A stretch of 64,000 nucleotides of DNA from NCBI GenBank assembly GCA_016703645.1, contig JADJBR010000007.1:1240001-1304000 (forward strand), read 5' to 3'. Made by a program: the position numbers and the translations under genes. The DNA comes from Zoogloea sp. Lineage in GTDB: Bacteria; Pseudomonadota; Gammaproteobacteria; Burkholderiales; Rhodocyclaceae. Within the stretch, counting starts at the first letter, position 1. Each line of letters starts with the position of its first letter. The notes beneath the pieces were generated by a model. That model saw only the letters and a list, made by a program, of their open reading frames with translations, searched no databases and was not told the DNA's origin. This document shows, in pieces, positions 1 through 64,000 of the stretch.

Positions 1-1820
1 TCGACCGCAAGGGCAACTTCATGGATGTGGCGCTGCTGCGCCAGCATGAGCCGGTGTTCCTGTCCGGCCTGGGCGAAGGCCCCCTGCGCGACTTCCTGGC
101 CCAGTACGCCAACAAGAGCCTGAAACAGGAGATCACCGTCTCTAGCCTGTACGGCAACACCCGCGCCGGCGCCGGCGGCAACCGGGTGGTGCTGGACGGG
201 GTCAGCAAGGCCACCGCCTCGGTACGCATCGTCAACCAGACCGTCCTCACCTCGGCCCTCGCCGTGGCCCGGGCCCGCCTGGGCTTTGCCACACCGGCCG
301 AGAAAGGCCCGCTGGCCGAGGTGAAGGCCGACGTCTTCGAGCGACGCAGCTTCGCCGAGCTGCTGGCCTCGGGCGCCATCGGTCGCCTGCACCTGAGCCA
401 TGCCGATGTGGAGCAGCGCTTTGCCGGCAGCGACGGTGCCGGGGTGGATGCCGAGGCCCTGGCCCGGCCCGACGAGACCTTCATCGACCTGTATGTGGCC
501 TACCTCAACGCCCCCACCATCGGCCGCGCCCTACTCGGCGACACCGGCCACGCTGACCTGATGCGCCGCCTCGAGCCCGGCCAGCATGCCTGGTGGGTGG
601 CCAGCGCCGGGCGCGACGCCTACATCGACGAGGACTTCACCCGCGGCACCGTGCCTGCCCGCCTTGCCTTCAGCCAGGGCGGTGCGCCCGTCGAGCTGCG
701 CGACCTGGACCTGTCGCCCCGCCCGCCGGAGGGTGCACCGCCCCTCAACGCGGCCCTGGTGCTGCGCGTGCCCCCCATGTCGGGCATCGACCCGGCCAGC
801 CCGGTGCGTTTCGAGCTGACCCTTACCCGGGCCAGGGGCTCGATGCTACCCGTGCTCACCCAGCGCAGCGTCAGCCTCGATTACCAGGCACCGGAGGCCC
901 TGTTCTTCCGCCCCCCGGCCCCCCTGCCCGACTGGCTGATCGCCTGGAAGGAGCGTGGTGTGGAGCTGGGCATCATCGCCGCCGCGCTGGCCCTGCTGTC
1001 GGTGGTGCTCGCCCGGCCACGCTGGATCTCCGTGTCGGCGCGTCGGTTGAAGGTCTTCCGTCTCGCCTTTCTGGCCTTCACCCTGGGCTACATCGGCTGG
1101 TACGCCCAGGGGCAGCTATCCATCGTGCAGATCACCGGGGCCATCAAATCCCTGGTGGCGGGTGCCGGTCTGAAAAGCTTTCTCTACGACCCGGTGAGCC
1201 TGCTGCTGATCGCCTTCACCCTGGTCAGCTTCGTGGTGTGGGGCCGCGGCACCTTCTGCGGCTGGCTGTGCCCCTTCGGCGCGCTGCAGGAGTTCGCCGC
1301 CCTCCTCGCCCGCGCCCTGCGCCTGCCCGAACGCAAACTGCCCGCCCGGCTGGCCGGCGTGCTCGACCGGGGCCGCTTCGTCATCCTGGCCGCCCTCGCC
1401 GCGCTGGCCGCCCTCGCCCCCCAGTGGGCCGAGAAGGGCGTGGAGGTGGAACCCTTCAAGACCGCCATCACCGTGGGCTTCGACCGCAGCGCACCCTTCG
1501 TGGCCTATGCGCTGATACTGCTGGTGCTGGGCGGCCTGTACTACAAGTTCTTCTGCCGCTACCTGTGCCCCCTGGGCGCCGCCATGGCCCTGGGTGGCAA
1601 GCTGCGCCTGCTCGACTGGCTGCCCCGCCGCAGCGAATGCGGCCAACCCTGCCAGACCTGCCGCCACCGCTGCGCCTACGACGCCATCGAGAAAAGTGGC
1701 GCGATCCGTTACGAGCGCTGCTTCCAGTGCCTCGACTGCGTCGGCATCTACCACGACCCCGGTCGGTGTGCGCCAATCATGCTGATGTACAAGAAAGGCA
1801 AAGCCCGAAACGCAGGCTGA
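1..1820 (+). CDS. nosR: NosR-type regulatory/electron-transfer membrane protein (5'-truncated by window edge)
   Basis: C-terminal ~600 residues of NosR, the membrane flavo-iron-sulfur protein needed for expression and electron supply of nitrous oxide reductase. The reading frame is open from the first bases (DRKGNFMDVALL), so the true start lies upstream of the window; the ATG at 21 is internal. Visible parts are the end of the periplasmic FMN-binding domain, several membrane segments, two polyferredoxin-type motifs (FCGWLCPFGALQE and FCRYLCPLGAAM) and a C-terminal ferredoxin-like cysteine cluster (CQTCRHRC, CFQCLDC). nosZ and the other nos genes should lie upstream or elsewhere; none follow it here. 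The family call is secure. Confidence 0.93.
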   Translation, partial: DRKGNFMDVALLRQHEPVFLSGLGEGPLRDFLAQYANKSLKQEITVSSLYGNTRAGAGGNRVVLDGVSKATASVRIVNQTVLTSALAVARARLGFATPAEKGPLAEVKADVFERRSFAELLASGAIGRLHLSHADVEQRFAGSDGAGVDAEALARPDETFIDLYVAYLNAPTIGRALLGDTGHADLMRRLEPGQHAWWVASAGRDAYIDEDFTRGTVPARLAFSQGGAPVELRDLDLSPRPPEGAPPLNAALVLRVPPMSGIDPASPVRFELTLTRARGSMLPVLTQRSVSLDYQAPEALFFRPPAPLPDWLIAWKERGVELGIIAAALALLSVVLARPRWISVSARRLKVFRLAFLAFTLGYIGWYAQGQLSIVQITGAIKSLVAGAGLKSFLYDPVSLLLIAFTLVSFVVWGRGTFCGWLCPFGALQEFAALLARALRLPERKLPARLAGVLDRGRFVILAALAALAALAPQWAEKGVEVEPFKTAITVGFDRSAPFVAYALILLVLGGLYYKFFCRYLCPLGAAMALGGKLRLLDWLPRRSECGQPCQTCRHRCAYDAIEKSGAIRYERCFQCLDCVGIYHDPGRCAPIMLMYKKGKARNAG

Positions 1821-1980
1821 GAGGGCACGGCCTGATGGGGTCGAGTCCGTTCTCCATACCTTGGCAAGGGGAATTTCCGCTACACCTATCAAGAACTGAT
1901 CTTCCTGGCCGACATATAAGGGAATTCTCATTTTCCTTGGGGTGGCTGGCTACGGGCCGACGCCGCCCTTGGAGGCCAGC

Positions 1981-4062
1981 ATGCGCAACAATCAGCCTGT
2001 GTCGGGCATTGAACGTCAACTCGATGCCTCCGTGACGATCATTTCCCACACCGATGCATCTGGCCGCATCACCTTCGTCAATGAAGATTTCATTGACGCC
2101 AGTGGCTTCAGCCATGATGAGCTGATCGGCCAGCCCCACAACATGGTGCGCCACCCGGACATGCCAGCCGAGGCATTCCGCGATCTGTGGGACACCCTGA
2201 AGCACGGCCGCCCCTGGTCCGGCCTGGTCAAGAACCGCTGCAAGAACGGCGACCACTACTGGGTGCGCGCCTCGGTGACCCCCAAGCCTGAAGGCGGTTA
2301 CATGTCGGTGCGGGTAATGCCGACCCGTGCCGAGATCCTTGCTGCAGAAGCACTCTACAAGACCTTCCGCGGCAACCCAAGCTTGCGCATGCATGAGGGA
2401 AAGGTGGTTCGCGGCGGCCTTGGCGGGCTGCGCGACAAGGTGCTGGCACGAATCGACGACACCCGCATCGGGCGACGCCTGCTGGCCATCATGGTCATCG
2501 TGATGATCCTGCTGGTCGCCGCCTTGGCGGACAGTCAGCGCTCAGGGCGCGCCGTGGAGGCGGAGTACCGCGCCCACATCGCCGGCGACGTGGCCCAGCG
2601 GGTGGCCTACTACAAGCTCTACGCCCAAGGTTTGCAGATGGGCCAGGCCCTGCGCAACGCCATGCTCGATCCGGCCAACCCGAAAGCCTACGAAAACTAC
2701 ACCCGGGCCTCCGAAGCCTTCGACACGGCCCTGCAGACGGCCAGAGCCCTGGATGACGGGGGTCCGAAGTCGGGATTGCCCGCACGCATCGGCAGCCTGC
2801 GTGCCGAGCAGCGCGCCTTCCATGAGCGCGTTTTCAATCTGATCAAGGAGAGCCAGGGTGATGCCGCCCGACAAGTGCTCAACAAGGAAGAGACGCCCAA
2901 GTGGCGGGAGATCCGCGACCTGCTGCTGAAGGAGATCCAGCGCCTCGACGAAGCCTCACCCGTCCTGCTGGAAAGCCTGAACACCCAGTCGGACCAAGCC
3001 CTCCAACGCAGCCTGACGGTTGCCCTGGGCGCAGTCGTGCTGGGCACCTTGCTGGCGGCGTTGCTGCTGTCGCGCATCGCCCGCCAGGCCGCCCGGGCGG
3101 AAGCCATGGCTGCCGCGGTGGCCGGTGGCAATCTGAGCCGGGTCATCGAACCGGGGGGTCGTGACGAACTCGGCGCGATCCTCACCCATGTCGCCCTGCT
3201 GCGCAATCGCCTGCACGAGGCCATCAGCCTGATCCAGCAGAGTGCCCGTACCCTGAACGAATCCAGCGCACGGCTGGGCGCGGCAAGTCAGGCCACGGTC
3301 GAGGCCACCCACAGCCAGTCGCTCACGCTGGCCGACATCGCCCGCACGGTGGAAGGTCTGTCCCAATCCACCGTCGCCATGGGGGAACAGGCCCGGGAAG
3401 CCATGCAGGCCAATCTCCAGTCCGCGGAGACAACCCGCAGCAGCAGCGCGATCAGCCAGGCGGCAGCCACCTCGATCAGCGATGCGGCAAAGACCATGGC
3501 GGGTACGGAGCATCGCATCGGCGAACTGGCCGGCATGTCGGGCGAGATCGGCCGGGTCATCCAGGTCATCCGCGAGATCGCCGACCAGACCAATCTGCTT
3601 GCCCTCAATGCGGCCATCGAAGCCGCCCGGGCAGGGGAACAGGGTCGCGGCTTTGCGGTAGTGGCCGATGAAGTGCGCAAGCTTGCCGAACGCACCGGCA
3701 ACTCGACCCAGGAGATCGCCACCATGATCCAGCGCATCCAGAGCCTGAGTGCCGCCGTGGCCGGGGAAGTGGCCACCGGCAGCAGGGACGTGGGCGAGGG
3801 TGCCCGCAAGGCCCTTGAGGCAGGCCAGATTGCCGGATCGGTGGAATCGACGGTCGCCCGGGCCGGCCAGGCCGTGCACGCCATCGAGGACGCCCTGGCC
3901 GCCAATGGTCTTGCGACCCGCGACATCGCCGGGCAGATGGAGAGCGTCGCACGGAGCGCCCAGTGCGACGCCGAGATGGCCCGCCGCTCGGCCGAGGAAG
4001 CCCGTCAAGTGGGCATCCTGGCCACCCGCCTGGGCGAACTGGCTGCCCAGTTCAAGGCCTGA
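1981..4062 (+). CDS. PAS-domain methyl-accepting chemotaxis protein (Aer-like)
   Basis: Predicted 693-aa chemoreceptor. The start at 1981 is chosen because GGAGG lies five bases upstream; an in-frame ATG at 1942 lacks such a site. Order: N-terminal cytosolic PAS domain (about 10-130, with [10 protein letters not shown] and an HPDMP segment typical of Aer-type sensors), first membrane helix about 165-182, a ~160-residue helical segment, second membrane helix about 343-365, HAMP, and a C-terminal signalling domain with the hairpin region [20 protein letters not shown]. It probably steers motility by redox or oxygen sensing, though the PAS cofactor cannot be read from sequence. It stands alone between nosR and the flavodoxin gene. 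Confidence 0.9.
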
Positions 4063-4077
4063 GCGCAACACCCTTCA

Positions 4078-4635
4078 TCACAAACCCTTGAATTGCGCCG
4101 TCACTGCAGCCACCCGCTGGCCGAACAGGCGGGCGGTTTCCAGGTCGCCCGCCGGCATCTCCTCGGGACTGGCATCGGAGGGAGACTGGGCCATCGCACC
4201 ACTGAATGAGCCCACGTAGTTCACATCGTTACGATCCGCTGCCTTGGTGTTGGACGGCATCAGGCCTGTACCCACCCAGATTCCGCTGTGCTGCATGGCC
4301 AGGGTGAACAGGTAGTGCAGCGTGGACAGCTTGTCGCCATTCATGGTGGCGCTATTGGTGAAGCCGGCAAAGACCTTGTCCTTCCAGGCCTGGGTGAACC
4401 AGGCCTTACTGCTCGCGTCGGCGAACTTCTTGAACTGCCAACTCACGGTGCCCATGTAGGTCGGGCTACCCATGATAATGGCATCGGCGGCATTCAGACT
4501 GTCCCAGCCACCTTCCGGCAGGTTTCCTTCGGCATCGACGGCGAGCAGTTCGGCACCGGCGCCGTCCGCAACGGCCTGGGCGAGACGCAGGGTATGGCCG
4601 TAGCCGGAATGGAAAACCACAGCGATTCTTGTCAT
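4078..4635 (-). CDS. Flavodoxin-like NAD(P)H:quinone oxidoreductase (WrbA-like)
   Basis: 185-aa flavodoxin-fold protein. The ATG at 4635 is preferred over a longer frame to 4812 because AAGGAG sits just upstream and the protein then begins with the FMN phosphate-binding strand-loop VVFHSGYGHTLRLA. The segment GSPTYMGTVSWQFKKF is the second FMN contact typical of WrbA/flavodoxin-family reductases. Likely role is two-electron quinone reduction in the cytosol. It lies 52 bp downstream of the pirin gene on the same strand and both diverge from a LysR regulator, a common arrangement for quinone or electrophile stress genes. WrbA proper is somewhat longer, so the exact subfamily is left open. Confidence 0.85.
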   Translation of the reverse strand: MTRIAVVFHSGYGHTLRLAQAVADGAGAELLAVDAEGNLPEGGWDSLNAADAIIMGSPTYMGTVSWQFKKFADASSKAWFTQAWKDKVFAGFTNSATMNGDKLSTLHYLFTLAMQHSGIWVGTGLMPSNTKAADRNDVNYVGSFSGAMAQSPSDASPEEMPAGDLETARLFGQRVAAVTAQFKGL

Positions 4636-4687
4636 GGTGAAGCTCCTTCTGGGGATTGGGGGTGAAACAGAAACGGTTAAGACGCGG

Positions 4688-5389
4688 TCACGGTGCCAGG
4701 TCGAAGACCATGACTTCCGCATCGCGCCCTTCACGCAGGTGCAGCGCGGACTCACTGGCCAGAAGCACGGCATCACCGGCCTGCAGTATCTGGTCATTGA
4801 CCCGCAAGGCACCGCGGATCACATGGACATAGGCCTTGCGGGCAGGGTCGAGCGCCAGGCAGGCGGCCTCTTCGCCATCGAACAGGCCCAGGTAAAGGCT
4901 GGCATCCCCATGGAGTGTCAGCGCCCCGTCGGCACCGTCCGGCCCTGCAACCCTGCGCAGGCGCCCACGCCGCTCGGCAACCGGGAACGACTTTTGCTCG
5001 TAAGCCGGAGCCAGACCGGCTCTGACGGGCTCAATCCAGATCTGCAGGAAATGGGTGGTGGTGTCGGCCGCGTGGTTGAACTCGCTGTGGCGCACACCGG
5101 TGCCGGCGCTCATGCGCTGCACGTCACCGGGCAGGATCTCCGTGCCATTGCCCATGCTGTCCCGGTGGGCGAGGGCACCGGACAGCACATAGCTGATGAT
5201 TTCCATGTCCCGGTGCCCGTGGGTACCGAAACCGCAGCCCGGCGCGACCCGGTCCTCGTTGATGACCCGCAGATTGCCCCAGCCCATATGGGCCGGATCG
5301 TGGTAGCCGGCGAAGGAGAAACTGTGATGGCTTTGCAACCAGCCATGATCGGCATGGCCCCGATCACCGGATCTACGCAGGGTAAGCAT
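4688..5389 (-). CDS. Pirin family protein (YhaK/YhhW type bicupin)
   Basis: 233-aa bicupin. The N-terminal cupin carries the metal ligands of pirins in FGTHGHRDMEIISYVLSG and the later HSEFNH, with the pirin opening HHSFSFAGYHDP. Bacterial members can oxidise quercetin-like flavonols or act as redox-responsive regulators; the natural substrate is not predictable. AGGAGG lies upstream of the ATG at 5389. It is co-directional with the flavodoxin-like gene downstream, and its upstream region is shared with the divergent LysR gene at 5495, so LysR control of this pair is likely. Confidence 0.9.
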   Translation of the reverse strand: MLTLRRSGDRGHADHGWLQSHHSFSFAGYHDPAHMGWGNLRVINEDRVAPGCGFGTHGHRDMEIISYVLSGALAHRDSMGNGTEILPGDVQRMSAGTGVRHSEFNHAADTTTHFLQIWIEPVRAGLAPAYEQKSFPVAERRGRLRRVAGPDGADGALTLHGDASLYLGLFDGEEAACLALDPARKAYVHVIRGALRVNDQILQAGDAVLLASESALHLREGRDAEVMVFDLAP

Positions 5390-5494
5390 GGTCTGACCTC
5401 CTGTAATGAAGCCCAGTGTAGCGTTGCCCCCGGCCCGGACGATCCGCCGGTTTTGTCGGCATCATTCAAATAATATGAACGAAGGCATCCAGTC

Positions 5495-6430
5495 ATGTCG
5501 AAAAACCACCTGTCGCCCCGGGATGTGCTCACGCCGGACGCCCTCGCCATGCTGCAGCGCATCGAGGAAGCCGGCAGCTTCGCTGCGGCGGCCCGGGCTG
5601 CCGGCATGGTGCCCAGCGCCCTCACCTACCGGGTGCGGCAGATCGAGGATGCCCTCGACGTGCTGCTCTTCGACCGCAGCGCACGCCATGCCCGACTGAC
5701 CCCGGCAGGCCGGGAACTTCTGCGGGAAGGGGCACGCCTGCTGGACGAACTGGACGCGGTGGCAAACCGGGTGAAACGGGTTGCCACCGGCTGGGAAGCC
5801 CAGTTCACCCTGGCGGTGGACGGCGTCATCAATCGGACCACCCTGTTCGAATTGTGCGAAGCCTTCCTTGCCCTCGAACCTCCGACACGCCTGCGCCTGC
5901 GTGATGAAGTCCTGTCGGGAACACTCGAAGCCCTCACCTCGGGACAAGCCGATCTGGCCATCGGCGTGGTCGCCGAAACCCTGCTGCCCGAAGGCGTGGA
6001 TGCCCTGCCCCTGGGCAGTCAGCGCTTCATCTTTGCCGTCGCGCCCCATCACCCCCTGGCCCGCACCACCGCCCCCCTGGACGACGCCACCATCGGCCGC
6101 CACCGCGCCGTGGCGGTCGCCGACTCCGCCTCCCGGGGCAAGGGTCTGACCATCGGCCTGCTGGGCGGCCAGGATGTCTTCACCGTTCCAGGCCTCACCG
6201 AGAAGCTGGAGGCACAATTGCGGGGCATGGGGGTGGGCTTTCTGCCCGAATGCCTGGCACGCCCCTACATCGACGCGGGCCGCTTGGTCGCTCCACCGGT
6301 CGCCCGTAAGGAGCGCATCTTCCACATCAGTTATGCGTGGCGAAAAACCCCGGCGCCCGCGGGCAAGGCGCTGGCCTGGTGGCAGGCGCGCCTGGCCGAC
6401 CCGGTGACGCGGAAGGCGCTGCTCGGTTGA
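5495..6430 (+). CDS. LysR-family transcriptional regulator
   Basis: 311-aa LysR-type regulator: N-terminal winged helix-turn-helix (AMLQRIEEAGSFAAAARAAG, then a recognition-helix region ending in YRVRQIEDALDVLLFDR) and a C-terminal effector-binding domain. It is transcribed away from the pirin/flavodoxin pair with 105 bp between starts, the classic geometry for a LysR regulator and its target operon. The inducer is unknown. The C-terminal basic stretch and length are ordinary for the family. Confidence 0.9.
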   Translation: MSKNHLSPRDVLTPDALAMLQRIEEAGSFAAAARAAGMVPSALTYRVRQIEDALDVLLFDRSARHARLTPAGRELLREGARLLDELDAVANRVKRVATGWEAQFTLAVDGVINRTTLFELCEAFLALEPPTRLRLRDEVLSGTLEALTSGQADLAIGVVAETLLPEGVDALPLGSQRFIFAVAPHHPLARTTAPLDDATIGRHRAVAVADSASRGKGLTIGLLGGQDVFTVPGLTEKLEAQLRGMGVGFLPECLARPYIDAGRLVAPPVARKERIFHISYAWRKTPAPAGKALAWWQARLADPVTRKALLG

Positions 6431-6541
6431 AAGCCGGTCGTACGTGCTTCCGCCCTTTTCATCAACCACCTGAAGAATAGACGTCGGCGGCACGCGGCCT
6501 GGCCCGAAGGACACGCCATTCAGCCGCCGACAGAGCCCGAA

Positions 6542-7510
6542 TCAAAACACCAGGGGGTAAGGGCCGGCATTGCCAGCCGCGGAGTACAGGGTGGCACTGA
6601 CGGCATCCTGCGAAACGGTGAGGATGCCGAAGTTGCCACTTGCCCCCAGGAGGCCAGGCTTATTCTTGAGCGGCCCCGGCCGGGCCGCACCCGACGCGGT
6701 AATCTCGTACAAGGGCAGTCCGAGGGGCCGATGATTGCGGGGTGGCTTGTTTTTGTGGATATCGCCGGTCAGGACAACGACATTTCCGGGTGCCTTGCTG
6801 AGAAACCACTCGTAGTCGAGGTACTTGTCCCACGCTTCGTCAGTGCCCTGCAGCACACTGCCGGAACCAACCAGCTTGATACCCGGCCCCTCCGCGAGCA
6901 AACCGAAGAGCCATTCCAGTTGATCAGGGCCATGCATCAAGCTGCCCGGTTCGTTCAGGGGGTCCTGCCGGAAAGTTCGCCCATCAAGGAGGACGAAGCG
7001 CACGCCATCCTTGTCAAAGTAGTACTGAATGCCCGAATCCGGCTGGGCGAGTAGCGCCTCCAGGCTGGGGCATTCAGGATATGGGCTATCAAAGGCAAGG
7101 GTTTCGAGGGCGTTCCTGAATTGCGTAAACAGGCCCCGGGAAATCAGCCGCTTTGCGAGGGGCACCGCATGTTTCTTCGTCTTTCCGGCACCACGGCTGT
7201 TGTTCCACGCAAAGTCGTGGTCGTCCCAGGTCATCCCCAGACGGACCCCCGAACGCACGAGCCTTCGGAATGACGTCACACCCCATTGCAGTGCATAGAG
7301 GCCATACAGAAAGCGGGCAAACTCGGCGTCACTCTTGTTCTGCGGTGAGCCCAGGGGCCGATCCGCACCGAGGAACTTGACCCCGAAATCAAGGTAAACC
7401 GAATCCCCCAGCAGAAGCAGAACATCGGGCTCCAGCGCATGGATGCGGTCCCAAACTAGCTGCAATGGATCATCCTCTGCGTCGAAACACGAGGTGAATG
7501 CTATTCTCAT
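6542..7510 (-). CDS. PhoD-like metallophosphoesterase
   Basis: 322-aa protein with alkaline phosphatase D-type calcineurin-like fold: metal-binding signatures LLLLGDSVYLD, GMTWDDHDFAWNN and VVLTGDIHKN, plus LLDGRTFRQD. No signal peptide is visible (it begins MRIAFTSCFDAEDD), unlike classical secreted PhoD, so it may act in the cytosol or be exported another way. GGAGG precedes the ATG. It lies 72 bp downstream of the exported protein at 7583-8362 on the same strand and may be co-transcribed. The substrate (phosphodiester or phosphomonoester) is not predictable. Confidence 0.85.
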   Translation of the reverse strand: MRIAFTSCFDAEDDPLQLVWDRIHALEPDVLLLLGDSVYLDFGVKFLGADRPLGSPQNKSDAEFARFLYGLYALQWGVTSFRRLVRSGVRLGMTWDDHDFAWNNSRGAGKTKKHAVPLAKRLISRGLFTQFRNALETLAFDSPYPECPSLEALLAQPDSGIQYYFDKDGVRFVLLDGRTFRQDPLNEPGSLMHGPDQLEWLFGLLAEGPGIKLVGSGSVLQGTDEAWDKYLDYEWFLSKAPGNVVVLTGDIHKNKPPRNHRPLGLPLYEITASGAARPGPLKNKPGLLGASGNFGILTVSQDAVSATLYSAAGNAGPYPLVF

Positions 7511-7582
7511 TTTTATCCTCCAGCTAAAATGCGCTCAGGCGCCATCATTGACACCTCCAAGCACGGGTTGTCCACGATAGCG

Positions 7583-8362
7583 TCACTGCAGGAAGGAATA
7601 GCCAATCTGAATGGCCACCCAGGGCTTGTAATTTCCCCCATAGTTGGCGCTCGATGAAACGACATCCCATCCGGCAACTGCCCCCACCTGGAATGAGTCC
7701 TTAAGCGTGGTGATGGCCCCGAAACCGGCCGAAAGGCCGGCATTGTCGGTCGTCTTTGACACGCCGTTCTCTGTCTTCTGGATGGAGATCACCGTTGCCC
7801 CGGCGAAACCGATGTAGGTTAAGTCCATACCCAGCACCGGGGCTTGGCGCCAACCCACGTAACCTCCGACAGTACTCGCACCGCGCATGCCGCGATCCCC
7901 GGCCAGTACGTACTTGAACGGCACCATCAACATTCCGTAGGTGTAGCCCGACCGGTGCATTCCCGCCTCAACCAGTTGCGATACGGGAAGGTCATAGGCG
8001 CGCCCCGAAACCAGCCCCTCTGTCAGCTTGCTCCCATCCTTGACCCGACAGGGCGTGCTGACCGCACTTGCCGGCCCCTTCGCAACGACGAACAGGAGGT
8101 TGTTCCTCGGATTGGCTGCGTCATCGCGATGACCAATCACCTTGACCTTGTCTCCCGTGCGCAGACACGCCTCATCGCCTCCACTCTTAAGAACCGTATC
8201 AGCCTCGAACTTGAGGGTATCGCCGATAAAATTGCTCTTGTCATTGGGCAAAGTCTTGACGGGCTGCGCATCGTTAGCCCACGCAGGCGTGGCGATAGCC
8301 CAGGAGAGTGGAAGACAGAGGACAGAAAATGCCAGTTTCCGGGCCGGATCAAAGGATTTCAT
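7583..8362 (-). CDS. Exported protein of unknown function, possible outer-membrane beta protein
   Basis: 259 aa from the ATG at 8362 (GGAGA seven bases upstream); the longer frame to 8680 runs through regulatory DNA. The N terminus is a clear signal peptide ending ATPAWA. The mature part has a Lys/Asp-rich first half, with two cysteines (DEACLRTGD and TPCRVKDG) that could form a disulfide, and a glycine/aromatic second half of alternating hydrophobic residues ending IQIGYSFLQ, reminiscent of a small beta-barrel. I do not recognise a family. It diverges from the response-regulator gene across a region rich in inverted repeats, so it may be a target of that regulator. Confidence 0.6.
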   Translation of the reverse strand: MKSFDPARKLAFSVLCLPLSWAIATPAWANDAQPVKTLPNDKSNFIGDTLKFEADTVLKSGGDEACLRTGDKVKVIGHRDDAANPRNNLLFVVAKGPASAVSTPCRVKDGSKLTEGLVSGRAYDLPVSQLVEAGMHRSGYTYGMLMVPFKYVLAGDRGMRGASTVGGYVGWRQAPVLGMDLTYIGFAGATVISIQKTENGVSKTTDNAGLSAGFGAITTLKDSFQVGAVAGWDVVSSSANYGGNYKPWVAIQIGYSFLQ

Positions 8363-8477
8363 GATGAAGTCTCCAGGGGAAATGAACGATTGGACAATCC
8401 GGCGATCTGCCGGGCTCTGTGCGGCAGAGCCCCGACCCGCGCCGTTGAATAAGTGTCCGTCATGACCCTGCATAGCG

Positions 8478-8539
8478 CATCCCCATAAATGAGGATGTAG
8501 ATCGGGTAGATATATCTTCATCCATGTGCAAGGATGAAG
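8478..8539. promoter_or_regulatory. Two inverted repeats with shared CATCC/GGATG half-sites in a divergent intergenic region
   Basis: Between the exported-protein gene (minus) and the response-regulator gene (plus) lie two inverted repeats: CATCCcCAT...ATGaGGATG at 8478-8497 and CTTCATCC...GGATGAAG at 8516-8523/8532-8539. The second has perfect 8-bp arms separated by 8 bases. The repeated half-site suggests cooperative binding of a dimeric regulator, most simply the adjacent NarL-type protein. This is inferred from symmetry and position only. Confidence 0.45.
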
Positions 8540-8603
8540 AAGACCCCAACGCAAAACAGCGGCCGCCCCGAGCGATGACCGCAACATTCCCATAGGACTC
8601 GGC

Positions 8604-9263
8604 ATGAAGACCGATCCGTTGATTCCGACAACCGTCGCCGTGGTGGAGGATGACCCGCATGCCCAGGCACGCATGGTCAAGGTGATGGCACAAGACCCCA
8701 GTCTTCGGCTGAGCTACATCACGGACAGCGGAAGCGAGTTGCTGAAGTGGTTTGCGGACAATCCCGTCGACGTACTTCTGGTGGACCTCGGACTTCCTGA
8801 CATCCCCGGCATCCGTGTGATCAAGGCCTGTGCAACGAGGCGACCTGCATGTTCGATCATGGTGATATCGATCTTCGGTGACGAGAAGAACATGCTGGAT
8901 GCCTTTGAGGCCGGAGCCCGCGGCTATCTGCTCAAGGATGGTACCGAAGCCGAACTCTCCGGCCACATCCGCAACCTGCACAACGGGGGCTCGCCGATAT
9001 CACCCCTCATCGCTCGCAAGCTCTTGCTACGCCTGAGCGGAAGCAGGCCAACCAGTGCAGTGCCGGACAGCACCCTCTCGCCGCGAGAACACCACGTGCT
9101 TGATCTCGTCGCCCGTGGTTTCACGTATCCCGAGGTGGCGGAACAGATCAGCGTCACACTGAACACCGTGCATACCCATATCCGCAACATCTACGGAAAA
9201 CTGGGTGTCCATAACAAGACCGAAGCAATCTTTGAAGCCCGCAACATCGGGTTGCTGCCCTGA
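8604..9263 (+). CDS. NarL/FixJ-type response regulator
   Basis: 219 aa. Receiver domain 1-125: acidic pair in AVVEDDPHA, phosphoacceptor Asp in VLLVDLGLPDIPG, and the switch lysine in GYLLKDGTE. A C-terminal LuxR-type helix-turn-helix occupies about 150-215 (LSPREHHVLDLVARG, then the recognition segment LNTVHTHIRNIYGKLGV). The gene is followed after 14 bp by a membrane kinase of the HisKA_3 type, its probable partner. Upstream inverted repeats suggest autoregulation and control of the divergent exported protein and phosphoesterase. Confidence 0.9.
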   Translation: MKTDPLIPTTVAVVEDDPHAQARMVKVMAQDPSLRLSYITDSGSELLKWFADNPVDVLLVDLGLPDIPGIRVIKACATRRPACSIMVISIFGDEKNMLDAFEAGARGYLLKDGTEAELSGHIRNLHNGGSPISPLIARKLLLRLSGSRPTSAVPDSTLSPREHHVLDLVARGFTYPEVAEQISVTLNTVHTHIRNIYGKLGVHNKTEAIFEARNIGLLP

Positions 9264-9277
9264 GGCCCACCGCGTCC

Positions 9278-11154
9278 ATGACGCCAGCCCCGCACCTCCC
9301 TGCATCCTGTGCCGGCACCCGGCTGCGAAGTGTACTGGCCTTGGGAATACTCGCCAGCCTTCCAGGCTTTAGTACTGCCAGCGAAGGCAGGCCACTCTAC
9401 ATCGACACCGCCGTGGCAACCCTGATGCCGGATGGACTTCCCCCGGAACGGAGAGGAGTTGCGTTGCGGCATCGATGGGAGAAGGACTATCCGGGGCGTG
9501 GAGGGCGTGCCGACTACCACATCACGCTGCCTCCTCATCCAGACATCGAGCGCTCCGCACTGCTCCTGGAGCGAACCGGAAACCAGTTGGAAATCAGGGT
9601 CAACGGCCAGGTACTGCAGCGCATCGGCAGGCTCGGCGACCCGAATTTCGATGCCCTCAAAGCCGATCACCTGGTAGAAATTCCCTCACAGATCCTCAGC
9701 AAGGACACTCCGAACTCCCTTGAGATCCGGATTTCCACCCAAGCACTTCGTGCAGCTGGCCTCGGCAGAGTTAGCCATGGCCCCTTGAGCGTGATCGGAC
9801 CTCTCCATGAACAGCGGGAATTCTGGTTGCACGATCTGCCGCGAGTCTACGCGATCAGCCTCTTGCTCATGGGAGCCCTTTCACTGACACTTTGGTGGCG
9901 CCAGCGAGACGCCCTCTACGGCTATTTCAGCATAGCGGCCTTCGGCGGGAGCGTGCGGGTCTTCGATCAGATCGCGGTACATGCCCCCCTTGGCTGGCCG
10001 TTGTGGGGCATGTTCGTCTCCGCCTGCTACGCCATCCACTTGTGCTTTGTCGCGCACTTCATCCTGCTGGCGCTCGGCTCACCGCCAAAACACCTGACGA
10101 TCGCGATCAATGCCAGCCTTGCCCTTGTTCTGGGTCTCGTTGCAGCATCATTTTCTATGCAGGCGCCATTCCTCTGGACAGGGGCCTCGCAATCCTGCTG
10201 AGTGTAGGTATGTGCTGCTATGCCTGCGTGATTCACGACTACATTCGCAGTCGCCGCCCCCTTGCACGAGCGCTTGCCCTTGCCGGTACGGCCGCAATCG
10301 CGTGCGGGATACACGATCTTTTTCTGGTACGCATCGGGATCGGAGCATTGGCGAGCTACCCGCTGATGCCCCATTCCGTCTTCTTCTTTGTGCTGATCCT
10401 TGCCGGGATCGTTGTGGACCGCTACAGCAAGTCAATTCTTGCCGTTCAGGAACTCAACGCAAGTCTTGCGGAACGGATAGCCGAGCGGGAAAAGCAGCTC
10501 ACCGAGGTGTTTGCGGTGCTGCACCGCCAGCGCGAAGAGCAGGCACTGTTCCTAGAACGACAGCGCATCATGCGAGAGCTTCACGATGGCATCGGCTCGC
10601 AGCTCGTCGGCATGCTAAACCTGGTCGAGCAGAAGATCATCGACCCGGCCCAGTTGTCAGAACACTTGCAGATCGCGCTTGATGAGATGCGCATTGCTGT
10701 CGACTCTCTGCAACCCATCGAAAACGACCTGACCGTGGTACTGGCCAACCTTCGCTATCGTCTTCAGCCGCGACTCGTGGCTGCCGGCCTGGGTGTCGTA
10801 TGGGACGTACCCAACATCCCCGCACTACCGCGCTTGCCGCCCCAAGCGATCCTCCATCTGCAGCGCATTGTCCTGGAAGCCTTCACCAACATACTAAAAC
10901 ACGCCCGGGCCACGCGCGTGGCAGTCACTGCCCACTGTGGCGGCGTGCCTTATGGCGTGCGGATCGATATCGCGGATGACGGGGTGGGCCTTCCCAAGAG
11001 CGCCGACTCGAACCCTGAACAACATTTTGGCCACGGCATTGCCAACATGCACGCGCGCGCCACGGCTATCGGCGCCGCGTTGCGTGTATTCCGGTCAGGA
11101 AGTGGTGGAACGTGCGTCAGCCTGGAATGGCCTATCCCGCCGGGCGAAACGTGA
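9278..11154 (+). pseudogene. 7TM-DISM-like membrane sensor histidine kinase, split by a frameshift near 10151
   Basis: One gene in two frames. 9278-~10150 encodes a signal peptide, an extracytoplasmic domain and the first membrane helices of a 7TMR-DISM-like sensor (LWWRQRDALYGYFSIAAFGG). From ~10155 to 11154 the adjacent frame continues with more helices, a coiled coil (AERIAEREKQLTEVF), a HisKA_3 dimerisation domain with the phosphorylated His in IMRELHDGIGSQL, and a HATPase domain (DDGVGLP). One base missing from the TTTT run at 10151-10154 would join the halves. Partner of the upstream response regulator. It may be a real loss or an assembly error; both halves keep coding-quality sequence, favouring error or recent loss. 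Confidence 0.8.
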
Positions 11155-11272
11155 CCATGGGAACCCACGCCTCGGCCACGTCCGGTGACAATCCGGTAAG
11201 ACCGCGCCGCGCACCAAGAGCAAGGGGCCGATACGCATATCGGCCCCCGGGATCAAACGATGGTCGAAACGC

Positions 11273-11719
11273 TCAGCGCTTCGGCACCATGATCTCCGCT
11301 TCGCCTTCCAGCACGACCTTGCCCTTCACCGTGCATACGGTGTCGAACTTGGCCTTGCGCTTCTCGGGAACGAGTTCCTTGATGGTGCAGCGGGCCACCA
11401 CGGTGTCGCCGATCTTGACCGGGGCCTTGAACTTCAGGGTCTGGGACAGGTAGATGGAGCCCGGCCCGGGGAACTTGGTGCCGAACACGGTGGAGATGAA
11501 GCCGGCTGAGAGCATGCCGTGGGCGATACGCCCGCCGAACATGCTGGCACTGGCCAGTTCCTCGTTGACGTGGACGGGGTTGAAGTCGCCAGTGACGCCG
11601 GCAAAGGCCAGGATGTCGGCCTCGGTCACGGTACGGGCATAGACGCCGCTCTGGCCCACAGCCAGATCCTCGAACTTGGCGCCGTAGAATTCTTCGAAAT
11701 CGTTGGTCTGCTCACTCAT
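11273..11719 (-). CDS. MaoC-like (R)-specific enoyl-CoA hydratase
   Basis: 148-aa single hot-dog domain. The hydratase-2 motif with catalytic Asp and His is present as GDFNPVHVNEE, and AHGML/SAGFIS follows as in PhaJ-type enzymes. Members hydrate trans-2-enoyl-CoA to (R)-3-hydroxyacyl-CoA, linking beta-oxidation to polyhydroxyalkanoate synthesis; no pha gene is present here to confirm that role. It lies 121 bp downstream of ureG on the same strand and is probably not functionally part of the urease cluster. Confidence 0.88.
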   Translation of the reverse strand: MSEQTNDFEEFYGAKFEDLAVGQSGVYARTVTEADILAFAGVTGDFNPVHVNEELASASMFGGRIAHGMLSAGFISTVFGTKFPGPGSIYLSQTLKFKAPVKIGDTVVARCTIKELVPEKRKAKFDTVCTVKGKVVLEGEAEIMVPKR

Positions 11720-11840
11720 TGCTATTCCCTTTGCGTGTTATTCATCGTTGGAAAGCCCGCGTCCCGCGCCGAAACGCTGTCGGCACTTGACGCTTCGGCA
11801 GCATACCTCAAAGCCGTGACGGCTTTGAGATGACAAGCGC

Positions 11841-12455
11841 TCAAGCATCCACCAGCAGGCCCTGCTTCTCGATGAAGGCGATGATCTCGGCCAGGCCCTG
11901 GTTGGTCTTGAGATTGCTGAAGATGAAGGGGCGCTCGCCGCGCATCTTCCTCGCATCCCGGTCCATCACCTCCAGGGAGGCGCCGACCATCGGCGCCAGG
12001 TCGATCTTGTTGATCACCAGCAGGTCGCTCTTGGTGATGCCCGGGCCGCCCTTGCGGGGGATCTTGTCACCGGCCGACACGTCGATCACGTAGATCGTCA
12101 GGTCGGACAGCTCGGGCGAGAAGGTGGCCGCCAGGTTGTCGCCGCCGGATTCGACGAAGATCAGTTCCACGTCGGGGAACAGGCGGATCAGCCGGTCCAC
12201 CGCCTCCAGGTTGATGGAGGCATCCTCGCGGATGGCCGTATGGGGGCAGCCGCCGGTCTCGACGCCGATGATGCGCTCGGGCGTGAGCGCTTCGTTGCGC
12301 ACCAGGAACTGGGCGTCCTCGGCGGTGTAGATGTCGTTGGTCACGACGCACAGATCGTACTTGTCGCGTAGGGCCTGACACAGGGCCAGGGTCAGGGCGG
12401 TCTTGCCGGAGCCGACGGGGCCGCCGATGCCGACGCGCAGGGGTTGGCCTTTCAT
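11841..12455 (-). CDS. ureG: Urease accessory GTPase UreG
   Basis: 204-aa SIMIBI-class GTPase that powers nickel delivery to apo-urease together with UreD, UreF and UreE. P-loop [11 protein letters not shown], metal-binding CPH motif in [16 protein letters not shown], and [16 protein letters not shown] are all present; the length is normal. The start at 12455 (MKGQPLRV) fits the family, and its ATG overlaps the stop of the upstream patatin gene (ATGA), indicating translational coupling. It is separated from ureF by that patatin gene, which is unusual. Confidence 0.96.
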
Positions 12456-13816
12456 GTCACTTCCTCGATGGGGTCTTGGTGATGTTGGGATGGGGGAAGG
12501 GAGGCCACCAGTCGACGCCACTGGCGGGCCAGTTCCACATCTTCGAGCAGGCCGGCGAGGCTGGCGGGCGAAGGCCAGTCAGGGTTCGGATAGATCTCGC
12601 ACTTCTGCTTCATGCTGTGATGAGGCCGGACCAGCGCATGGGTCGACGCCGCCTCATGGGCCGCGCGGATGCCCTCGGCAATCAGCGCGTCGATGAAGGC
12701 GGGGTCGCGGTTGAGCTTGGACGCGTAGTTGAGGGAATGGTCCGCCAGCGGGCCGTCCTCCCGGGCGCCGAGGCGGATGAAACTCACCGTCACCGGCTTG
12801 TAGGCCGCAAGGGATTTGGGCAGTACGGGCAGTGCGCCGAGTTCCTCGGCAATGCGGTTCACCCGGTCGATGGCCCGCAACTCCTGGCCCAGGGACAGGT
12901 TGCCGGCCAGCTCGTTGCGCCGGTCGGCCTGATCGTCCGGGTTCAGGGGGCCGGCGTCGCGCCCTTCATAGCGGTTGGGGTTGATCTGCACCACCCACAA
13001 CAGATCGGGCTTGCAATCGCTGCTGCGCCCGTCGAAGAAATCATTGATGGGCGGGTTCTGGGAATACAGGCCGTCCCAGAACACCCGCGTCCCGCGCTCA
13101 AAGCCGGAGTCTTCCTTCACGCTCAAGGGCGTGGCGACGAAGAGTTCGGGAATGCAGGCGCTGGCCAGCAGTTCATCCAGACGCAAGCCGAAGGCGGGCT
13201 GATCGGGAAAGGTGCGGAAAGCCGTCTGGGGCTCGTCGCCCGGATTGACGACGTCCACCGCCCCCACGAAGAGATCCACGCCCTTGCGCCCGAAGAAACG
13301 GTCAGCCTGATCCGGCAGCCCCACCACGGCACGCATATCGTCCTTCATCCGCCCCTGCACCAGTGACGAAGCGAATGCCGAGGGCGGCAGACTCACCGCA
13401 GGCAGCCAGCGCTGCAGGCTCATCCCCCACTGGATGGCGGCGTTGGTGAAGTACTCGCCCCACCAGATCGGCAGCTTGTCCCGGGTATCAAAGCTGGCCT
13501 TGTTGCGGTTCCAGTAACGCAGCACCCGTCGGGCACCTTCGGCCCAACTGTCATCCGGCGCCTCGCTCCAGGCCATGGCGGCGGTGATCGCCCCGCCGGA
13601 GGTGCCGGAAAGGCCCAGCAGCCTGAACCAGCGCCCCTCCTCACCAATCGTGCGAAAGTGTTCGAAGGACAGGAACAGGTAGGCCAGCACCCCCGCAGTA
13701 AAGGCCGTATGGGCGCCACCGCCCTGGCAGGCAATGGCAAGGCGCGGCACATCGGTGCTCGCACCCGGTGCTTTCTCGGGCATTTTTCCGGATGTCTTCT
13801 GAGTCGGCTTGGGCAT
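12452..13816 (-). CDS. Patatin-like phospholipase/esterase inside the urease operon
   Basis: About 454 aa from the ATG at 13816, which sits one base after the ureF stop; a longer frame would run into ureF. The patatin catalytic machinery is visible: oxyanion-hole glycines in [13 protein letters not shown], nucleophile Ser in SGTSGGAI, and the dyad Asp in [12 protein letters not shown]. It is expected to be a Ser/Asp lipid acyl hydrolase. The N-terminal ~45 residues are low-complexity and lysine/proline rich. Its stop overlaps the ureG start, so it is embedded in the ure transcript; a link to urease maturation is not established. DUF3336-type eukaryote-like extensions are not seen. Confidence 0.85.
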
Positions 13817-13817
13817 G

Positions 13818-14501
13818 TCAGGAACGGAAGAGTCGTGAATACTGGGTTTCGTGGCGGGCGCTGGCAATGGCCAGCCCGGGCTGAAAATTGGACCAGGCTT
13901 CGGGAGCGCGCGTGCACGCATCGGCAACCCGCGCCGGCACGGCCGCCGCCAGGGCCGACAGCAGACGCTGGCCCGCCGCCTGGCCCAGGGGCACGGCCTT
14001 CACCGCGGCCATCACCTGGTTCTCCATCCAGGCCCAGGCATAACCGGTGAGGGCCGGCTCGGGCTCGATCTCCCAGGCCACCGCCACCGCCGCCCACACC
14101 GTGGGAAAGGCGGGCTCCTCGATGGCCCTGATGCGCGCCACCCAACCGGGCAAGCCGGTGAAGGCCGGCAGATCCACCAGCAGGCGGACCAGGGAATAGC
14201 CCATCTGGACCGTCTCGGCACGCAGCTCGGAGGTCTCGCGGCTCGCCAGGCACCGGGCGTTGAGATCGAGCACGGCAGCCTCGTCGCCCTTCTGCCAGGC
14301 CTCCATCAGGCGCGCCAGCAGGGGCAGCTCATAGCCCCCGAAGGCGCCCGCCAACGCGTCACCGATCCACTCGCCCACCTGGGCCTCGGTCTTCACCGCG
14401 CCGGTATCGACCACCCACTCCAGCCCCTGGGAATAGGTGTAGGCCCCCACCGGCAGGGCCGGGCTGACGAGCTGCATCAGGCGGATCAGGGGCAGGCTCA
14501 T
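13818..14501 (-). CDS. ureF: Urease accessory protein UreF
   Basis: 227 aa from the ATG at 14501 (MSLPLIRLMQLVSPALPVG), matching the usual UreF N terminus; the longer frame to 14654 would overlap ureE. The conserved GAYTYSQGLEWVVD and the helical body with EPALTGYAWAWMENQ are typical. UreF forms the UreD-UreF-UreG activation complex and gates GTP-dependent nickel insertion. The start lies 50 bases downstream of the ureE stop; the patatin gene begins one base after the stop. Confidence 0.95.
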   Translation of the reverse strand: MSLPLIRLMQLVSPALPVGAYTYSQGLEWVVDTGAVKTEAQVGEWIGDALAGAFGGYELPLLARLMEAWQKGDEAAVLDLNARCLASRETSELRAETVQMGYSLVRLLVDLPAFTGLPGWVARIRAIEEPAFPTVWAAVAVAWEIEPEPALTGYAWAWMENQVMAAVKAVPLGQAAGQRLLSALAAAVPARVADACTRAPEAWSNFQPGLAIASARHETQYSRLFRS

Positions 14502-14550
14502 GGCCCCCGCCCCCGCAGTTGTGGGGCGCACGGCCGGCAGGCTTCCGCTT

Positions 14551-15028
14551 TCATTTGTACTGGTGGATCTTCGCTTCGGTCGCCCCCCGCTCCGCATGGT
14601 GATGACCATGGGCGTAGGCACCGGCTTCGGGTTCAAAGGGTGCCGACAGGGCATGCACGTCAGCGCCCAGGCCGGTGAGCATGGTCTTCAGCACGTGGTC
14701 CGTCTGGATGCGCAGCCAGCCCTCCCCCACCTGCACCGCCACATGGCGGTTGCCCAGGTGATAGGCCACCCGGGCCAGGGCAAAGGCATCGGCACAGCGC
14801 GCCTCGAGCAGGTCTTCCAGGCGCCGACACTACCTCGACCACCCGCCCATCCTGGGCCTGCAGCCGGTCGCCGCCACGCAGGATGGTGCCCCGGGGAAGA
14901 AACAAACCCACCTCCTCCCCCTCCGCCAGCTGCGTGCGCAGGCGGCTCTTGGTGCGGGCATCAAAGTTGAGTTCGAGACGCGCGGCTGGGGCCGCGTCAC
15001 CGGTGTAGAGGGATTCGATCAGGAGCAT
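14551..15028 (-). pseudogene. ureE: Urease nickel metallochaperone UreE, frameshifted
   Basis: UreE delivers nickel to urease. The first part ([14 protein letters not shown] to VVEVVSAP) and the second part (from about [12 protein letters not shown] through [14 protein letters not shown] to [19 protein letters not shown]) lie in different frames. The total length of 478 bp is one more than a multiple of three, and removing one C from the CC at 14817-14818 (plus strand) restores a continuous 158-aa protein. The C-terminal His-rich tail for nickel is present but short. In the sequence as given the chaperone would be truncated; urease can often mature at high nickel without it. A sequencing indel is the simpler explanation. 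Confidence 0.88.
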
Positions 15029-15031
15029 GGT

Positions 15032-16732
<1,701 letters not shown>

Positions 16733-16733
16733 G

Positions 16734-17039
16734 TCAGAGTGCTCCCATCACCTTGCCGTTGAAACCGAAGACCTTGCGGTCGCCCGCCAGGGCCACCAGC
16801 TCGACCGTACGGGTCTGGCCGGGCTCAAAGCGCACGGCGGTGCCGGCGGCGATGTTGAGCCGGAAACCCCGCGCGGCGGCCCGGTCGAAATCCAGGGCCA
16901 GGTTGGTTTCGGCGAAGTGGTAGTGGGAGCCCACCTGGATCGGCCGGTCGCCGGTGTTGGCCACCGTGAGGGTCAGGGTGCTGCGGCCGACGTTGAGTTC
17001 CAGCTCGCCGTCAAGGGTGTCGATTTCACCGGGGATCAT
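16734..17039 (-). CDS. ureB: Urease beta subunit
   Basis: 101-aa small structural subunit starting [16 protein letters not shown], with the family core [21 protein letters not shown] and [12 protein letters not shown]. It assembles with UreA and UreC into the (alpha-beta-gamma)3 urease in the cytosol. It starts nine bases after the ureA stop, and ureC starts one base after its stop. Confidence 0.97.
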
Positions 17040-17048
17040 GATCGCGCC

Positions 17049-17351
17049 TCACACAATGGGCTGATGAACGGTGACGAGCTTGGTGCCGTCGGGAAAGGTG
17101 GCCTCCACCTGGATGTCCGGGATCATCTCCGGCACGCCTTCCATCACGTCGGCGCGGGTCAGCAGCGTGGTGCCGTAATTCATGAGCTCGGCCACGGTGC
17201 GACCGTCACGGGCCCCCTCAAGCACGGCGGCGGTGATGAAGGCCACGGCCTCGGGGTAGTTGAGCTTGAGGCCACGGGCCTTGCGCCGCTCGGCCAGCAG
17301 GCCGGCGGTAAAGATCAGGAGCTTGTCTTTCTCTCGGGGGGTCAGTTCCAT
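17049..17351 (-). CDS. ureA: Urease gamma subunit
   Basis: 100-aa gamma subunit starting [20 protein letters not shown] and containing [21 protein letters not shown] and [25 protein letters not shown], all diagnostic. First structural gene after ureD, with an 83-bp gap upstream that might hold a weak internal promoter, although I see no clear one. A GGATCC-flanked ribosome site (GGATCCTCC on the plus strand) precedes the start. Confidence 0.97.
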
Positions 17352-17434
17352 GGAGGATCCCTTTCATTGACGTTCGGGCGCGCAGCAGATGATAGTGGTG
17401 AAGCCCCTGCCACGGCCATCTGCAGACATGGATT

Positions 17435-18325
17435 TCAGGTATGCCAGATTCGCGGCACCTCCGCCGGGCGCCCCGCCAGGGCAGGCCGCAACACCGACCA
17501 CACCGCCACGAACCAGGCCCGCGCGGCCTCCGCCGACGGCCCCAGGTAGCGGGCCACCAACAAGCCGGGCAGACGCGTCACGGCGGCATCTCCAACCCGT
17601 GGCCGTATCTCGCGACAGGCCGCCAGCAAGCTCCCGTCGACACCATCGGACGCCACCAGCAGGCTGCCGGTGACCGGCTGCCCGCACAGGCCCACGGGCG
17701 AATCCAGCAGGCGCGAGCCCCCTTCGATCAGGCCCTGCTCGCTCCAGATCAGCCGGCCATCCCGCTCGATGCGCGAAGCCAGCCGCAGCTGCCCCCGGGT
17801 CAGGCGCTCGCCGGACGCGGTACGCCCCAGACACAGCAGATCCAGCCCGATGAAGGTCGCGTCGCCGGCCAGACGCACAACGGTCTCGGTGCGCCCATGC
17901 ACCTGGTCGAAAACAATGCTCTCCTGGGGCAGCCACTCGAACACCCCGCCGCGCGCCACCTCGAATTCCAGGCGCTGGGTGGCCAGCGGGCCATTGCTGC
18001 GATACCACTTGCCGGCCCCCGGTGTGGTGATCAGCGCTTTTGCCCCCTCGCCCACCCGCACCTGCACGCTCAGCGCATCACCCCCGGCGATTCCCGCCGG
18101 CGGATGCAGCATCAGGGCGTGGCACACCTCCGGCCCCTCGGGATAGAGCGCCTTCTGCACCCGAAGCGGGCCTTCGTGGCGTCGGTGCGCCAACACGGTG
18201 CCATGACCCGCGCGAGCCTCGAAGCCGAGCTCCAGGCGGGCGCACCAGTTGCGGGCGCTATTGACTGATAAATCAGCGATCTCGGAAGGCCGCACCCCGT
18301 CGGGGGGAGAAATTGTCACCAGCAT
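17435..18325 (-). CDS. ureD: Urease accessory protein UreD (UreH)
   Basis: 296 aa. UreD binds apo-urease and, with UreF and UreG, channels nickel. Family motifs include HPPAGIAGGD, TTPGAGKWYRS and the E-rich GGVFEWLPQESIVFD. The predicted start is MLVTISPPDG at 18325; a later start is possible because the first ~30 residues are poorly conserved in the family. It is the first gene of the ure operon and is preceded by the ccd remnant rather than directly by the urt operon. Confidence 0.93.
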   Translation of the reverse strand: MLVTISPPDGVRPSEIADLSVNSARNWCARLELGFEARAGHGTVLAHRRHEGPLRVQKALYPEGPEVCHALMLHPPAGIAGGDALSVQVRVGEGAKALITTPGAGKWYRSNGPLATQRLEFEVARGGVFEWLPQESIVFDQVHGRTETVVRLAGDATFIGLDLLCLGRTASGERLTRGQLRLASRIERDGRLIWSEQGLIEGGSRLLDSPVGLCGQPVTGSLLVASDGVDGSLLAACREIRPRVGDAAVTRLPGLLVARYLGPSAEAARAWFVAVWSVLRPALAGRPAEVPRIWHT

Positions 18326-18405
18326 GGGGCATCAGACAGCAAAACACGTGCCGAGGAAAAAGGAAGACGACGGCGTTGTCCTCCGCAAACAACAGGGTGA
18401 CGCGC

Positions 18406-18549
18406 CTAAAACCCCTGAAACAACAGATCCAGCGCCGCAACGATCTCCGCGCGCCGCTCATCCATTGAGAAGTGACTGTTGATATCGGCCTGCAGATCCA
18501 GGAGGTAACCGCCCCGCTCTGGGTTTCAGCAAACGGTGTACCGCGGCAT
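18406..18549 (-). pseudogene. ccdB toxin remnant (internally deleted, in-frame stop)
   Basis: The ATG at 18549 overlaps the ccdA stop (TGATG). Translation gives MPRYTVC, a TGA stop, then NPERGGYLLDLQADI, which is the CcdB N terminus, followed at once by FSMDERRAEIVAALDLLFQGF, which resembles the CcdB C terminus ending at a TAG. About 60 central residues are missing compared with normal ~100-aa CcdB, and codon 8 is a stop. The gyrase toxin is therefore dead. I inferred the family from the two ends and the adjacent antitoxin. Confidence 0.75.
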
Positions 18550-18797
18550 CAGAAGCTCCGGTACTTGGCCAGGGGCAAACCATTTTTCTCGACGTCGTCA
18601 TTCCAGCATTCGAAGGCCTTGGCATTCTCTGCCACCCACAACGCTGCGCGCCTCTCGGCCACGGCCCTGGCCACGCCAGCTTCGGCGGCCTGGGAGATGT
18701 TGATGCGCAAGGCCTTGGCGTCGGCCAGCACGGTCTCGGACAAGGAGACAGTGGTGGCTTTCCTGGCAACGGTCGAAGGCGCATTGCTTGCAGTCAT
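18549..18797 (-). CDS. ccdA: CcdA-like type II antitoxin
   Basis: 82 aa from the ATG at 18797 (GGAG upstream). It carries the ribbon-helix-helix-like start KATTVSLSETVLADAKALRINIS and the CcdA toxin-wrapping tail AENAKAFECWNDDVEKNGLPL. It normally neutralises CcdB and represses its own operon. The toxin partner immediately downstream is a decayed remnant, so this antitoxin is probably orphaned or acts against a homologous toxin elsewhere. The cassette interrupts the urt-ure block. Confidence 0.85.
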   Translation of the reverse strand: MTASNAPSTVARKATTVSLSETVLADAKALRINISQAAEAGVARAVAERRAALWVAENAKAFECWNDDVEKNGLPLAKYRSF

Positions 18798-18877
18798 CGT
18801 GAGCTCCGGCATGGATGGACGCTCATGACCATACCGAGAATGCGCATCCGCGGCAACATCCCGAATGCCCTCACCCC

Positions 18878-19570
18878 TCACACCGACAGCATCTCCCTCA
18901 CCCGATTGGTCTCCATCTCATCCCCGCGCCCGGCGCTGATGATCTCGCCGCGTTCCATCAGCAGGTAGTGGTCGGCCAGGGAGCGGGCGAAGTCGTAGTA
19001 CTGCTCCACCAGCAGGATAGCCATCTCGCCGGTTTCGGCGAGGGCGCGGATGGCGCGCTCAATGTCCTTGATGATGGAAGGCTGGATGCCTTCGGTGGGC
19101 TCGTCGAGGATCAGCAGCTTGGGCCCCGGGGCCAGGGCGCGGCCGATGGCGAGTTGTTGCTGCTGGCCGCCGGACAGGTCGCCGCCGCGGCGGCGCATCA
19201 TCTGCTTGAGCACCGGGAACATCTCGAAGATGCGGGTGGGCACCTCGCTGCCCGCCGGCCGGGTGGCGAGGCCCATCAACAGGTTCTCCTCGACGGTGAG
19301 GCGCGGGAAGATCTCGCGCCCCTGGGGCACATAGCCGATGCCGGCGCGCACGCGGCCATAGCTGGGCGCCCGGGTGATGTCCTGCCCCCCCAGCTGGATG
19401 CTGCCGGTGGCGGCGGGCACCAGGCCCATCAGGGTCTTGAGCAGGGTCGTCTTGCCCACCCCGTTGCGCCCCAGCAGGGTTGTGACCTTGCCCATGGGCA
19501 CGTCAAAGCTGACATTGCGCAGGATGTGGGAGCCGCCGTAATACTGGTTCAGGTTGGTGACGGTGAGCAT
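18878..19570 (-). CDS. urtE: Urea ABC transporter ATP-binding protein UrtE
   Basis: 230-aa ATPase of the high-affinity urea importer. Walker A GRNGVGKTTLL, signature LSGGQQQQLAIGRAL, Walker B LLILDEPTEGIQPSI. The EGIQP segment and its position last in urtABCDE distinguish it from LivF. It works with UrtD on the membrane subunits UrtB and UrtC. The ccd remnant and ure genes follow on the same strand. Confidence 0.95.
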   Translation of the reverse strand: MLTVTNLNQYYGGSHILRNVSFDVPMGKVTTLLGRNGVGKTTLLKTLMGLVPAATGSIQLGGQDITRAPSYGRVRAGIGYVPQGREIFPRLTVEENLLMGLATRPAGSEVPTRIFEMFPVLKQMMRRRGGDLSGGQQQQLAIGRALAPGPKLLILDEPTEGIQPSIIKDIERAIRALAETGEMAILLVEQYYDFARSLADHYLLMERGEIISAGRGDEMETNRVREMLSV

Positions 19571-19644
19571 GGTGTGTTCCTTGTTGGACGTTCGGCTTGG
19601 CGCGTGAAGGAATCGAGCCGCGCAGCAGGTTCATTCACGCACGC

Positions 19645-20496
19645 TCAGCGGCCAAGATAAACCTCGATCACCCGCGGATCGGCCTGCACGGTGGCCAGGT
19701 CGCCTTCGGCCAGCACCGAGCCTTCGCACAGCACCGTGACCTTGCCGCCCAGGGCTTCGACGAAGGCCATGTCGTGCTCGACGACCATCAGCGAGTGCTT
19801 GCCCTTGAGGCTCACGAACAGTTCGGCAGTGCGCTCGGTCTCGTCGTCGGTCATGCCGGCGACGGGTTCGTCCAGCAGCAGCAGCTTCGGGTCCTGCACC
19901 AGCAGCATGCCGATTTCCAGCCACTGTTTCTGGCCGTGGGAGAGCAGCCCGGCGGGCCGGTCGGCCTGGTCGGCAAGGCGGATCTGCCTGAGGGTGTCGG
20001 CGATCTTGTCCAGGTCGTCGCCAAACAGGCGGGCGAACAGGCTCTTCTTCACCCGCTTGTCGGTCTTCAGGGCCAGCTCCAGGTTTTCGAACACCGAGTG
20101 GTTCTCGAAGATGGTGGGCTTCTGGAACTTGCGGCCGATGCCGGCGTGGGCGATCTGCGGCTCCGTGAGACGGGTCAGGTCGATGGTCTGCCCGAAGAAG
20201 GCCTTGCCCGAGTCGGGCCGGGTCTTGCCGGTGATGACGTCCATCATGGTGGTCTTGCCCGCCCCGTTGGGGCCGATGATGCAGCGCAGCTCGCCGGTAT
20301 CGATCTGCAGGGACAGCTTGTTGAGGGCGCGGAAGCCGTCAAAGCTCACCGTGATGTCATCCAGGTAGAGCATGACCCCGTGGGAGAGGTCGAGCTCGCC
20401 GGGCTTCAGCACGTGGCCGGTGTTGGCGGCCCCGTCCCAGTGTTCCTGCTGGCCGTCGGCCGGGGCGTTGCGGGAGATGGAGGATTCGACACGCAT
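19645..20496 (-). CDS. urtD: Urea ABC transporter ATP-binding protein UrtD
   Basis: 283 aa from the ATG at 20496 (MRVESSISRNAP); the stop of urtC lies two bases upstream. Walker A GPNGAGKTTMMD, signature LSHGQKQWLEIGM, Walker B LLLLDEPVAGMTDDE. The LSHGQKQWLEIGML signature is characteristic of UrtD rather than LivG. The N-terminal ~40-residue extension before MLYLDDITVSFDGF is common in betaproteobacterial UrtD. Partner of UrtE. Confidence 0.95.
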   Translation of the reverse strand: MRVESSISRNAPADGQQEHWDGAANTGHVLKPGELDLSHGVMLYLDDITVSFDGFRALNKLSLQIDTGELRCIIGPNGAGKTTMMDVITGKTRPDSGKAFFGQTIDLTRLTEPQIAHAGIGRKFQKPTIFENHSVFENLELALKTDKRVKKSLFARLFGDDLDKIADTLRQIRLADQADRPAGLLSHGQKQWLEIGMLLVQDPKLLLLDEPVAGMTDDETERTAELFVSLKGKHSLMVVEHDMAFVEALGGKVTVLCEGSVLAEGDLATVQADPRVIEVYLGR

Positions 20497-20498
20497 GC

Positions 20499-21698
20499 TC
20501 AGGCTCCTTTGGCGGCAGTGCCGTTGGGGATCTTCGACTCGCTGACAGGAGCGCGGGGCGCGGGATCGGCGCGGGACGCCGCAATGGCCGCCTTCTCGGC
20601 CCGGCGGGCTTTGATCTTTGCCCACAGCCCGACCACGCCCTGGGGCAGGTAGAGGGTGACGAGGATGAACAGCAGGCCCAGGAAGAACAGCCAGTATTCC
20701 GGGAAACTGGTGGTGAACCAGGTTTTGGACAGATTGACGATGCCCGCGCCCAGCACCGGCCCAATCAAGGTGCCGCGCCCGCCCACCGCCACCCAGATGG
20801 CGATCTCGATGGAGTTGGCCACCGACATCTCGGAGGGGTTGATGATGCCCACCTGGGGCACGTAGAGCGCACCGGCCAGACCGCACAGCATGGCCGACAG
20901 GGTCCAGATGAAGAGCTTGTAGTGCACCGGGTTGTAGCCGATGAACATGACGCGGTTTTCCGAATCGCGGATGGCGGTGAGCACCTTGCCGAACTTGGAG
21001 GCGATCAACACCTTGCCGAGGATGATCACCGCCAGCAGCAGGGCCACCGACAGGCCGAACAGCACCAGCCGGGTTTCCGGCGCGGTGATGGAGTAACCGA
21101 GAATGCGCTTGAAGTCGGTGAAGCCGTTGTTGCCGCCAAAGCCCGTCTCGTTACGGAAGAAGAACAGCATGGCCGCGTAGGTCATGGCCTGGGTGATGAT
21201 CGAGAAATACACCCCCTTGATGCGCGAGCGGAAGGCGAAGTAGCCGAAGATCCAGGCCACCACGCCGGGCACCGCAATGGCCAGGAACAGCGCCCACAGG
21301 AAGTGATCCGAGCCTGTCCAGTACCAGGGCAGTTCCTTCCAGTCCAGGAAGACCATGAAATCCGGCAGGTCGCTCTGGTAGCTGCCCTCACGGCCGATCT
21401 GGCGCATCAGGTACATACCGAAGCTGTAGCCGCCCAGGGCAAAGAACAGCCCGTGACCCAGGGAGAGGATGCCGCCGAAGCCCCAGATCAGGTCCATGGC
21501 CACCGCCACCACGGCGTAGCACAGGATCTTGCCGATCAGGGTGATGGCGTAGGTGGACACGTGCAGCGGGTGGCCCTCCGGCAGCATCAGGTGGGCCATG
21601 GGCACCAGCACCCAGGCGGTGAAGGCGATGGCCGCCACGGCCAGCCAGCCCCGCGGGCCGAGGCCCGCGAAGAGTTTGACGGTCAAAGGTGTGCGCAT
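20499..21698 (-). CDS. urtC: Urea ABC transporter permease UrtC
   Basis: 399-aa inner-membrane permease with about ten hydrophobic helices and the family segment GFGGILSLGHGLFFALGGY. A C-terminal cytosolic basic/alanine-rich tail (KIKARRAEKAAIAAS) is seen. It pairs with UrtB to form the channel for urea. It starts 15 bases after the urtB stop and is followed without a gap by urtD. Confidence 0.95.
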   Translation of the reverse strand: MRTPLTVKLFAGLGPRGWLAVAAIAFTAWVLVPMAHLMLPEGHPLHVSTYAITLIGKILCYAVVAVAMDLIWGFGGILSLGHGLFFALGGYSFGMYLMRQIGREGSYQSDLPDFMVFLDWKELPWYWTGSDHFLWALFLAIAVPGVVAWIFGYFAFRSRIKGVYFSIITQAMTYAAMLFFFRNETGFGGNNGFTDFKRILGYSITAPETRLVLFGLSVALLLAVIILGKVLIASKFGKVLTAIRDSENRVMFIGYNPVHYKLFIWTLSAMLCGLAGALYVPQVGIINPSEMSVANSIEIAIWVAVGGRGTLIGPVLGAGIVNLSKTWFTTSFPEYWLFFLGLLFILVTLYLPQGVVGLWAKIKARRAEKAAIAASRADPAPRAPVSESKIPNGTAAKGA

Positions 21699-21713
21699 GT
21701 GCGTGTCCTCCGC

Positions 21714-23303
21714 TCAATCGACGAACCGGCCCTTGAGGGCGAACAGCCCCTGGGGTCGCTTCTGGATGAAGATGATGATGAAGACCAGCACCAGGATCTT
21801 GGCGATCACCGCCCCGGCCCAGCCTTCGAGGAACTTGGTGACCACGCCCAGGCCCAGGGCCGCCCACACCGCGCCGGCCAGCTGGCCCACGCCGCCCAGC
21901 ACCACCACCATGAAGGAATCGACGATGTAGCCCTGACCCATGTCGGGGCCCACGTTGGCGATCTGCGACAGGGCCACCCCGCCCAACCCGGCAATGCCCG
22001 AACCGATGCCGAAGGCCAGGGTGTCGATGCGCGCAGTGGGCACGCCCACGCAGCCGGCCATGGGGCGGTTCTGGGTAACGGCGCGGACAAACATGCCCAG
22101 GCGGGTCTTGTTCATCATCAGCCATACCAGCAGCAGCACGAAGCCGGAGAAGGCCACGATGATCAGGCGGTTCCAGGGCAGGGAGAGGTTCTCGGCCAAC
22201 TGCACGCCGCCGGACATCCACACCGGGTTGGCCACTTCCACGTTCTGGGCGCCAAAGAGCAGGCGCGCCGCCTGGATCAGCACCAGGGACAGGCCCCAGG
22301 TGGCCAGCAGGGTTTCCAGCGGCCGGCCATACAGATGGCGGATCACCGTGCGCTCCATCAGCATGCCCACGGCCGCGGCCACGAAGAAGGCCACCGGCAC
22401 CGCCGCCAGCAGGTAGTAATCGACAAACTCGGGAAACTTCGCGCGGAACAGGGCCTGCATGGTGTAAGCCGAGTAGGCACCCACCATCAGCAGCTCGCCG
22501 TGGGCCATGTTGATGACGCCCATCACCCCGTAGGTGATGGCCAGGCCCAGGGCCGCCAGCAGCAGGATGGAGCCCAGGGAGATGCCGGTGAAGATCTGGC
22601 CGGCGGTGTCGCTCCAGGCCAGGCGGGCGTCGATGGCCTTGATGGCCGTGCCGGCCTCCAGGCGCAGCTTCTCCTCGGGTTCGTTGGCAGGATCGAGCAG
22701 GGGCAGCAGCAGGGCCTTCACCGCGGGGCTGCCGGAGCCGGCCAGATCGCGCACGGCCTGCAGGCGACGCGCCACATCGGGGCTGCCGAGGGCCGCCTGG
22801 GCGGCGAGCTGGACCAGGAAGGGCTTGATCTCGCCGTCCTGCTCCCGGGCCAGGGCCTTGTCAAAGAGGGGCAGCAGGGCTGCGCCCTCACCCATGTCGG
22901 CCAGGAGCGCACGCGCCGCAGTGAGGCGCTCGCCCCGGTCGGTGGACAGCAGGCGCACGGCGGCCAGGGCGCCGTCCACCTGCTGGCGCAGGCTGTTGTT
23001 GAGGCTGATGGATTCGGGGCTGGCGGGTGCGGGCTTGATCGGCGCACCACTGGCCGGGTCCAGCAACTGCTCCCCCGCCACGATGACCAAACGTCCGCCG
23101 GCCACCGCCACCGCATCCTCGGACAAGGCCTTGAGCAGGCGCTGGGCATCGGCATCGTCGCCCGCTGCCGCCAGGGCCGCCACTGCAGCCTGCTTGCCAT
23201 CGAAGTCGTCGGAAGCGAGACCCTGCATCACGACCGGGTCCAGGGCGGCGGAGGCGCGGCCAACGCACAGGAGGAGACTGATCAGAAGGAGAAGTCGTTT
23301 CAT
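21714..23303 (-). CDS. urtB: Urea ABC transporter permease UrtB
   Basis: 529 aa from the ATG at 23303, giving a signal peptide (MKRLLLLISLLLCVGRASA); the longer frame to 23351 adds nothing family-like. The first ~230 residues are an extracytoplasmic HEAT-like helical region rich in Ala/Leu/Asp, followed by the LivH-like membrane domain (YGVMGVINMAHGELLMVGAY, GCVGVPTARIDTLAFGIGSG). The long N-terminal region is a normal trait of proteobacterial UrtB. It partners UrtC. Confidence 0.95.
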   Translation of the reverse strand: MKRLLLLISLLLCVGRASAALDPVVMQGLASDDFDGKQAAVAALAAAGDDADAQRLLKALSEDAVAVAGGRLVIVAGEQLLDPASGAPIKPAPASPESISLNNSLRQQVDGALAAVRLLSTDRGERLTAARALLADMGEGAALLPLFDKALAREQDGEIKPFLVQLAAQAALGSPDVARRLQAVRDLAGSGSPAVKALLLPLLDPANEPEEKLRLEAGTAIKAIDARLAWSDTAGQIFTGISLGSILLLAALGLAITYGVMGVINMAHGELLMVGAYSAYTMQALFRAKFPEFVDYYLLAAVPVAFFVAAAVGMLMERTVIRHLYGRPLETLLATWGLSLVLIQAARLLFGAQNVEVANPVWMSGGVQLAENLSLPWNRLIIVAFSGFVLLLVWLMMNKTRLGMFVRAVTQNRPMAGCVGVPTARIDTLAFGIGSGIAGLGGVALSQIANVGPDMGQGYIVDSFMVVVLGGVGQLAGAVWAALGLGVVTKFLEGWAGAVIAKILVLVFIIIFIQKRPQGLFALKGRFVD

Positions 23304-23423
23304 GGGATCCCCCGGGGGCGAACGGACGAGGGCAACACGGGTCCGTTCCAAAAAAATGGCCGGCTCCGGGCCCGGAGCCCTCCGCCGGCCAACTACTGCT
23401 CTCTTGAGGAGGTCTGCGAATGC

Positions 23424-24683
23424 TTACAGCTTCTGCTTGCTTTCGTTGCCGGGGATGAACGGGCTCCAGGGCTGGGCGCGGACAGGGCCCTTGGTCTTCC
23501 ACACGGTGTTGAACTGGCCGTCGGCCTTGATCTCGCCGATGAACACCGGCTTGTGCAGGTGGTGGTTGGTCTCGTCCATCTTCAGGGTGAAGCCCGACGG
23601 CGCCTTGAAGGTCTGGCCGGCCATGGCGGCGATGACCTTGTCGGTGTCGGTGGACTTGGCCTTCTCGACGGCCTGGGCCCACATGTGGATACCCACGTAG
23701 GTGGCTTCCATCGGGTCGTTGGTGACCACGGTGTCAGCCTTGGGCAGCTTGGCCTTCTTGGCCCAGTCGCGGTACATCTTGATGAACTTGTCGTTCTCGG
23801 GGTTCTTCACCGACATGAAGTAGTTCCAGGCGGCCAGATGGCCCACCAGCGGCTTGGCATCCACGCCGCGCAGCTCTTCCTCACCCACCGAGAAGGCCAC
23901 CACCGGCACGTCCTTGGCCTTCAGGCCGGCGTTGCCCAGTTCCTTGTAGAAAGGCACGTTGGAGTCGCCGTTGATGGTGGAGATCACCGCCGTCTTCTTG
24001 CCTTCGCCGGCAAACTTCTTGATCTTGGCAATGATGGTCTGGTAATCGGAATGCCCGAACGGGGTGTATTCCTCGATGATGTCAGCCTCGGCAACGCCCT
24101 TGCTCTTCAGGAAGGCGCGCAGGATCTTGTTGGTGGTGCGCGGGTACACATAGTCGGTACCCAGCAGCACGAAGCGCTTGGCGGAGCCGCCTTCCTTGCT
24201 CATCAGGTATTCCACCGCCGGGATGGCCTGCTGGTTGGGGGCCGCACCGGTGTAGAAGACGTTCTTCTCGAGCTCTTCACCCTCGTACTGCACCGGGTAG
24301 AACAGCAGACCGTTGAGTTCCTTGTACACCGGCAGCACCGACTTGCGGGACACCGAGGTCCAGCAGCCGAAGGTCACGGCCACCTTGTCCTGGGACAGCA
24401 ACTGGCGCGCCTTCTCGGCGAACTTCGGCCAGTCGGAGGCCGGGTCCACCACCACCGGCTCGAGCTTCTTGCCCAACACGCCACCCTTGGCGTTGATTTC
24501 CTCGATGGTCATCAGCGCGGTTTCCTTGAGGGCGGTCTCGGAGATCGCCATCGTTCCGGACAGGGAATGGAGTACGCCAACCTTGATGGTGTCGGCCGCC
24601 CAGGCGCTGGACGACAGCCCGCCGATGGCGGCGATGGAAGCGGAGAGAACTGCGGCCTTGAGGAAGGTACGACGGTTTTGCAT
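23424..24683 (-). CDS. urtA: Urea ABC transporter substrate-binding protein UrtA
   Basis: 419 aa from the ATG at 24683 (GGAG upstream), chosen because the protein then starts with a twin-arginine signal (NRRTFLKAAVL) ending near SSAWA. The mature part is a type I periplasmic binding protein with UrtA hallmarks: KVGVLHSLSGTMAISE, FGCWTSVSRKSVLPV, LFYPVQYEGEE and GAAPNQQAIPAVEYL. First gene of urtABCDE; nitrogen-regulated transcription is usual, but I could not find a clean sigma-54 or NtrC site in the 145 bp upstream. Confidence 0.95.
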   Translation of the reverse strand: MQNRRTFLKAAVLSASIAAIGGLSSSAWAADTIKVGVLHSLSGTMAISETALKETALMTIEEINAKGGVLGKKLEPVVVDPASDWPKFAEKARQLLSQDKVAVTFGCWTSVSRKSVLPVYKELNGLLFYPVQYEGEELEKNVFYTGAAPNQQAIPAVEYLMSKEGGSAKRFVLLGTDYVYPRTTNKILRAFLKSKGVAEADIIEEYTPFGHSDYQTIIAKIKKFAGEGKKTAVISTINGDSNVPFYKELGNAGLKAKDVPVVAFSVGEEELRGVDAKPLVGHLAAWNYFMSVKNPENDKFIKMYRDWAKKAKLPKADTVVTNDPMEATYVGIHMWAQAVEKAKSTDTDKVIAAMAGQTFKAPSGFTLKMDETNHHLHKPVFIGEIKADGQFNTVWKTKGPVRAQPWSPFIPGNESKQKL

Positions 24684-24828
24684 CGAGGGCTCCTTGGTTC
24701 GGTGGGTTTGTCTAATGCGGTGCAGCAACGCTTCGCAGGTTACGGAGCACACCCCCGTACCGGAATACGTCAGATTGCGTAGGTGCTGCGTAGCCCTCCG
24801 GCTCGGCTAGAATCCGGGGACTTCGTTC

Positions 24829-25686
24829 ATGAACACCGCCATGCCCACTCCCGCGCCGACCGAAATTGAACGCCTGGTCAAAGGCATCGGCATCCCGCCT
24901 CGCCCCGAAGTGCTCACCCGCCTGCAGAAGGAAATCGATTCGCCCAACATGTCCTTGTCGGTGGTGGGCCAGATCATCAATGGGGACGTGGCCCTGGCGG
25001 CGTCGGTGATGAAGGTGGCCAATTCCCCCGCCTTCGGGCTCAGCCGCAAGGTCAGCACCGTGCAACAGGCGATCCCGGTGCTCGGCAGCCGCGTCCTGTC
25101 CAGTCTGGTGGCCGGCTTTGCCCTGCGCAGCAGCATCAACGGGCCGGTGCGGCTGGATCGTTTCTGGGACAGCAGCATCCGGGTCGCACAACTGGCGGCG
25201 CGCCTGACCAAGGAGTTCCGCGGCGTCGCGGCCGATCACGCCTACACCTTCGGACTCTTTCACGATTGCGGCATCGCGGTGCTGCTGCAGCGCTTTCCCG
25301 ACTACCGGGAAACGCTGCAGCTCGCCAATGCCGACGGTGATCGCAGCTTTACCGAAGTCGAGGAAGCCCGCCACGCCACCCACCATGCAGCCATCGGTTG
25401 CTTTCTGACCCGTAGCTGGGGGCTCGCCGAGGACATCAGCCGGGCCACCCTGATCCACCATGACCTTTCCATCTTCGCGCCGGACGCCGAGACGGAAGAC
25501 GCCCGCTGCCGTTCCCTGATCAGCCTCGCGGCCCTGTCCGACTGCTTCGTGAATGCATTCATGCGCATGAGCGAGGATGCCAGCTGGCTGCGGATCCGCC
25601 CTCATGTGATGCAGCACCTGAACGTGGATGAAAGCGACTTTCACGATCTGCGTGAAATGGCTTTCGATCTCCTCGAAAACGTCTGA
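24829..25686 (+). CDS. HDOD-domain signalling protein
   Basis: 285 aa, essentially one HDOD domain: VVGQIINGDVALAASVMKVANSPAFG and VQQAIPVLGSRVLSSLV in the first half, and HD-like helices (FGLFHDCGIAVLLQRFP, AIGCFLTRSWGLAEDISRATLIHH) in the second. HDOD proteins link two-component or cyclic-di-GMP circuits to motility and cell-cycle outputs; it lacks an attached receiver or GGDEF domain. Possible alternative start at 24841. A TAGAAT -10-like element lies at 24808-24813, without a convincing -35. Confidence 0.88.
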   Translation: MNTAMPTPAPTEIERLVKGIGIPPRPEVLTRLQKEIDSPNMSLSVVGQIINGDVALAASVMKVANSPAFGLSRKVSTVQQAIPVLGSRVLSSLVAGFALRSSINGPVRLDRFWDSSIRVAQLAARLTKEFRGVAADHAYTFGLFHDCGIAVLLQRFPDYRETLQLANADGDRSFTEVEEARHATHHAAIGCFLTRSWGLAEDISRATLIHHDLSIFAPDAETEDARCRSLISLAALSDCFVNAFMRMSEDASWLRIRPHVMQHLNVDESDFHDLREMAFDLLENV

Positions 25687-25699
25687 GCGCCACACCGGC

Positions 25700-27208
25700 A
25701 TGCCCCAGCCCATCCATACCGTTGCTTCCATCCGCGCCATCGAGGCACTGACCCTGCCCGGTGCCGTGCCGCCCCTGATGGAACGCGCTGGCGCGGCGGC
25801 GGCCGCCGTGGCCCTCAGCCTGCTGCCCCCGTCCGACGCACCGGTCCTGGTGGCCTGTGGCCCGGGCAACAACGGGGGCGATGGTTTTGTCGTGGCCCGG
25901 CACCTGCGGTCCGCCGGCCATCGGGTCAGCGTTGCCTTCGCCGCCGACCCCACCCGCCTTCCTGCAGACGCGGCCGTCGCCCGTGCCGCCTGGCTCGCCG
26001 CCGGCGGCAGCACCGACGCCAGCCTCCCGCCACCGCCCCCGCAAGGCTGGGCACTCGTGGTCGACGCCCTGTTCGGCATCGGCCTGCAGCGCCCCATCGA
26101 AGGCCTTTACGCCGACTGGATCGAGAACCTGTCGGCGTCGTCGGGGCTGCGTCTGGCCCTCGACATTCCCAGCGGTCTCGATGCCGATACGGGCCACCGC
26201 CCTGGCGCCTGCTTCCGGGCCGACCATACCGTCACCTTCATCGCCCTCAAGCCCGGCCTGCTTACCCTCGACGGGCCGGACCACTGCGGCACGCTCCATC
26301 TGGCCACCCTCGACCTGGACACCGAAGCCCTCGTCGCCGCGCCGGGCCATACCGTTGCGACTGAGCTGTTTTCCACCCGGCTGCACCCGCGCCAGCGCAA
26401 CAGCCACAAGGGCAGCTACGGCGATGCCGCCCTTATCGGCGGCGCCCCCGGCATGATCGGAGCGGCGCTCCTCGCCGGGCGGGCCGCGGCCTACCTGGGT
26501 GCAGGGCGCGTCCTCGTCGGGCTGCTCGACCCGGCCGCGCTGGCCGTGGACGTGGAGCGCCCCGAACTGATGTTCCGTAGCGCCGCCGCCTTGCTGGACG
26601 AACCGGGCCTGGGTGCCCTCGGCATCGGCCCCGGTCTCGGCCAGTCCGACGCTGCCCGCACGCTGGTGGCCACCGCCCTCGCCGCCAGCCCCCCCTTGCT
26701 CCTGGACGCCGACGCGCTGAACCTGGTGGCGCAGGACAGCCAGCTCCAGGCCGCCCTTGCCGGCCGCACCCAGGCCGCCGTACTCACCCCTCACCCCGCC
26801 GAAGCCGCCCGCCTGCTGGGCAGCGACACCGGTGCCATCCAGGCCGACCGGATTGCCGCCGCCTGTGCCCTGGCCCGCCGTTACCGGGCCTGGGTGGTGT
26901 TGAAGGGCTGCGGCAGCGTCATCGCCGGGCCTGACGGTGGCTGGTGGATCAATACCAGTGGCAATCCGGCCATGGCCACCGCCGGCATGGGTGATGTGCT
27001 CACCGGAATCATCTGCGCCCTGCTGGCCCGCGGCTGGCCACCCGGGGAAGCCCTGCTTGCCGGCGTCCATCTCCATGGCGTGGCCGCCGACACCCTGTGC
27101 GCCGAGCAGGGCCTCGACACGGGCCTGCTTGCCGGCGAGGTGGCCGAGGCCGCCCGCCGCAGTCTGAACCATTGGCTGCGGGCCTGCGCGCCCGCCCGGC
27201 AAGCATGA
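25700..27208 (+). CDS. nnrD: Bifunctional NAD(P)HX epimerase / ADP-dependent NAD(P)HX dehydratase
   Basis: 502 aa. The N-terminal YjeF epimerase half has GPGNNGGDGFVVARHL and DALFGIGLQRP; the C-terminal ribokinase-like dehydratase has GIGPGLGQ, TPHPAEAARLLGS and the nucleotide/substrate site GNPAMATAGMGDVLTGII. It repairs hydrated NADH/NADPH. The start at 25700 (MPQPIHTVASIRAIE) is the family-like one; the open frame extends upstream to 25628 into the HDOD gene. The stop overlaps the ATG of the downstream kinase (ATGA). Confidence 0.94.
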   Translation: MPQPIHTVASIRAIEALTLPGAVPPLMERAGAAAAAVALSLLPPSDAPVLVACGPGNNGGDGFVVARHLRSAGHRVSVAFAADPTRLPADAAVARAAWLAAGGSTDASLPPPPPQGWALVVDALFGIGLQRPIEGLYADWIENLSASSGLRLALDIPSGLDADTGHRPGACFRADHTVTFIALKPGLLTLDGPDHCGTLHLATLDLDTEALVAAPGHTVATELFSTRLHPRQRNSHKGSYGDAALIGGAPGMIGAALLAGRAAAYLGAGRVLVGLLDPAALAVDVERPELMFRSAAALLDEPGLGALGIGPGLGQSDAARTLVATALAASPPLLLDADALNLVAQDSQLQAALAGRTQAAVLTPHPAEAARLLGSDTGAIQADRIAAACALARRYRAWVVLKGCGSVIAGPDGGWWINTSGNPAMATAGMGDVLTGIICALLARGWPPGEALLAGVHLHGVAADTLCAEQGLDTGLLAGEVAEAARRSLNHWLRACAPARQA

Positions 27209-29189
27209 GCCCCACACGTCAGCCGGGGCAAGGTGGCACCCTCGGCGACATCCGCTCCCCCATCACCCTGCGCCTGTCCGCCGAGATGCCCCTGGCCCAG
27301 GCCCTGAGCACCCTCCTGGCGAATCGGGTGTCAGGGGCCATCGTGATGTGCGACGACCGCTACGTGGGCATCATCACCGAGCGCAGCGCCGCCCGCGCCT
27401 GCCTCGATGCCTCACCCTCCACGCTGATGCTCGGCGAGGCCTGCGACCCCAACCCGCCCGTCGGCCACCCCCGCACCGACCTGCGCGAGGGCTACCGGCT
27501 GCTGGTCCGCCACGGCAGCCGCCACATCCGTATCCAGGACGACCGCGAAGACCCCGGCGTCCTGATTTCCGAAACCGAACTGCTGGGCGCCCTGGGCGTC
27601 GAGCACTTCACCCATCTGGCCACGGTGGGCCACGTGATGAGCCCGCGCGCCCTCACCGTACCCGCAACGGCCGGGGTGGGGCAGGCGATCCGCCAGATGC
27701 GCCAGTACAACATCGGCTGCGTGGTAGCCGAATCGGGCGGGCTTCCGGTGGGGGTATTCACCTTCCACGACCTGACGGTCCTGCTGTCACGCAATGTGCG
27801 GATCAGCGAGATCACCCTGGCCGAGGTGATGACCCACAACCCCATCAGTGTCGAGTGCTCGGCATCGGTATGGTCGGCCGCCCAGACCATGCAGCAACGC
27901 GGCATCCGCCATCTACTCGTAACCCGCGGCGACCGCCTTGTGGGCATGCTCTCGGAGCACGACATCGTGGCCGGCCTGGAAGGACGCTACGTTGCCTTCC
28001 TGCGGGAGATCATCGCCGAGCAGGAGCAGGAGCTGATCGACCAGCGTGTGCGCCTGGCCCGCCGGGAAGGTGAGGAGCGCCTGCGGCGGATCATCGAATC
28101 CACCCCCGACATGGTCGTCGTGAAGGACGGTGAAGACCGCTGGCTGATGAGCAATGGCACCGGGCTGCGCCTGTTCGGACTCTCCGGCGCCGACTACGCG
28201 GGCCGTACCGAGACCGAGCTGGCCAGGATCGCCGCCCCGCCGCGGTGCGAAGCCTGCTCAACTGCGCAGGCACCAACGAACTGGCCTGGAACACGCCGGA
28301 GGGCTACCGCTACACCGACAGCCTGGTCTGCCCCGACGGCACGACCTGTCACCTGGACGTGATCAAGAAACCGGTCTTCAACCCGGACGGCAGCCGCCAG
28401 ATGCTGGTGGTGGTGGGCCGCGACATCACCGACCGGGTGCTGATGGAAGAACAAGTGCGCGCCCTCAACGCCACCCTCGAAGAACGGGTGGCCCAGCGTA
28501 CCGACGAACTCAGCGCCACCCTCGCCGAACTCGAATCCTTCAGCTACTCGGTCTCCCACGACCTGCGCACCCCCCTGCGGGCCATCGAGGGTTTCTCCAG
28601 CGTGGTCATGGACGAACACGCCGACGCCCTCGGGCCGGAAGGCATGGACCACCTGCGGCGGGTTCGCGACGCCGCATGCCGCATGGCCAGCCTGATCGAC
28701 GATCTGCTCGACCTGTCGCGCCACGTCCGCAAACCCCTGCAACGCCGTGACACCGACCTTTCCGCCACGGCCACCAGCATCGCCCGGGACTTCCTCGACG
28801 GATCCCCCGGGCGCACCGTGGCGTTCGAGATCGAAGCGGGCATCCACGCCGAATGCGACCCCGTGCTGCTGCGGACCGTGCTTGAAAACCTGATCGGCAA
28901 TGCCTGGAAATTCACTCGCCCGGTGCCCCACCCGTGCATCCGCTTCGGGCGACGCCGGGAGGCCGAGGGGCTGGTTTTCTTCGTGTCCGACAACGGCGTG
29001 GGCTTCAATCGCGCCGACGCAACCAAGCTGTTCACGCCCTTCCAGCGTTTCCATTCCGCCGCCGAGTTCGAAGGCAGCGGCATCGGCCTGGCCACGGTGC
29101 ATCGCATCGTCCAGCGCCATGGCGGCTGGATCCGTGCCGAAAGCCAGCCCGGCCAGGGTGCCACCTTCCTGTTCTCCCTCGGCGCGTGA
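27205..29189 (+). pseudogene. Cytosolic CBS-PAS sensor histidine kinase, split by a frameshift near 28240
   Basis: Two frames form one ~660-aa kinase. 27205-~28240: three or more CBS motifs (VGIITERSAAR, GVFTFHDLTVLL, GMLSEHDIVAGL), a coiled coil, and the start of a PAS domain (IESTPDMVVVKDGEDRW). From ~28245 the other frame continues the PAS (CPDGTTCHLDVIKKP), a coiled coil, HisKA with the His in FSYSVSHDLRTPLRAI, and HATPase (DNGVGF, GSGIGLATVHRIV). No membrane segments, so it probably senses an intracellular nucleotide or redox signal via the CBS domains. No response regulator is adjacent. Its ATG overlaps the nnrD stop. The shift may be an indel error. Confidence 0.82.
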
Positions 29190-30070
29190 CTCACACCCAG
29201 CGCCCCCTGCTGGGCATTGGCCTGGCCATGGCCTCGCTGCTGCTCTTCGTGATGCTCGACGTCACCACCAAACACCTCAGCACCCGCTTCCCGGTGCCAC
29301 TGCTGGTGTGGGCACGCTACACCGTGCACCTGCTGCTCATGCTGGTGATGCTCGGCCCCACCCTTCGCACCCGGCTCTTCATCACCCGGCGACCGGGCCT
29401 GCACCTGGTGCGCGGGCTGCTTCTGCTCACCACCAGCCTGTGCGGCGTGGCCGCCTTCCAGCGCATGCCCCTGGCCGAGGCCACCGCCATCATCTTTGCC
29501 TCACCGGTCATCGTGGTGTTGCTGGCCCGCCCCCTGCTCCGCGAAAAGATCGGCGCCCTGCGCTGGCTCGCCGTGATGCTCGGCTTCGGAGGCGTGCTGC
29601 TGGTGGCCCGGCCGGGCGGCGGGCTGGTGCCCGAAGGCATTGCCTTCGCCCTTGCCGCCGCCGTGGTGTATGCCCTCTACCAGATCCTGACCCGCAAGCT
29701 CTCGAGCACCGAGAGCCCCGTCACCCTGCTCTTCCATACCGCCCTCATCGGCAGCACCCTGACCACCGCCGCCTTGCCGTGGATGAACCACGGACCGGAA
29801 CCCGCCCTGCCCGATTACGTGGCCATGGGGGCCATGGGCGTTCTCGCCGGTTGCGGGCATTTCCTCCTCACCCGCGCCTTCCGCGAAGCCCCCGCCTCCC
29901 TGCTCTCGCCCTTGCTCTACGTGCAACTGCTGTGGGCCACCCTGTTCGGCTGGCTGATTTTCGACCAGTTGCCCGATCAGGTTGCCCTTGGCGGCATGCT
30001 GGTGATCGGCACCGCGGGGGTGCTGATCGCCATCGACAGCCGACGCCTCGCCCGGGCGGGAACGGCCTGA
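29186..30070 (+). CDS. EamA/DMT-family membrane transporter
   Basis: About 294 aa if it starts at the GTG overlapping the kinase stop (GTGA); an ATG at 29228 is the alternative. Ten predicted hydrophobic helices in two EamA repeats (for example LLLFVMLDVTTKHLS in the first, FHTALIGSTLTTAALPWM in the second). Drug/metabolite transporter superfamily; the substrate cannot be read from sequence. Translationally coupled to the kinase gene, which may be coincidental. Confidence 0.85.
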   Translation: MTHTQRPLLGIGLAMASLLLFVMLDVTTKHLSTRFPVPLLVWARYTVHLLLMLVMLGPTLRTRLFITRRPGLHLVRGLLLLTTSLCGVAAFQRMPLAEATAIIFASPVIVVLLARPLLREKIGALRWLAVMLGFGGVLLVARPGGGLVPEGIAFALAAAVVYALYQILTRKLSSTESPVTLLFHTALIGSTLTTAALPWMNHGPEPALPDYVAMGAMGVLAGCGHFLLTRAFREAPASLLSPLLYVQLLWATLFGWLIFDQLPDQVALGGMLVIGTAGVLIAIDSRRLARAGTA

Positions 30071-30073
30071 CGC

Positions 30074-30907
30074 TCAGCGCGCCTTCAGGGCCTCCACCGC
30101 CGGCGGATGGCGCCCCGCGGCCGACGCACGCAACCAGCGCAGGGCCTGCTGCGGATCCTTCGCCTGCCCGGCCCCGGTATCCAGCATGACCGAAAGGGCA
30201 TACTGGGCCTCGGGCTCGCCCGCCTCCGCCGCCTCCCGGAACAGCCGCGCCGCCTCATCGAGATTGCGCGGAACACCCCGCCCCGCCTCATGTAACCAGG
30301 CCAGGCGCGTCAGCCCGCGGGGGTCGCCCGCATCGGCCAGCGCCCGATAGGCCGTCAGCGCATCCGGCAGGCTCCCGTCCGCCTCCAGGCGCCTGGCCTG
30401 GGCCAGACGTCTGTCCCGGGCACTCACCGGGCGCTCGGCCGTACCTTCCAGCACCGCCAGTTGCGTTGCCGCCTCCTCGTCCCCCATGTCGGCAGCAAGC
30501 TTCAGCCAGCGCCGCGCCGCCCCCGTGTCCGACGCCCCGAAGCGATCGGTCTGCAAGGCGATGCCGAGGCGCAGCGCCGCATTGCGGCTGCCAGCCAGGG
30601 CCGCCTTCTCATAGCGCCGGCGCGCCTCCGCCCCATCCCGTGCCTCGCCCAGGCCATCCTCCGCCAGAATCCCCAGGTTGAACCACGCCTCACCCATGCC
30701 CCGCTCGGCCAGCGCCATCCAGATCTGCCGCGCCTCCGCATAGTGGGCCATCTTGAATTCCGCATAGCCCTTGTAAAGACCGATGGCGGGCTTTCGCACC
30801 ACGTCGGCCAGATCGTCCTCACCCAGCAAGGCGGCGTGGGCCGACCCCAGGGCGGACCCGACCACCAGCAGCCCGAAACGGACCAGGAACACACGCACAC
30901 GCCTCAT
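30074..30907 (-). CDS. Sel1/TPR-like repeat protein, exported
   Basis: About 277 aa with a signal peptide (MRRVRVFLVRFGLLVVGSALGSAHA). It is followed by four to five Sel1-like repeats: GEAWFNLGILAEDGLGEARD, NAALRLGIALQTDRFG, GLTRLAWLHEAGRGVPRN and EAQYALSVMLDTGAGQAKD, each ending in a helix with RWLK or RLFREAAE. Sel1 proteins are scaffolds, here probably periplasmic. No partner gene is evident; it is convergent with the EamA gene. Confidence 0.82.
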   Translation of the reverse strand: MRRVRVFLVRFGLLVVGSALGSAHAALLGEDDLADVVRKPAIGLYKGYAEFKMAHYAEARQIWMALAERGMGEAWFNLGILAEDGLGEARDGAEARRRYEKAALAGSRNAALRLGIALQTDRFGASDTGAARRWLKLAADMGDEEAATQLAVLEGTAERPVSARDRRLAQARRLEADGSLPDALTAYRALADAGDPRGLTRLAWLHEAGRGVPRNLDEAARLFREAAEAGEPEAQYALSVMLDTGAGQAKDPQQALRWLRASAAGRHPPAVEALKAR

Positions 30908-31029
30908 GACAGCCTCCGCGGGGTGAGAAATCGACAACCGGATGGGGGCACGCCCCCCACACTCCAGAACCCCGCCCCATCAGCAAGTTCCCCAGGTGGC
31001 CCGAAGTACACGCCAATGTGCGAAGCCGC

Positions 31030-31058
31030 TTGACAGCCCTTCGACCCCTAACTAAAAT
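31030..31058 (+). promoter_or_regulatory. Sigma-70 promoter of tRNA-Val
   Basis: Perfect -35 TTGACA (31030-31035) and -10 TAAAAT (31053-31058) with a 17-bp spacer, placed 19 bp before the mature tRNA 5' end. This is one of the clearest housekeeping promoters in the window. Confidence 0.85.
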
Positions 31059-31076
31059 GCGCGCTCTTCACCTACC

Positions 31077-31151
31077 GGGCGGTTAACTCAGCGGTAGAGT
31101 GCCACCTTCACACGGTGGAAGCCACTGGTTCGATCCCAGTACCGCCCACCA
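31077..31151 (+). tRNA. tRNA-Val (CAC)
   Basis: 75 nt including an encoded CCA. The acceptor stem GGGCGGT pairs with ACCGCCC. The anticodon stem CCACC/GGTGG encloses the loop TTCACAC, giving anticodon CAC (valine). The T-arm CTGGTTCGATCCCAG is canonical. It reads GTG codons, which are common in this GC-rich genome. Confidence 0.95.
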
Positions 31152-31211
31152 GAATTTCTTCAGGGTTATCAGCAAGTTGAACAACCCTGAACGCCCCGGC
31201 GAAAGATCAAG

Positions 31212-31237
31212 ACAGACACCTCCAGGTGTCTGTTTTT
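31212..31237 (+). terminator. Rho-independent terminator downstream of tRNA-Val
   Basis: Arms ACAGACACCT and AGGTGTCTGT are perfectly complementary around CC, followed directly by a T-rich run. It ends the tRNA transcript about 60 bp past the CCA. Confidence 0.85.
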
Positions 31238-31296
31238 GTTTGTGCGCGCAAGTCTGAATCAAACTGATCAGCAACCCTTGGCGCAACGTGCGCCGT

Positions 31297-31761
31297 TCAG
31301 CGACCCGACACCTCCACCAGCCGCCGTGCCCGTGCCAGCAGGCCTCGGCCCAGCAGCAGGCGCTGCATGCTGTTGGCCAGGCGCAGCCGCAACTCCGGTT
31401 CGTCCGCCCAGGTGTAGGCATCGATTTCGGGGACAGTCTCGCCGGTCTGGTAGTGGGCGAAATAGCTCGTGCACATGCACAGCTCGGGCCGGACCTCGCG
31501 GGAATCCACCCCCACCGCAAAGAGGTGGAGATCCTTCCCCCGGTAGTAAGGGTGACGTCCGAGATCGTAGAGGCGGTCGGCGTCGAAGCTCAGGCCGAAT
31601 TCCTCCCGGGTCTCCCGCAGGGCGCAGGCCACCGCCGCCTCGCCGGGATCAATTAGGCCCTTGGGGAGATCCCAATGTTCATTGCCCGTGGAATGCCCCA
31701 CCAGCAACTCGGCCCGCTCATTGATGACCAGCAGGCCACAGGACAACAGAGGCGCGTTCAC
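31297..31761 (-). CDS. Nudix hydrolase
   Basis: 154 aa with a full Nudix box from GLIDPGEAA to RETREEFGL, so it should cleave a nucleoside-diphosphate-X substrate using divalent metal. The preceding segment (GHSTGNEHWDLPKG) is typical of diadenosine-polyphosphate or RNA-cap type (NUDT2/RppH-like) members, but specificity is not assignable. Convergent with tRNA-Val. Confidence 0.88.
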   Translation of the reverse strand: MNAPLLSCGLLVINERAELLVGHSTGNEHWDLPKGLIDPGEAAVACALRETREEFGLSFDADRLYDLGRHPYYRGKDLHLFAVGVDSREVRPELCMCTSYFAHYQTGETVPEIDAYTWADEPELRLRLANSMQRLLLGRGLLARARRLVEVSGR

Positions 31762-31980
31762 GGACGCAAGCCCGCGCCGCGGGAAGGGTATTTTTCAGCC
31801 ATGTATCGATATAGATGCAGAGCCCCGGCACGTCCAGTCGCGGGCGGGACGCGTCGGGCGTGAAGACGCCGACTCTACGCAATTCAGCGTATTTCCTGCC
31901 GCTCGGGGCACACCTAAGCTGACAGCCTTATTCCCCATGGCGCCGCGCCGCGACCGCACAAGCTGCACGCGCCCCCGAGC

Positions 31981-33144
31981 ATGTTCGCCAACCTGCACAA
32001 CCTCTCCCACCATGCCGCCTGGCGCCGCCAACTGGAGCTGATCCTCGAATCGACCGGCGAAGGCATCTACGGCATCGACCTCCGGGGACGCTGCATCTTC
32101 ATCAACGAGGCCGGCGCGGCAATGCTTGGCTACACGCCGGATGAAGTGCTTGGCCGCTCCATGCACTACCTGATCCACCACTCCCACGCCGACGAAACCC
32201 TGATGCCGGTGCACGAATGCCGGATCTACAAGGCCTTCCAGGAAGGTCGCGGCATACGTGTGGACGACGAAGTGCTGTGGCGGCGCGAAGGCCGCAGCTT
32301 CCCCGCCGAATACGCCTCCTACCCCATCCGTGACGGCAATGCCGTGGTGGGGGCCGTGGTCACCTTCAACGACATCACCGAACGCAAACGCACCCAGCGG
32401 CTCCTGCAGGAAGCCCACGACCAACTGGAAAGGCGCGTCCGGGAGCGCACCGCCGAACTCACCACGGCCCACGACAACCTGCGCCAGTCCCACCAATCGC
32501 TGCGGCGCCTGTCGGCCCACCTCAACACGGTGCGCGAAGAGGAACGCCGGCACATTGCCCGCGACATCCATGACGAACTGGGCGCCTCGCTCACCGCCCT
32601 GCAACTGGAGATGAACTGGCTGCGCCAGCGCCTGGGAGACGACGCGATGATGCGCGACAAGCTCGACGGCATGCTCGAGATCGGCAGCCATGCCATGCAA
32701 GCCGTGCGCCGCATCCTCAACGACCTGCGCCCCGGCGTGCTCGATCACCTGGGCCTGTGGGCGGCCCTGGAGACCCTGCTGCTCGATTTCCAGAAGCGCT
32801 CGGGGCTGGACTGCCACTACCGCTGCACCCCCGAGATCGAACGCTGCCGCCTCGGCCGTGATGCCGAGATCGCCCTTTACCGCATCGTCCAGGAGGTACT
32901 GACCAACGTCAGCCGCCACGCCCGCGCCACCCAGGTACGCCTGGAAGCCCGGGCCGACCACCGCGACCTGCTCCTCAGCATTGCCGACGATGGCCTGGGC
33001 ATGCAGGTGCCGCAGCAACCCACCTCCTTCGGCCTGCTCGGCATGCGTGAACGGACCCTCGCACTGGGCGGCACCCTCGACATCGACAGCCACCCGGGCG
33101 CCGGCACCCGCATCGTGCTGCGCCTGCCCAATGCCATCGCCTGA
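31981..33144 (+). CDS. Soluble PAS sensor histidine kinase (HisKA_3 type)
   Basis: 387 aa, no membrane segments. PAS domain about 15-140 (LILESTGEGIYGIDLRGRCI, GYTPDEVLG, ending in a PAC with GAVVTFNDITERKR), a coiled coil (QLERRVRERTAEL), HisKA_3 with the His in RHIARDIHDELGASLTALQ, and HATPase (DDGLGM, FGLLGMRER). Six bases separate its stop from the response-regulator start, making a clear NarXL-like pair. The signal is unknown; PAS could bind a cofactor. Confidence 0.9.
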   Translation: MFANLHNLSHHAAWRRQLELILESTGEGIYGIDLRGRCIFINEAGAAMLGYTPDEVLGRSMHYLIHHSHADETLMPVHECRIYKAFQEGRGIRVDDEVLWRREGRSFPAEYASYPIRDGNAVVGAVVTFNDITERKRTQRLLQEAHDQLERRVRERTAELTTAHDNLRQSHQSLRRLSAHLNTVREEERRHIARDIHDELGASLTALQLEMNWLRQRLGDDAMMRDKLDGMLEIGSHAMQAVRRILNDLRPGVLDHLGLWAALETLLLDFQKRSGLDCHYRCTPEIERCRLGRDAEIALYRIVQEVLTNVSRHARATQVRLEARADHRDLLLSIADDGLGMQVPQQPTSFGLLGMRERTLALGGTLDIDSHPGAGTRIVLRLPNAIA

Positions 33145-33150
33145 CCTGCC

Positions 33151-33789
33151 ATGACCACCATCCTGATCGTCGACGACCACATGATCATCCGCCGCGGCCT
33201 GCGGCAGATCCTTTCCGAGTCGCCCGCCATCGGTGACATCCATGAAGCCGCGGATGGCCCGGCGGCCCTGCGCCTGTTGCGGACGACGACCGTTGATGTG
33301 GTGCTGCTCGACATCGCCCTGGGCGAACGGGACGGGCTGGATGTGCTCAAGACCCTGCACGGGGAGTTTCCGCGCCTCGGCATCATCATGCTGTCGGTGT
33401 ATCCCGAGAACCAGTTCGCCCTGCGCGCCATGCGTGGCGGCGCCCATGCCTACCTCAACAAGGGTTGCAGCCCCGATGTGCTGTTTGCGGCCATCGCCAA
33501 GGTGGCCGGCGGCGGCCTGTACATCACCCCGGTGCTGGCCGAACTGCTGGCCCAGAACGTGCGCGGGGTGCCCGATGATGAAAAGCCGCCCCACGAAGCC
33601 CTCTCCAACCGGGAATTCCAGGTGTTGCAACTGCTCGCCCAGGGTCGCAGCGTGACGCAGATCGCCCAGCAGCTGGCCCTGTCGGCCAACACCATCTCCA
33701 CCTACCGGGCGCGGATCTTCGACAAGCTGGGCCTGCACAACCCCGCCGACCTGTTCAGCTACGCCGCCCGGCACAAGCTCACGGCCTAG
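33151..33789 (+). CDS. NarL/FixJ-type response regulator
   Basis: 212 aa. Receiver: ILIVDDHMIIRRGL, phosphoacceptor Asp in VVLLDIALGERDG, and lysine in AYLNKGCSPD. The C-terminal LuxR helix-turn-helix carries LSNREFQVLQLLAQGRSVTQ and LSANTISTYRARIFDKLGL. Partner of the kinase immediately upstream. Targets are not evident; the adjacent nhaD is convergent rather than divergent. Confidence 0.92.
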   Translation: MTTILIVDDHMIIRRGLRQILSESPAIGDIHEAADGPAALRLLRTTTVDVVLLDIALGERDGLDVLKTLHGEFPRLGIIMLSVYPENQFALRAMRGGAHAYLNKGCSPDVLFAAIAKVAGGGLYITPVLAELLAQNVRGVPDDEKPPHEALSNREFQVLQLLAQGRSVTQIAQQLALSANTISTYRARIFDKLGLHNPADLFSYAARHKLTA

Positions 33790-33804
33790 GCAACGGGCCG
33801 GCGC

Positions 33805-35094
33805 TCACCCCAGTAGCTGCCGCTGAAGCAGAAAAACCCCCGCCCCCGCAAAGTAGCCCACCAGGGCCAGACCACTGATCCGCTTCACGTACCAGAAGAA
33901 GTGGATCTTCTCGAGCCCCATGGCCGCCACCCCGGCCGCCGAACCGATGATCAGGATCGAACCGCCGGTGCCCGCGCAATAGGCCAGGAAGTGCCACAGG
34001 AAGTGATCGGCCGGATACGCGGTGAGGCTGTACATGCCCATGGCGGCGGCCACCAGGGGCACGTTGTCCACCACGGCGCTGACGACGCCGATGATCAGCA
34101 CGATGACGTCCTGGCGACCCACCGTGTCGTTCAACCAGGTGGCCAGCGACCCGAGGATATGGGCGTGCTCCAGCGTCGCCACCGCCAGCAGGATGCCCAC
34201 GAAGAACACCAGCGAACTCATGTCGATGCGGCTCAGGGCGTGCACCAGGGTCAGGGGGTGCTTGAACTCGTCCTCCTTGTCGCGATGGACGAGATCGCCG
34301 ACCAGCCACAGGATGCCCAGCCCGAACAGGATGCCCATGAAGGGCGGCAGGTGGGTCAGCGTCTTGAACACGGGCACGGCCACCAGGATGCCGATACCCA
34401 GGAAGAACATCAGATTGCGCTCGAACGCGGTGCTCTTGACGCCGGTATCGCCCGCCGCCTCACTCGGCGACGCCACCTGCTGGCCGCGGAGCACGTAGGC
34501 GGTGATGGCCAGGGGAACGAGCAGGCTCACCATCGAGGGAAGCAGAACCGACTTCATGATGCCGAGGGCCGTGATCTGGCCATCGATCCACAGCATCGTC
34601 GTGGTCACGTCGCCGATGGGCGACCATGCCCCGCCGGCATTGGCGGCGATGACGATGATGCCGGCGAAGAACAGGCGATCCTCGTGTCGCGCCAGCAGCT
34701 TGCGCATCAGCGAGATCATCACGATGGTCGTCGTCAGGTTGTCGAGCACCGAGCTGAGGAAGAAGGTCACGAAACCCACCAGCCACATCAGGCTCGACAA
34801 GCGGGTCGTCCGGATGCGCTGGGTGATCACCTCGAAGCCGTTGTGGGCATCCACCACCTCGACGATGGCCATCGCCCCCATCAGGAAGAACACGATCTGC
34901 GCCGTGCCCATCAGCGACTCGCCCAGTTCCTCGGCCACCCGGTGGTGGTCGCCGGTGGTCATGGCGTAGATCGTCCACAGCAACCCGGCCCCCACCAGCG
35001 CCGACGCCGACTTGTTGATCTTGAGGGGATGTTCCAGCGCAATCGCGGCATACGCGACGATAAAGACGAGAACCAGTGCAGTCAGCATTTTCAA
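33805..35094 (-). CDS. nhaD: NhaD-type Na+/H+ antiporter
   Basis: 429-aa ion-transporter superfamily protein with about 11-12 membrane helices. Family features: GAMAIVEVVDAHNGFEVIT, SSVLDNLTTTIVMISLMRKL (the conserved Asp-Asn), ANAGGAWSPIGDVTTTMLWI, and VVDNVPLVAAAMGMYSL. It exports Na+ or Li+ in exchange for protons across the inner membrane. It converges with the two-component pair and diverges from the PfpI-cyanate operon. Confidence 0.9.
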   Translation of the reverse strand: MKMLTALVLVFIVAYAAIALEHPLKINKSASALVGAGLLWTIYAMTTGDHHRVAEELGESLMGTAQIVFFLMGAMAIVEVVDAHNGFEVITQRIRTTRLSSLMWLVGFVTFFLSSVLDNLTTTIVMISLMRKLLARHEDRLFFAGIIVIAANAGGAWSPIGDVTTTMLWIDGQITALGIMKSVLLPSMVSLLVPLAITAYVLRGQQVASPSEAAGDTGVKSTAFERNLMFFLGIGILVAVPVFKTLTHLPPFMGILFGLGILWLVGDLVHRDKEDEFKHPLTLVHALSRIDMSSLVFFVGILLAVATLEHAHILGSLATWLNDTVGRQDVIVLIIGVVSAVVDNVPLVAAAMGMYSLTAYPADHFLWHFLAYCAGTGGSILIIGSAAGVAAMGLEKIHFFWYVKRISGLALVGYFAGAGVFLLQRQLLG

Positions 35095-35192
35095 TGGCCT
35101 TGAGGGGGGAGAGCAGGCAAGGGAAGCCGCACCAAGGGCGCAGGCGAACCGCGGAATATACCCGATCAGCCCACCCCCGAGAAAGGCGGGCC

Positions 35193-35212
35193 GTGTAGTG
35201 CACGCCCTACAC
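35193..35212. promoter_or_regulatory. Inverted repeat in the nhaD / cyanate operon divergent region
   Basis: GTGTAG (35193-35198) and CTACAC (35207-35212) form a 6-bp inverted repeat with an 8-bp centre, about 130 bp upstream of the DJ-1/PfpI gene. It could be an operator for the cyanate operon (a CynR-like LysR gene is not in the window). Symmetry is the only evidence. Confidence 0.3.
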
Positions 35213-35340
35213 CGGAATCACGTTTGCTTGATACACGGCCACGCGGCCTTCCCGGAATATCCCATCCAACAGGCAGAACCGCCCGGCGCTACGCTCCACC
35301 CGCGCCGACTGCCTGAATCTTCTCTGACGGGAGTCGCCAC

Positions 35341-36015
35341 ATGGCACGCAAGCTGGGTTTCAGGCTGGGTATCTACGTCTTCAAGGATGCAGAGATCGTC
35401 GACTACGCGGCGCCGGCCGGCGTCATCTCGGTGGCGCGGCGCCTCGATCCGGAGCTCGACACCTTCCTGATCGCCGAATCCATGCGGCCGGTCCAGACCC
35501 AGGCCGGCTTCACGGTGCTCCCCAACTACAGCTTCGCCGACCAGCCCGCCATGGACGCCTTCCTGATCCCCGGCGGCTTCGGCACGCGGCAGGAGATGAA
35601 CAACACCAACCTGCACCGCTACATCCGCGCCCTGCCGTCCGAATGCCTGCTGACCAGCGTGTGCACCGGCTCCTGGATCTACGCCCGCATGGGCCTGCTG
35701 GACGGCCTGTCCGCCACCAACCGCAAGGAGCCCGACCGGCTCGAAGCCTCCCACATGGGCAAGACCCCCATCGACCGCCTGGCCGAGATGGCGCCTGCCT
35801 GCCGCGTCAGCCGTGCCCGGGTGGTGGACGCCGGGCGCATCGTCACCGCCGGCGGCATCGCCTCGGGCATGGAGATGGGCTTTCACCTCCTGCGGCGGGC
35901 CGGCTACGACGAAGCTTTCATCGACGACGTGGCCCGGGTCATGGAATACCAGCGGGCCTACGAGCTGTACCGGCACGACATCGAATTCAGCGAACCCAAC
36001 CTACCCGCCCTTTGA
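35341..36015 (+). CDS. DJ-1/PfpI-family protein, isonitrile-hydratase-like
   Basis: 224 aa with a flavodoxin-like class I glutamine-amidotransferase fold. Nucleophile cysteine at the elbow SVCTGSWIYARMGLLDG, with the glycine motif IPGGFGTR before it. This Cys-based subfamily includes isocyanide hydratase (InhA) and the N-terminal part of GlxA-type regulators; no AraC DNA-binding domain is attached. It lies 24 bp upstream of cynA on the same strand, so a role in metabolism of C=N compounds (isonitriles or cyanate-related) is plausible but unproven. Confidence 0.82.
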   Translation: MARKLGFRLGIYVFKDAEIVDYAAPAGVISVARRLDPELDTFLIAESMRPVQTQAGFTVLPNYSFADQPAMDAFLIPGGFGTRQEMNNTNLHRYIRALPSECLLTSVCTGSWIYARMGLLDGLSATNRKEPDRLEASHMGKTPIDRLAEMAPACRVSRARVVDAGRIVTAGGIASGMEMGFHLLRRAGYDEAFIDDVARVMEYQRAYELYRHDIEFSEPNLPAL

Positions 36016-36039
36016 TCCTGCTTCCAGGAGGAGATTGCC

Positions 36040-37419
36040 ATGTCTGCGTTCAAGGACCCTTTCAGCGACGGTATCAAGCTCGGTAGCTGCACCTGCGGCA
36101 AGCACCACACCCAGGCAGAGCACGACGCCGCCCATGCCAGAGCCGCCGACCTGCCGATGGAGGCCAACGAGGAATCGCTGAATCGCCGCACCATCGAGTC
36201 GGCCATCATGCGCGCCGTGTTTCCCGACGACCGGGAACGCCGCGGCTTCCTGCGGGCCGTCGGCCGCTCGACGGCCATGGCCGCCCTGTCCAGCTTCTTC
36301 CCCCTCGGCGCCCTGGAAGCCATGGCCCAGGAAAAAGGCCCCCTGGAAAAGAAGGATCTGAAGATCGGCTTCATCCCCATCACCTGCGCCAGCCCCCTGC
36401 TGATGGCCGACCCCCTCGGCTTCTACAAGCAGCAAGGCCTCAACGTGCAGATGATCAAGACCGCCGGCTGGGCGCTGATCCGCGACAAGGTGCTCAACCG
36501 CGAGTACGACGCCTCCCACATGCTGGCCCCAATGCCCATCGCCATGAGCATGGGCATCGGCGCCAACCCCATGCCGCTCAACGTGGCCACCATCCAGAAC
36601 ACCAACGGCCAGGCCATCACCCTGCACGTCAAGCACAAGGACAAGCGCGACCCGAAGCAGTGGAAGGGCTTCAAGTTTGCCGTGCCCTTCGAGTATTCGA
36701 TGCACAACTTCCTGCTCCGCTACTACGTGGCGGAGCATGGGCTCGACCCGGACAAGGACATCCAGATCCGCGTCGTGCCGCCGCCGGAGATGGTCGCCAA
36801 CCTGCGGGCCGGCAACCTGGACGGCTACCTCGGCCCCGACCCCTTCAACCAGCGCGCCGTGTTCGACGAGGTGGGCTTCATCCACATCCTGTCCAAGGAA
36901 ATCTGGGACGGCCACCCCTGCTGCTCCTTCGGCGTGCCGACCGACTTCGTCAAGCAGAACCCCAACACCTTCGCCGCGCTTTACCGCGCCATCCTGACCG
37001 CCGCCAAGATGGCCCGCGACCCCAAGAACCGCCCGATCATGGCCGAAGTGCTGTCGCCCGCCGCCTACCTCAACCAGCCCAAGACGGTGCTGGAGCAAGT
37101 ACTCACCGGCAAGTTTGCCGACGGCCTGGGCAGCGTGCAGAACGTGCCAACCCGCGCCGACTTCGACCCCTTCCCGTGGTATTCGATGGCGGTGTGGATC
37201 CTCAGCCAGATGAAGCGCTGGGGCTACATCAAGGGCGACGTGAACTACAAGGACATCGCCGAGAAGGTGTATCTGATCACCGATGCCCGCAAGCACATGG
37301 CCGAGATCGGCATGGCGGCCCCCAAGGACAACTACGCCAGGTTCAAGGTCATGGGCAAGGAGTTCGACCCCATGAAGGCCGACGCCTATGTGAACTCCTT
37401 CGCCATCCGGAAGGCCTGA
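36040..37419 (+). CDS. cynA: Cyanate/nitrate-type ABC transporter substrate-binding protein
   Basis: 459 aa, NrtA/CmpA/TauA-like fold (KIGFIPITCASPLLMADPLG, EYDASHMLAPMPIAMSMG, GYLGPDPFNQRAVFDEVGF). A twin-arginine motif (ERRGFLRAVGRS) lies about 65 residues in, behind a hydrophilic N-terminal leader that contains the Cys/His cluster CTCGKHHTQAEHD. AGGAGG precedes the ATG. With the permease, ATPase and cyanase following, the substrate is most likely cyanate. The long leader before the Tat signal is noteworthy. Confidence 0.9.
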   Translation: MSAFKDPFSDGIKLGSCTCGKHHTQAEHDAAHARAADLPMEANEESLNRRTIESAIMRAVFPDDRERRGFLRAVGRSTAMAALSSFFPLGALEAMAQEKGPLEKKDLKIGFIPITCASPLLMADPLGFYKQQGLNVQMIKTAGWALIRDKVLNREYDASHMLAPMPIAMSMGIGANPMPLNVATIQNTNGQAITLHVKHKDKRDPKQWKGFKFAVPFEYSMHNFLLRYYVAEHGLDPDKDIQIRVVPPPEMVANLRAGNLDGYLGPDPFNQRAVFDEVGFIHILSKEIWDGHPCCSFGVPTDFVKQNPNTFAALYRAILTAAKMARDPKNRPIMAEVLSPAAYLNQPKTVLEQVLTGKFADGLGSVQNVPTRADFDPFPWYSMAVWILSQMKRWGYIKGDVNYKDIAEKVYLITDARKHMAEIGMAAPKDNYARFKVMGKEFDPMKADAYVNSFAIRKA

Positions 37420-37431
37420 CGAAAGCCTGCC

Positions 37432-38271
37432 ATGAAGAACGAGCACGGGAAGAGCCTGCTGCTGTCGGTGGTGCTGTTCGCCCTCTTCATCGGCGTGTGG
37501 TTCGTCGCCACACAGCCCAAGGAGAGCGCGCAGCAGTCCGCCGCGCAGGATGAATACGCGGCGCTGATGGGCAAGGGGGCCACCAAGTCGGGCGGCTTCC
37601 CGCCGCCGCAGGAGATCGGCAAGGCCATCGTCACCCACCTGTCCGACCCCTTCAAGGACAACGGACCGAACGACAAGGGCATCGCCATCCAGCTCGGCCA
37701 TTCCCTGGGCCGCGTCGGCATGGGCTTTGCGCTGGCGATCCTGGTGGCCCTGCCGCTCGGCTTCACCATCGGCATGTCGCCCCTGCTGCACCGGGCCCTC
37801 GACCCCTTCATCCAGGTGCTCAAACCCATCTCGCCCCTGGCCTGGATGCCCCTGGCCCTCTACACCATCAAGGACTCCGACCTCTCGGGCATCTTCGTGA
37901 TCTTCATCTGCTCGGTGTGGCCAATGCTGATCAACACCGCCTTCGGCGTGGCCAACGTGCGCAAGGACTGGCTCAACGTCGCCCGCACCCTGGAAGTGCG
38001 ACGCCTCAGGAAAGCGCTGACGGTGATCCTGCCCGCCGCCGCGCCCACCATCCTGACCGGCATGCGCATTTCGATGGGCATCGCCTGGCTGGTCATCGTC
38101 GCCGCGGAGATGCTGGTGGGCGGCACCGGGGTGGGCTACTTCGTGTGGAACGAGTGGAACAACCTGGCCCTGCCCAACGTGATCTTCGCCATCCTCGTGA
38201 TCGGCGTTGTCGGCATGGCCCTCGACCGCTGCTTTGCCGGCCTGCAAAAGCTGGTCAGCTACACGGAGTAA
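37432..38271 (+). CDS. cynB: Cyanate ABC transporter permease
   Basis: 279-aa inner-membrane permease of the NrtB/SsuC/TauC type: an N-terminal helix, then a periplasmic stretch and five or so further helices, with the EAA-like loop ANVRKDWLNVARTLEVRRLRK that contacts the ATPase. It starts 12 bases after cynA. Confidence 0.92.
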   Translation: MKNEHGKSLLLSVVLFALFIGVWFVATQPKESAQQSAAQDEYAALMGKGATKSGGFPPPQEIGKAIVTHLSDPFKDNGPNDKGIAIQLGHSLGRVGMGFALAILVALPLGFTIGMSPLLHRALDPFIQVLKPISPLAWMPLALYTIKDSDLSGIFVIFICSVWPMLINTAFGVANVRKDWLNVARTLEVRRLRKALTVILPAAAPTILTGMRISMGIAWLVIVAAEMLVGGTGVGYFVWNEWNNLALPNVIFAILVIGVVGMALDRCFAGLQKLVSYTE

Positions 38272-38276
38272 GCGCC

Positions 38277-39125
38277 ATGGCCTTCCTGCACGTGGAAAAC
38301 CTCGCCAAGTCCTACCCGGGCAACGACGCCCCGGTGTTCGAGAACGTCAACTTCACCCTCGACAAGGGCGAGTTCGTCTGCATCATCGGCCACTCCGGCT
38401 GCGGCAAGACCACCATCCTCAACGCCCTGGCCGGGCTGGAAACGGCGAGCGACGGCATCCTCACCATGGACGGCCGCGAAGTGGCCGGGCCGGGGCTGGA
38501 CCGGGGCGTGGTCTTCCAGAGCCACGCCCTGATGCCGTGGATGAGCGTCATCGACAACGTGAAGTTTGGCGTGCGCTCCCGCTGGCCCGACTGGAGCAAG
38601 GCGCAGATCGAGGCCCAGGCTGCCCAGTATCTCGAGATGGTCGGCCTCGGCCACGCCCTGCACAAAAAGCCGAGCATGCTCTCCGGCGGCATGAAACAGC
38701 GCGTCGGCATCGCCCGCGCCTTTGCCATCCAGCCCAAGATGCTCCTGCTCGACGAGCCCTTCGGCGCCCTCGACGCCCTGACCCGCGGCACGATCCAGGA
38801 TGAACTCCTGAAGATCGTCCAGGCCACGGCCCAGACGGTGTTCATGATCACCCACGACGTGGACGAAGCCATCCTGCTCTCGGACCGCATCCTGTTGATG
38901 AGCAACGGCCCCCGCGCCCGCATCGCCGAGATTGTCGAGGTGAGCCTGCCGCGCAGCCGCACCCGCCACGACATGCACCACGACCCGCGCTTCTACCGCA
39001 TCCGCAACCACCTGGTCGATTTCCTCGTCAGCCGCTCGAAAGACCCCAAGCCGGCCGGCGAGACCCACCCACCGGTCGTTCGCCCCGGCGAAACCGAACC
39101 CGCCCCCGACACCATCGCCGCCTGA
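38277..39125 (+). CDS. cynD: Cyanate ABC transporter ATP-binding protein
   Basis: 282 aa from the ATG at 38277, five bases after the permease stop. Walker A GHSGCGKTTILN, signature LSGGMKQRVGIARAF, Walker B LLLDEPFGALDALTRG; this is the nitrate/sulfonate/taurine ATPase subfamily. A proline-rich C-terminal tail of about 30 residues follows the ATPase domain. It drives import through cynB. Confidence 0.92.
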   Translation: MAFLHVENLAKSYPGNDAPVFENVNFTLDKGEFVCIIGHSGCGKTTILNALAGLETASDGILTMDGREVAGPGLDRGVVFQSHALMPWMSVIDNVKFGVRSRWPDWSKAQIEAQAAQYLEMVGLGHALHKKPSMLSGGMKQRVGIARAFAIQPKMLLLDEPFGALDALTRGTIQDELLKIVQATAQTVFMITHDVDEAILLSDRILLMSNGPRARIAEIVEVSLPRSRTRHDMHHDPRFYRIRNHLVDFLVSRSKDPKPAGETHPPVVRPGETEPAPDTIAA

Positions 39126-39144
39126 TTTGCCAAGGAGACCCACC

Positions 39145-39588
39145 ATGAACCGCGAAGAAGTCACCGACCTGATCGTCACCCAGAAGATCAAGAAAAAGCT
39201 CACCTGGGCCAAACTGGCCGAGATCGTCGGCCACAGCAAGGAATGGAGCACCGCCGCCCTGCTCGGCCAGATGACCCTGACCGAAGCCCAGGCCCAGGCC
39301 GTGGGCGCCGCCCTCGATCTGCCGGAAGAAGCCGTCACCCAACTGCAAGTGGTGCCCTACAAGGGCTCCCTGCCCACCGCCGTGCCCACCGACCCGCTGA
39401 TCTACCGCTTCTACGAGCTGATCAGCGTCTATGGCACCACCTTCAAGTCGCTGATCCACGAAGAGTTTGGCGATGGCATCATGAGCGCCATCGACTTCAA
39501 CATGGACCTCACCCGCGAAGCCGACCCCAAGGGCGACCGGGTCAAGATCACCATGAGCGGCAAGTTCCTGCCCTACAAGACCTACTGA
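39145..39588 (+). CDS. cynS: Cyanate hydratase (cyanase)
   Basis: 147 aa from the ATG at 39145 (AAGGAG upstream). It decomposes cyanate with bicarbonate to ammonia and CO2. The catalytic Arg and Glu are in DPLIYRFYELISVYG, and the Ser is in GIMSAIDFNMDL. The N-terminal helical domain (KIKKKLTWAKLAEIVGHSKEW) and C-terminal GKFLPYKTY match the decameric family. Last gene of the PfpI-cynABDS operon. Confidence 0.97.
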   Translation: MNREEVTDLIVTQKIKKKLTWAKLAEIVGHSKEWSTAALLGQMTLTEAQAQAVGAALDLPEEAVTQLQVVPYKGSLPTAVPTDPLIYRFYELISVYGTTFKSLIHEEFGDGIMSAIDFNMDLTREADPKGDRVKITMSGKFLPYKTY

Positions 39589-39611
39589 ACGACCTTCTGC
39601 ACATCCCCTGA

Positions 39612-39629
39612 GCCCGTCCTCCAACGGGC
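39612..39629 (+). terminator. Weak hairpin after cynS
   Basis: GCCCGT/ACGGGC with a 6-base loop, about 24 bp past the cynS stop. No T-run follows, so it would be a poor intrinsic terminator; it may simply mark the operon end. Confidence 0.3.
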
Positions 39630-39682
39630 CAGGCCCCGCGTTTCACGGAAAGACGCCTGCAAGCCGCCGGGCCGACGCAGCC

Positions 39683-40525
39683 TCACTTCCCGGTGTTGAC
39701 CAGGGGCGTCACCGTCATGCCCGACGGAACGATCACCGTGTTGGCGTTGCCCTTCTCGGCGAACGTCTGCAGGGCCAGGTTCGCCTCATGCTGCAGATAC
39801 TCCCGCGTCAGCGAGCCCGAAATGATCTTGTTCGACTCGGCAATCCCCCGCGCCTCCGTCACCTTGATCTCGGCCTCGCGCTTGGCAATCTCGGTCTGCA
39901 CCTGCATCGCCTCCAGCTTCTTCTGATTGGCCACCGCCTGCTGGATCGACTGCTCGATGGACGGATCGGTCTGCACCGAGCGGATCACCACGCGGGAGAT
40001 GGTGAACACCCCGCGGTCGGTCCGGTCCAGCTCCTCCTGGAGCTTCTTCGCAATCGCCGCGCCCAGCTGATCCCGTTGGGTATGGATGACCAGCGAATCC
40101 AGCCGCGCGATCTCCTCGTAACAGGCATTGCGCGCGATCCGCCACACCAGCTCGTAGGCCGGCATGTAATAGCCATCGGCGTGGCGCGCCGACTGGGAGG
40201 CATATTTGGCATACAGATCGGCAACCGCCTTTTGATCCGCCCGGTAGTAGATCGACACGTCCATGTCCCGCAGGGACAGATTGTCCTTGGCCTTCGGCGT
40301 GAGATCGGACAGGTCGATCACGATGTCCTTGGCCGAGAACTCATGCACCGTCGAGATGACGGGCCATTTGAAGTAGATGCCCGGCTCGATCTCCTCCTGC
40401 GAGATGATCCCCAGGGTCGTCCTGATCCCCACGTTGCCCGTCTGGATCGTGCCCGCTGTCGAGTAAAGGGCCGCCGCCACGGCAACCAGGCCGATGGGCG
40501 TCAGAATCTGCTGGATGTTCACCAC
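39683..40525 (-). CDS. Prohibitin-like SPFH-domain membrane protein
   Basis: 280 aa: one N-terminal membrane anchor (PIGLVAVAAALYSTAG), then an SPFH/band-7 domain (QTGNVGIRTTLGIISQEEIEPGIYFKWP; IRSVQTDPSIEQSIQQAVANQ) and a long charged coiled coil. Members form membrane-associated rings that scaffold or regulate proteases. No NfeD or FtsH partner is adjacent. It is divergent from the phytase-like gene. Confidence 0.85.
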   Translation of the reverse strand: MVNIQQILTPIGLVAVAAALYSTAGTIQTGNVGIRTTLGIISQEEIEPGIYFKWPVISTVHEFSAKDIVIDLSDLTPKAKDNLSLRDMDVSIYYRADQKAVADLYAKYASQSARHADGYYMPAYELVWRIARNACYEEIARLDSLVIHTQRDQLGAAIAKKLQEELDRTDRGVFTISRVVIRSVQTDPSIEQSIQQAVANQKKLEAMQVQTEIAKREAEIKVTEARGIAESNKIISGSLTREYLQHEANLALQTFAEKGNANTVIVPSGMTVTPLVNTGK

Positions 40526-40775
40526 GTCATGTTCCCTTTGCAGTCCGTGTGTATTGAGGCTTCCCCGGCGGGGTTCGGCCGAAGCCGAACGCTACACCAC
40601 CCCGATTGCACCCCGCCAGACCCGCCCATCGTGCCCGAAATGCCAACCGGGTGACAACCGCGGCCGGGGCACGCCGGGCGGCCGTACCGCAACGCCCCTG
40701 CCGCACATCGGCAACGCCTGTGTAACCTGGCCTGCCTACTGTCATGGGCCATCCCGACACCCCATCGAGCCCCCC

Positions 40776-42386
<1,611 letters not shown>

Positions 42387-42398
42387 GGAAGCCCACCC

Positions 42399-43088
42399 AT
42401 GAAGATCCGTTCATTGCTCAAGCTGAGCGCCGCCGTGGCGCTCGCCGCCACCAGCCTTGCCGCCCAGGCCGCCGACGCCACCCTGGACCTCTACCTGGCG
42501 CGCCACGGCCAGACCGCCTGGAACCTGGAAAAGCGCCTGCAGGGCGCCACCGACAACGTCCTCAATGAAACCGGCAAGAGCCAGGCCCGCCAACTCGGCG
42601 ACAAGCTGAAGGGCGTGCACTTTGCCGCCGTCTATAGCAGCAAGCTGGCCCGCGCCCGCGAAACCGCCGCCATCGCCCTGCCCACGCTCCCCGCCCAACC
42701 CCTGCCCGCCCTGGCCGAACGCAGCTTTGGCAAGTTTGAGGGCATGTATGAAGACGAGCGCAGCGGCGACCTCGGCCCCGAGTTCAAGGCCCGCGCCGCC
42801 AACCCGGCCGACAGCCTGGACGGTGGTGAATCCCTCGACAGCCAGGCCCAACGGGTCGCCTGCGCCGTGGACCAGATCCGCAAGGCCCACCCCAGCGGCA
42901 GCGTGCTCATCGTCAGCCACGGGGGTGTCACCCCCCTGATCCTCGCCCACCTGCTGCAGCTCCCTACCACCGAAGCCGTCAGCCGCATCAAACAAGGCAA
43001 CGACGAGGTCTACCTGGTGCGCCTGCGCGCCGACCAGGCCCCCGCCGTGTGGAAGCTCATCGGCAAGGAGAATCTGGAACAACTCTGA
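42399..43088 (+). CDS. Exported histidine phosphatase (phosphoglycerate-mutase-like)
   Basis: 229 aa with a signal peptide (LKLSAAVALAATSLAAQAADA) and the phosphohistidine motif LARHGQTAWN; second catalytic His in VLIVSHGGVTPLIL. An acid-phosphatase-like role in the periplasm is likely. The gene follows the phytase-like gene by 12 bp, so the two may form an exported phosphate- or ester-scavenging pair. Confidence 0.9.
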   Translation: MKIRSLLKLSAAVALAATSLAAQAADATLDLYLARHGQTAWNLEKRLQGATDNVLNETGKSQARQLGDKLKGVHFAAVYSSKLARARETAAIALPTLPAQPLPALAERSFGKFEGMYEDERSGDLGPEFKARAANPADSLDGGESLDSQAQRVACAVDQIRKAHPSGSVLIVSHGGVTPLILAHLLQLPTTEAVSRIKQGNDEVYLVRLRADQAPAVWKLIGKENLEQL

Positions 43089-43315
43089 GCCCCCGCATCG
43101 GGCGAAAGCCCGATGCCCGCGGCCGGCCGCCCGCCGGCCCGCCCCGCATCCTTGCCCGCCACGCCGGCAGCCCCCGGGCAGCCGGCGCCCCCTCCCCCGC
43201 GCGCCGGAACGCCGCGCTCCGCGTCCCGCCCCGCCCGCCTCGTCGCCCGCATCCCCGCCATCAGACCCCGCAGCCCCAAGTGCCGCACCACACTGACCGG
43301 CATTCAGCCTATAGT

Positions 43316-43348
43316 ATCCATTCACTTTTTAATTCATGAATCCATTCA
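43316..43348 (+). promoter_or_regulatory. Direct repeats flanking a palindrome upstream of the HipA-like gene
   Basis: ATCCATTCA occurs at 43316-43324 and 43340-43348, flanking the palindrome ATTCATGAAT (43332-43341), in an AT-rich patch ending five bases before the HipA-like start. The protein has its own helix-turn-helix, so this may be its autoregulatory operator. No ribosome-binding site is visible between the repeats and the ATG. Confidence 0.45.
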
Positions 43349-43352
43349 AACC

Positions 43353-44696
43353 ATGGATACCCATGCCGACACCGTCCGGCTGTACCTCTCCCGCGGGCCG
43401 CTTCCGGGGCGACAACTCACTGAAAAAATGGGAGTAAGCCAGCCCACGCTGTCCCGCGTGCTCAATGCCATGGGCGCCGACATCGTGCGTATTGGCGCCG
43501 CCCGATCCATTCATTACGCCCTCCGCGACACCCGGCACGGGCTCCCCGACATCCCCATTCACCGGGTCGACCCCGAAGGCCGCGTCCAGCAGCTCGGCAC
43601 CCTCGTCCCCGTCTGCCCGGACGGCTTCGTCATGCAGCAGCCCGACGGCACCACCCTGCACAGCGAAGGCCTGCCCTGGTGGCTGCTCGACATGCGCCCC
43701 CAGGGCTACCTCGGCCGCGCCTACGCCGCCCGCCATGGCGCCGACCTGGGCCTGCCCCCACGCCTGGGCGACTGGACCGACACCCACGCCCTGCGCGCCC
43801 TGCTTGCCCACGGCCACGACCTCATCGGCAACCTGCTGCCCGGCGACGCGGCCCGGGGGCACTTTTTGGCCACCCCCCTGCCCGACCCCATCCCCCACCC
43901 CCATAAGCCCGAGGCCTACGCCCAACTCGCCCGCGAGGCTGCCCGGGGCGAACTGCCCGGCTCATCTGCCGGCGGCGAGCAACCCAAGTTCACCACCCGC
44001 GCCATGACCCCCGCCGGCCCCCGGCACGTCATCGTCAAGTTCAGCGAAGCCGAAGCCGGCCCCGTGCCCCAACGCTGGCGCGACCTCCTGCTCGCCGAAC
44101 ACCTGGCCCTCGAAACCCTGCGCCACGCCGGCATCCCCGCCGCCGCCAGCCGGATCATCGACCATCAGGGCCAACGCTTCCTCGAAGTCGAACGCTTTGA
44201 CCGCATCGGCGACCTGGGGCGCTGCGCCCTCATTTCCCTCTCCGCCCTCGACGCCGAGTTCCTCGGCACCGGTAACGGCCCCTGGCCCGTGCTCACCCAC
44301 AAGCTCGCCGCCGCCCGCCGCATCACCCCCGGCGCCGCCCACGACGCCGCCCGCCTGTGGGCCTATGGCACCCTCATCGGCAACACCGACATGCACAGCG
44401 GCAACCTGAGCTTCATCACCGATCAAGGCCGCCCCCACGCCCTCGCCCCCGCCTACGACATGACCCCCATGGCCTTCGCCCCCCGCAGCGGCGGCAGCCT
44501 CCCCGACACCCTCCCCCCGGCCGACATCCACGCCAGCGTGAGCAACACGATCTGGCGCGAGGCGGAAGCACTGGCCCGGGACTTCGTGGCGCGGGTACGG
44601 GCGACGGAGGGGTTCAGCGCGCGGTTTGCGGGGTGTGTTGATGCGCTGGTGGCCCATGGGGAAACGGCGGGGGAGAGGATTGGGCGGCTGGGGTAG
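43353..44696 (+). CDS. HipA-family kinase with N-terminal helix-turn-helix (YjjJ/HipH-like)
   Basis: 447 aa from the ATG at 43353. The first ~65 residues form a DNA-binding wing (GRQLTEKMGVSQPTLSRVLNAMG); the rest is a HipA-type Ser/Thr kinase: P-loop-like GGEQPKFTT, catalytic region GNTDMHSGNLSFI and metal-binding YDMTPMAF. E. coli HipH (YjjJ) has the same single-protein toxin-plus-HTH layout and length. There is no separate HipB antitoxin gene. It may be a persistence-type toxin phosphorylating a translation factor; the target is unknown. It is the left neighbour of the defence-like island. Confidence 0.88.
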   Translation: MDTHADTVRLYLSRGPLPGRQLTEKMGVSQPTLSRVLNAMGADIVRIGAARSIHYALRDTRHGLPDIPIHRVDPEGRVQQLGTLVPVCPDGFVMQQPDGTTLHSEGLPWWLLDMRPQGYLGRAYAARHGADLGLPPRLGDWTDTHALRALLAHGHDLIGNLLPGDAARGHFLATPLPDPIPHPHKPEAYAQLAREAARGELPGSSAGGEQPKFTTRAMTPAGPRHVIVKFSEAEAGPVPQRWRDLLLAEHLALETLRHAGIPAAASRIIDHQGQRFLEVERFDRIGDLGRCALISLSALDAEFLGTGNGPWPVLTHKLAAARRITPGAAHDAARLWAYGTLIGNTDMHSGNLSFITDQGRPHALAPAYDMTPMAFAPRSGGSLPDTLPPADIHASVSNTIWREAEALARDFVARVRATEGFSARFAGCVDALVAHGETAGERIGRLG

Positions 44697-44784
44697 AAAA
44701 ACCCCGCCGAATCACAAAATAGATTGATTTTTCGAATATAAACTTCAAAATACACAACTACTTTCCAATCGCAGAGCCAATAAC

Positions 44785-46056
44785 ATGCTTGTCGAGTTCC
44801 GAACCAAGAACTTCCGCAGCCTGCGCGACGAGCAAGTGCTCAGCTTCGTAGCGTCCACCGACAAGACCCTGCTCGACACCCATGCCCTTGGCACCGGGCT
44901 CAAGGCTGCCCCGCATCTGCTCAAGAGCGCGGTGGTCTATGGCGCCAACGCCAGCGGCAAGTCCAACCTCATCAAGGCCCTGCAATACATGCGCGGCGTC
45001 GTGCTCGAATCCGCCGCCCAGCAGCCCGGCCAGCGTTTCGACAAACTTCAGCCCTTCAAGCTGGACAGCGCATCCGTCAGCCAACCCACGGAGTTCGAAG
45101 TCACCCTCCTTCTGAACGGGGTGCGCTATCAGTACGGCTTTGCCATGACCGCACATCGGATCGTCGGCGAGCATCTGCTGGTGTACAAGGCTTTCAAGCC
45201 GCAGCGCTGGTTCGAGCGCCACTTTGATACCGAGAGTGGCAAGGACATCTATGAATTTGGCTCAGGCCTGAAGGGCGCCAAGAACCTGTGGGAAGGCGCC
45301 ACCCGGCCCAATGCCCTGTTTCTCTCCGTCGCCGTACAACTCAACAGCGACGCCCTGCGCCCCCTATTCGACTGGTTTGCCGACGGCCTCGTGATCTTCA
45401 ACGAGCTGTCACCCCTGTCACCGCAGTTCACCCTACAGATGCTCAAGCAGGAAACACCGCGCAAGGCGATCCGCGATTTTCTGCGCGCCACCGACAACAG
45501 CATTGCCGACATCGAAGTAGCAAGCACCCAGACCGCCGTCCGCAGCATTCACTTCGACCTGACAACCGGCAAGCGGGAAGAAGAAATGGGCGAGCAAACC
45601 TTGGACGAAGTGAAGGTCCATCACACTACCGACCAGGGCAAGGCCGTATTCGACCTGATGGACGAATCCAGCGGAACCCAAAACCTGCTCTTCCTCGCCG
45701 GCCCCATCCTGGACATTCTGAAAAAGGGGCTCACCCTCGTCGTGGATGAACTGGACACCAGCCTGCACACCCTGCTCGTGCAGGCGCTGGTCCGCCTGTT
45801 TCACCAACCCGACGGCAACACCAGCGGCGCGCAACTGCTCTTCACCACCCACGACACCTCATTGCTGGATGCCTATGGCCTCTTACGGCGCGACCAGATC
45901 TGGTTTGTCGAGAAGAACCCGGACCAAAGCTCAACACTCTTCCCCCTGACCGACTTCAGCCCACGCAAGAACGAAGCCCTTGAGCGGGGTTATCTGCAGG
46001 GGCGATATGGGGCGCTTCCGTTTCTGCGGAATCCGTCACTGGGGCTGACGCGCTGA
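44785..46056 (+). CDS. RloA-like AAA15-family ATPase
   Basis: 423 aa, SMC/OLD-like ABC ATPase. The N terminus MLVEFRTKNFRSLRDEQVLSF and Walker A YGANASGKSNLIKAL are typical of RloA/AbiL-type AAA15 proteins; Walker B is LVVDELDTSLH, and the H-loop is FTTHDTSLL. Such ATPases pair with RloB (a Toprim-like nuclease) in restriction islands, abortive infection and retron systems. Here the stop overlaps the start of a truncated rloB, so the ATPase lacks its usual effector. Preceded by an AT-rich 88-bp gap probably holding the promoter. Confidence 0.88.
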   Translation: MLVEFRTKNFRSLRDEQVLSFVASTDKTLLDTHALGTGLKAAPHLLKSAVVYGANASGKSNLIKALQYMRGVVLESAAQQPGQRFDKLQPFKLDSASVSQPTEFEVTLLLNGVRYQYGFAMTAHRIVGEHLLVYKAFKPQRWFERHFDTESGKDIYEFGSGLKGAKNLWEGATRPNALFLSVAVQLNSDALRPLFDWFADGLVIFNELSPLSPQFTLQMLKQETPRKAIRDFLRATDNSIADIEVASTQTAVRSIHFDLTTGKREEEMGEQTLDEVKVHHTTDQGKAVFDLMDESSGTQNLLFLAGPILDILKKGLTLVVDELDTSLHTLLVQALVRLFHQPDGNTSGAQLLFTTHDTSLLDAYGLLRRDQIWFVEKNPDQSSTLFPLTDFSPRKNEALERGYLQGRYGALPFLRNPSLGLTR

Positions 46057-46136
46057 TGGGGCGCGACAACCAGCCCAAGGCCCGGCAACTGGCACGTTGT
46101 TACTCCGTTCCGAAGATGTCGGCGCCCCCGTCATAG
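46056..46136 (+). pseudogene. Truncated rloB (N terminus only)
   Basis: The ATG overlaps the RloA stop (TGATG). Translation begins MGRDNQPKARQLAR, matching the conserved RloB opening, then diverges and stops after 26 codons at 46136. The remaining ~180-200 residues of a normal RloB, including its Toprim-like catalytic residues, are absent. This marks a deletion or replacement breakpoint at about 46098, after which the five-gene TIR operon begins. Confidence 0.75.
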
Positions 46137-46336
46137 CGACGAAGTAATAGAGCACGTGAAGCACACATCCCGAACTACCAGCCGGGTGCACGCAGCCACT
46201 CACCGCCGATCACGAACTTATCACACGACTAACGGCATCACGTCGCTGACAAGCAAGTTAGAAAAAACGTTCCCCACCAGCCGGGCGAGTGAACCACTTC
46301 ACTGCCCCTGCCCAGCACAAATGTCATGCTACATCC

Positions 46337-46789
46337 ATGACTATCGGTGCCCACCATAACAACACTCGAGACTCCCGCGTTTACCTGGGTGCAACGTTCG
46401 ACCCATGGGACGACCGCTTCTCTCCTGTGAGCAGTGCTTGGCACTTTGCCTACCTGCGCAGCAGGTTCCGAGAAGAAGGCGCTACCGTCTACATAGTCGA
46501 TGAGCAGGCCTCCCTCGACGCCCTGCGCAACGTCAGCGACCAATTTCATGAACGGACGCGGCCGGACGAACAGGAAGAATGCGGCCCTCCAAGAGGATTA
46601 GCCAAGGCCCAGACCGCGCTGCCCGCCCGGCGTTTGTCCAAGCGGCAACAGAAACTCGTGATTGAGGCTGTTGCTCTCTTTGCTAACAACACGGGAGGCG
46701 AGTTCATGCCATTGAGCGGGCCGGAAAACTACTTGAAGCGAATGGCCTCAGGCTTTCACCAATCCAATACGGACATTCGTAGCTCTTGA
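46337..46789 (+). CDS. Unknown 150-aa protein, first gene of the TIR-Nmad2-MazG-UDG operon
   Basis: 150 aa from the ATG at 46337 (an upstream ATG at 46289 is possible). I do not recognise a family. The N-terminal half looks like a small alpha/beta unit (RVYLGATFDPWDDRFSPVSS, AYLRSRFREEGATVYIVDEQ); the C-terminal half is basic and helical (RRLSKRQQKLVIEAVALFANN). The stop is 39 bp before the TIR gene on the same strand, so it is probably part of that operon. Codons are less G/C-ending than in flanking housekeeping genes. The strand-plus-acidic pattern could be a TIR/SLOG-like sensor fragment; that is speculation. Confidence 0.6.
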   Translation: MTIGAHHNNTRDSRVYLGATFDPWDDRFSPVSSAWHFAYLRSRFREEGATVYIVDEQASLDALRNVSDQFHERTRPDEQEECGPPRGLAKAQTALPARRLSKRQQKLVIEAVALFANNTGGEFMPLSGPENYLKRMASGFHQSNTDIRSS

Positions 46790-46828
46790 ACAACGTGTAA
46801 ACGAACGACCTATCAATAGGGATAGCAG

Positions 46829-47296
46829 ATGGCAGAAAAAAGGAACGTTTTCATAAGCCATGTTCATAAGGACGACAGCGGGCTCCAGAAACTAAAGGAT
46901 CTACTGGCCCCGAAAGGGATGGAAGTAAGGGACTCATCCATCCATATGGGCAAGTTCAACAATGCTACCGACGAGCACTATATTAAAACTCAGATTCTTG
47001 CCCCTGCCATCAACTGGGCTGGAGTATTTATTTGCTACGTTTCCCCCCAGACTAAGAACAGCGACTGGGTGAACTGGGAAATCGCATATGCGGCCAAACA
47101 GGGCAAACGGATTGTCGGCGTATGGGAGCATGGGAGAAAGGAATGCGACCTCCCAGAGGCCCTACGAGAGTATGCCGACGCTATGGTTGGGTGGAGCGGC
47201 GATGCGATCATTGACGCAATCAACGGAAAGGACTCATGGGAAAAGCCTGACGGCGGCCCCTGTGCGTCCGTTCCACTCAAGCGGCATCCCTGCTGA
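46829..47296 (+). CDS. TIR-domain effector (MTH538/ThsB-like)
   Basis: 155 aa, essentially a single TIR-like domain: strand A RNVFISHVHKDD, helix, strand B/BB-loop region MEVRDSSIHMGK, and the putative NADase glutamate E84 in SDWVNWEIAYAAKQGKRIV. This subfamily includes Thoeris ThsB, which makes NAD-derived signals, and TIR NADases. The last ~15 residues are low in structure. Its stop overlaps the start of the Nmad2-like gene (TGATG), showing tight coupling. Whether it depletes NAD or synthesises a messenger cannot be told from sequence. Confidence 0.88.
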   Translation: MAEKRNVFISHVHKDDSGLQKLKDLLAPKGMEVRDSSIHMGKFNNATDEHYIKTQILAPAINWAGVFICYVSPQTKNSDWVNWEIAYAAKQGKRIVGVWEHGRKECDLPEALREYADAMVGWSGDAIIDAINGKDSWEKPDGGPCASVPLKRHPC

Positions 47297-47922
47297 TGGC
47301 TCGAATTCACTCCTATGTAGTGCGATACGACAGTGGTTTCGCACCCAATCCCTTCTATGGCTACTGCACACTTGCAACCTGCAAACCCGGCATTCGCAGA
47401 TCCGCTAACATCGGTGATTGGGTGGTCGGCAGTGGCAGTGATGCCAAAACTATCCGACGTGGCGAGCATCTCGTTTACGTAATGCGCGTCACCGAAGTAA
47501 TGACGTTTGACGAATACGACGCGGACCCACGGTTCGCGCCCAAAAAACCATACCGAAATGGGAGCCGCAAGCAAAGTTGCGGGGACAATATTTACTTCAG
47601 AGCCATGCCAGAAGCCAACTGGCAGCAACGGGACTCGTTCCATTCTCGCCCCGATGGTACGCACAACCCTGACCACGTCGCACGCGATACGAGCGTAAAC
47701 AGGGTCTTGATCAGCAATGACTTCGTGTACTTCGGGGGCGAAGGACCGAAGTTCCCCATAGATATGAAGGACCAAAGAAATCGAAAATTATGCAAAAAAG
47801 GAAGAGGAATAACCACATTTGACGATGCGCGACTAATTGCGAACCTCGAACAGTGGATTCGCCGCCTTTGCTTGGACGGATATCAGGGCGCCCCTTTCGA
47901 ATGGCTGACTCTTCGTGGATGA
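47296..47922 (+). CDS. Nmad2-like (nucleotide-modification-associated domain 2) protein
   Basis: 208 aa. The N-terminal YVVRYDSGFAPNPFYGYCTL and TCKPGIRRSANIGDWVVGSG are the core of the Nmad2 family, predicted by comparative genomics to act with modified-nucleotide systems. The middle is rich in His/Asp/Arg (FHSRPDGTHNPDHVARD) and may bind metal or nucleic acid; the C-terminal helix carries LEQWIRRLCLDGYQG. No enzymatic activity is established for the family. It is coupled to the TIR gene upstream and the MazG-like gene three bases downstream. Confidence 0.78.
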   Translation: MARIHSYVVRYDSGFAPNPFYGYCTLATCKPGIRRSANIGDWVVGSGSDAKTIRRGEHLVYVMRVTEVMTFDEYDADPRFAPKKPYRNGSRKQSCGDNIYFRAMPEANWQQRDSFHSRPDGTHNPDHVARDTSVNRVLISNDFVYFGGEGPKFPIDMKDQRNRKLCKKGRGITTFDDARLIANLEQWIRRLCLDGYQGAPFEWLTLRG

Positions 47923-47925
47923 ACA

Positions 47926-49062
47926 ATGAAAAAAGAAGGGTCCATCTTGCTTTCAGATTACGCGGCGGAAATCTCAGCCACAGACGTACTCAACCCGCAG
48001 GACTTCAACCCTGTGCTCCAAGGTCTATACGGAGAAGTCGGCGGCATAATGGCTACGGCCAAGAAATGTGTCAGAGAGAGATCGGCATACCCAGGTTTCA
48101 AGAAAGCTGCGGAAGAAGAGTTTGGCGACGCCCTTTGGTATTTGGCCGCAATCTGCAGGCGCCTGCAGATTCCTCTTGAAGAGATCTTCTCGGAGGCTGC
48201 CAACCATGGAAACTTCAGGAGTGTGGGTGCCGCAAGTGACGTCACCGAAGGTGCATTGGCGTACATCGCAGTACCTGTCGCAGCGCCAGCTTCATTGGAT
48301 GAAACACTGGTACGCTTGGGGCAGTCAGCGGCAGCCCTACTGGGACACACGCCTACGCGAACCAATCTCGTTGTCTTTGCAAGGGCCTATCTAGATGCGA
48401 TCCACGCGGCCGAACTTGTGTTCTCGGAGGTTGCTCGCGGCAATCTTTGGAAAGCCCGCGGCGCTTTTTTAGACCCACGGGCTGATGACCTGATTGGCCT
48501 TGATTTCGACAGCGAATTTGGAATTGAGGAACAATTACCCAGGAACTTCAAGATCCGGGTCAATCAACGAGGGACGGGAAGGAGCTATCTCCAGTGGAAG
48601 GGAGTATTCATCGGGGATCCTCTTACTGACAACATCGCCGACAGTGATGGCTACAGATTCCACGATGTATTCCATTTCGCCTATGCAGCAGTACTTCACT
48701 GGTCGCCCGTCATGCGTGCGCTGATCAAGCATAAGCGAAAGAGTAATCCAAAATACGATGAAGAACAGGACAGCGGTCGAGCGATTGTCGTAGAGGAGGG
48801 TGTTTCGGCATGGATTTTCTCCAGAGCCAAAGGGTTGAATTTCTTCGATGGCCAGGATAAGGTTTCGCTTGGGCTTCTCAAGACCATTGGAGAATTCGTG
48901 AGCGGCTACGAAGTGGAGAAATGTCCTCTAAAGCTTTGGGAAAAGGCGATCCTGGATGGCTACACTGTCTTTCGACAGCTAAAGAGAAATCAAGGCGGAT
49001 GGATCATTGGAAATCGACAGCAACGCACCATAAAATACATGCCACTCGAGCCTGAAAAATGA
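47926..49062 (+). CDS. MazG-like pyrophosphohydrolase fused to an unknown helical domain
   Basis: 378 aa. Residues ~28-95 resemble an all-alpha MazG-type NTP pyrophosphohydrolase: LYGEVGGIMATAKK (E37) and EEEFGDALWYLAAI (E65, D68). The second Glu expected in the EXXE motif is Gly40, so catalysis may be altered. Residues ~225-375 form a second domain with the conserved-looking FHDVFHFAYAAVLHWSPVMR, a His-Asp/His cluster that could bind metal, and the helical VVEEGVSAWIF. Such enzymes sanitise or destroy (d)NTPs. The UDG-like gene overlaps its stop (ATGA). Confidence 0.75.
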   Translation: MKKEGSILLSDYAAEISATDVLNPQDFNPVLQGLYGEVGGIMATAKKCVRERSAYPGFKKAAEEEFGDALWYLAAICRRLQIPLEEIFSEAANHGNFRSVGAASDVTEGALAYIAVPVAAPASLDETLVRLGQSAAALLGHTPTRTNLVVFARAYLDAIHAAELVFSEVARGNLWKARGAFLDPRADDLIGLDFDSEFGIEEQLPRNFKIRVNQRGTGRSYLQWKGVFIGDPLTDNIADSDGYRFHDVFHFAYAAVLHWSPVMRALIKHKRKSNPKYDEEQDSGRAIVVEEGVSAWIFSRAKGLNFFDGQDKVSLGLLKTIGEFVSGYEVEKCPLKLWEKAILDGYTVFRQLKRNQGGWIIGNRQQRTIKYMPLEPEK

Positions 49063-49721
49063 AGACCCACCCATTTGTTACTGCAGTCGCGTCTTTGCAG
49101 TTCGAAGACTGCTTCAATCCATATTCGGATCGTTGTGAAATTCATGATCGATGGGATGCACCGCGTCGCCGTGCCACCGCACTTTCCGCGATGTTGTGTC
49201 GTGCTTCCGAGGAACCCGTAGACGCGATATGGATCGGACGAGATCTCGGATACCGTGGCGGACGCCGCACAGGGCTAGCTCTGACGGACGACTTTCACAT
49301 AGGCCAACACGCTAGGCGTTGGAATCTCGACCAGGCGGCAGAGCGACCGACAATAGGTAGAGCTGTAGGCGAACGGACGGCCGCCGTCATATGGGGAATG
49401 CTGGAACACATTGATGCTCGTATCTTCCTTTGGAACGTATTCCCTCTTCATCCGCATGAATCAGGAGACCCGTTCAGCAACCGCCAGCACAACGCACGTG
49501 AGAGGCGAGCGGGAGAAGAGCTACTTCAACAACTCATTGCCATGTTGCGCCCCTCTCGCATCGTCGCCATTGGCAACGATGCTGCCGCTGCGGCGCAGCG
49601 CATCACAAATTCCGTACCTGTAATTTCCGTAAGGCACCCTAGCTACGGGGGACAGACGCAGTTCCAGAAGCAAATTTCTGAGCTTTATGGGCGCTCCATG
49701 AGCACTGGATCATTGTTCTAA
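49059..49721 (+). CDS. Uracil-DNA-glycosylase-superfamily protein
   Basis: 220 aa. UDG-fold features: strand-loop VDAIWIGRDLGYRGGRRTG in place of the classical water-activating motif, FLWNVFPLHP, the SNRQHNARERRAGEE segment leading into LRPSRIVAIGNDAAAAA, and the DNA-intercalation-type loop VRHPSYGG. Motif 1 differs from Ung (no GQDPYH), so it is a divergent family, possibly acting on a modified base or as a binder. It closes the five-gene operon. A converging TIR/SLOG pair lies 214 bp beyond. Confidence 0.75.
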   Translation: MKTHPFVTAVASLQFEDCFNPYSDRCEIHDRWDAPRRRATALSAMLCRASEEPVDAIWIGRDLGYRGGRRTGLALTDDFHIGQHARRWNLDQAAERPTIGRAVGERTAAVIWGMLEHIDARIFLWNVFPLHPHESGDPFSNRQHNARERRAGEELLQQLIAMLRPSRIVAIGNDAAAAAQRITNSVPVISVRHPSYGGQTQFQKQISELYGRSMSTGSLF

Positions 49722-49744
49722 AGAGAGGCTTGGTTTCTTACCCC

Positions 49745-49817
49745 GCCGCCACAGACGCTCGATCCAACCCGACAAGTTATTTGTGCTTTTATTGCAGGCC
49801 TCGCTGTCTGCGGCGGC
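49745..49817. repeat. Inverted repeat between the two TIR modules
   Basis: GCCGCCACAGAC (49745-49756) and GTCTGCGGCGGC (49806-49817) are complementary at 11 of 12 positions with a 49-bp spacer, in the 214-bp convergent gap between the UDG-like gene (plus) and the SLOG gene (minus). It could be a bidirectional terminator stem or a recombination scar; no T-runs follow directly. The rest of the gap is AT-rich with no visible gene. Confidence 0.4.
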
Positions 49818-49935
49818 TGGTGGGTCATAGATGGAGACAGCGGCGCAACCATGCTTAATTCATATATGATGTGTTACTCGAACCGATCAACCTAGGTAGC
49901 TGATAGCTTATAGCTGTGAGTCACCCCGCTGCGCC

Positions 49936-50508
49936 TTAAATACCCAATGCGAGGTGTTTACGAAAGATTCGTGCAAAGTCTACATCAACGAGATCCTCAT
50001 CGGCAAAATACCGTTGATCTTTGGCTAGATTCAAGGCGCCCCCCCCTGGCGACGGAATAGGCAGAACTTTGGCGGTAGGATGAAATCGCCGGAAGAGTTC
50101 ATGCTCAACCTCCACTCCTTCCATCCCACCAATGAAAACAGCGGCAACGAGATCATCCCGAGACAGCATTATTTCCCGCATTAGCAGTAGACTGGAATCT
50201 CTGTCATCAGGAACCGCATCGGTGAATACAACGTTTTTAAAGCGGGCGTTTTCCGCCGGGTAACGATCCTCGAAGAATGTACTCTGATACAGGACAACGG
50301 CCTCAGAATAATCAACCCCCAAAGCCTCACAGATGCTCCAGACCATAGGCGTGATAGCGGGATGACCTCCCCACACGATCTTGTGCTGACGGATAACTGC
50401 TATGACCAGTTCCCTCACAGCACACTGAATAAGGAATGGATTGGCAGTTTCGTGATATGAACCCCGGCCGACGAGTGGGACACTGGCGGAAAGGAAGATT
50501 GCGCTCAC
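49936..50508 (-). CDS. SLOG-like nucleotide-sensor protein paired with a TIR protein
   Basis: 190 aa, GTG start at 50508, three bases after the TIR gene stop. Rossmann-like SLOG features: IFLSASVP at the start, VRELVIAVIRQHKIVWGGHPAITPMV, and a second glycine-rich turn FIGGMEGVEVEHELF followed by VLPIPSPGGGA. SLOG domains are predicted ligand sensors or enzymes for nucleotide messengers; in Thoeris ThsA a SLOG domain binds the TIR product. Here the SLOG is alone, with no attached SIR2 or membrane effector, so it may itself be an enzyme or act with the TIR protein. Confidence 0.75.
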   Translation of the reverse strand: MSAIFLSASVPLVGRGSYHETANPFLIQCAVRELVIAVIRQHKIVWGGHPAITPMVWSICEALGVDYSEAVVLYQSTFFEDRYPAENARFKNVVFTDAVPDDRDSSLLLMREIMLSRDDLVAAVFIGGMEGVEVEHELFRRFHPTAKVLPIPSPGGGALNLAKDQRYFADEDLVDVDFARIFRKHLALGI

Positions 50509-50511
50509 GAT

Positions 50512-51681
50512 TCAGGCCTCCCAGTCCGCAAATTGCCAACCAGCCTCGCTGGCTTTGACCCACCGTGCTGAGTGGATATGCTGGCCGAGCCAATCCAAAT
50601 GCCCGAGCCACCGGGGATCCAAGCCAACATGATCGTATACGACGGCAACCGACTTATCTGGCGAACTGATGGATGCCTCATGTAAGGTGGTTGAGGTGGG
50701 AACACCAACAGTTGGGTAGACGACGACATTTCGCCCATCCGGTAGCTGAATATAAACAGCTTTATTTTCCCCAACTCCGACAAATTGTCCGCCAATCGTC
50801 TCGATAGCGTTGCGCAAATTGCTAACTAGATTGACGGAACGGACCGCATGGCTTTGGCTACGAACCTCCTCTAGCTGAAGACAGATTCGTTCGACAGCGC
50901 TGTCCAGGAGGCATCCTGTGACCGCATCGACTTCTTCGGGCAATAGCTCTGCACGACTGGCAGTGGCTGTGCGTACAGATGGCGTACTGTCTGGCCAGCC
51001 AACCCGTAGGACACAAATGCCTTTCGCCAGAGCGCGTCCGAACTCTGCGCTCGTCCAACGGCTTTCAAAGTAGCTAGGCGTGTCGAGCATAAGCAAGACA
51101 TCCGAGTTGCAAAGCCGATGCCAAAGCATCGTCTGGAAATCTTCCGCAGGTGGAATACCATGCGTATCGAGAAAAACATCGAAGAGCCGAGCAGATAGCG
51201 CATCGAACAACTGTAAGGCAGCCTCCCTAGCTTCACCCCGGCGATAGCTTATGAATATCCGGCGCTGTCGAGGAAGTAAGCCAGCACATTCCAGCATAGC
51301 AGTTGCGACACGTTGCGAGCCTCCTGCGGAATACGTCAAACAATTGAGCGATTGCAGCATAATCGGGATCTCTGCGTTGACTCGATTGGCATCAGTAGCC
51401 ACCGGCAGCAACGGAATACCTCGTTTCAGCAGCTTTTCTACGTTGGCGAGAGGCGGCTCTTCACCTCCGAAAAATACTGCAGCAGACGATCGTTGCTGGT
51501 CTGGGTTGAACTCTTCCGGACAAACCTCCCATCCGACCTCATACCCCAATCGCAAATTAAACATACCCACAGCTTTTCCGATGATTGCTTGAAGTTCGGA
51601 AACCTGAGCGTCCGTTGGTGCGCCAAGGACAGCGAGTTGATAGAGGGCAGGCATACCTCTCCCAAGAATATTAGTGCTCAC
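50512..51681 (-). CDS. TIR-domain protein with N- and C-terminal extensions
   Basis: 389 aa from a GTG at 51681 (AGGA seven bases upstream); an ATG at 51654 is the alternative. Residues 1-138 form an alpha/beta domain (ALYQLAVLGAP, SAAVFFGGEEPPLANVEKLL) of receiver-like appearance. The TIR domain is ~140-235: RIFISYRRGEAREAALQLFD, FDVFLDTHGIPPAEDF, and the probable catalytic E213 in SRWTSAEFGRALA. The C-terminal ~110 residues (GENKAVYIQLPDGRNVVVYP, then GHLDWLGQHIHSARWVKA) are unrecognised. Operon partner is the SLOG protein. Confidence 0.82.
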   Translation of the reverse strand: MSTNILGRGMPALYQLAVLGAPTDAQVSELQAIIGKAVGMFNLRLGYEVGWEVCPEEFNPDQQRSSAAVFFGGEEPPLANVEKLLKRGIPLLPVATDANRVNAEIPIMLQSLNCLTYSAGGSQRVATAMLECAGLLPRQRRIFISYRRGEAREAALQLFDALSARLFDVFLDTHGIPPAEDFQTMLWHRLCNSDVLLMLDTPSYFESRWTSAEFGRALAKGICVLRVGWPDSTPSVRTATASRAELLPEEVDAVTGCLLDSAVERICLQLEEVRSQSHAVRSVNLVSNLRNAIETIGGQFVGVGENKAVYIQLPDGRNVVVYPTVGVPTSTTLHEASISSPDKSVAVVYDHVGLDPRWLGHLDWLGQHIHSARWVKASEAGWQFADWEA

Positions 51682-51839
51682 TACTATTAGATCCTACGAA
51701 ACGTACTGCAGGATTCTCCAGTCTCTCCAAGATATCCGATTTCAGGCGTTGCTCAAGCCGACCAGATTACCAACGACGGCATATGGGTACGTTGCTGCCC
51801 GAGTCTGTTCGAAATTCCAAGGTCAGCTTCGGCCGCTTC

Positions 51840-52079
51840 CCTCACACCCCCCTTACCTGCCACCTCCACCACTCCGCCGACACCATCCGCCCAAACGCGC
51901 CCACCATGCTCTCAATCCTCACATTGAACCCATCATCCGCCTTCCCCTCCGCCAGAAACGCCAGCGGGTCGGTCCAGCAAGCGGGGAGGCCGGAGCAGAC
52001 TTTGTCGTCCATCACCAGGGCTTCGTAACGCGGGCTCACTTCGCCCCAGGGGGCGTGGGCGAAGATGGAGGTGAGGGCG
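51840..52079. repeat. 240-bp direct repeat, copy 1
   Basis: Aligns without gaps to 53171-53410 at a constant offset of 1331 bp; I counted about 21 mismatches by hand. Same orientation. It contains a 5'-truncated copy of the gene at 53173. The two copies bracket the Xre/RelE toxin-antitoxin pair, so homologous recombination between them could excise that locus. Confidence 0.9.
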
Positions 52080-52084
52080 TGCAT
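51842..52084 (-). pseudogene. 5'-truncated duplicate of the hypothetical gene at 53173
   Basis: 80 codons remain, from MHALTSIFAHAPWGEVSPRY to the same terminal WWRWQVRGV as the full gene (164 aa). The first ~85 residues are missing, replaced after the duplication breakpoint at about 52080. The reading frame is still intact, so it decayed recently or is under some constraint. I see no ribosome site for its ATG. Confidence 0.75.
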
Positions 52085-52113
52085 GGGTGCGCTGTTCGAT
52101 CATGTGCCTGCGT

Positions 52114-52428
52114 TCAGGCGACGACTTCCAGGCCGCGTTTCTGCACCAGATGCAGCAGCTTCAAGGCCGTGCCCGTGGGACGCTTCTGACCGATCTCCCA
52201 CTTCTGGACGGTAGAGAGGCTGGTGTTCAGCAGGCGCGCGAAGACGGCCTGGCTGACATGCGAGGCCTCGCGAATCTTCTTGATCTGATCCGGCTGCAGC
52301 GGCTCGACCGGCGGCAGGCATAGCTGATCAAACTCACGCAGTGTGACCCGATCCATCACGCCAGCCTTGTGCAGACCCTTAGCCGTCTCATGTACGGCTT
52401 CGAGAATAGGAGATTTCGTTTTACGCAT
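52114..52428 (-). CDS. Xre-family antitoxin (HigA/NadS-like)
   Basis: 104 aa from the ATG at 52428, overlapping the toxin stop. Helix-turn-helix in residues ~55-90: PDQIKKIREASHVSQAVFAR, then LLNTSLSTVQKWEIGQKRPTG. It should bind the palindrome upstream of the toxin and neutralise it. Toxin-first gene order is typical of higBA-type pairs. A binding-competent full HTH is visible. Confidence 0.88.
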   Translation of the reverse strand: MRKTKSPILEAVHETAKGLHKAGVMDRVTLREFDQLCLPPVEPLQPDQIKKIREASHVSQAVFARLLNTSLSTVQKWEIGQKRPTGTALKLLHLVQKRGLEVVA

Positions 52429-52795
52429 CGCATTCCACCTCAATCAGTTCGCCCGCCTGCTTGGCTTGCGTGACCGCCTGCGCGGTCAGCGACAACAACT
52501 GAGCCGCCAACTTCTTTAATGCTTCCTCTTCGTCCCTGTCGATGTTGCTACGTTCGTTCTTCGGGAAGCCATACACGAAGACCCAGCGATTGCCCTTGTT
52601 GGTGGCGACGAGCGTCCGATATCCGCCGCTCTTTCCTTGGCCGGAACGCGCAATCCGTTTCTTGAACAGCCCGCCACCCAGGTCAGCATCAAACAGCCCG
52701 CTGACCATTTCGCGGACGGCATCGCAGAGGGCGGGTGTGGTTAGTCCTTCCTTGCGCGCCCAGCGGTCAAACCACCGGGTCTTGTATATCACCAT
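52421..52795 (-). CDS. RelE/HigB-like type II toxin (PF06296-like)
   Basis: 124 aa from the ATG at 52795 (MVIYKTRWFDRWARKEGL); the longer frame to 52816 would begin in the promoter. Family features: helix LCDAVREMVSGLFDADLGGGL followed by the beta-sheet core LFKKRIARSGQGKSGGYRTLVATNKG and VFVYGFPKNERSNI. Expected to be a ribosome-dependent mRNA interferase. The antitoxin gene overlaps its end. Confidence 0.88.
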   Translation of the reverse strand: MVIYKTRWFDRWARKEGLTTPALCDAVREMVSGLFDADLGGGLFKKRIARSGQGKSGGYRTLVATNKGNRWVFVYGFPKNERSNIDRDEEEALKKLAAQLLSLTAQAVTQAKQAGELIEVECDA

Positions 52796-52813
52796 GCCCC
52801 GTCTACTTCGCTC

Positions 52814-52847
52814 CAATGTATAGCACTAAGTGCTATGAACGTACAAG
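52814..52847 (-). promoter_or_regulatory. Toxin-antitoxin promoter with palindromic operator
   Basis: ATAGCACT-A-AGTGCTAT (52820-52836) is a perfect 8-bp inverted repeat with a one-base centre. On the minus strand a -10 element TATACA begins inside its distal arm and a -35 TTGTAC lies 18 bases upstream, so the operator fills the spacer, as expected for autorepression by the Xre antitoxin. Confidence 0.75.
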
Positions 52848-53170
52848 CTGAATTTCCAGCACATGCAGTTCTCTCAGCGCTGTAACTACGCGAAGGCCAC
52901 GCTGGCTCCTGACGAACTTTGTCGCAAGGGTTGCGCGATATTCTCGAAATAACCAAGCCTCGTTAAGACCCGTGCACAGGGGCCGGTAGTGGGAGTTTGC
53001 CGTTTTGAAAAGCCGCCATTTGGCTAGACCACCTTGCCCTTCGTCTGCAGAGGAGCCTACATCGGCCTTGGGAAGCGCATCCTGCCAACGACCGCAAAGG
53101 CCTCGGAGCCGTTGCTTGCTCGACGGGCTCTTCCTCGGCCTTATGCGAAGCTATCCACAAGGCCGCACCC
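52848..53170. other. Non-coding stretch between toxin-antitoxin promoter and repeat copy 2
   Basis: About 320 bp with no convincing gene on either strand: short frames lack family resemblance and ribosome sites. I see no strong terminator or tRNA-like element. Confidence 0.5.
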
Positions 53171-53410
53171 CCTCACACCACCCTAACCTGCCACCTCCAC
53201 CACTCCGCCGACACCATCCGCCCAAACGCGCCCACCATGCCCTCAATCCGAGTGCTGAACCCCTCGTCCGCCTTTCCCTCCGCCAGAAACGCCAGGGGGT
53301 CGGTCCAGCAGGCGCGGAGGCCGGGGCAGACTTTGTCGTCCATCATCAGGGCTTCGTAGCGCAGGCTCACCTCGCCCCAGGGGGCGTGGGCGAAGATGGG
53401 GGTGAGGGCG
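53171..53410. repeat. 240-bp direct repeat, copy 2
   Basis: Partner of 51840-52079; see that entry for the alignment. This copy belongs to the complete 164-aa gene and is probably the ancestral one. Confidence 0.9.
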
Positions 53411-53667
53411 CCGCTGTCGAGGGCGCGGATGTAGTAGTCCATGTCCCGGTCGTCGGCCATGGGCAGGGCGTCGGGGTCGAGGTCGTCGGCGGGCCTGTCG
53501 TCGTCTTCATCCCTTGGCACGGCACGCGATGGCCCCAGGGCGATGACGACGCCGGCGTCCCGGTAGAGGGCCTTGAGGCGAGCGGCGAGGGTTTCGCTGG
53601 GGCCATCGGCTTCCAGGGCACGCATCAGGGCGCGTTGTTCGATCTCGAATTGTTCGTACTTGTCCAT
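53173..53667 (-). CDS. Hypothetical acidic 164-aa protein
   Basis: Starts MDKYEQFEIEQRALMRALEA; the middle is strongly acidic (RDEDDDRPADDLDPDALPMADD), the C-terminal half conserved with the truncated duplicate (IFAHAPWGEV, VCPGLRACWTDPLAFLAEGKAD). I do not recognise a family. No signal peptide or membrane segment, so cytosolic. It is the intact paralogue that bounds the right end of the island. Confidence 0.6.
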   Translation of the reverse strand: MDKYEQFEIEQRALMRALEADGPSETLAARLKALYRDAGVVIALGPSRAVPRDEDDDRPADDLDPDALPMADDRDMDYYIRALDSGALTPIFAHAPWGEVSLRYEALMMDDKVCPGLRACWTDPLAFLAEGKADEGFSTRIEGMVGAFGRMVSAEWWRWQVRVV

Positions 53668-53768
53668 GGTGCGGGGCGGGGCGTGGGGGCAAAGAGGCGC
53701 AAGGATAGCGGACTCGGGGCGGGCCGGGATGCCCCGGAGGGGCCTTGTCTCAGAGGGTGTGGAGAAAC

Positions 53769-54134
53769 TCAGTGGAGCCTCCTGGTCGCAAAAGACAGCA
53801 TCACCGACATGGCCAGCAGAGCCCAGGGCAGCAGCCGGGCGCGCAGGCCTTCATCCGAGAAGCGCGAAAACCGGTAGGCAATCGCAAGGAAAGACGCGCC
53901 CGCCGCGATCAGGGAGAGGCCCGCAACCCGCGCCGCCTTGCCGTCGAGGGCCGTTGGGCCAAAGAAGAACTGGCCGAAGTCCGGCCCCTCCAGGGGTTCC
54001 AGGTGGCCGGAGAACAGCGCACCGCAGCCAAACCACAGCAGGAAGCTCGAGAACGGCAAGCTAACGAGAACGAGCAGCAGGCTGTGAAGCCACGTGGGCA
54101 GTTCGTCGTCGGAGGGAAACAGCGAGGGGCGCAT
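53769..54134 (-). CDS. Small membrane protein, unknown function
   Basis: 121 aa with three probable membrane helices (LHSLLLVLVSLPFSSFLLWFG; AARVAGLSLIAAGASFLAIA; LLPWALLAMSVMLSFA). No recognised family. It lies between the island and the injection-system cluster and shares strand with the former. Modest confidence that it is expressed. Confidence 0.55.
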   Translation of the reverse strand: MRPSLFPSDDELPTWLHSLLLVLVSLPFSSFLLWFGCGALFSGHLEPLEGPDFGQFFFGPTALDGKAARVAGLSLIAAGASFLAIAYRFSRFSDEGLRARLLPWALLAMSVMLSFATRRLH

Positions 54135-54701
54135 CTTCCGGCACCGTGATGAAGGCAGCGGGGGGTGATTGCAGCAAATTTGACGGGCGATGTCATCAGC
54201 TTAATCCATCAGGGGTCAATCCACGACAACGATGGTCACGATTGAGGATGCGCTTTGCGAGCGCGCCCGGGTCAAGTGGCGAGCCGGCCGCCTCCCAAGG
54301 GCATACAGCGTCGTGCAGCGGCCTACATTTCGGGGCGGGGATGGGCGCTGCTCGATGGCGCGCGCCCGGCGGCAGCAACCCGCCCCCCCTCGGCCCCATT
54401 AGCACCCCGCCTTGATTTGCCTCACCCCGTGTGCTTGACTGCCTTTCAGGGGCGCACTCGGCCCGCACAGGTGTACATTTCCTCGACATGCCCGCTTCTC
54501 TATCGTGCTTGACTGGCGCGGGTCTTTGCGTTTTTCCCTGCTCGCAGGGGGACAACACCCATTTTGGGAATCATGTCTGCTGCATCTCTCCTTGAAGTTT
54601 CACAAAACTAGTATTGAATGCATAAACAGACGGATTGATCGGGCCGGGCCGGCGCATCTTCACACAACCCGGGCCGGGGCCATGCGAGGGAAAGCGATGA
54701 C
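54135..54701. other. Long intergenic region upstream of the contractile injection cluster
   Basis: 567 bp without a convincing gene. It contains a duplicated element GTGCTTGACT (54431-54440 and 54505-54514, 74 bp apart), each carrying a -35-like TTGACT, and an AT-rich patch near 54600-54630. This is the expected place for the promoter and any activator sites of the cluster; I could not assign a single promoter. Confidence 0.45.
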
Positions 54702-55268
54702 ATGTTTATAGCGGGAACAAGCGCCACCCTGCGACGCCTGATCGAGGATCAGCTGGTTGCCTCCGGTGGGCTGGATGGCTACGAAGTACAACTTTTTTCC
54801 ACCCGCGATTTCGCCGGCACGATCACCAACCGGGTTGCCCTTTTTCTCTACCGGGTTGAGGTGGACGAGACCCGCCGCAATGTGGATCTGCCTCGCCTCG
54901 CACCCAACGCGCCCCGCCGCCAGGCCCTCGGGCTTGAGCTTCACTACCTGCTCACCGTGTGGGGGCAGCGTGCCGCCGAGGGCGAGCAGGTGATGCTGGC
55001 ACGCTGCATGGACATCCTGGATCGCCACGCGGTGATCACCGGCCCCCTGCTCGACCCCGCCTACCAGTGGGAGCCCGAAGACAGCCTGCGGGTGGCCCTT
55101 AACCACCTCAGCACCGAAGACATGCTGCGCCTGTGGGACAGCCTGGAGCCGCCCTACCAGTTGTCGATTCCCTACGTGGTGCGCACGGCCCGGCTGGCCG
55201 CCCGCGAGCGCACCGATCCGGCAATTGCCGATTCGCGCACCCTGGTCTTCACGCCCCAGGTGCCCTGA
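54702..55268 (+). CDS. DUF4255 protein (Pvc16/Afp16-like tail cap)
   Basis: 188 aa. DUF4255 features: TLRRLIEDQLVASGG near the N terminus, RVALFLYRVEVDETRRNVDLP, LELHYLLTVWG and WDSLEPPYQLSIPYVVRTARL. In PVC/Afp particles this protein caps the top of the sheath-tube and ends elongation. First gene of the cluster; its stop overlaps the next start (TGATG). Confidence 0.88.
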   Translation: MFIAGTSATLRRLIEDQLVASGGLDGYEVQLFSTRDFAGTITNRVALFLYRVEVDETRRNVDLPRLAPNAPRRQALGLELHYLLTVWGQRAAEGEQVMLARCMDILDRHAVITGPLLDPAYQWEPEDSLRVALNHLSTEDMLRLWDSLEPPYQLSIPYVVRTARLAARERTDPAIADSRTLVFTPQVP

Positions 55269-56127
55269 TGCTCGCGCCCGCCGATACGCCCCTCGCCTGG
55301 GCGGCCCGCCATTCTCCCGACCGCATCAGTGCGGTGGGCGTGCTGGCGGTGCGTATCCGGCGCCATCTCACCGACGCGGGTGCGCCCGGCCTCACCGCCA
55401 TTCCCGATCTGCGGGTGCGGGTTGCCGGCCACCCGGAACGCCCCCTGTGGCATGCCAGCACCGGCCTTTACGGTTTTCTTGATCTTCCGCCGGGCGATGT
55501 GCGCATCGAGATCGAAGACCCGGCCGGGCGCTACCAGTCCCAGGCGGTCAGCGCCACGGTGCCCGACCGCTCGGCCCTCAAGGAAGTCCTGGAGGCGGGC
55601 GAAGCCCCCGTGCCCGTGGCCGCCCCCGCCTACCCGGCGGCAAACCTGCGGCCCTCCTCGCCATGGGCCTGCCCCCCGGCACATCGGCCCTGTGGGGCGT
55701 GGTGCGGGATGGCAGCCGGGTGGTGCCGGGTGCCCTACTCAGCCTTGCCACGGTGCGAGACGGTGCGGCGGATACCGTCACCACCCTCAGCGGGCGCGAT
55801 GGCAGCTACCTCATCGTGCTGCCCTTCGAACGCATCGACCGGAGCGTCAACCCGCCGGTGCGCGCCTTCAACCGGGTGCTCAGCGTGTTTGCCCCGCGCC
55901 CCGATGTGGCCGCGGCCCTGGCGGCCCGGGGTTTTCTGGCCGGCCAGCCGGCCAATGTTTTCGGACTCACGGCAGCACAGCGCAACGCGCGTTTCCTGCC
56001 GCGAACCTTTGAGTTGCGTGACACTGGCGGCACCCTGCACCCGCAGGTTGGTGGCCAGAATCCGCCCGTTTCGGTTTCGGTCGGGATGAACGTCCGGCTC
56101 GATATCGAGTTGCTACCCTTGCCATGA
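55268..56127 (+). pseudogene. Carboxypeptidase-regulatory-like (Ig-fold) injection-cluster protein, frameshifted
   Basis: Two frames make one ~285-aa protein: 55268-~55650 (starting MLAPADTPLAWAARHSPDR, with an Ig-like domain LRVRVAGHPE...LYGFLDLPPGDVRIEI) and ~55640-56127 (AALLAMGLPPGTSALWG, second domain GRDGSYLIVLPFERID, ending VRLDIELLP). A one-base indel near 55640 would join them. Proteins of this type occur beside DUF4255 in extracellular contractile injection clusters and may be structural. Likely an assembly indel, as with other genes here. Confidence 0.72.
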
Positions 56128-56139
56128 TGGAGGCCCGAC

Positions 56140-57981
56140 ATGCCTGAATACCTCGCTCCGGGAGTTTACGTCGAAGAAACCAGCTTTCGCGCCAAGTCCA
56201 TCGAGGGCGTGGCCACCTCCACCGCCGGTTTCGTCGGCCAAGCCCGCTTTGGCCCCACCGCCGGGCTGCCGGCCCTGGTCACCGGCTTCGAGGAGTTCCA
56301 GCGCCTCTTCGGCGACGGCGATGACCTGCTGCTGGGCGGCGTGCCCACCACCAACCAGCTCGCCCACGCCGTGCGCCTGTTCTTCGAGAACGGCGGCAAG
56401 CGGGTGTATGTGTCGCGCATCTTCACCCCCACCGGGGGCAGCTCGCTGGCGGCCAGCCGCTCGGTGAGCCCGGCGATCTCGGTGCTGGGGGTCAATCGCT
56501 TCCTGCGCGCCCGCTTTCCGGGCCGGGCGGGCAACGTGGTGGTGCGCGTCAGCGCCACCCGCAGCGGCAATCTGCTCACCGGCACGGCGGGCAGCCGCCG
56601 GGTGATGGGCCTGCGCCTGGGTGACGTGGTGGAGGCCGGCGCCCTCAAGGAAAGCCGGGTGGACGCCACCGGCCCCGGTGCGGTCACCGCGGCCAACATC
56701 TACAGCGTCAGCTTCGATGCGGCGGGCAGCCCGCTGCTCACCAACACCGGCGGCACCCTCGACCTCAACGGGGCAGCCCTCGCCGCGGTGCAAAAAATCA
56801 CCCTCGACTTCAGCATCGGCCCCAACCTGGACGGCTCCACGGGCACCCGCAGCGAGCAGATCCAGCGCCTCTCGCCCCACCCCGACTCCGATCTCTTCGT
56901 GGGCCGCATCCTGCGCCACGAAGACCCGGATGCCGGCATCGAGCCCCCCGCCGACCGCAGCCAGCGCATCTATTTCGACGCCGTGGCCGCCCTGCCCACG
57001 GTGGCAGCCCAGCGCACCACCTTTGCCCGCGACCTGCTCACCAGCCTGGTGGCCGCCTCGCCCCTCACCCTGGCCAACGGCAGTGACGGCATCTCCCCCG
57101 ACAGCGCCGCCTTCAGTGGCGGTGGCAGCGGCCACGAGGCCACCGGCCTGGCCGCCCTGGGCGAGATCGAGGACATCGCCATCGTCGCCGCGCCGGGCTC
57201 CGCCGCCCTGCCCTCGCCCATCGATCAGGCCGTGCGCGATGCCCTCGTCAGCCATTGCGAAAACCTGCGCTACCGCTTCGCCATCCTCGCCGGCCCGCGG
57301 GACGCGGACCAGGCCGCCATCCGCCAGGTGCGCGGCCAGCACGACTCCAAGTACGCCGCCATCTACTACCCCTGGCTGGTCGCCACCATGCCCGGCAGCG
57401 CCCGGGAGACGGTGCTCTACTCCCCCGAAGGCGCCATGGCCGGCATCTACGCCCGCAGCGACATCGAGCGCGGCGTGCACAAGGCGCCGGCCAACGAGAC
57501 GGTGCGCGGGGTGCTGCGCTTCTCGCGCAATGTGAACAAGGGCGAGCAGGACGTGCTCAACCCGGAAGGCGTCAACTGCCTGCGCTTCTTCGAGGGCCGC
57601 GGCTACCGGGTGTGGGGTGCCCGCACCATCAGCTCCGACCCGGAATGGACCTACATCAACGTCCGCCGGCTGTTCATCTACCTGGAACACTCCATCGACC
57701 GCAGCACCCAGTGGGCGGTGTTCGAGCCCAACAATGAAGAGCTGTGGCTCAAGATCCGCCTCACCATCGAGGGCTTCCTGTACGACGTGTGGCGCACCGG
57801 CGCCCTGCTCGGCTCGCGCCCCGAAGACGCCTACTTCGTGCGTTGCGACCGCACCACCATGAGCCAGTCCGATCTCGACAACGGCCGTCTGGTGTGCCTG
57901 ATCGGCGTCGCGCCCACCAAGCCGGCCGAGTTTGTGATCTTCCGCATCGGTCAATGGACCGCCGACGCTTCCATCATCTAA
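56140..57981 (+). CDS. Contractile sheath protein 1
   Basis: 613-aa phage-tail-sheath-family protein. N-terminal PEYLAPGVYVEETSFRAKSIEGV is the sheath signature (inter-subunit arm); the C-terminal domain has DPEWTYINVRRLFIYLEHSID and FVRCDRTTMSQSDLDNGRL. A large inserted central domain of some 200 residues carries low-complexity Ala/Ser/Gly sequence. It contracts to drive the inner tube. Followed by a tube gene 42 bp on. Confidence 0.93.
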   Translation: MPEYLAPGVYVEETSFRAKSIEGVATSTAGFVGQARFGPTAGLPALVTGFEEFQRLFGDGDDLLLGGVPTTNQLAHAVRLFFENGGKRVYVSRIFTPTGGSSLAASRSVSPAISVLGVNRFLRARFPGRAGNVVVRVSATRSGNLLTGTAGSRRVMGLRLGDVVEAGALKESRVDATGPGAVTAANIYSVSFDAAGSPLLTNTGGTLDLNGAALAAVQKITLDFSIGPNLDGSTGTRSEQIQRLSPHPDSDLFVGRILRHEDPDAGIEPPADRSQRIYFDAVAALPTVAAQRTTFARDLLTSLVAASPLTLANGSDGISPDSAAFSGGGSGHEATGLAALGEIEDIAIVAAPGSAALPSPIDQAVRDALVSHCENLRYRFAILAGPRDADQAAIRQVRGQHDSKYAAIYYPWLVATMPGSARETVLYSPEGAMAGIYARSDIERGVHKAPANETVRGVLRFSRNVNKGEQDVLNPEGVNCLRFFEGRGYRVWGARTISSDPEWTYINVRRLFIYLEHSIDRSTQWAVFEPNNEELWLKIRLTIEGFLYDVWRTGALLGSRPEDAYFVRCDRTTMSQSDLDNGRLVCLIGVAPTKPAEFVIFRIGQWTADASII

Positions 57982-58023
57982 GCGCCCGCCCGGCGATAAC
58001 TGCATTCTCAAAGGAGACCAGCA

Positions 58024-58479
58024 ATGGCCACTCTGCGTGAAGACCCCTACGGCCCGTTCAATTTCAAGGTCACCATCAACCCTGCCAGCGGCGGCGAGTT
58101 TCGCGGCGGCTTCTCGGATGTTTCGGGGCTGTCCACCGAGATCACCCATGCCGACTACCGGGAAGGCACCGACGCCTTCAACCGTCCGCGCAAGGTACCA
58201 CTGATGTACAAGGCCGGCGACGTGACCCTCAAGCGCGGCATGATCGCCTCCCTCGACCTGTGGAACTGGGTCAACCAGGTGCGCCGCGGCAACATGGAAG
58301 CCCGGGCCACCGTGGTGATCGAGCTGATGAGCGAAGACCGGGCCAGCACCGTGGCCCAGTGGAAGCTCATCAACGCCCGCCCTTCCAAGTGGACAGGCCC
58401 GACCCTGGCCGCCAAGGGCGCCTCCGACGTGGCCATGGAAGAGCTCACCCTGGTTTGCGAAGACCTGGAGTTCGAGTGA
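58024..58479 (+). CDS. Inner tube protein 1 (gp19-like)
   Basis: 151 aa: REDPYGPFNFKVTINPASGG, FSDVSGLSTEITHADYREG, KAGDVTLKRGMIASLDLWNW, and the terminal EELTLVCEDLEFE. Homologous to Pvc1/Afp1 and phage gp19 tube monomers, which stack as hexamers inside the sheath. AAGGAG precedes the start. Confidence 0.93.
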   Translation: MATLREDPYGPFNFKVTINPASGGEFRGGFSDVSGLSTEITHADYREGTDAFNRPRKVPLMYKAGDVTLKRGMIASLDLWNWVNQVRRGNMEARATVVIELMSEDRASTVAQWKLINARPSKWTGPTLAAKGASDVAMEELTLVCEDLEFE

Positions 58480-58531
58480 GCGCTTGTGAATCAATCTGAT
58501 GCGCGGCCCGATTTCGCCCCTGTGATGCCCA

Positions 58532-58548
58532 CCGTACCCCGAGTACGG
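58532..58548 (+). repeat. Short hairpin between tube 1 and sheath 2
   Basis: CCGTAC and GTACGG flank a 5-base loop in the 161-bp gap after the first tube gene. No T-run follows. It might slow polymerase or alter mRNA stability between the abundant tube/sheath and later genes; weak evidence. Confidence 0.3.
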
Positions 58549-58640
58549 CTGCGCGTCCCGGCGCGAACGCGAACCGCTCGCCACGATTTCTTCACATGCG
58601 CGGAGCCCTCCCGATTCGTCCTTGAGCTGAGACCCATCCC

Positions 58641-60722
58641 ATGAGCGTCGCGCTGCTTGGCAGCCTGTGGCGTCCCGGTCTGCCCCCCGGCATCTACGAG
58701 GAGAAACCCGCCGTGGCCTCCCGGGCGCGGGTGCGCCTGGACGTGGCCGCGCTGATCGGGCTGGCCGAACGCGGGCCGGTAAACACTCCGGTGGTCATCG
58801 ACGACGCCCGCCAGTTCGAGGCCGCCTTCGGGCGCGCCCTGCCCGGGCTCAAGCTGCCCCTGGCGGTGCGCCTGTTCTTCGCCAATGGCGGCCGGCGCTG
58901 CGTGGTGGTGCGCTGTGTGGACCACGTCAATGTGCGCACCACGCGCCTGCTGCTGCCCGGGCTGAAGGCCGTGCGCGGCAACTCCCGCAAGCAGGTGCGT
59001 CTGGCCGCCCGCAACCCGGGTAGCTGGGGCAACCGCCTGCAAGTACGCTGCCAACTCATCCAGCGCCCCATCGCCCTGGGGCTGGACCCGGTCACCAAGG
59101 CCCTGCGCATCCCCCCCGACCGCCCCGCCGTCGGCGCCACCCTGCGCCTCACCCGACGGGCCAGCGGCCCGGGCGCCACGCCGAGCAGCCGCTTCTTCCG
59201 GGTGGACCTGGATGCCGCCCGCCAGCCCATCCTGGTGCCCACGCCCACCAACCCCTTCCTCGACCCCGAGCTGCTTGCCGCCGCCGTCGAACTCACCCTG
59301 CGGCTCGACATCTTCCTCGACGGCAAGCTGGTCGAGAGCTGGGACGACGCCGCCCTGCACCCCAGCCACCCGCGCTTCCTGCCGCGCCTGCTGGGCCGCC
59401 GCGCCGCCGCCGAAGCCCTGCTGCCGCCGCGCACCGACACCGCCAACCCCGAAGACCCGGTCTATGAGGCCGACCGCCGCTGGGGCAGCGCCGACGACCC
59501 GTGGGGCTCCGACTTCCTGCGTCCCAGCCTGATGCTGGCCGATGCCTGGCTGCTGCCCAGCCGGGCGCTGTTTGCCGCGCCGGCCGGTCTGCTCCTGTCC
59601 GCCGCCGAGATGCCGCCGTCCCGCCAGGGCCGCGATGCCACCGCCAGCACCGGGCGCAATCACTTTTTCGAGGGCACCAGCATGGCCCTGGCCGATGCCA
59701 TCGAAGACGCCGACCACCGCTTCGTCGCCTTCAACGCCCGCCCGCCGGCCCTGGATGCCCTGAGCGTGTGGGACCAGGCCCGCCCCTTCGAGCCGGTTGC
59801 CCTGGTGAGCATGCCCGACCTGCTCCACCCCACGCCCCCCGAGGCCCTCACCGTGCCGCCGGCCCTGCCCGACGAGTTGTGCTTTGCCCCCCAGTGCAGC
59901 CGGGGTCAGGCCGAGCGCACCGCCAATGCCTTCGACTGGCCGCGCCTGGGCTTTGATGCGGCGGAGCTGCAGGACTACCAGCGCCGCCTGGTGGCCGACT
60001 GCGAGGCCCGTGACACCCGCATTGCCCTGCTCGACCTGCCCCCCGGCCTGCGTGCCGGTGACGTGGTGGCCTGGCGCCACGGCGTGGCCAGCCCCCGCGC
60101 CGCCCTGTACACCCCGTGGCTGCGGGTGGATGCGGACGGCACCGCCGCCACCGTGCCCCCCTCGGCCGCCGCCTGCGGCATCACCGCCCAGGTCGAAAAC
60201 GACACCGGGGTATGGGCCGCGCCGGCCAATCGCCCGGTGCTCGGCACCTTCGCCCGCGCCGACGACGCCGGCCTGCCAGAGCCCGGCTTCCTGTTTGAAG
60301 AGCGCATCGACGAGATCCGCCGCACCGAGCGCGGCCTGATGCTGCTCGGCGCCCGCAGCACCGCCACCGAGCGGGACTGGACCCACCTGTCGGTACGCCG
60401 CCTGATCGACTGGCTCAAGGCCCAGCTCGCCGCCGACCTGGCCTGGGCGCCCTTCGAACCCAACGACGCGGTGCTGTGGTCGGCCATGGCCGGCACCGCC
60501 CGCCGCCGCCTCAAGGCCCTGTTCAATGCCGGCGCCCTGGCCGGCCGCAGCGACGCCGACAGCTACTTCGTGCGCTGCGACGCCCGCACCCACACCCAGG
60601 GCGACCTGGACGCCGGCCGGGCCATCATGCAGGTGGGCGTGGCCCCCGCCGCACCGGCCGAATTCATCGTCTTCCGTCTTGTCCGCAGCGGCGCGGACGA
60701 CCCGCGCATCGAGGTGCAGTGA
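58641..60722 (+). CDS. Contractile sheath protein 2
   Basis: 693-aa second sheath homologue, longer and divergent from the first. N terminus LWRPGLPPGIYEEKPAVASR, C-terminal sheath core RDWTHLSVRRLIDWLKAQL, YFVRCDARTHTQGDLDAGRAI and IVFRLVRSG. Extracellular contractile injection systems usually carry two or three sheaths, one forming a baseplate-proximal ring. Its stop overlaps the second tube start (TGATG). Confidence 0.9.
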   Translation: MSVALLGSLWRPGLPPGIYEEKPAVASRARVRLDVAALIGLAERGPVNTPVVIDDARQFEAAFGRALPGLKLPLAVRLFFANGGRRCVVVRCVDHVNVRTTRLLLPGLKAVRGNSRKQVRLAARNPGSWGNRLQVRCQLIQRPIALGLDPVTKALRIPPDRPAVGATLRLTRRASGPGATPSSRFFRVDLDAARQPILVPTPTNPFLDPELLAAAVELTLRLDIFLDGKLVESWDDAALHPSHPRFLPRLLGRRAAAEALLPPRTDTANPEDPVYEADRRWGSADDPWGSDFLRPSLMLADAWLLPSRALFAAPAGLLLSAAEMPPSRQGRDATASTGRNHFFEGTSMALADAIEDADHRFVAFNARPPALDALSVWDQARPFEPVALVSMPDLLHPTPPEALTVPPALPDELCFAPQCSRGQAERTANAFDWPRLGFDAAELQDYQRRLVADCEARDTRIALLDLPPGLRAGDVVAWRHGVASPRAALYTPWLRVDADGTAATVPPSAAACGITAQVENDTGVWAAPANRPVLGTFARADDAGLPEPGFLFEERIDEIRRTERGLMLLGARSTATERDWTHLSVRRLIDWLKAQLAADLAWAPFEPNDAVLWSAMAGTARRRLKALFNAGALAGRSDADSYFVRCDARTHTQGDLDAGRAIMQVGVAPAAPAEFIVFRLVRSGADDPRIEVQ

Positions 60723-61204
60723 TGCCCGACCCGGCCATGCTCTCCAATTTCAACTTCGCCGTGCATATCGAACTGTCCGGCCTGGGCGGCGACGAAGGGC
60801 TGGCCCTGGGCAGTCGCAAGGGCGCCTTCTCGGAGGTGCAGGGCCTGGAGATCACCCTCGAACCCGTAAGCCTGCGCGAAGGCGGCTACAACCGCGGTGC
60901 CCGCCAGCTCGTGGGCAAGACCACCAACCCGCCCCTGATCCTCAAACGCGGCCTGTCCCTCGACCCGGCCTTCTGGACCTGGGTACAGCGCTGCATCGAT
61001 GGCACCTTTCCGCTGCCCTATGTGTCCGGCACCATCCGCGTGCTGCAGGCCGACAGCAGCGCCCCCGATGCGGGGGTGTGGCGCTTCGAGAACGGCATCG
61101 TCACCAAAGTGAAGTCCGCCGACCTCAACGCCGGCAACGCCCGCGAAGTGCCCCTCGAAGAGCTCCACATCGTCCATGAAGGACTGAGCAGGGAGGCCGT
61201 ATGA
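60722..61204 (+). CDS. Inner tube protein 2 (gp19-like)
   Basis: 160 aa from 60722 (MPDPAMLSNFNFAVHIELSG). Contains FSEVQGLEITLEPVSLREGG and NPPLILKRGLSLDPAFWTWVQ, similar to tube 1 but with an N-terminal and loop difference. Corresponds to the Pvc5/Afp5-type tube initiator near the baseplate. Overlaps the downstream adaptor start by four bases. Confidence 0.9.
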   Translation: MPDPAMLSNFNFAVHIELSGLGGDEGLALGSRKGAFSEVQGLEITLEPVSLREGGYNRGARQLVGKTTNPPLILKRGLSLDPAFWTWVQRCIDGTFPLPYVSGTIRVLQADSSAPDAGVWRFENGIVTKVKSADLNAGNAREVPLEELHIVHEGLSREAV

Positions 61205-62463
61205 GCACGGCCCAGTTCTGCCGCGCCAGGCTCGTGCCCTTCGATGCGGGGGGCAAGAACACCGAGGAAGGCCGGATCATCCCCCTCGACTTCAACCCCG
61301 AGACCCTGACCCTCAAGGTGTCCGGCGGCGAGCAGAAGGACAAGGGCCGCAAAGGCCGCCAGCAGGTGCAGAACGTGGGCTCATCCAAGGCCACCCTGTC
61401 CTTCGAGTGTGTCTTCGACTCCACCCGCCCGCGGGACGACGACACCGGCGAGGGTGGCGGCGAAGAGATGCTCGACGTGCGCGTGCGCACCAAGCCCATC
61501 GCCGACCTGGTGCAGACCTACGGCAGCGGCAAGGAGCAGGCGCCGCGGCGGGTGCAGTTCCGCTGGGGCACGCTGATCTTCAACGGCGTCATCACCACCC
61601 ACCAGGAGGTCTTCGACTACTTCAGCCCGAGCGGCGTGCCGCTGCGCTCCAAGGTGCAACTGACCCTCACCGAGCAGGAGTTCCGCTACGAGGTGAATGC
61701 CAGCGACGCCGCCCAGCGCCGTCAGGCCGTGGAGCAGGCCGCCAGCGATGCCCGCAGCCAGGCCAGCGCGGCTGGCGCCGACAGCCTGCTGGGGGGCGGG
61801 GCCAACGGTGGCGCGGGCTTTGATCTCTCGGCCGGTTTCGAGCTGTCCGCCAGCCTGGATGTGAACCTGGACGTGAGCCTGTCGGCCCAGGTGGGCTTGT
61901 CGGCCAGCCTGGGCGCCTCGGCCGACATCGGCATGGCGGTGGGCGCCGGCATCCACCTGGATGCCTCGGCGGCCATCGATCTGTTCGGCCCGGCGGCCCT
62001 GGGCACATCGGGCGACCTGGGGCGCAGCGGGCTGACAGTTCCCAAGCCCTCCCCCGGCCTTGCCGCGGCCGGTGTCACCCCCAACCCCTGGGCGCCCGAC
62101 GGCCCCGCCCCCGGCAGCAGCGCCGCCGGGTTGGCCGCCGCGGTGAGCAGCCAGCGGGCGGCCGGTGCCATCGCCCCCCTGCCCGCGCAGGGCGGTGGTG
62201 CATCCGCCTCCGCCGGCAATGCCCCCCTGCCCGTGCGCGGCAGCCCACCCCTGGCCCTGCGGCGCAGCCCGCCGGCCGGCAGCCCCCTGTTTGCCACCCG
62301 GGGCACCCCCATCGAGAGGGCCGCGGGCGAACGCCGCCCCCGCTGGGAGAGCCTGCCCGCCACCCCCCACCCCGGCGGCCGCGGCCCATGCCCACGCCGG
62401 CCACGCCAATCACTCCACCTGCAGTTGCGGCGGCTGCGGCTGTCGGCGCTGCTGCGGAGGCTG
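61201..62463 (+). CDS. CIS spike-adaptor protein (CIS_tube-like), apparently frameshifted near 62380
   Basis: The N-terminal ~170 residues (CRARLVPFDAGG, RIIPLDFNPETLTLKVSGG, QTYGSGKEQAPRRVQFRWG) are the CIS-tube/Pvc7-type adaptor. As given, the frame stays open to 62661 and swallows a small downstream gene. However, from ~62380 the neighbouring frame has the genome's C-ending codons and reads AHAHAGHANHSTCSCGGC... to a TGA at 62461, four bases before the next ATG. I therefore infer an indel and a true end at 62463. No LysM motif is seen; residues ~205-263 alternate polar/hydrophobic (LSAGFELSASLDVNLDVSLS), followed by a Pro/Ala linker. Confidence 0.7.
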
Positions 62464-62466
62464 AGC

Positions 62467-62661
62467 ATGCCCGTCTCCATCGACAAAGTCTCCACCACCA
62501 TCGAAACCCTGCCGGGGGGCAGCACGGCCGAAGCGGGCAGTGGCGCCACGGCCGACGACGCCCCCTTCGAAGTGCGCATGGAAGACCTCCGCGCCCTCGT
62601 CCGCGCCCTGGTGGCCGAAGAGCTCGAACGCCAGCTGCGCCATCGGAGCGACTGTCCATGA
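62467..62661 (+). CDS. Small injection-cluster protein, unknown
   Basis: 64 aa (MPVSIDKVSTTIETLPGG ... FEVRMEDLRALVRALVAEEL), preceded by GGAGG. Short helical C terminus. It occupies the slot between the spike adaptor and the gpD-like hub, and its stop overlaps the hub start (ATGA). No family recognised; small adaptor proteins are usual here. Confidence 0.6.
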   Translation: MPVSIDKVSTTIETLPGGSTAEAGSGATADDAPFEVRMEDLRALVRALVAEELERQLRHRSDCP

Positions 62662-63740
62662 CTTCAAGCGCGCCTTTCCTCGCCAGCGGCCGCCCGCAGA
62701 TCAAGGTGGACGGGCGGCGTGCCGAGCGCCTCGAGGCCGATCTGATCCGCCTCGAAGCCCGCGCCGATGCGGCCGGCGTCGCCTCCCTGGAAGCAATCTT
62801 CCTCAACTGGGGCAGCCGCGAACCCGGCCAGCCGGTGGATTACGTGCATTTCGATACGGCCGACATCGACTTCGGCAAGCGCCTGGCCATCGCCTTCAGC
62901 ACCACGGGCGACGAACTGACCGTCTTCGATGGCCTCATCACGGGCATCGGCGCCGCCTACCCGGAGCTGCGCCCACCGGAGCTGACCCTGCTGGCCGAAG
63001 ATGCCCTCGCCGGTCTGCGTTACCGCCGCCGCACCCGCCTCTCGGAAAACCAGAGCGACGGCGACATTGCCGGTCGCATCCTCTCCGACGCCGGCCTCAG
63101 CCCCGATGCCGGGCGCAGCGGCGCCAGCCACGTGGCCCTGCTGCAGGTGAACGAAGATGAACTCACGGCCCTGCGCAGCCGCAGCGGCGACGCCGTGATC
63201 GCCCTGCGTGACGGCACCGTGCATATTAACGAAGCCTCGGCCCTCACCGACACCCCGATCCGCCTGAGCCGCGAGAACGAGCTGATCCGCTTCACCGTGC
63301 TTGCCGACCTGGCCCACCAGCGCGGCGAGGTGCGCGTGCACGGCTACGACGTGGCGGCCAAGGAGGCCATCCACGAAAGCGCAGGCGCCGACGCCATCCG
63401 CCCCGAAGCCGGCCCCGGCCGCCTCGGCCCCGAGATCGTCACCCGGGTGTTCGCCAACGCCGCCGACGACCTTCACCTGGAAGCCCCCGCCACCGGCGCC
63501 GAAGCCCGCAGCCTGGCCGAAGCCGCCCTGCGCCGCCGCGCCCGACGCTTCCTGCGCGGGCTCGGCGTAACCCGCGGCACGCCGCAACTGCATGTGGGCT
63601 CGAAGGTGGAGCTGGTCGATCTGGGCCCCTGGTTTGCCGGCACCTACCTGGTCACCGCCGTCACCCACCGCTTCGATCAGGTGGAAGGCTACCGCACCGA
63701 ATTCGAGGCCCAGCGGCCCAACCTGGGAGAGTCCACATGA
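62658..63740 (+). CDS. Baseplate hub protein, phage gpD/VgrG-N-like
   Basis: 360 aa. Hub features: LASGRPQIKVDGRRAERLEADLIRLE, DIDFGKRLAIAF, FDGLITGIGAAYPE, and C-terminal LHVGSKVELVDLGPWFAGTYLVTAVTHRFD. Corresponds to the late-control D protein or the N-terminal half of Pvc8. Overlaps the spike gene by ATGA at 63737. Confidence 0.88.
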   Translation: MTSSAPFLASGRPQIKVDGRRAERLEADLIRLEARADAAGVASLEAIFLNWGSREPGQPVDYVHFDTADIDFGKRLAIAFSTTGDELTVFDGLITGIGAAYPELRPPELTLLAEDALAGLRYRRRTRLSENQSDGDIAGRILSDAGLSPDAGRSGASHVALLQVNEDELTALRSRSGDAVIALRDGTVHINEASALTDTPIRLSRENELIRFTVLADLAHQRGEVRVHGYDVAAKEAIHESAGADAIRPEAGPGRLGPEIVTRVFANAADDLHLEAPATGAEARSLAEAALRRRARRFLRGLGVTRGTPQLHVGSKVELVDLGPWFAGTYLVTAVTHRFDQVEGYRTEFEAQRPNLGEST

Positions 63741-64000
63741 TTCCCGGCGCCAGCTCCGCACCCGCCGGTGAGCGCCCGCGCCTTTACGGCGTCTACCCCG
63801 CCATCGTCACCGACGTGCAGGACCCGGACAGCCAGGGCCGCGTGCAGATCCGCCTGCCCTTCGTCGAGGAGAGCGACGGCGGCAGCGCCCTGGCCTGGGC
63901 CCGCCTGGCCACCCTGATGGCCGGCGCCGACCGGGGCACCTGGTTCATCCCCGAAGTGGACGACGAGGTGCTGGTGGCCTTCACCGCCGGCGACCCGCGC
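63737..64000 (+). CDS. gpV/VgrG-C-like spike base protein (truncated by window edge)
   Basis: First 88 residues only: RPRLYGVYPAIVTDVQDPDS, QGRVQIRLPFVEES and DRGTWFIPEVDDEVLVAFTAG, the OB-fold start of phage gpV/VgrG spikes. Runs off the right edge. Hub and spike are separate genes here, unlike fused Pvc8. Confidence 0.88.
   Translation, partial: MIPGASSAPAGERPRLYGVYPAIVTDVQDPDSQGRVQIRLPFVEESDGGSALAWARLATLMAGADRGTWFIPEVDDEVLVAFTAGDPR

Follow-up and report, generated by a model that had tools for sequence, protein, structure and literature searches.

A mobile four-gene TIR–Nmad2–MazG–UDG cassette in Zoogloea sp. and its probable role in detecting altered uracil

Gene layout and extent of the unit

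The analyzed region, here called the window, is a 64,000-nt stretch of the Zoogloea sp. assembly GCA_016703645.1 (contig JADJBR010000007.1, positions 1,240,001–1,304,000, forward strand). The features considered in this study are summarized in Table 1. Consecutive open reading frames between positions 46,337 and 49,721 are separated by a 39-bp gap, a 1-bp overlap (TGATG), a 3-bp gap, and a 4-bp overlap (ATGA), and the coordinates and junctions of the five frames given in the original prediction, which was made from the sequence alone, proved to be right when rechecked. Its assignments to the TIR, Nmad2, MazG, and UDG families also held in profile searches.

Table 1. Features of the cassette and its immediate neighbors; positions are those of the window.
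Feature	Position	Strand	Profile matches and residues
P0001, NYN-gene fragment, outside the cassette	46337..46789	+	
TIR protein, 155 aa	46829..47296	+	PF08937 ThsB_TIR, 78 bits; candidate catalytic E84
Nmad2 protein, 208 aa; putative TIR partner and reader of modified bases	47296..47922	+	PF18753, 253 bits
MazG-type N-terminal half (about 7–182) and MazG_C (193–374)	47926..49062	+	PF18722, 276 bits
UDG-superfamily protein, 220 aa	49059..49721	+	PF03167, 33.7 bits (cut-off 24.3)
ThcA (SLOG cluster 3), Thoeris type III; neighbor, separate unit	49936..50508	-	NF058525, 251.6 bits (cut-off 110); PF18180, 255 bits
ThcB4 (TIR), Thoeris type III; neighbor, separate unit	50512..51681	-	NF058526, 464.5 bits (cut-off 220)

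The five frames had been proposed to form one operon. Four of them (46829–49721) belong together, and the first, P0001, does not: a search of the related loci for its homologues returned two matches, the window and its own copy (L001), and none in the other loci searched. The homologues of P0001 are NYN-domain proteins (two plasmid homologues are annotated as NYN domain-containing) with open frames of 278–301 aa, as against 150 aa in P0001, which is accordingly regarded as a truncated leftover. The five-gene unit was rejected on these grounds. The unit is a real, mobile four-gene cassette composed of TIR, Nmad2, MazG with MazG_C, and a UDG-superfamily protein, and it is rare, yet scattered across many bacteria. 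The adjacent Thoeris type III pair, in which the ThcA and ThcB models both scored above their cut-offs, had been overlooked previously.

Conservation and genomic setting

In the best 80 of 529 Nmad2 relatives, TIR lay directly upstream of Nmad2 at 76 loci, MazG followed at 71, and UDG was present at 65. A gene order that recurs in most of these loci is more than chance, and since the 80 were chosen as the best of 529 relatives, distant contexts are under-sampled. The four genes also co-varied, with r values of 0.80–0.94 (NMAD-TIR, 0.86; NMAD-MAZG, 0.84; NMAD-UDG, 0.89; MAZG-UDG, 0.94), where loci with MAZG of ≤ 250 aa or UDG of ≤ 150 aa were left out of the pairs involving these proteins. The co-occurrence on which the original prediction depended is therefore conserved elsewhere, in proteins that profiles assign to the families it had named.

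Nmad2 occurred in six of 369 genomes drawn from the class, including that of the window. Among the 10 Nmad2 genes in other genomes drawn from the class and phylum, TIR stood beside Nmad2 in two (L109 and L114), and the TIR profile found none adjacent in the remaining eight, so the cassette represents one branch of the Nmad2 family. Overall, 15 Nmad2 loci had no adjacent TIR; eight came from these draws, others were L080 and L085 (contig edges), L081, L105, L106, and L128, and at L088 the TIR lay about 1.2 kb away. The count of 15, and those of UDG and HMUDK below, exclude short duplicate copies, L007 (identical to L016), L103 (the L015 locus), L153 (a second Escherichia coli locus), and the window itself.

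The GC content of the cassette was 52–55%, compared with 65% in the window. Its relatives were found on plasmids (17 plasmid records contained Nmad2, of which 11 were examined), and one chromosomal locus lay beside conjugation genes. That Nmad2 might be a phage gene was considered and rejected, because no match was obtained in 50,697 phage records at an E-value of 0.01; IMG/VR contained seven relatives, five of which had an adjacent TIR according to the TIR profile. When the MazG_C protein was compared with phages by tblastn, only its N-terminal part was matched, in four records. PHROGs family 229 matched residues 9–360 of the MazG protein (1.5e-28), so that the full-length protein does have distant relatives in phages.

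A check for enrichment in defense islands had also been proposed. The setting is mobile and lies beside defense genes, but enrichment did not emerge from a PADLOC scan of 112 neighboring ORFs (28 loci) and 112 control ORFs (20 stretches of the window's own genome). In total, 98 and 93 families were matched, respectively, and because the scan counts only members per family and the ORFs were crudely called, it provides no evidence of enrichment. Among the matches listed (25 families in each set), the neighbors included ThsB (11 members, one model), ThsA, phospholipase effectors, and pAgo, and the controls included HEC-01, CARF, and MTases, with one member per family. ThsA models matched two of the 112 neighboring ORFs.

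Partner modules and predicted protein functions

We then scored UDG and HMUDK (5-hmdU kinase) as present when they occurred within the retrieved stretch, not necessarily adjoining Nmad2. Of 92 TIR-Nmad2 loci, 74 contained UDG, 11 contained HMUDK, none contained both, and seven contained neither; in 20 lineages separated at < 60% identity, the corresponding numbers were 13, 7, 0, and 0. L087 and L095 retained TIR-Nmad2 with neither module within about 8–9 kb on either side. The HMUDK profile matched 14 ORFs among the loci and none in the window, where MazG-UDG stands instead. Genes for dCTP deaminase, TS, DNMK, and 5hmdU kinase were among the neighbors of the relatives, and MazG-UDG also accompanied another gene block on plasmids. 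The HMUDK gene of L073 had no blastn match in the E. coli genomes. It had escaped notice earlier that the core has two mutually exclusive partner modules, of which MazG-UDG is one.

The TIR protein matched the PADLOC ThsB model PDLC00418 over its full length (residues 1–155, 303 bits), and its relatives in the PDB include ThsB1 (9b7d). The glutamate previously put forward as an intact NADase residue, E84, lies within a conserved W-E-I motif and is retained in 28 of the 29 rows of the alignment, with L092 having I in its place, which is consistent with a putative NADase or signal-making effector. For Nmad2, no PDB sequence was matched by the profile at E-values up to 1. Its modeled fold appears to resemble the YTH/EVE base readers (the structural-genomics entries are presumably EVE proteins), which makes Nmad2 a candidate PUA/EVE/YTH-like reader; the sensor role originally assigned to it is supported to the extent of this predicted, modified-base-reader-like fold. 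MazG proteins have four metal ligands. In the window protein, the first half of which resembles dimeric dUTPases in the predicted structure, the acidic residues E37, E65, and D68 were conserved in 41 of 41 rows, and position 40 was G, S, or D and never E (ExxE/ExxD motifs).

Classical UDG is characterized by Tyr66, Asn123, and His187, as well as D64. In the UDG-superfamily protein, D62, G64, N126, and H193 were invariant in 26 of 26 rows, and we assume that D62, N126, and H193 have the catalytic roles; judged by these residues, the protein keeps the uracil-type catalytic set and is a predicted glycosylase. The same genome already carries a SMUG1 and a family-4-like UDG. We compared the cassette UDG with these by hhalign (MAFFT misplaced motif A): the probability was 54% for the SMUG1, over 177 columns including motif A, and 95% for the family-4-like UDG, but over 93 columns only. 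SMUG1 is active on hmU. No nuclease family was among the Pfam matches of the four cassette proteins (P0002–P0005) at E-values up to 1. The modified nucleotide or base that the original prediction had emphasized may be narrowed to modified dU, the common theme of the cassette enzymes.

A comparable set of genes is known from E. coli. The available text of the DefensePredictor study (PMC13092281) describes an E. coli system that has been validated and comprises TS, dNMPk, 5hmdUk, and NMAD, and the legend of its Fig. 6F names predicted, non-validated systems with MazG, MazG-C, NMAD, and UDG, domain names that the window shares. The earlier statement that no named defense system has this combination has thus been overtaken. 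In E. coli L152/L153, TIR and Nmad2 occur in the same order as in the window, with 43% identity for each protein across the part that aligns, and both kinds have 5-substituted-dU enzymes alongside; however, TS, DNMK, and HMUDK take the place of MazG with MazG_C and UDG. By its gene order, L152 appears to correspond to the tested system; the word “tir” is absent from the main text available for PMC13092281. Because this close relative appears to have been tested for defense already, the cassette is a variant within an emerging, recently recognized class of systems, as opposed to an isolated oddity. Our literature searches found no work joining TIR domain, MazG, uracil-DNA glycosylase, and defense (a prediction in Iyer 2013 or Burroughs 2015 is possible), and no title on this gene set under Nmad2, HMUDK, or type III Thoeris.

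Proposed function, alternatives, and related systems

The cassette probably recognizes phage DNA or nucleotides in which uracil is altered, and responds by activating an immune enzyme of the suicide type. In its specific form, that of an anti-phage cassette sensing 5-substituted deoxyuridine with TIR as the effector, we judge that the balance tips slightly in favor of this reading. The original prediction is partly supported, by the co-occurrence, the modified-dU theme, the TIR glutamate, and the predicted reader-like Nmad2 fold, but not in the membership of P0001. We infer defense by the window form, together with its substrate, ligand, order of steps, and TIR activity (NAD loss, signaling), as follows. 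The core would consist of Nmad2 as the reader and TIR as the effector, with MazG and UDG as a supply or processing arm. The trigger would be a phage whose DNA or precursor pool contains uracil or 5-substituted uracil, for example hmU or hypermodified T. The UDG-like enzyme would cut out the unusual base, and the matching dNTP would be cleaved by the dUTPase-like MazG; the freed base, nucleotide, or exposed DNA would be bound by the YTH/EVE-like Nmad2, which would switch TIR on, leading to NAD+ cleavage and/or an ADPR-type signal, so that the cell stops. In the sister form, a 5hmdU kinase set takes the place of the UDG arm; in E. coli it consists of TS, DNMK, and 5hmdU kinase, enzymes expected to produce a base of this kind and to phosphorylate it.

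Phages alter bases to hide their DNA from nucleases. If the proposal is true, altered uracil, or its excised base, serves as an alarm that explains a bacterial answer to base-modifying phages, and Nmad2, a domain of unknown function, is tied to a readable chemical question. That one TIR-Nmad2 core is combined with either UDG or the 5hmdU kinase set, and never with both, also yields a sharp, testable prediction on a shared ligand.

A narrower reading, which we hold to be unlikely, is that the base-excision product itself is sensed: the 5-substituted uracil freed by UDG, with MazG clipping the dNTP, would be the Nmad2 ligand that fires TIR. The sister systems would then make their own marked base (by TS, DNMK, and 5hmdU kinase) and monitor whether it is incorporated or released; a single sensor-effector pair would thus be coupled to enzymes of either a “break” or a “make” type. 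It is also rather improbable that MazG-UDG acts as a restraint, destroying a 5-substituted dU ligand in healthy cells until phage inhibition or a pool change frees it to Nmad2-TIR, in the manner of a toxin and its antidote. Such a role would suit the finding that 85 of the 92 TIR-Nmad2 loci have UDG or HMUDK in the retrieved stretch, as well as the association of MazG-UDG with another plasmid gene block, but the alternative module would make the ligand, not destroy it, and L087 and L095 have neither module within the 8–9 kb noted above.

The cassette might instead be an extra sensor arm of the neighboring Thoeris type III, the ADPR-type signal of its TIR being read by ThcA, although we doubt it. 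The full-length ThsB match favors this idea, as do the SLOG cluster 2 and TIR genes that adjoin the E. coli sister form. Moreover, ThcA and ThcB were within the retrieved flanks of 30 of the 80 loci, or of 27 of 60 when only loci with long flanks are counted, whereas ThcA occurred in two of 274 class genomes, including the window's own, and the NMAD-THCB correlation was 0.66 over the 37 loci with any ThcB-like TIR. However, ThcA and ThcB correlated with each other (r = 0.98) and, on the 30 shared loci, hardly with Nmad2 (NMAD-THCA, 0.29; NMAD-THCB, 0.25), the remaining 50 loci had no ThcA in the retrieved stretch, and 26 of 27 such genomes examined, by a ThcA search only, had no ThcA anywhere. 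The same results weaken the view that the cassette belongs to Thoeris type III. It is very improbable that the genes form an operon for nucleotide sanitation or base repair without an immune role: UDG and MazG-type enzymes are established in repair and sanitation, and a further UDG beside the genome's SMUG1 and family-4-like UDG could be a repair specialist, but the rarity of Nmad2 in the class, the low GC content, the plasmids in relatives, the coupling to TIR, and the adjoining Thoeris genes all argue against it.

The anti-phage reading can be set beside other systems. Unlike Thoeris (ThsA/ThsB), the cassette has no SLOG/STALD effector, and it does not co-vary with ThcA/ThcB on the 30 shared loci; the two are alike in their ThsB-type TIR and in the several TIR genes of the same islands. 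The likely PUA/EVE/YTH-like reader recalls the sensor of EVE/YTH type IV restriction (VcaM4I; PMC7897488 and PMC7641849, in the text available), but with TIR as the effector and no nuclease domain in the Pfam search. The term Nmad is absent from PMC7641849 and PMC7824862. According to the available text on the DNA glycosylase defenses Brig1 and Brig3-BapA (PMC11078745, PMC13160076), their target is (glucosyl-)5hmC, and Glu147 is the residue by which Brig1 reads the base; the window UDG differs in keeping the uracil-type invariant Asn, and the cassette adds TIR, Nmad2, and MazG. Both nevertheless direct a UDG-superfamily enzyme against modified phage bases, in our proposal for the window, and Brig3 likewise forms an operon with a helper enzyme, as far as described in PMC13160076 and PMC11078745.

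Conservation of the four-gene unit

Profile searches upheld the TIR, Nmad2, MazG-like (MazG_C) and UDG-like assignments of the original prediction, and its gene coordinates and junctions (39 bp, a 1-bp overlap, 3 bp and a 4-bp overlap) were correct when the sequence was checked. Of the five-gene operon that it proposed, the unit TIR-Nmad2-MazG-UDG stands, with a GC content of 52–55% against 65% for the window, and the first ORF is a truncated leftover. As a candidate cassette member, this ORF was absent from every related locus compared for it; it has two plasmid homologues annotated as NYN-domain proteins, and among 99 other related genomes five have a homologue whose open frame is 278–301 aa, as against 150 aa in the window. 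Based on these results, the unit consists of four genes. At window positions 43113–44696, an ORF translation resembles, by eye, a HipA-type kinase carrying a winged helix at its N terminus. No AbiLii partner was noticed between the AbiLi/AAA_21-like gene and the first ORF.

Genes at the window locus and at one E. coli locus (TS, thymidylate synthase; DNMK, deoxynucleotide monophosphate kinase; HMUDK, 5-hmdU DNA kinase)
Feature	Position	Strand	Remarks
AbiLi/AAA_21-like ATPase gene	44785-46056		Upstream of cassette; PADLOC AbiLi, 332 bits
First ORF	46337-46789	+	
TIR	46829-47296	+	
Nmad2	47296-47922	+	
MazG+MazG_C	47926-49062	+	
UDG-superfamily gene	49059-49721	+	
Thoeris type III ThcA	49936-51681 (pair)	-	Downstream; 251.6 bits, cut-off 110
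Thoeris type III ThcB4	49936-51681 (pair)	-	Downstream; 464.5 bits, cut-off 220
TS-DNMK-HMUDK-TIR-Nmad2 row	L152 (E. coli), 4820-8610		Three TIR genes in adjoining SLOG cluster 2 block

The Nmad2 alignment was scanned against genome contigs, which gave 529 relatives, and the best 80 of the 529 loci, the closest relatives of the window, were taken for context counts. In these 80, TIR was immediately upstream of Nmad2 in 76, MazG followed Nmad2 on the same strand in 71, and UDG was present in 65; the co-occurrence on which the original prediction hinged therefore recurs in most of them. Among the TIR exceptions, the contigs of L080 and L085 start 126 and 31 bases upstream of Nmad2, the TIR of L088 lies about 1.2 kb from Nmad2, and L081 has no adjoining TIR. 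At the 60 loci with >3 kb on the left and 6 kb on the right, TIR was found in 59, MazG (same strand, next) in 52, UDG in 52, and ThcA and ThcB in 27 each. Of 76 junctions at the TIR stop, 46 retain a TGATG or TAATG overlap; for ATGA at the MazG stop the figure is 43 of 63. Pairwise-identity correlations were 0.86 for Nmad2-TIR (78 loci), 0.84 for Nmad2-MazG (73 loci), 0.89 for Nmad2-UDG and 0.94 for MazG-UDG (64 loci each). Three loci (L010, L057, L059) had two divergent, adjoining TIR-Nmad2 pairs, with MazG-UDG beside one pair only.

Exchange of UDG and HMUDK, and the E. coli sister form

Modules were counted at every locus with an adjoining TIR-Nmad2 pair (92 once duplicates were removed): 74 had UDG, 11 had HMUDK, none had both and 7 had neither (Fisher p = 6e-10), two of these seven (L023, L066) being cut by contig ends. 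With one locus per lineage (<60% Nmad2 identity, n = 20), the counts were 13 with UDG, 7 with HMUDK, and none with both or neither (p = 1.3e-5); across 95 MazG_C loci, with Nmad2 present or not, they were 80, 10 and none with both. MazG was retained in 7 of the 11 HMUDK loci, so it is common to both forms, and it is UDG that HMUDK replaces. In the three HMUDK loci scanned (L014, L015, L086), the companions were thymidylate synthase, TylF-type methyltransferase, radical SAM or thymidylate-kinase domains. The theme common to the modules is deoxyuridine altered at C5. L086 and L090 hold a TIR-Nmad2 pair and an HTH-ImmA-HMUDK block in one locus, bridging two module families.

In E. coli, a blastn search matched Nmad2 over a 90-base stretch in 12 of 5426 genomes. 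The gene row at the two loci inspected was TS, an ORF of 185 aa that matches DNMK (PF21448, 40.6 bits), HMUDK, TIR and Nmad2; beside it lie conjugation genes, an AAA_15 gene, and a block of SLOG cluster 2 plus TIR. The TIR and Nmad2 proteins each share 43% identity with those of the window over the aligned part. In DefensePredictor (PMC13092281), the 42 validated E. coli units include a 5-hydroxymethyluracil kinase and a thymidylate synthase, the Fig. 3C legend names TS, dNMPk, 5hmdUk and NMAD, and the word TIR is absent from the main text; we infer that this validated system is of the L152 kind. The same study gives MazG, MazG-C, NMAD and UDG for systems that it predicts but did not validate (Fig. 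6F legend), and attributes part of the prediction to Burroughs 2015. Together with the E. coli match, this makes the window cassette a variant of a kind already known in outline. New here are the finding that the modules exclude each other, an Nmad2 model that resembles a reader, a MazG half that is dUTPase-like, and the distinction of the cassette from Thoeris type III.

Relation to Thoeris type III and proposed role

At the 30 loci with ThcA, the correlations of Nmad2 with TIR, MazG and UDG were 0.80, 0.90 and 0.89, and those with ThcA and ThcB only 0.29 and 0.25, compared with 0.98 for ThcA-ThcB; Nmad2-ThcB was 0.66 when every locus with a ThcB-like TIR was counted (37 loci, a set that also takes in other TIR proteins). 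The cassette and Thoeris type III are thus two units, frequently adjoining and mostly re-assorted. ThcA occurred in 1 of the 27 genomes searched whose cassette has no adjoining ThcA (27 of 29 queried, from 50 such loci), against 2 of 274 class genomes, the window's own included, so the cassette does not require ThcA, though both favour the same islands. A rival reading would make the cassette a sensor arm of Thoeris. An extra small TIR gene lies between UDG and ThcA in L016–L020, L022 and others, and the window has no such gene.

With confidence only slightly better than even, we favour a model in which Nmad2 would sense modified dU, TIR would drive arrest, and MazG-UDG would form an arm processing the modified base. 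The unit, the exclusivity and the residues behind this model are observed, its folds are as predicted by modelling, and all its chemical steps are inferred. The host genome has a SMUG1 of its own (L155, C10; matching Geobacter SMUG1 at 1.3e-90) as well as a family-4-like UDG (L154, C7), and the cassette UDG thus comes on top of these. Two other rivals are that MazG-UDG is a restraint (antidote), and that the cassette serves plain sanitation.

The wider Nmad2 family and plasmid blocks

In whole-genome draws, Nmad2 occurred in 6 of 369 genomes from the class and in 6 of 398 from the phylum (the window's own counted in both). By profile search, TIR adjoined Nmad2 in 2 of the 10 other Nmad2 genomes drawn and not in 8, so the TIR-linked cassette is one branch of the family. 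By record title, the loci came from Alpha-, Beta- and Gammaproteobacteria, Acidobacteriota-type MAGs, Chloroflexota, Poribacteria, Streptomyces, one cyanobacterium and Parabacteroides. Relatives of the window kind were found in 17 of 72,556 plasmid records and in none of 50,697 phage records. TIR was just upstream of Nmad2 in nine plasmid loci inspected (annotation or profile) and likewise in L121; it was not found beside Nmad2 at plasmid locus L128. Nmad2 without adjoining TIR (profile), another Nmad2 context, was seen in L081, L105, L106, L110–L113, L115–L118 and L128.

MazG-UDG without Nmad2 was present at five plasmid loci inspected (L119, L120, L122, L123, L124), next to a block that comprises a small ORF, HTH, a metalloprotease (mostly annotated ImmA/IrrE), a C1 peptidase and a further ORF, which in L120 is thymidylate-synthase-like (TIGR03283, 34.7 bits, under its cut-off). 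In L125 and L127, which are related blocks, the small ORF is annotated as an acyl carrier protein; in the five MazG-UDG loci it is alike by position only. Two of these five have an adjoining dCTP deaminase, identified by annotation in L119 and by profile in L122. This unusual blend of carrier-protein and dU chemistry merits its own study. Across these loci and their relatives L125–L127, the block varies between C1 peptidase and thymidylate synthase and between HMUDK and MazG_C-UDG, and some blocks contain a holo-ACP synthase.
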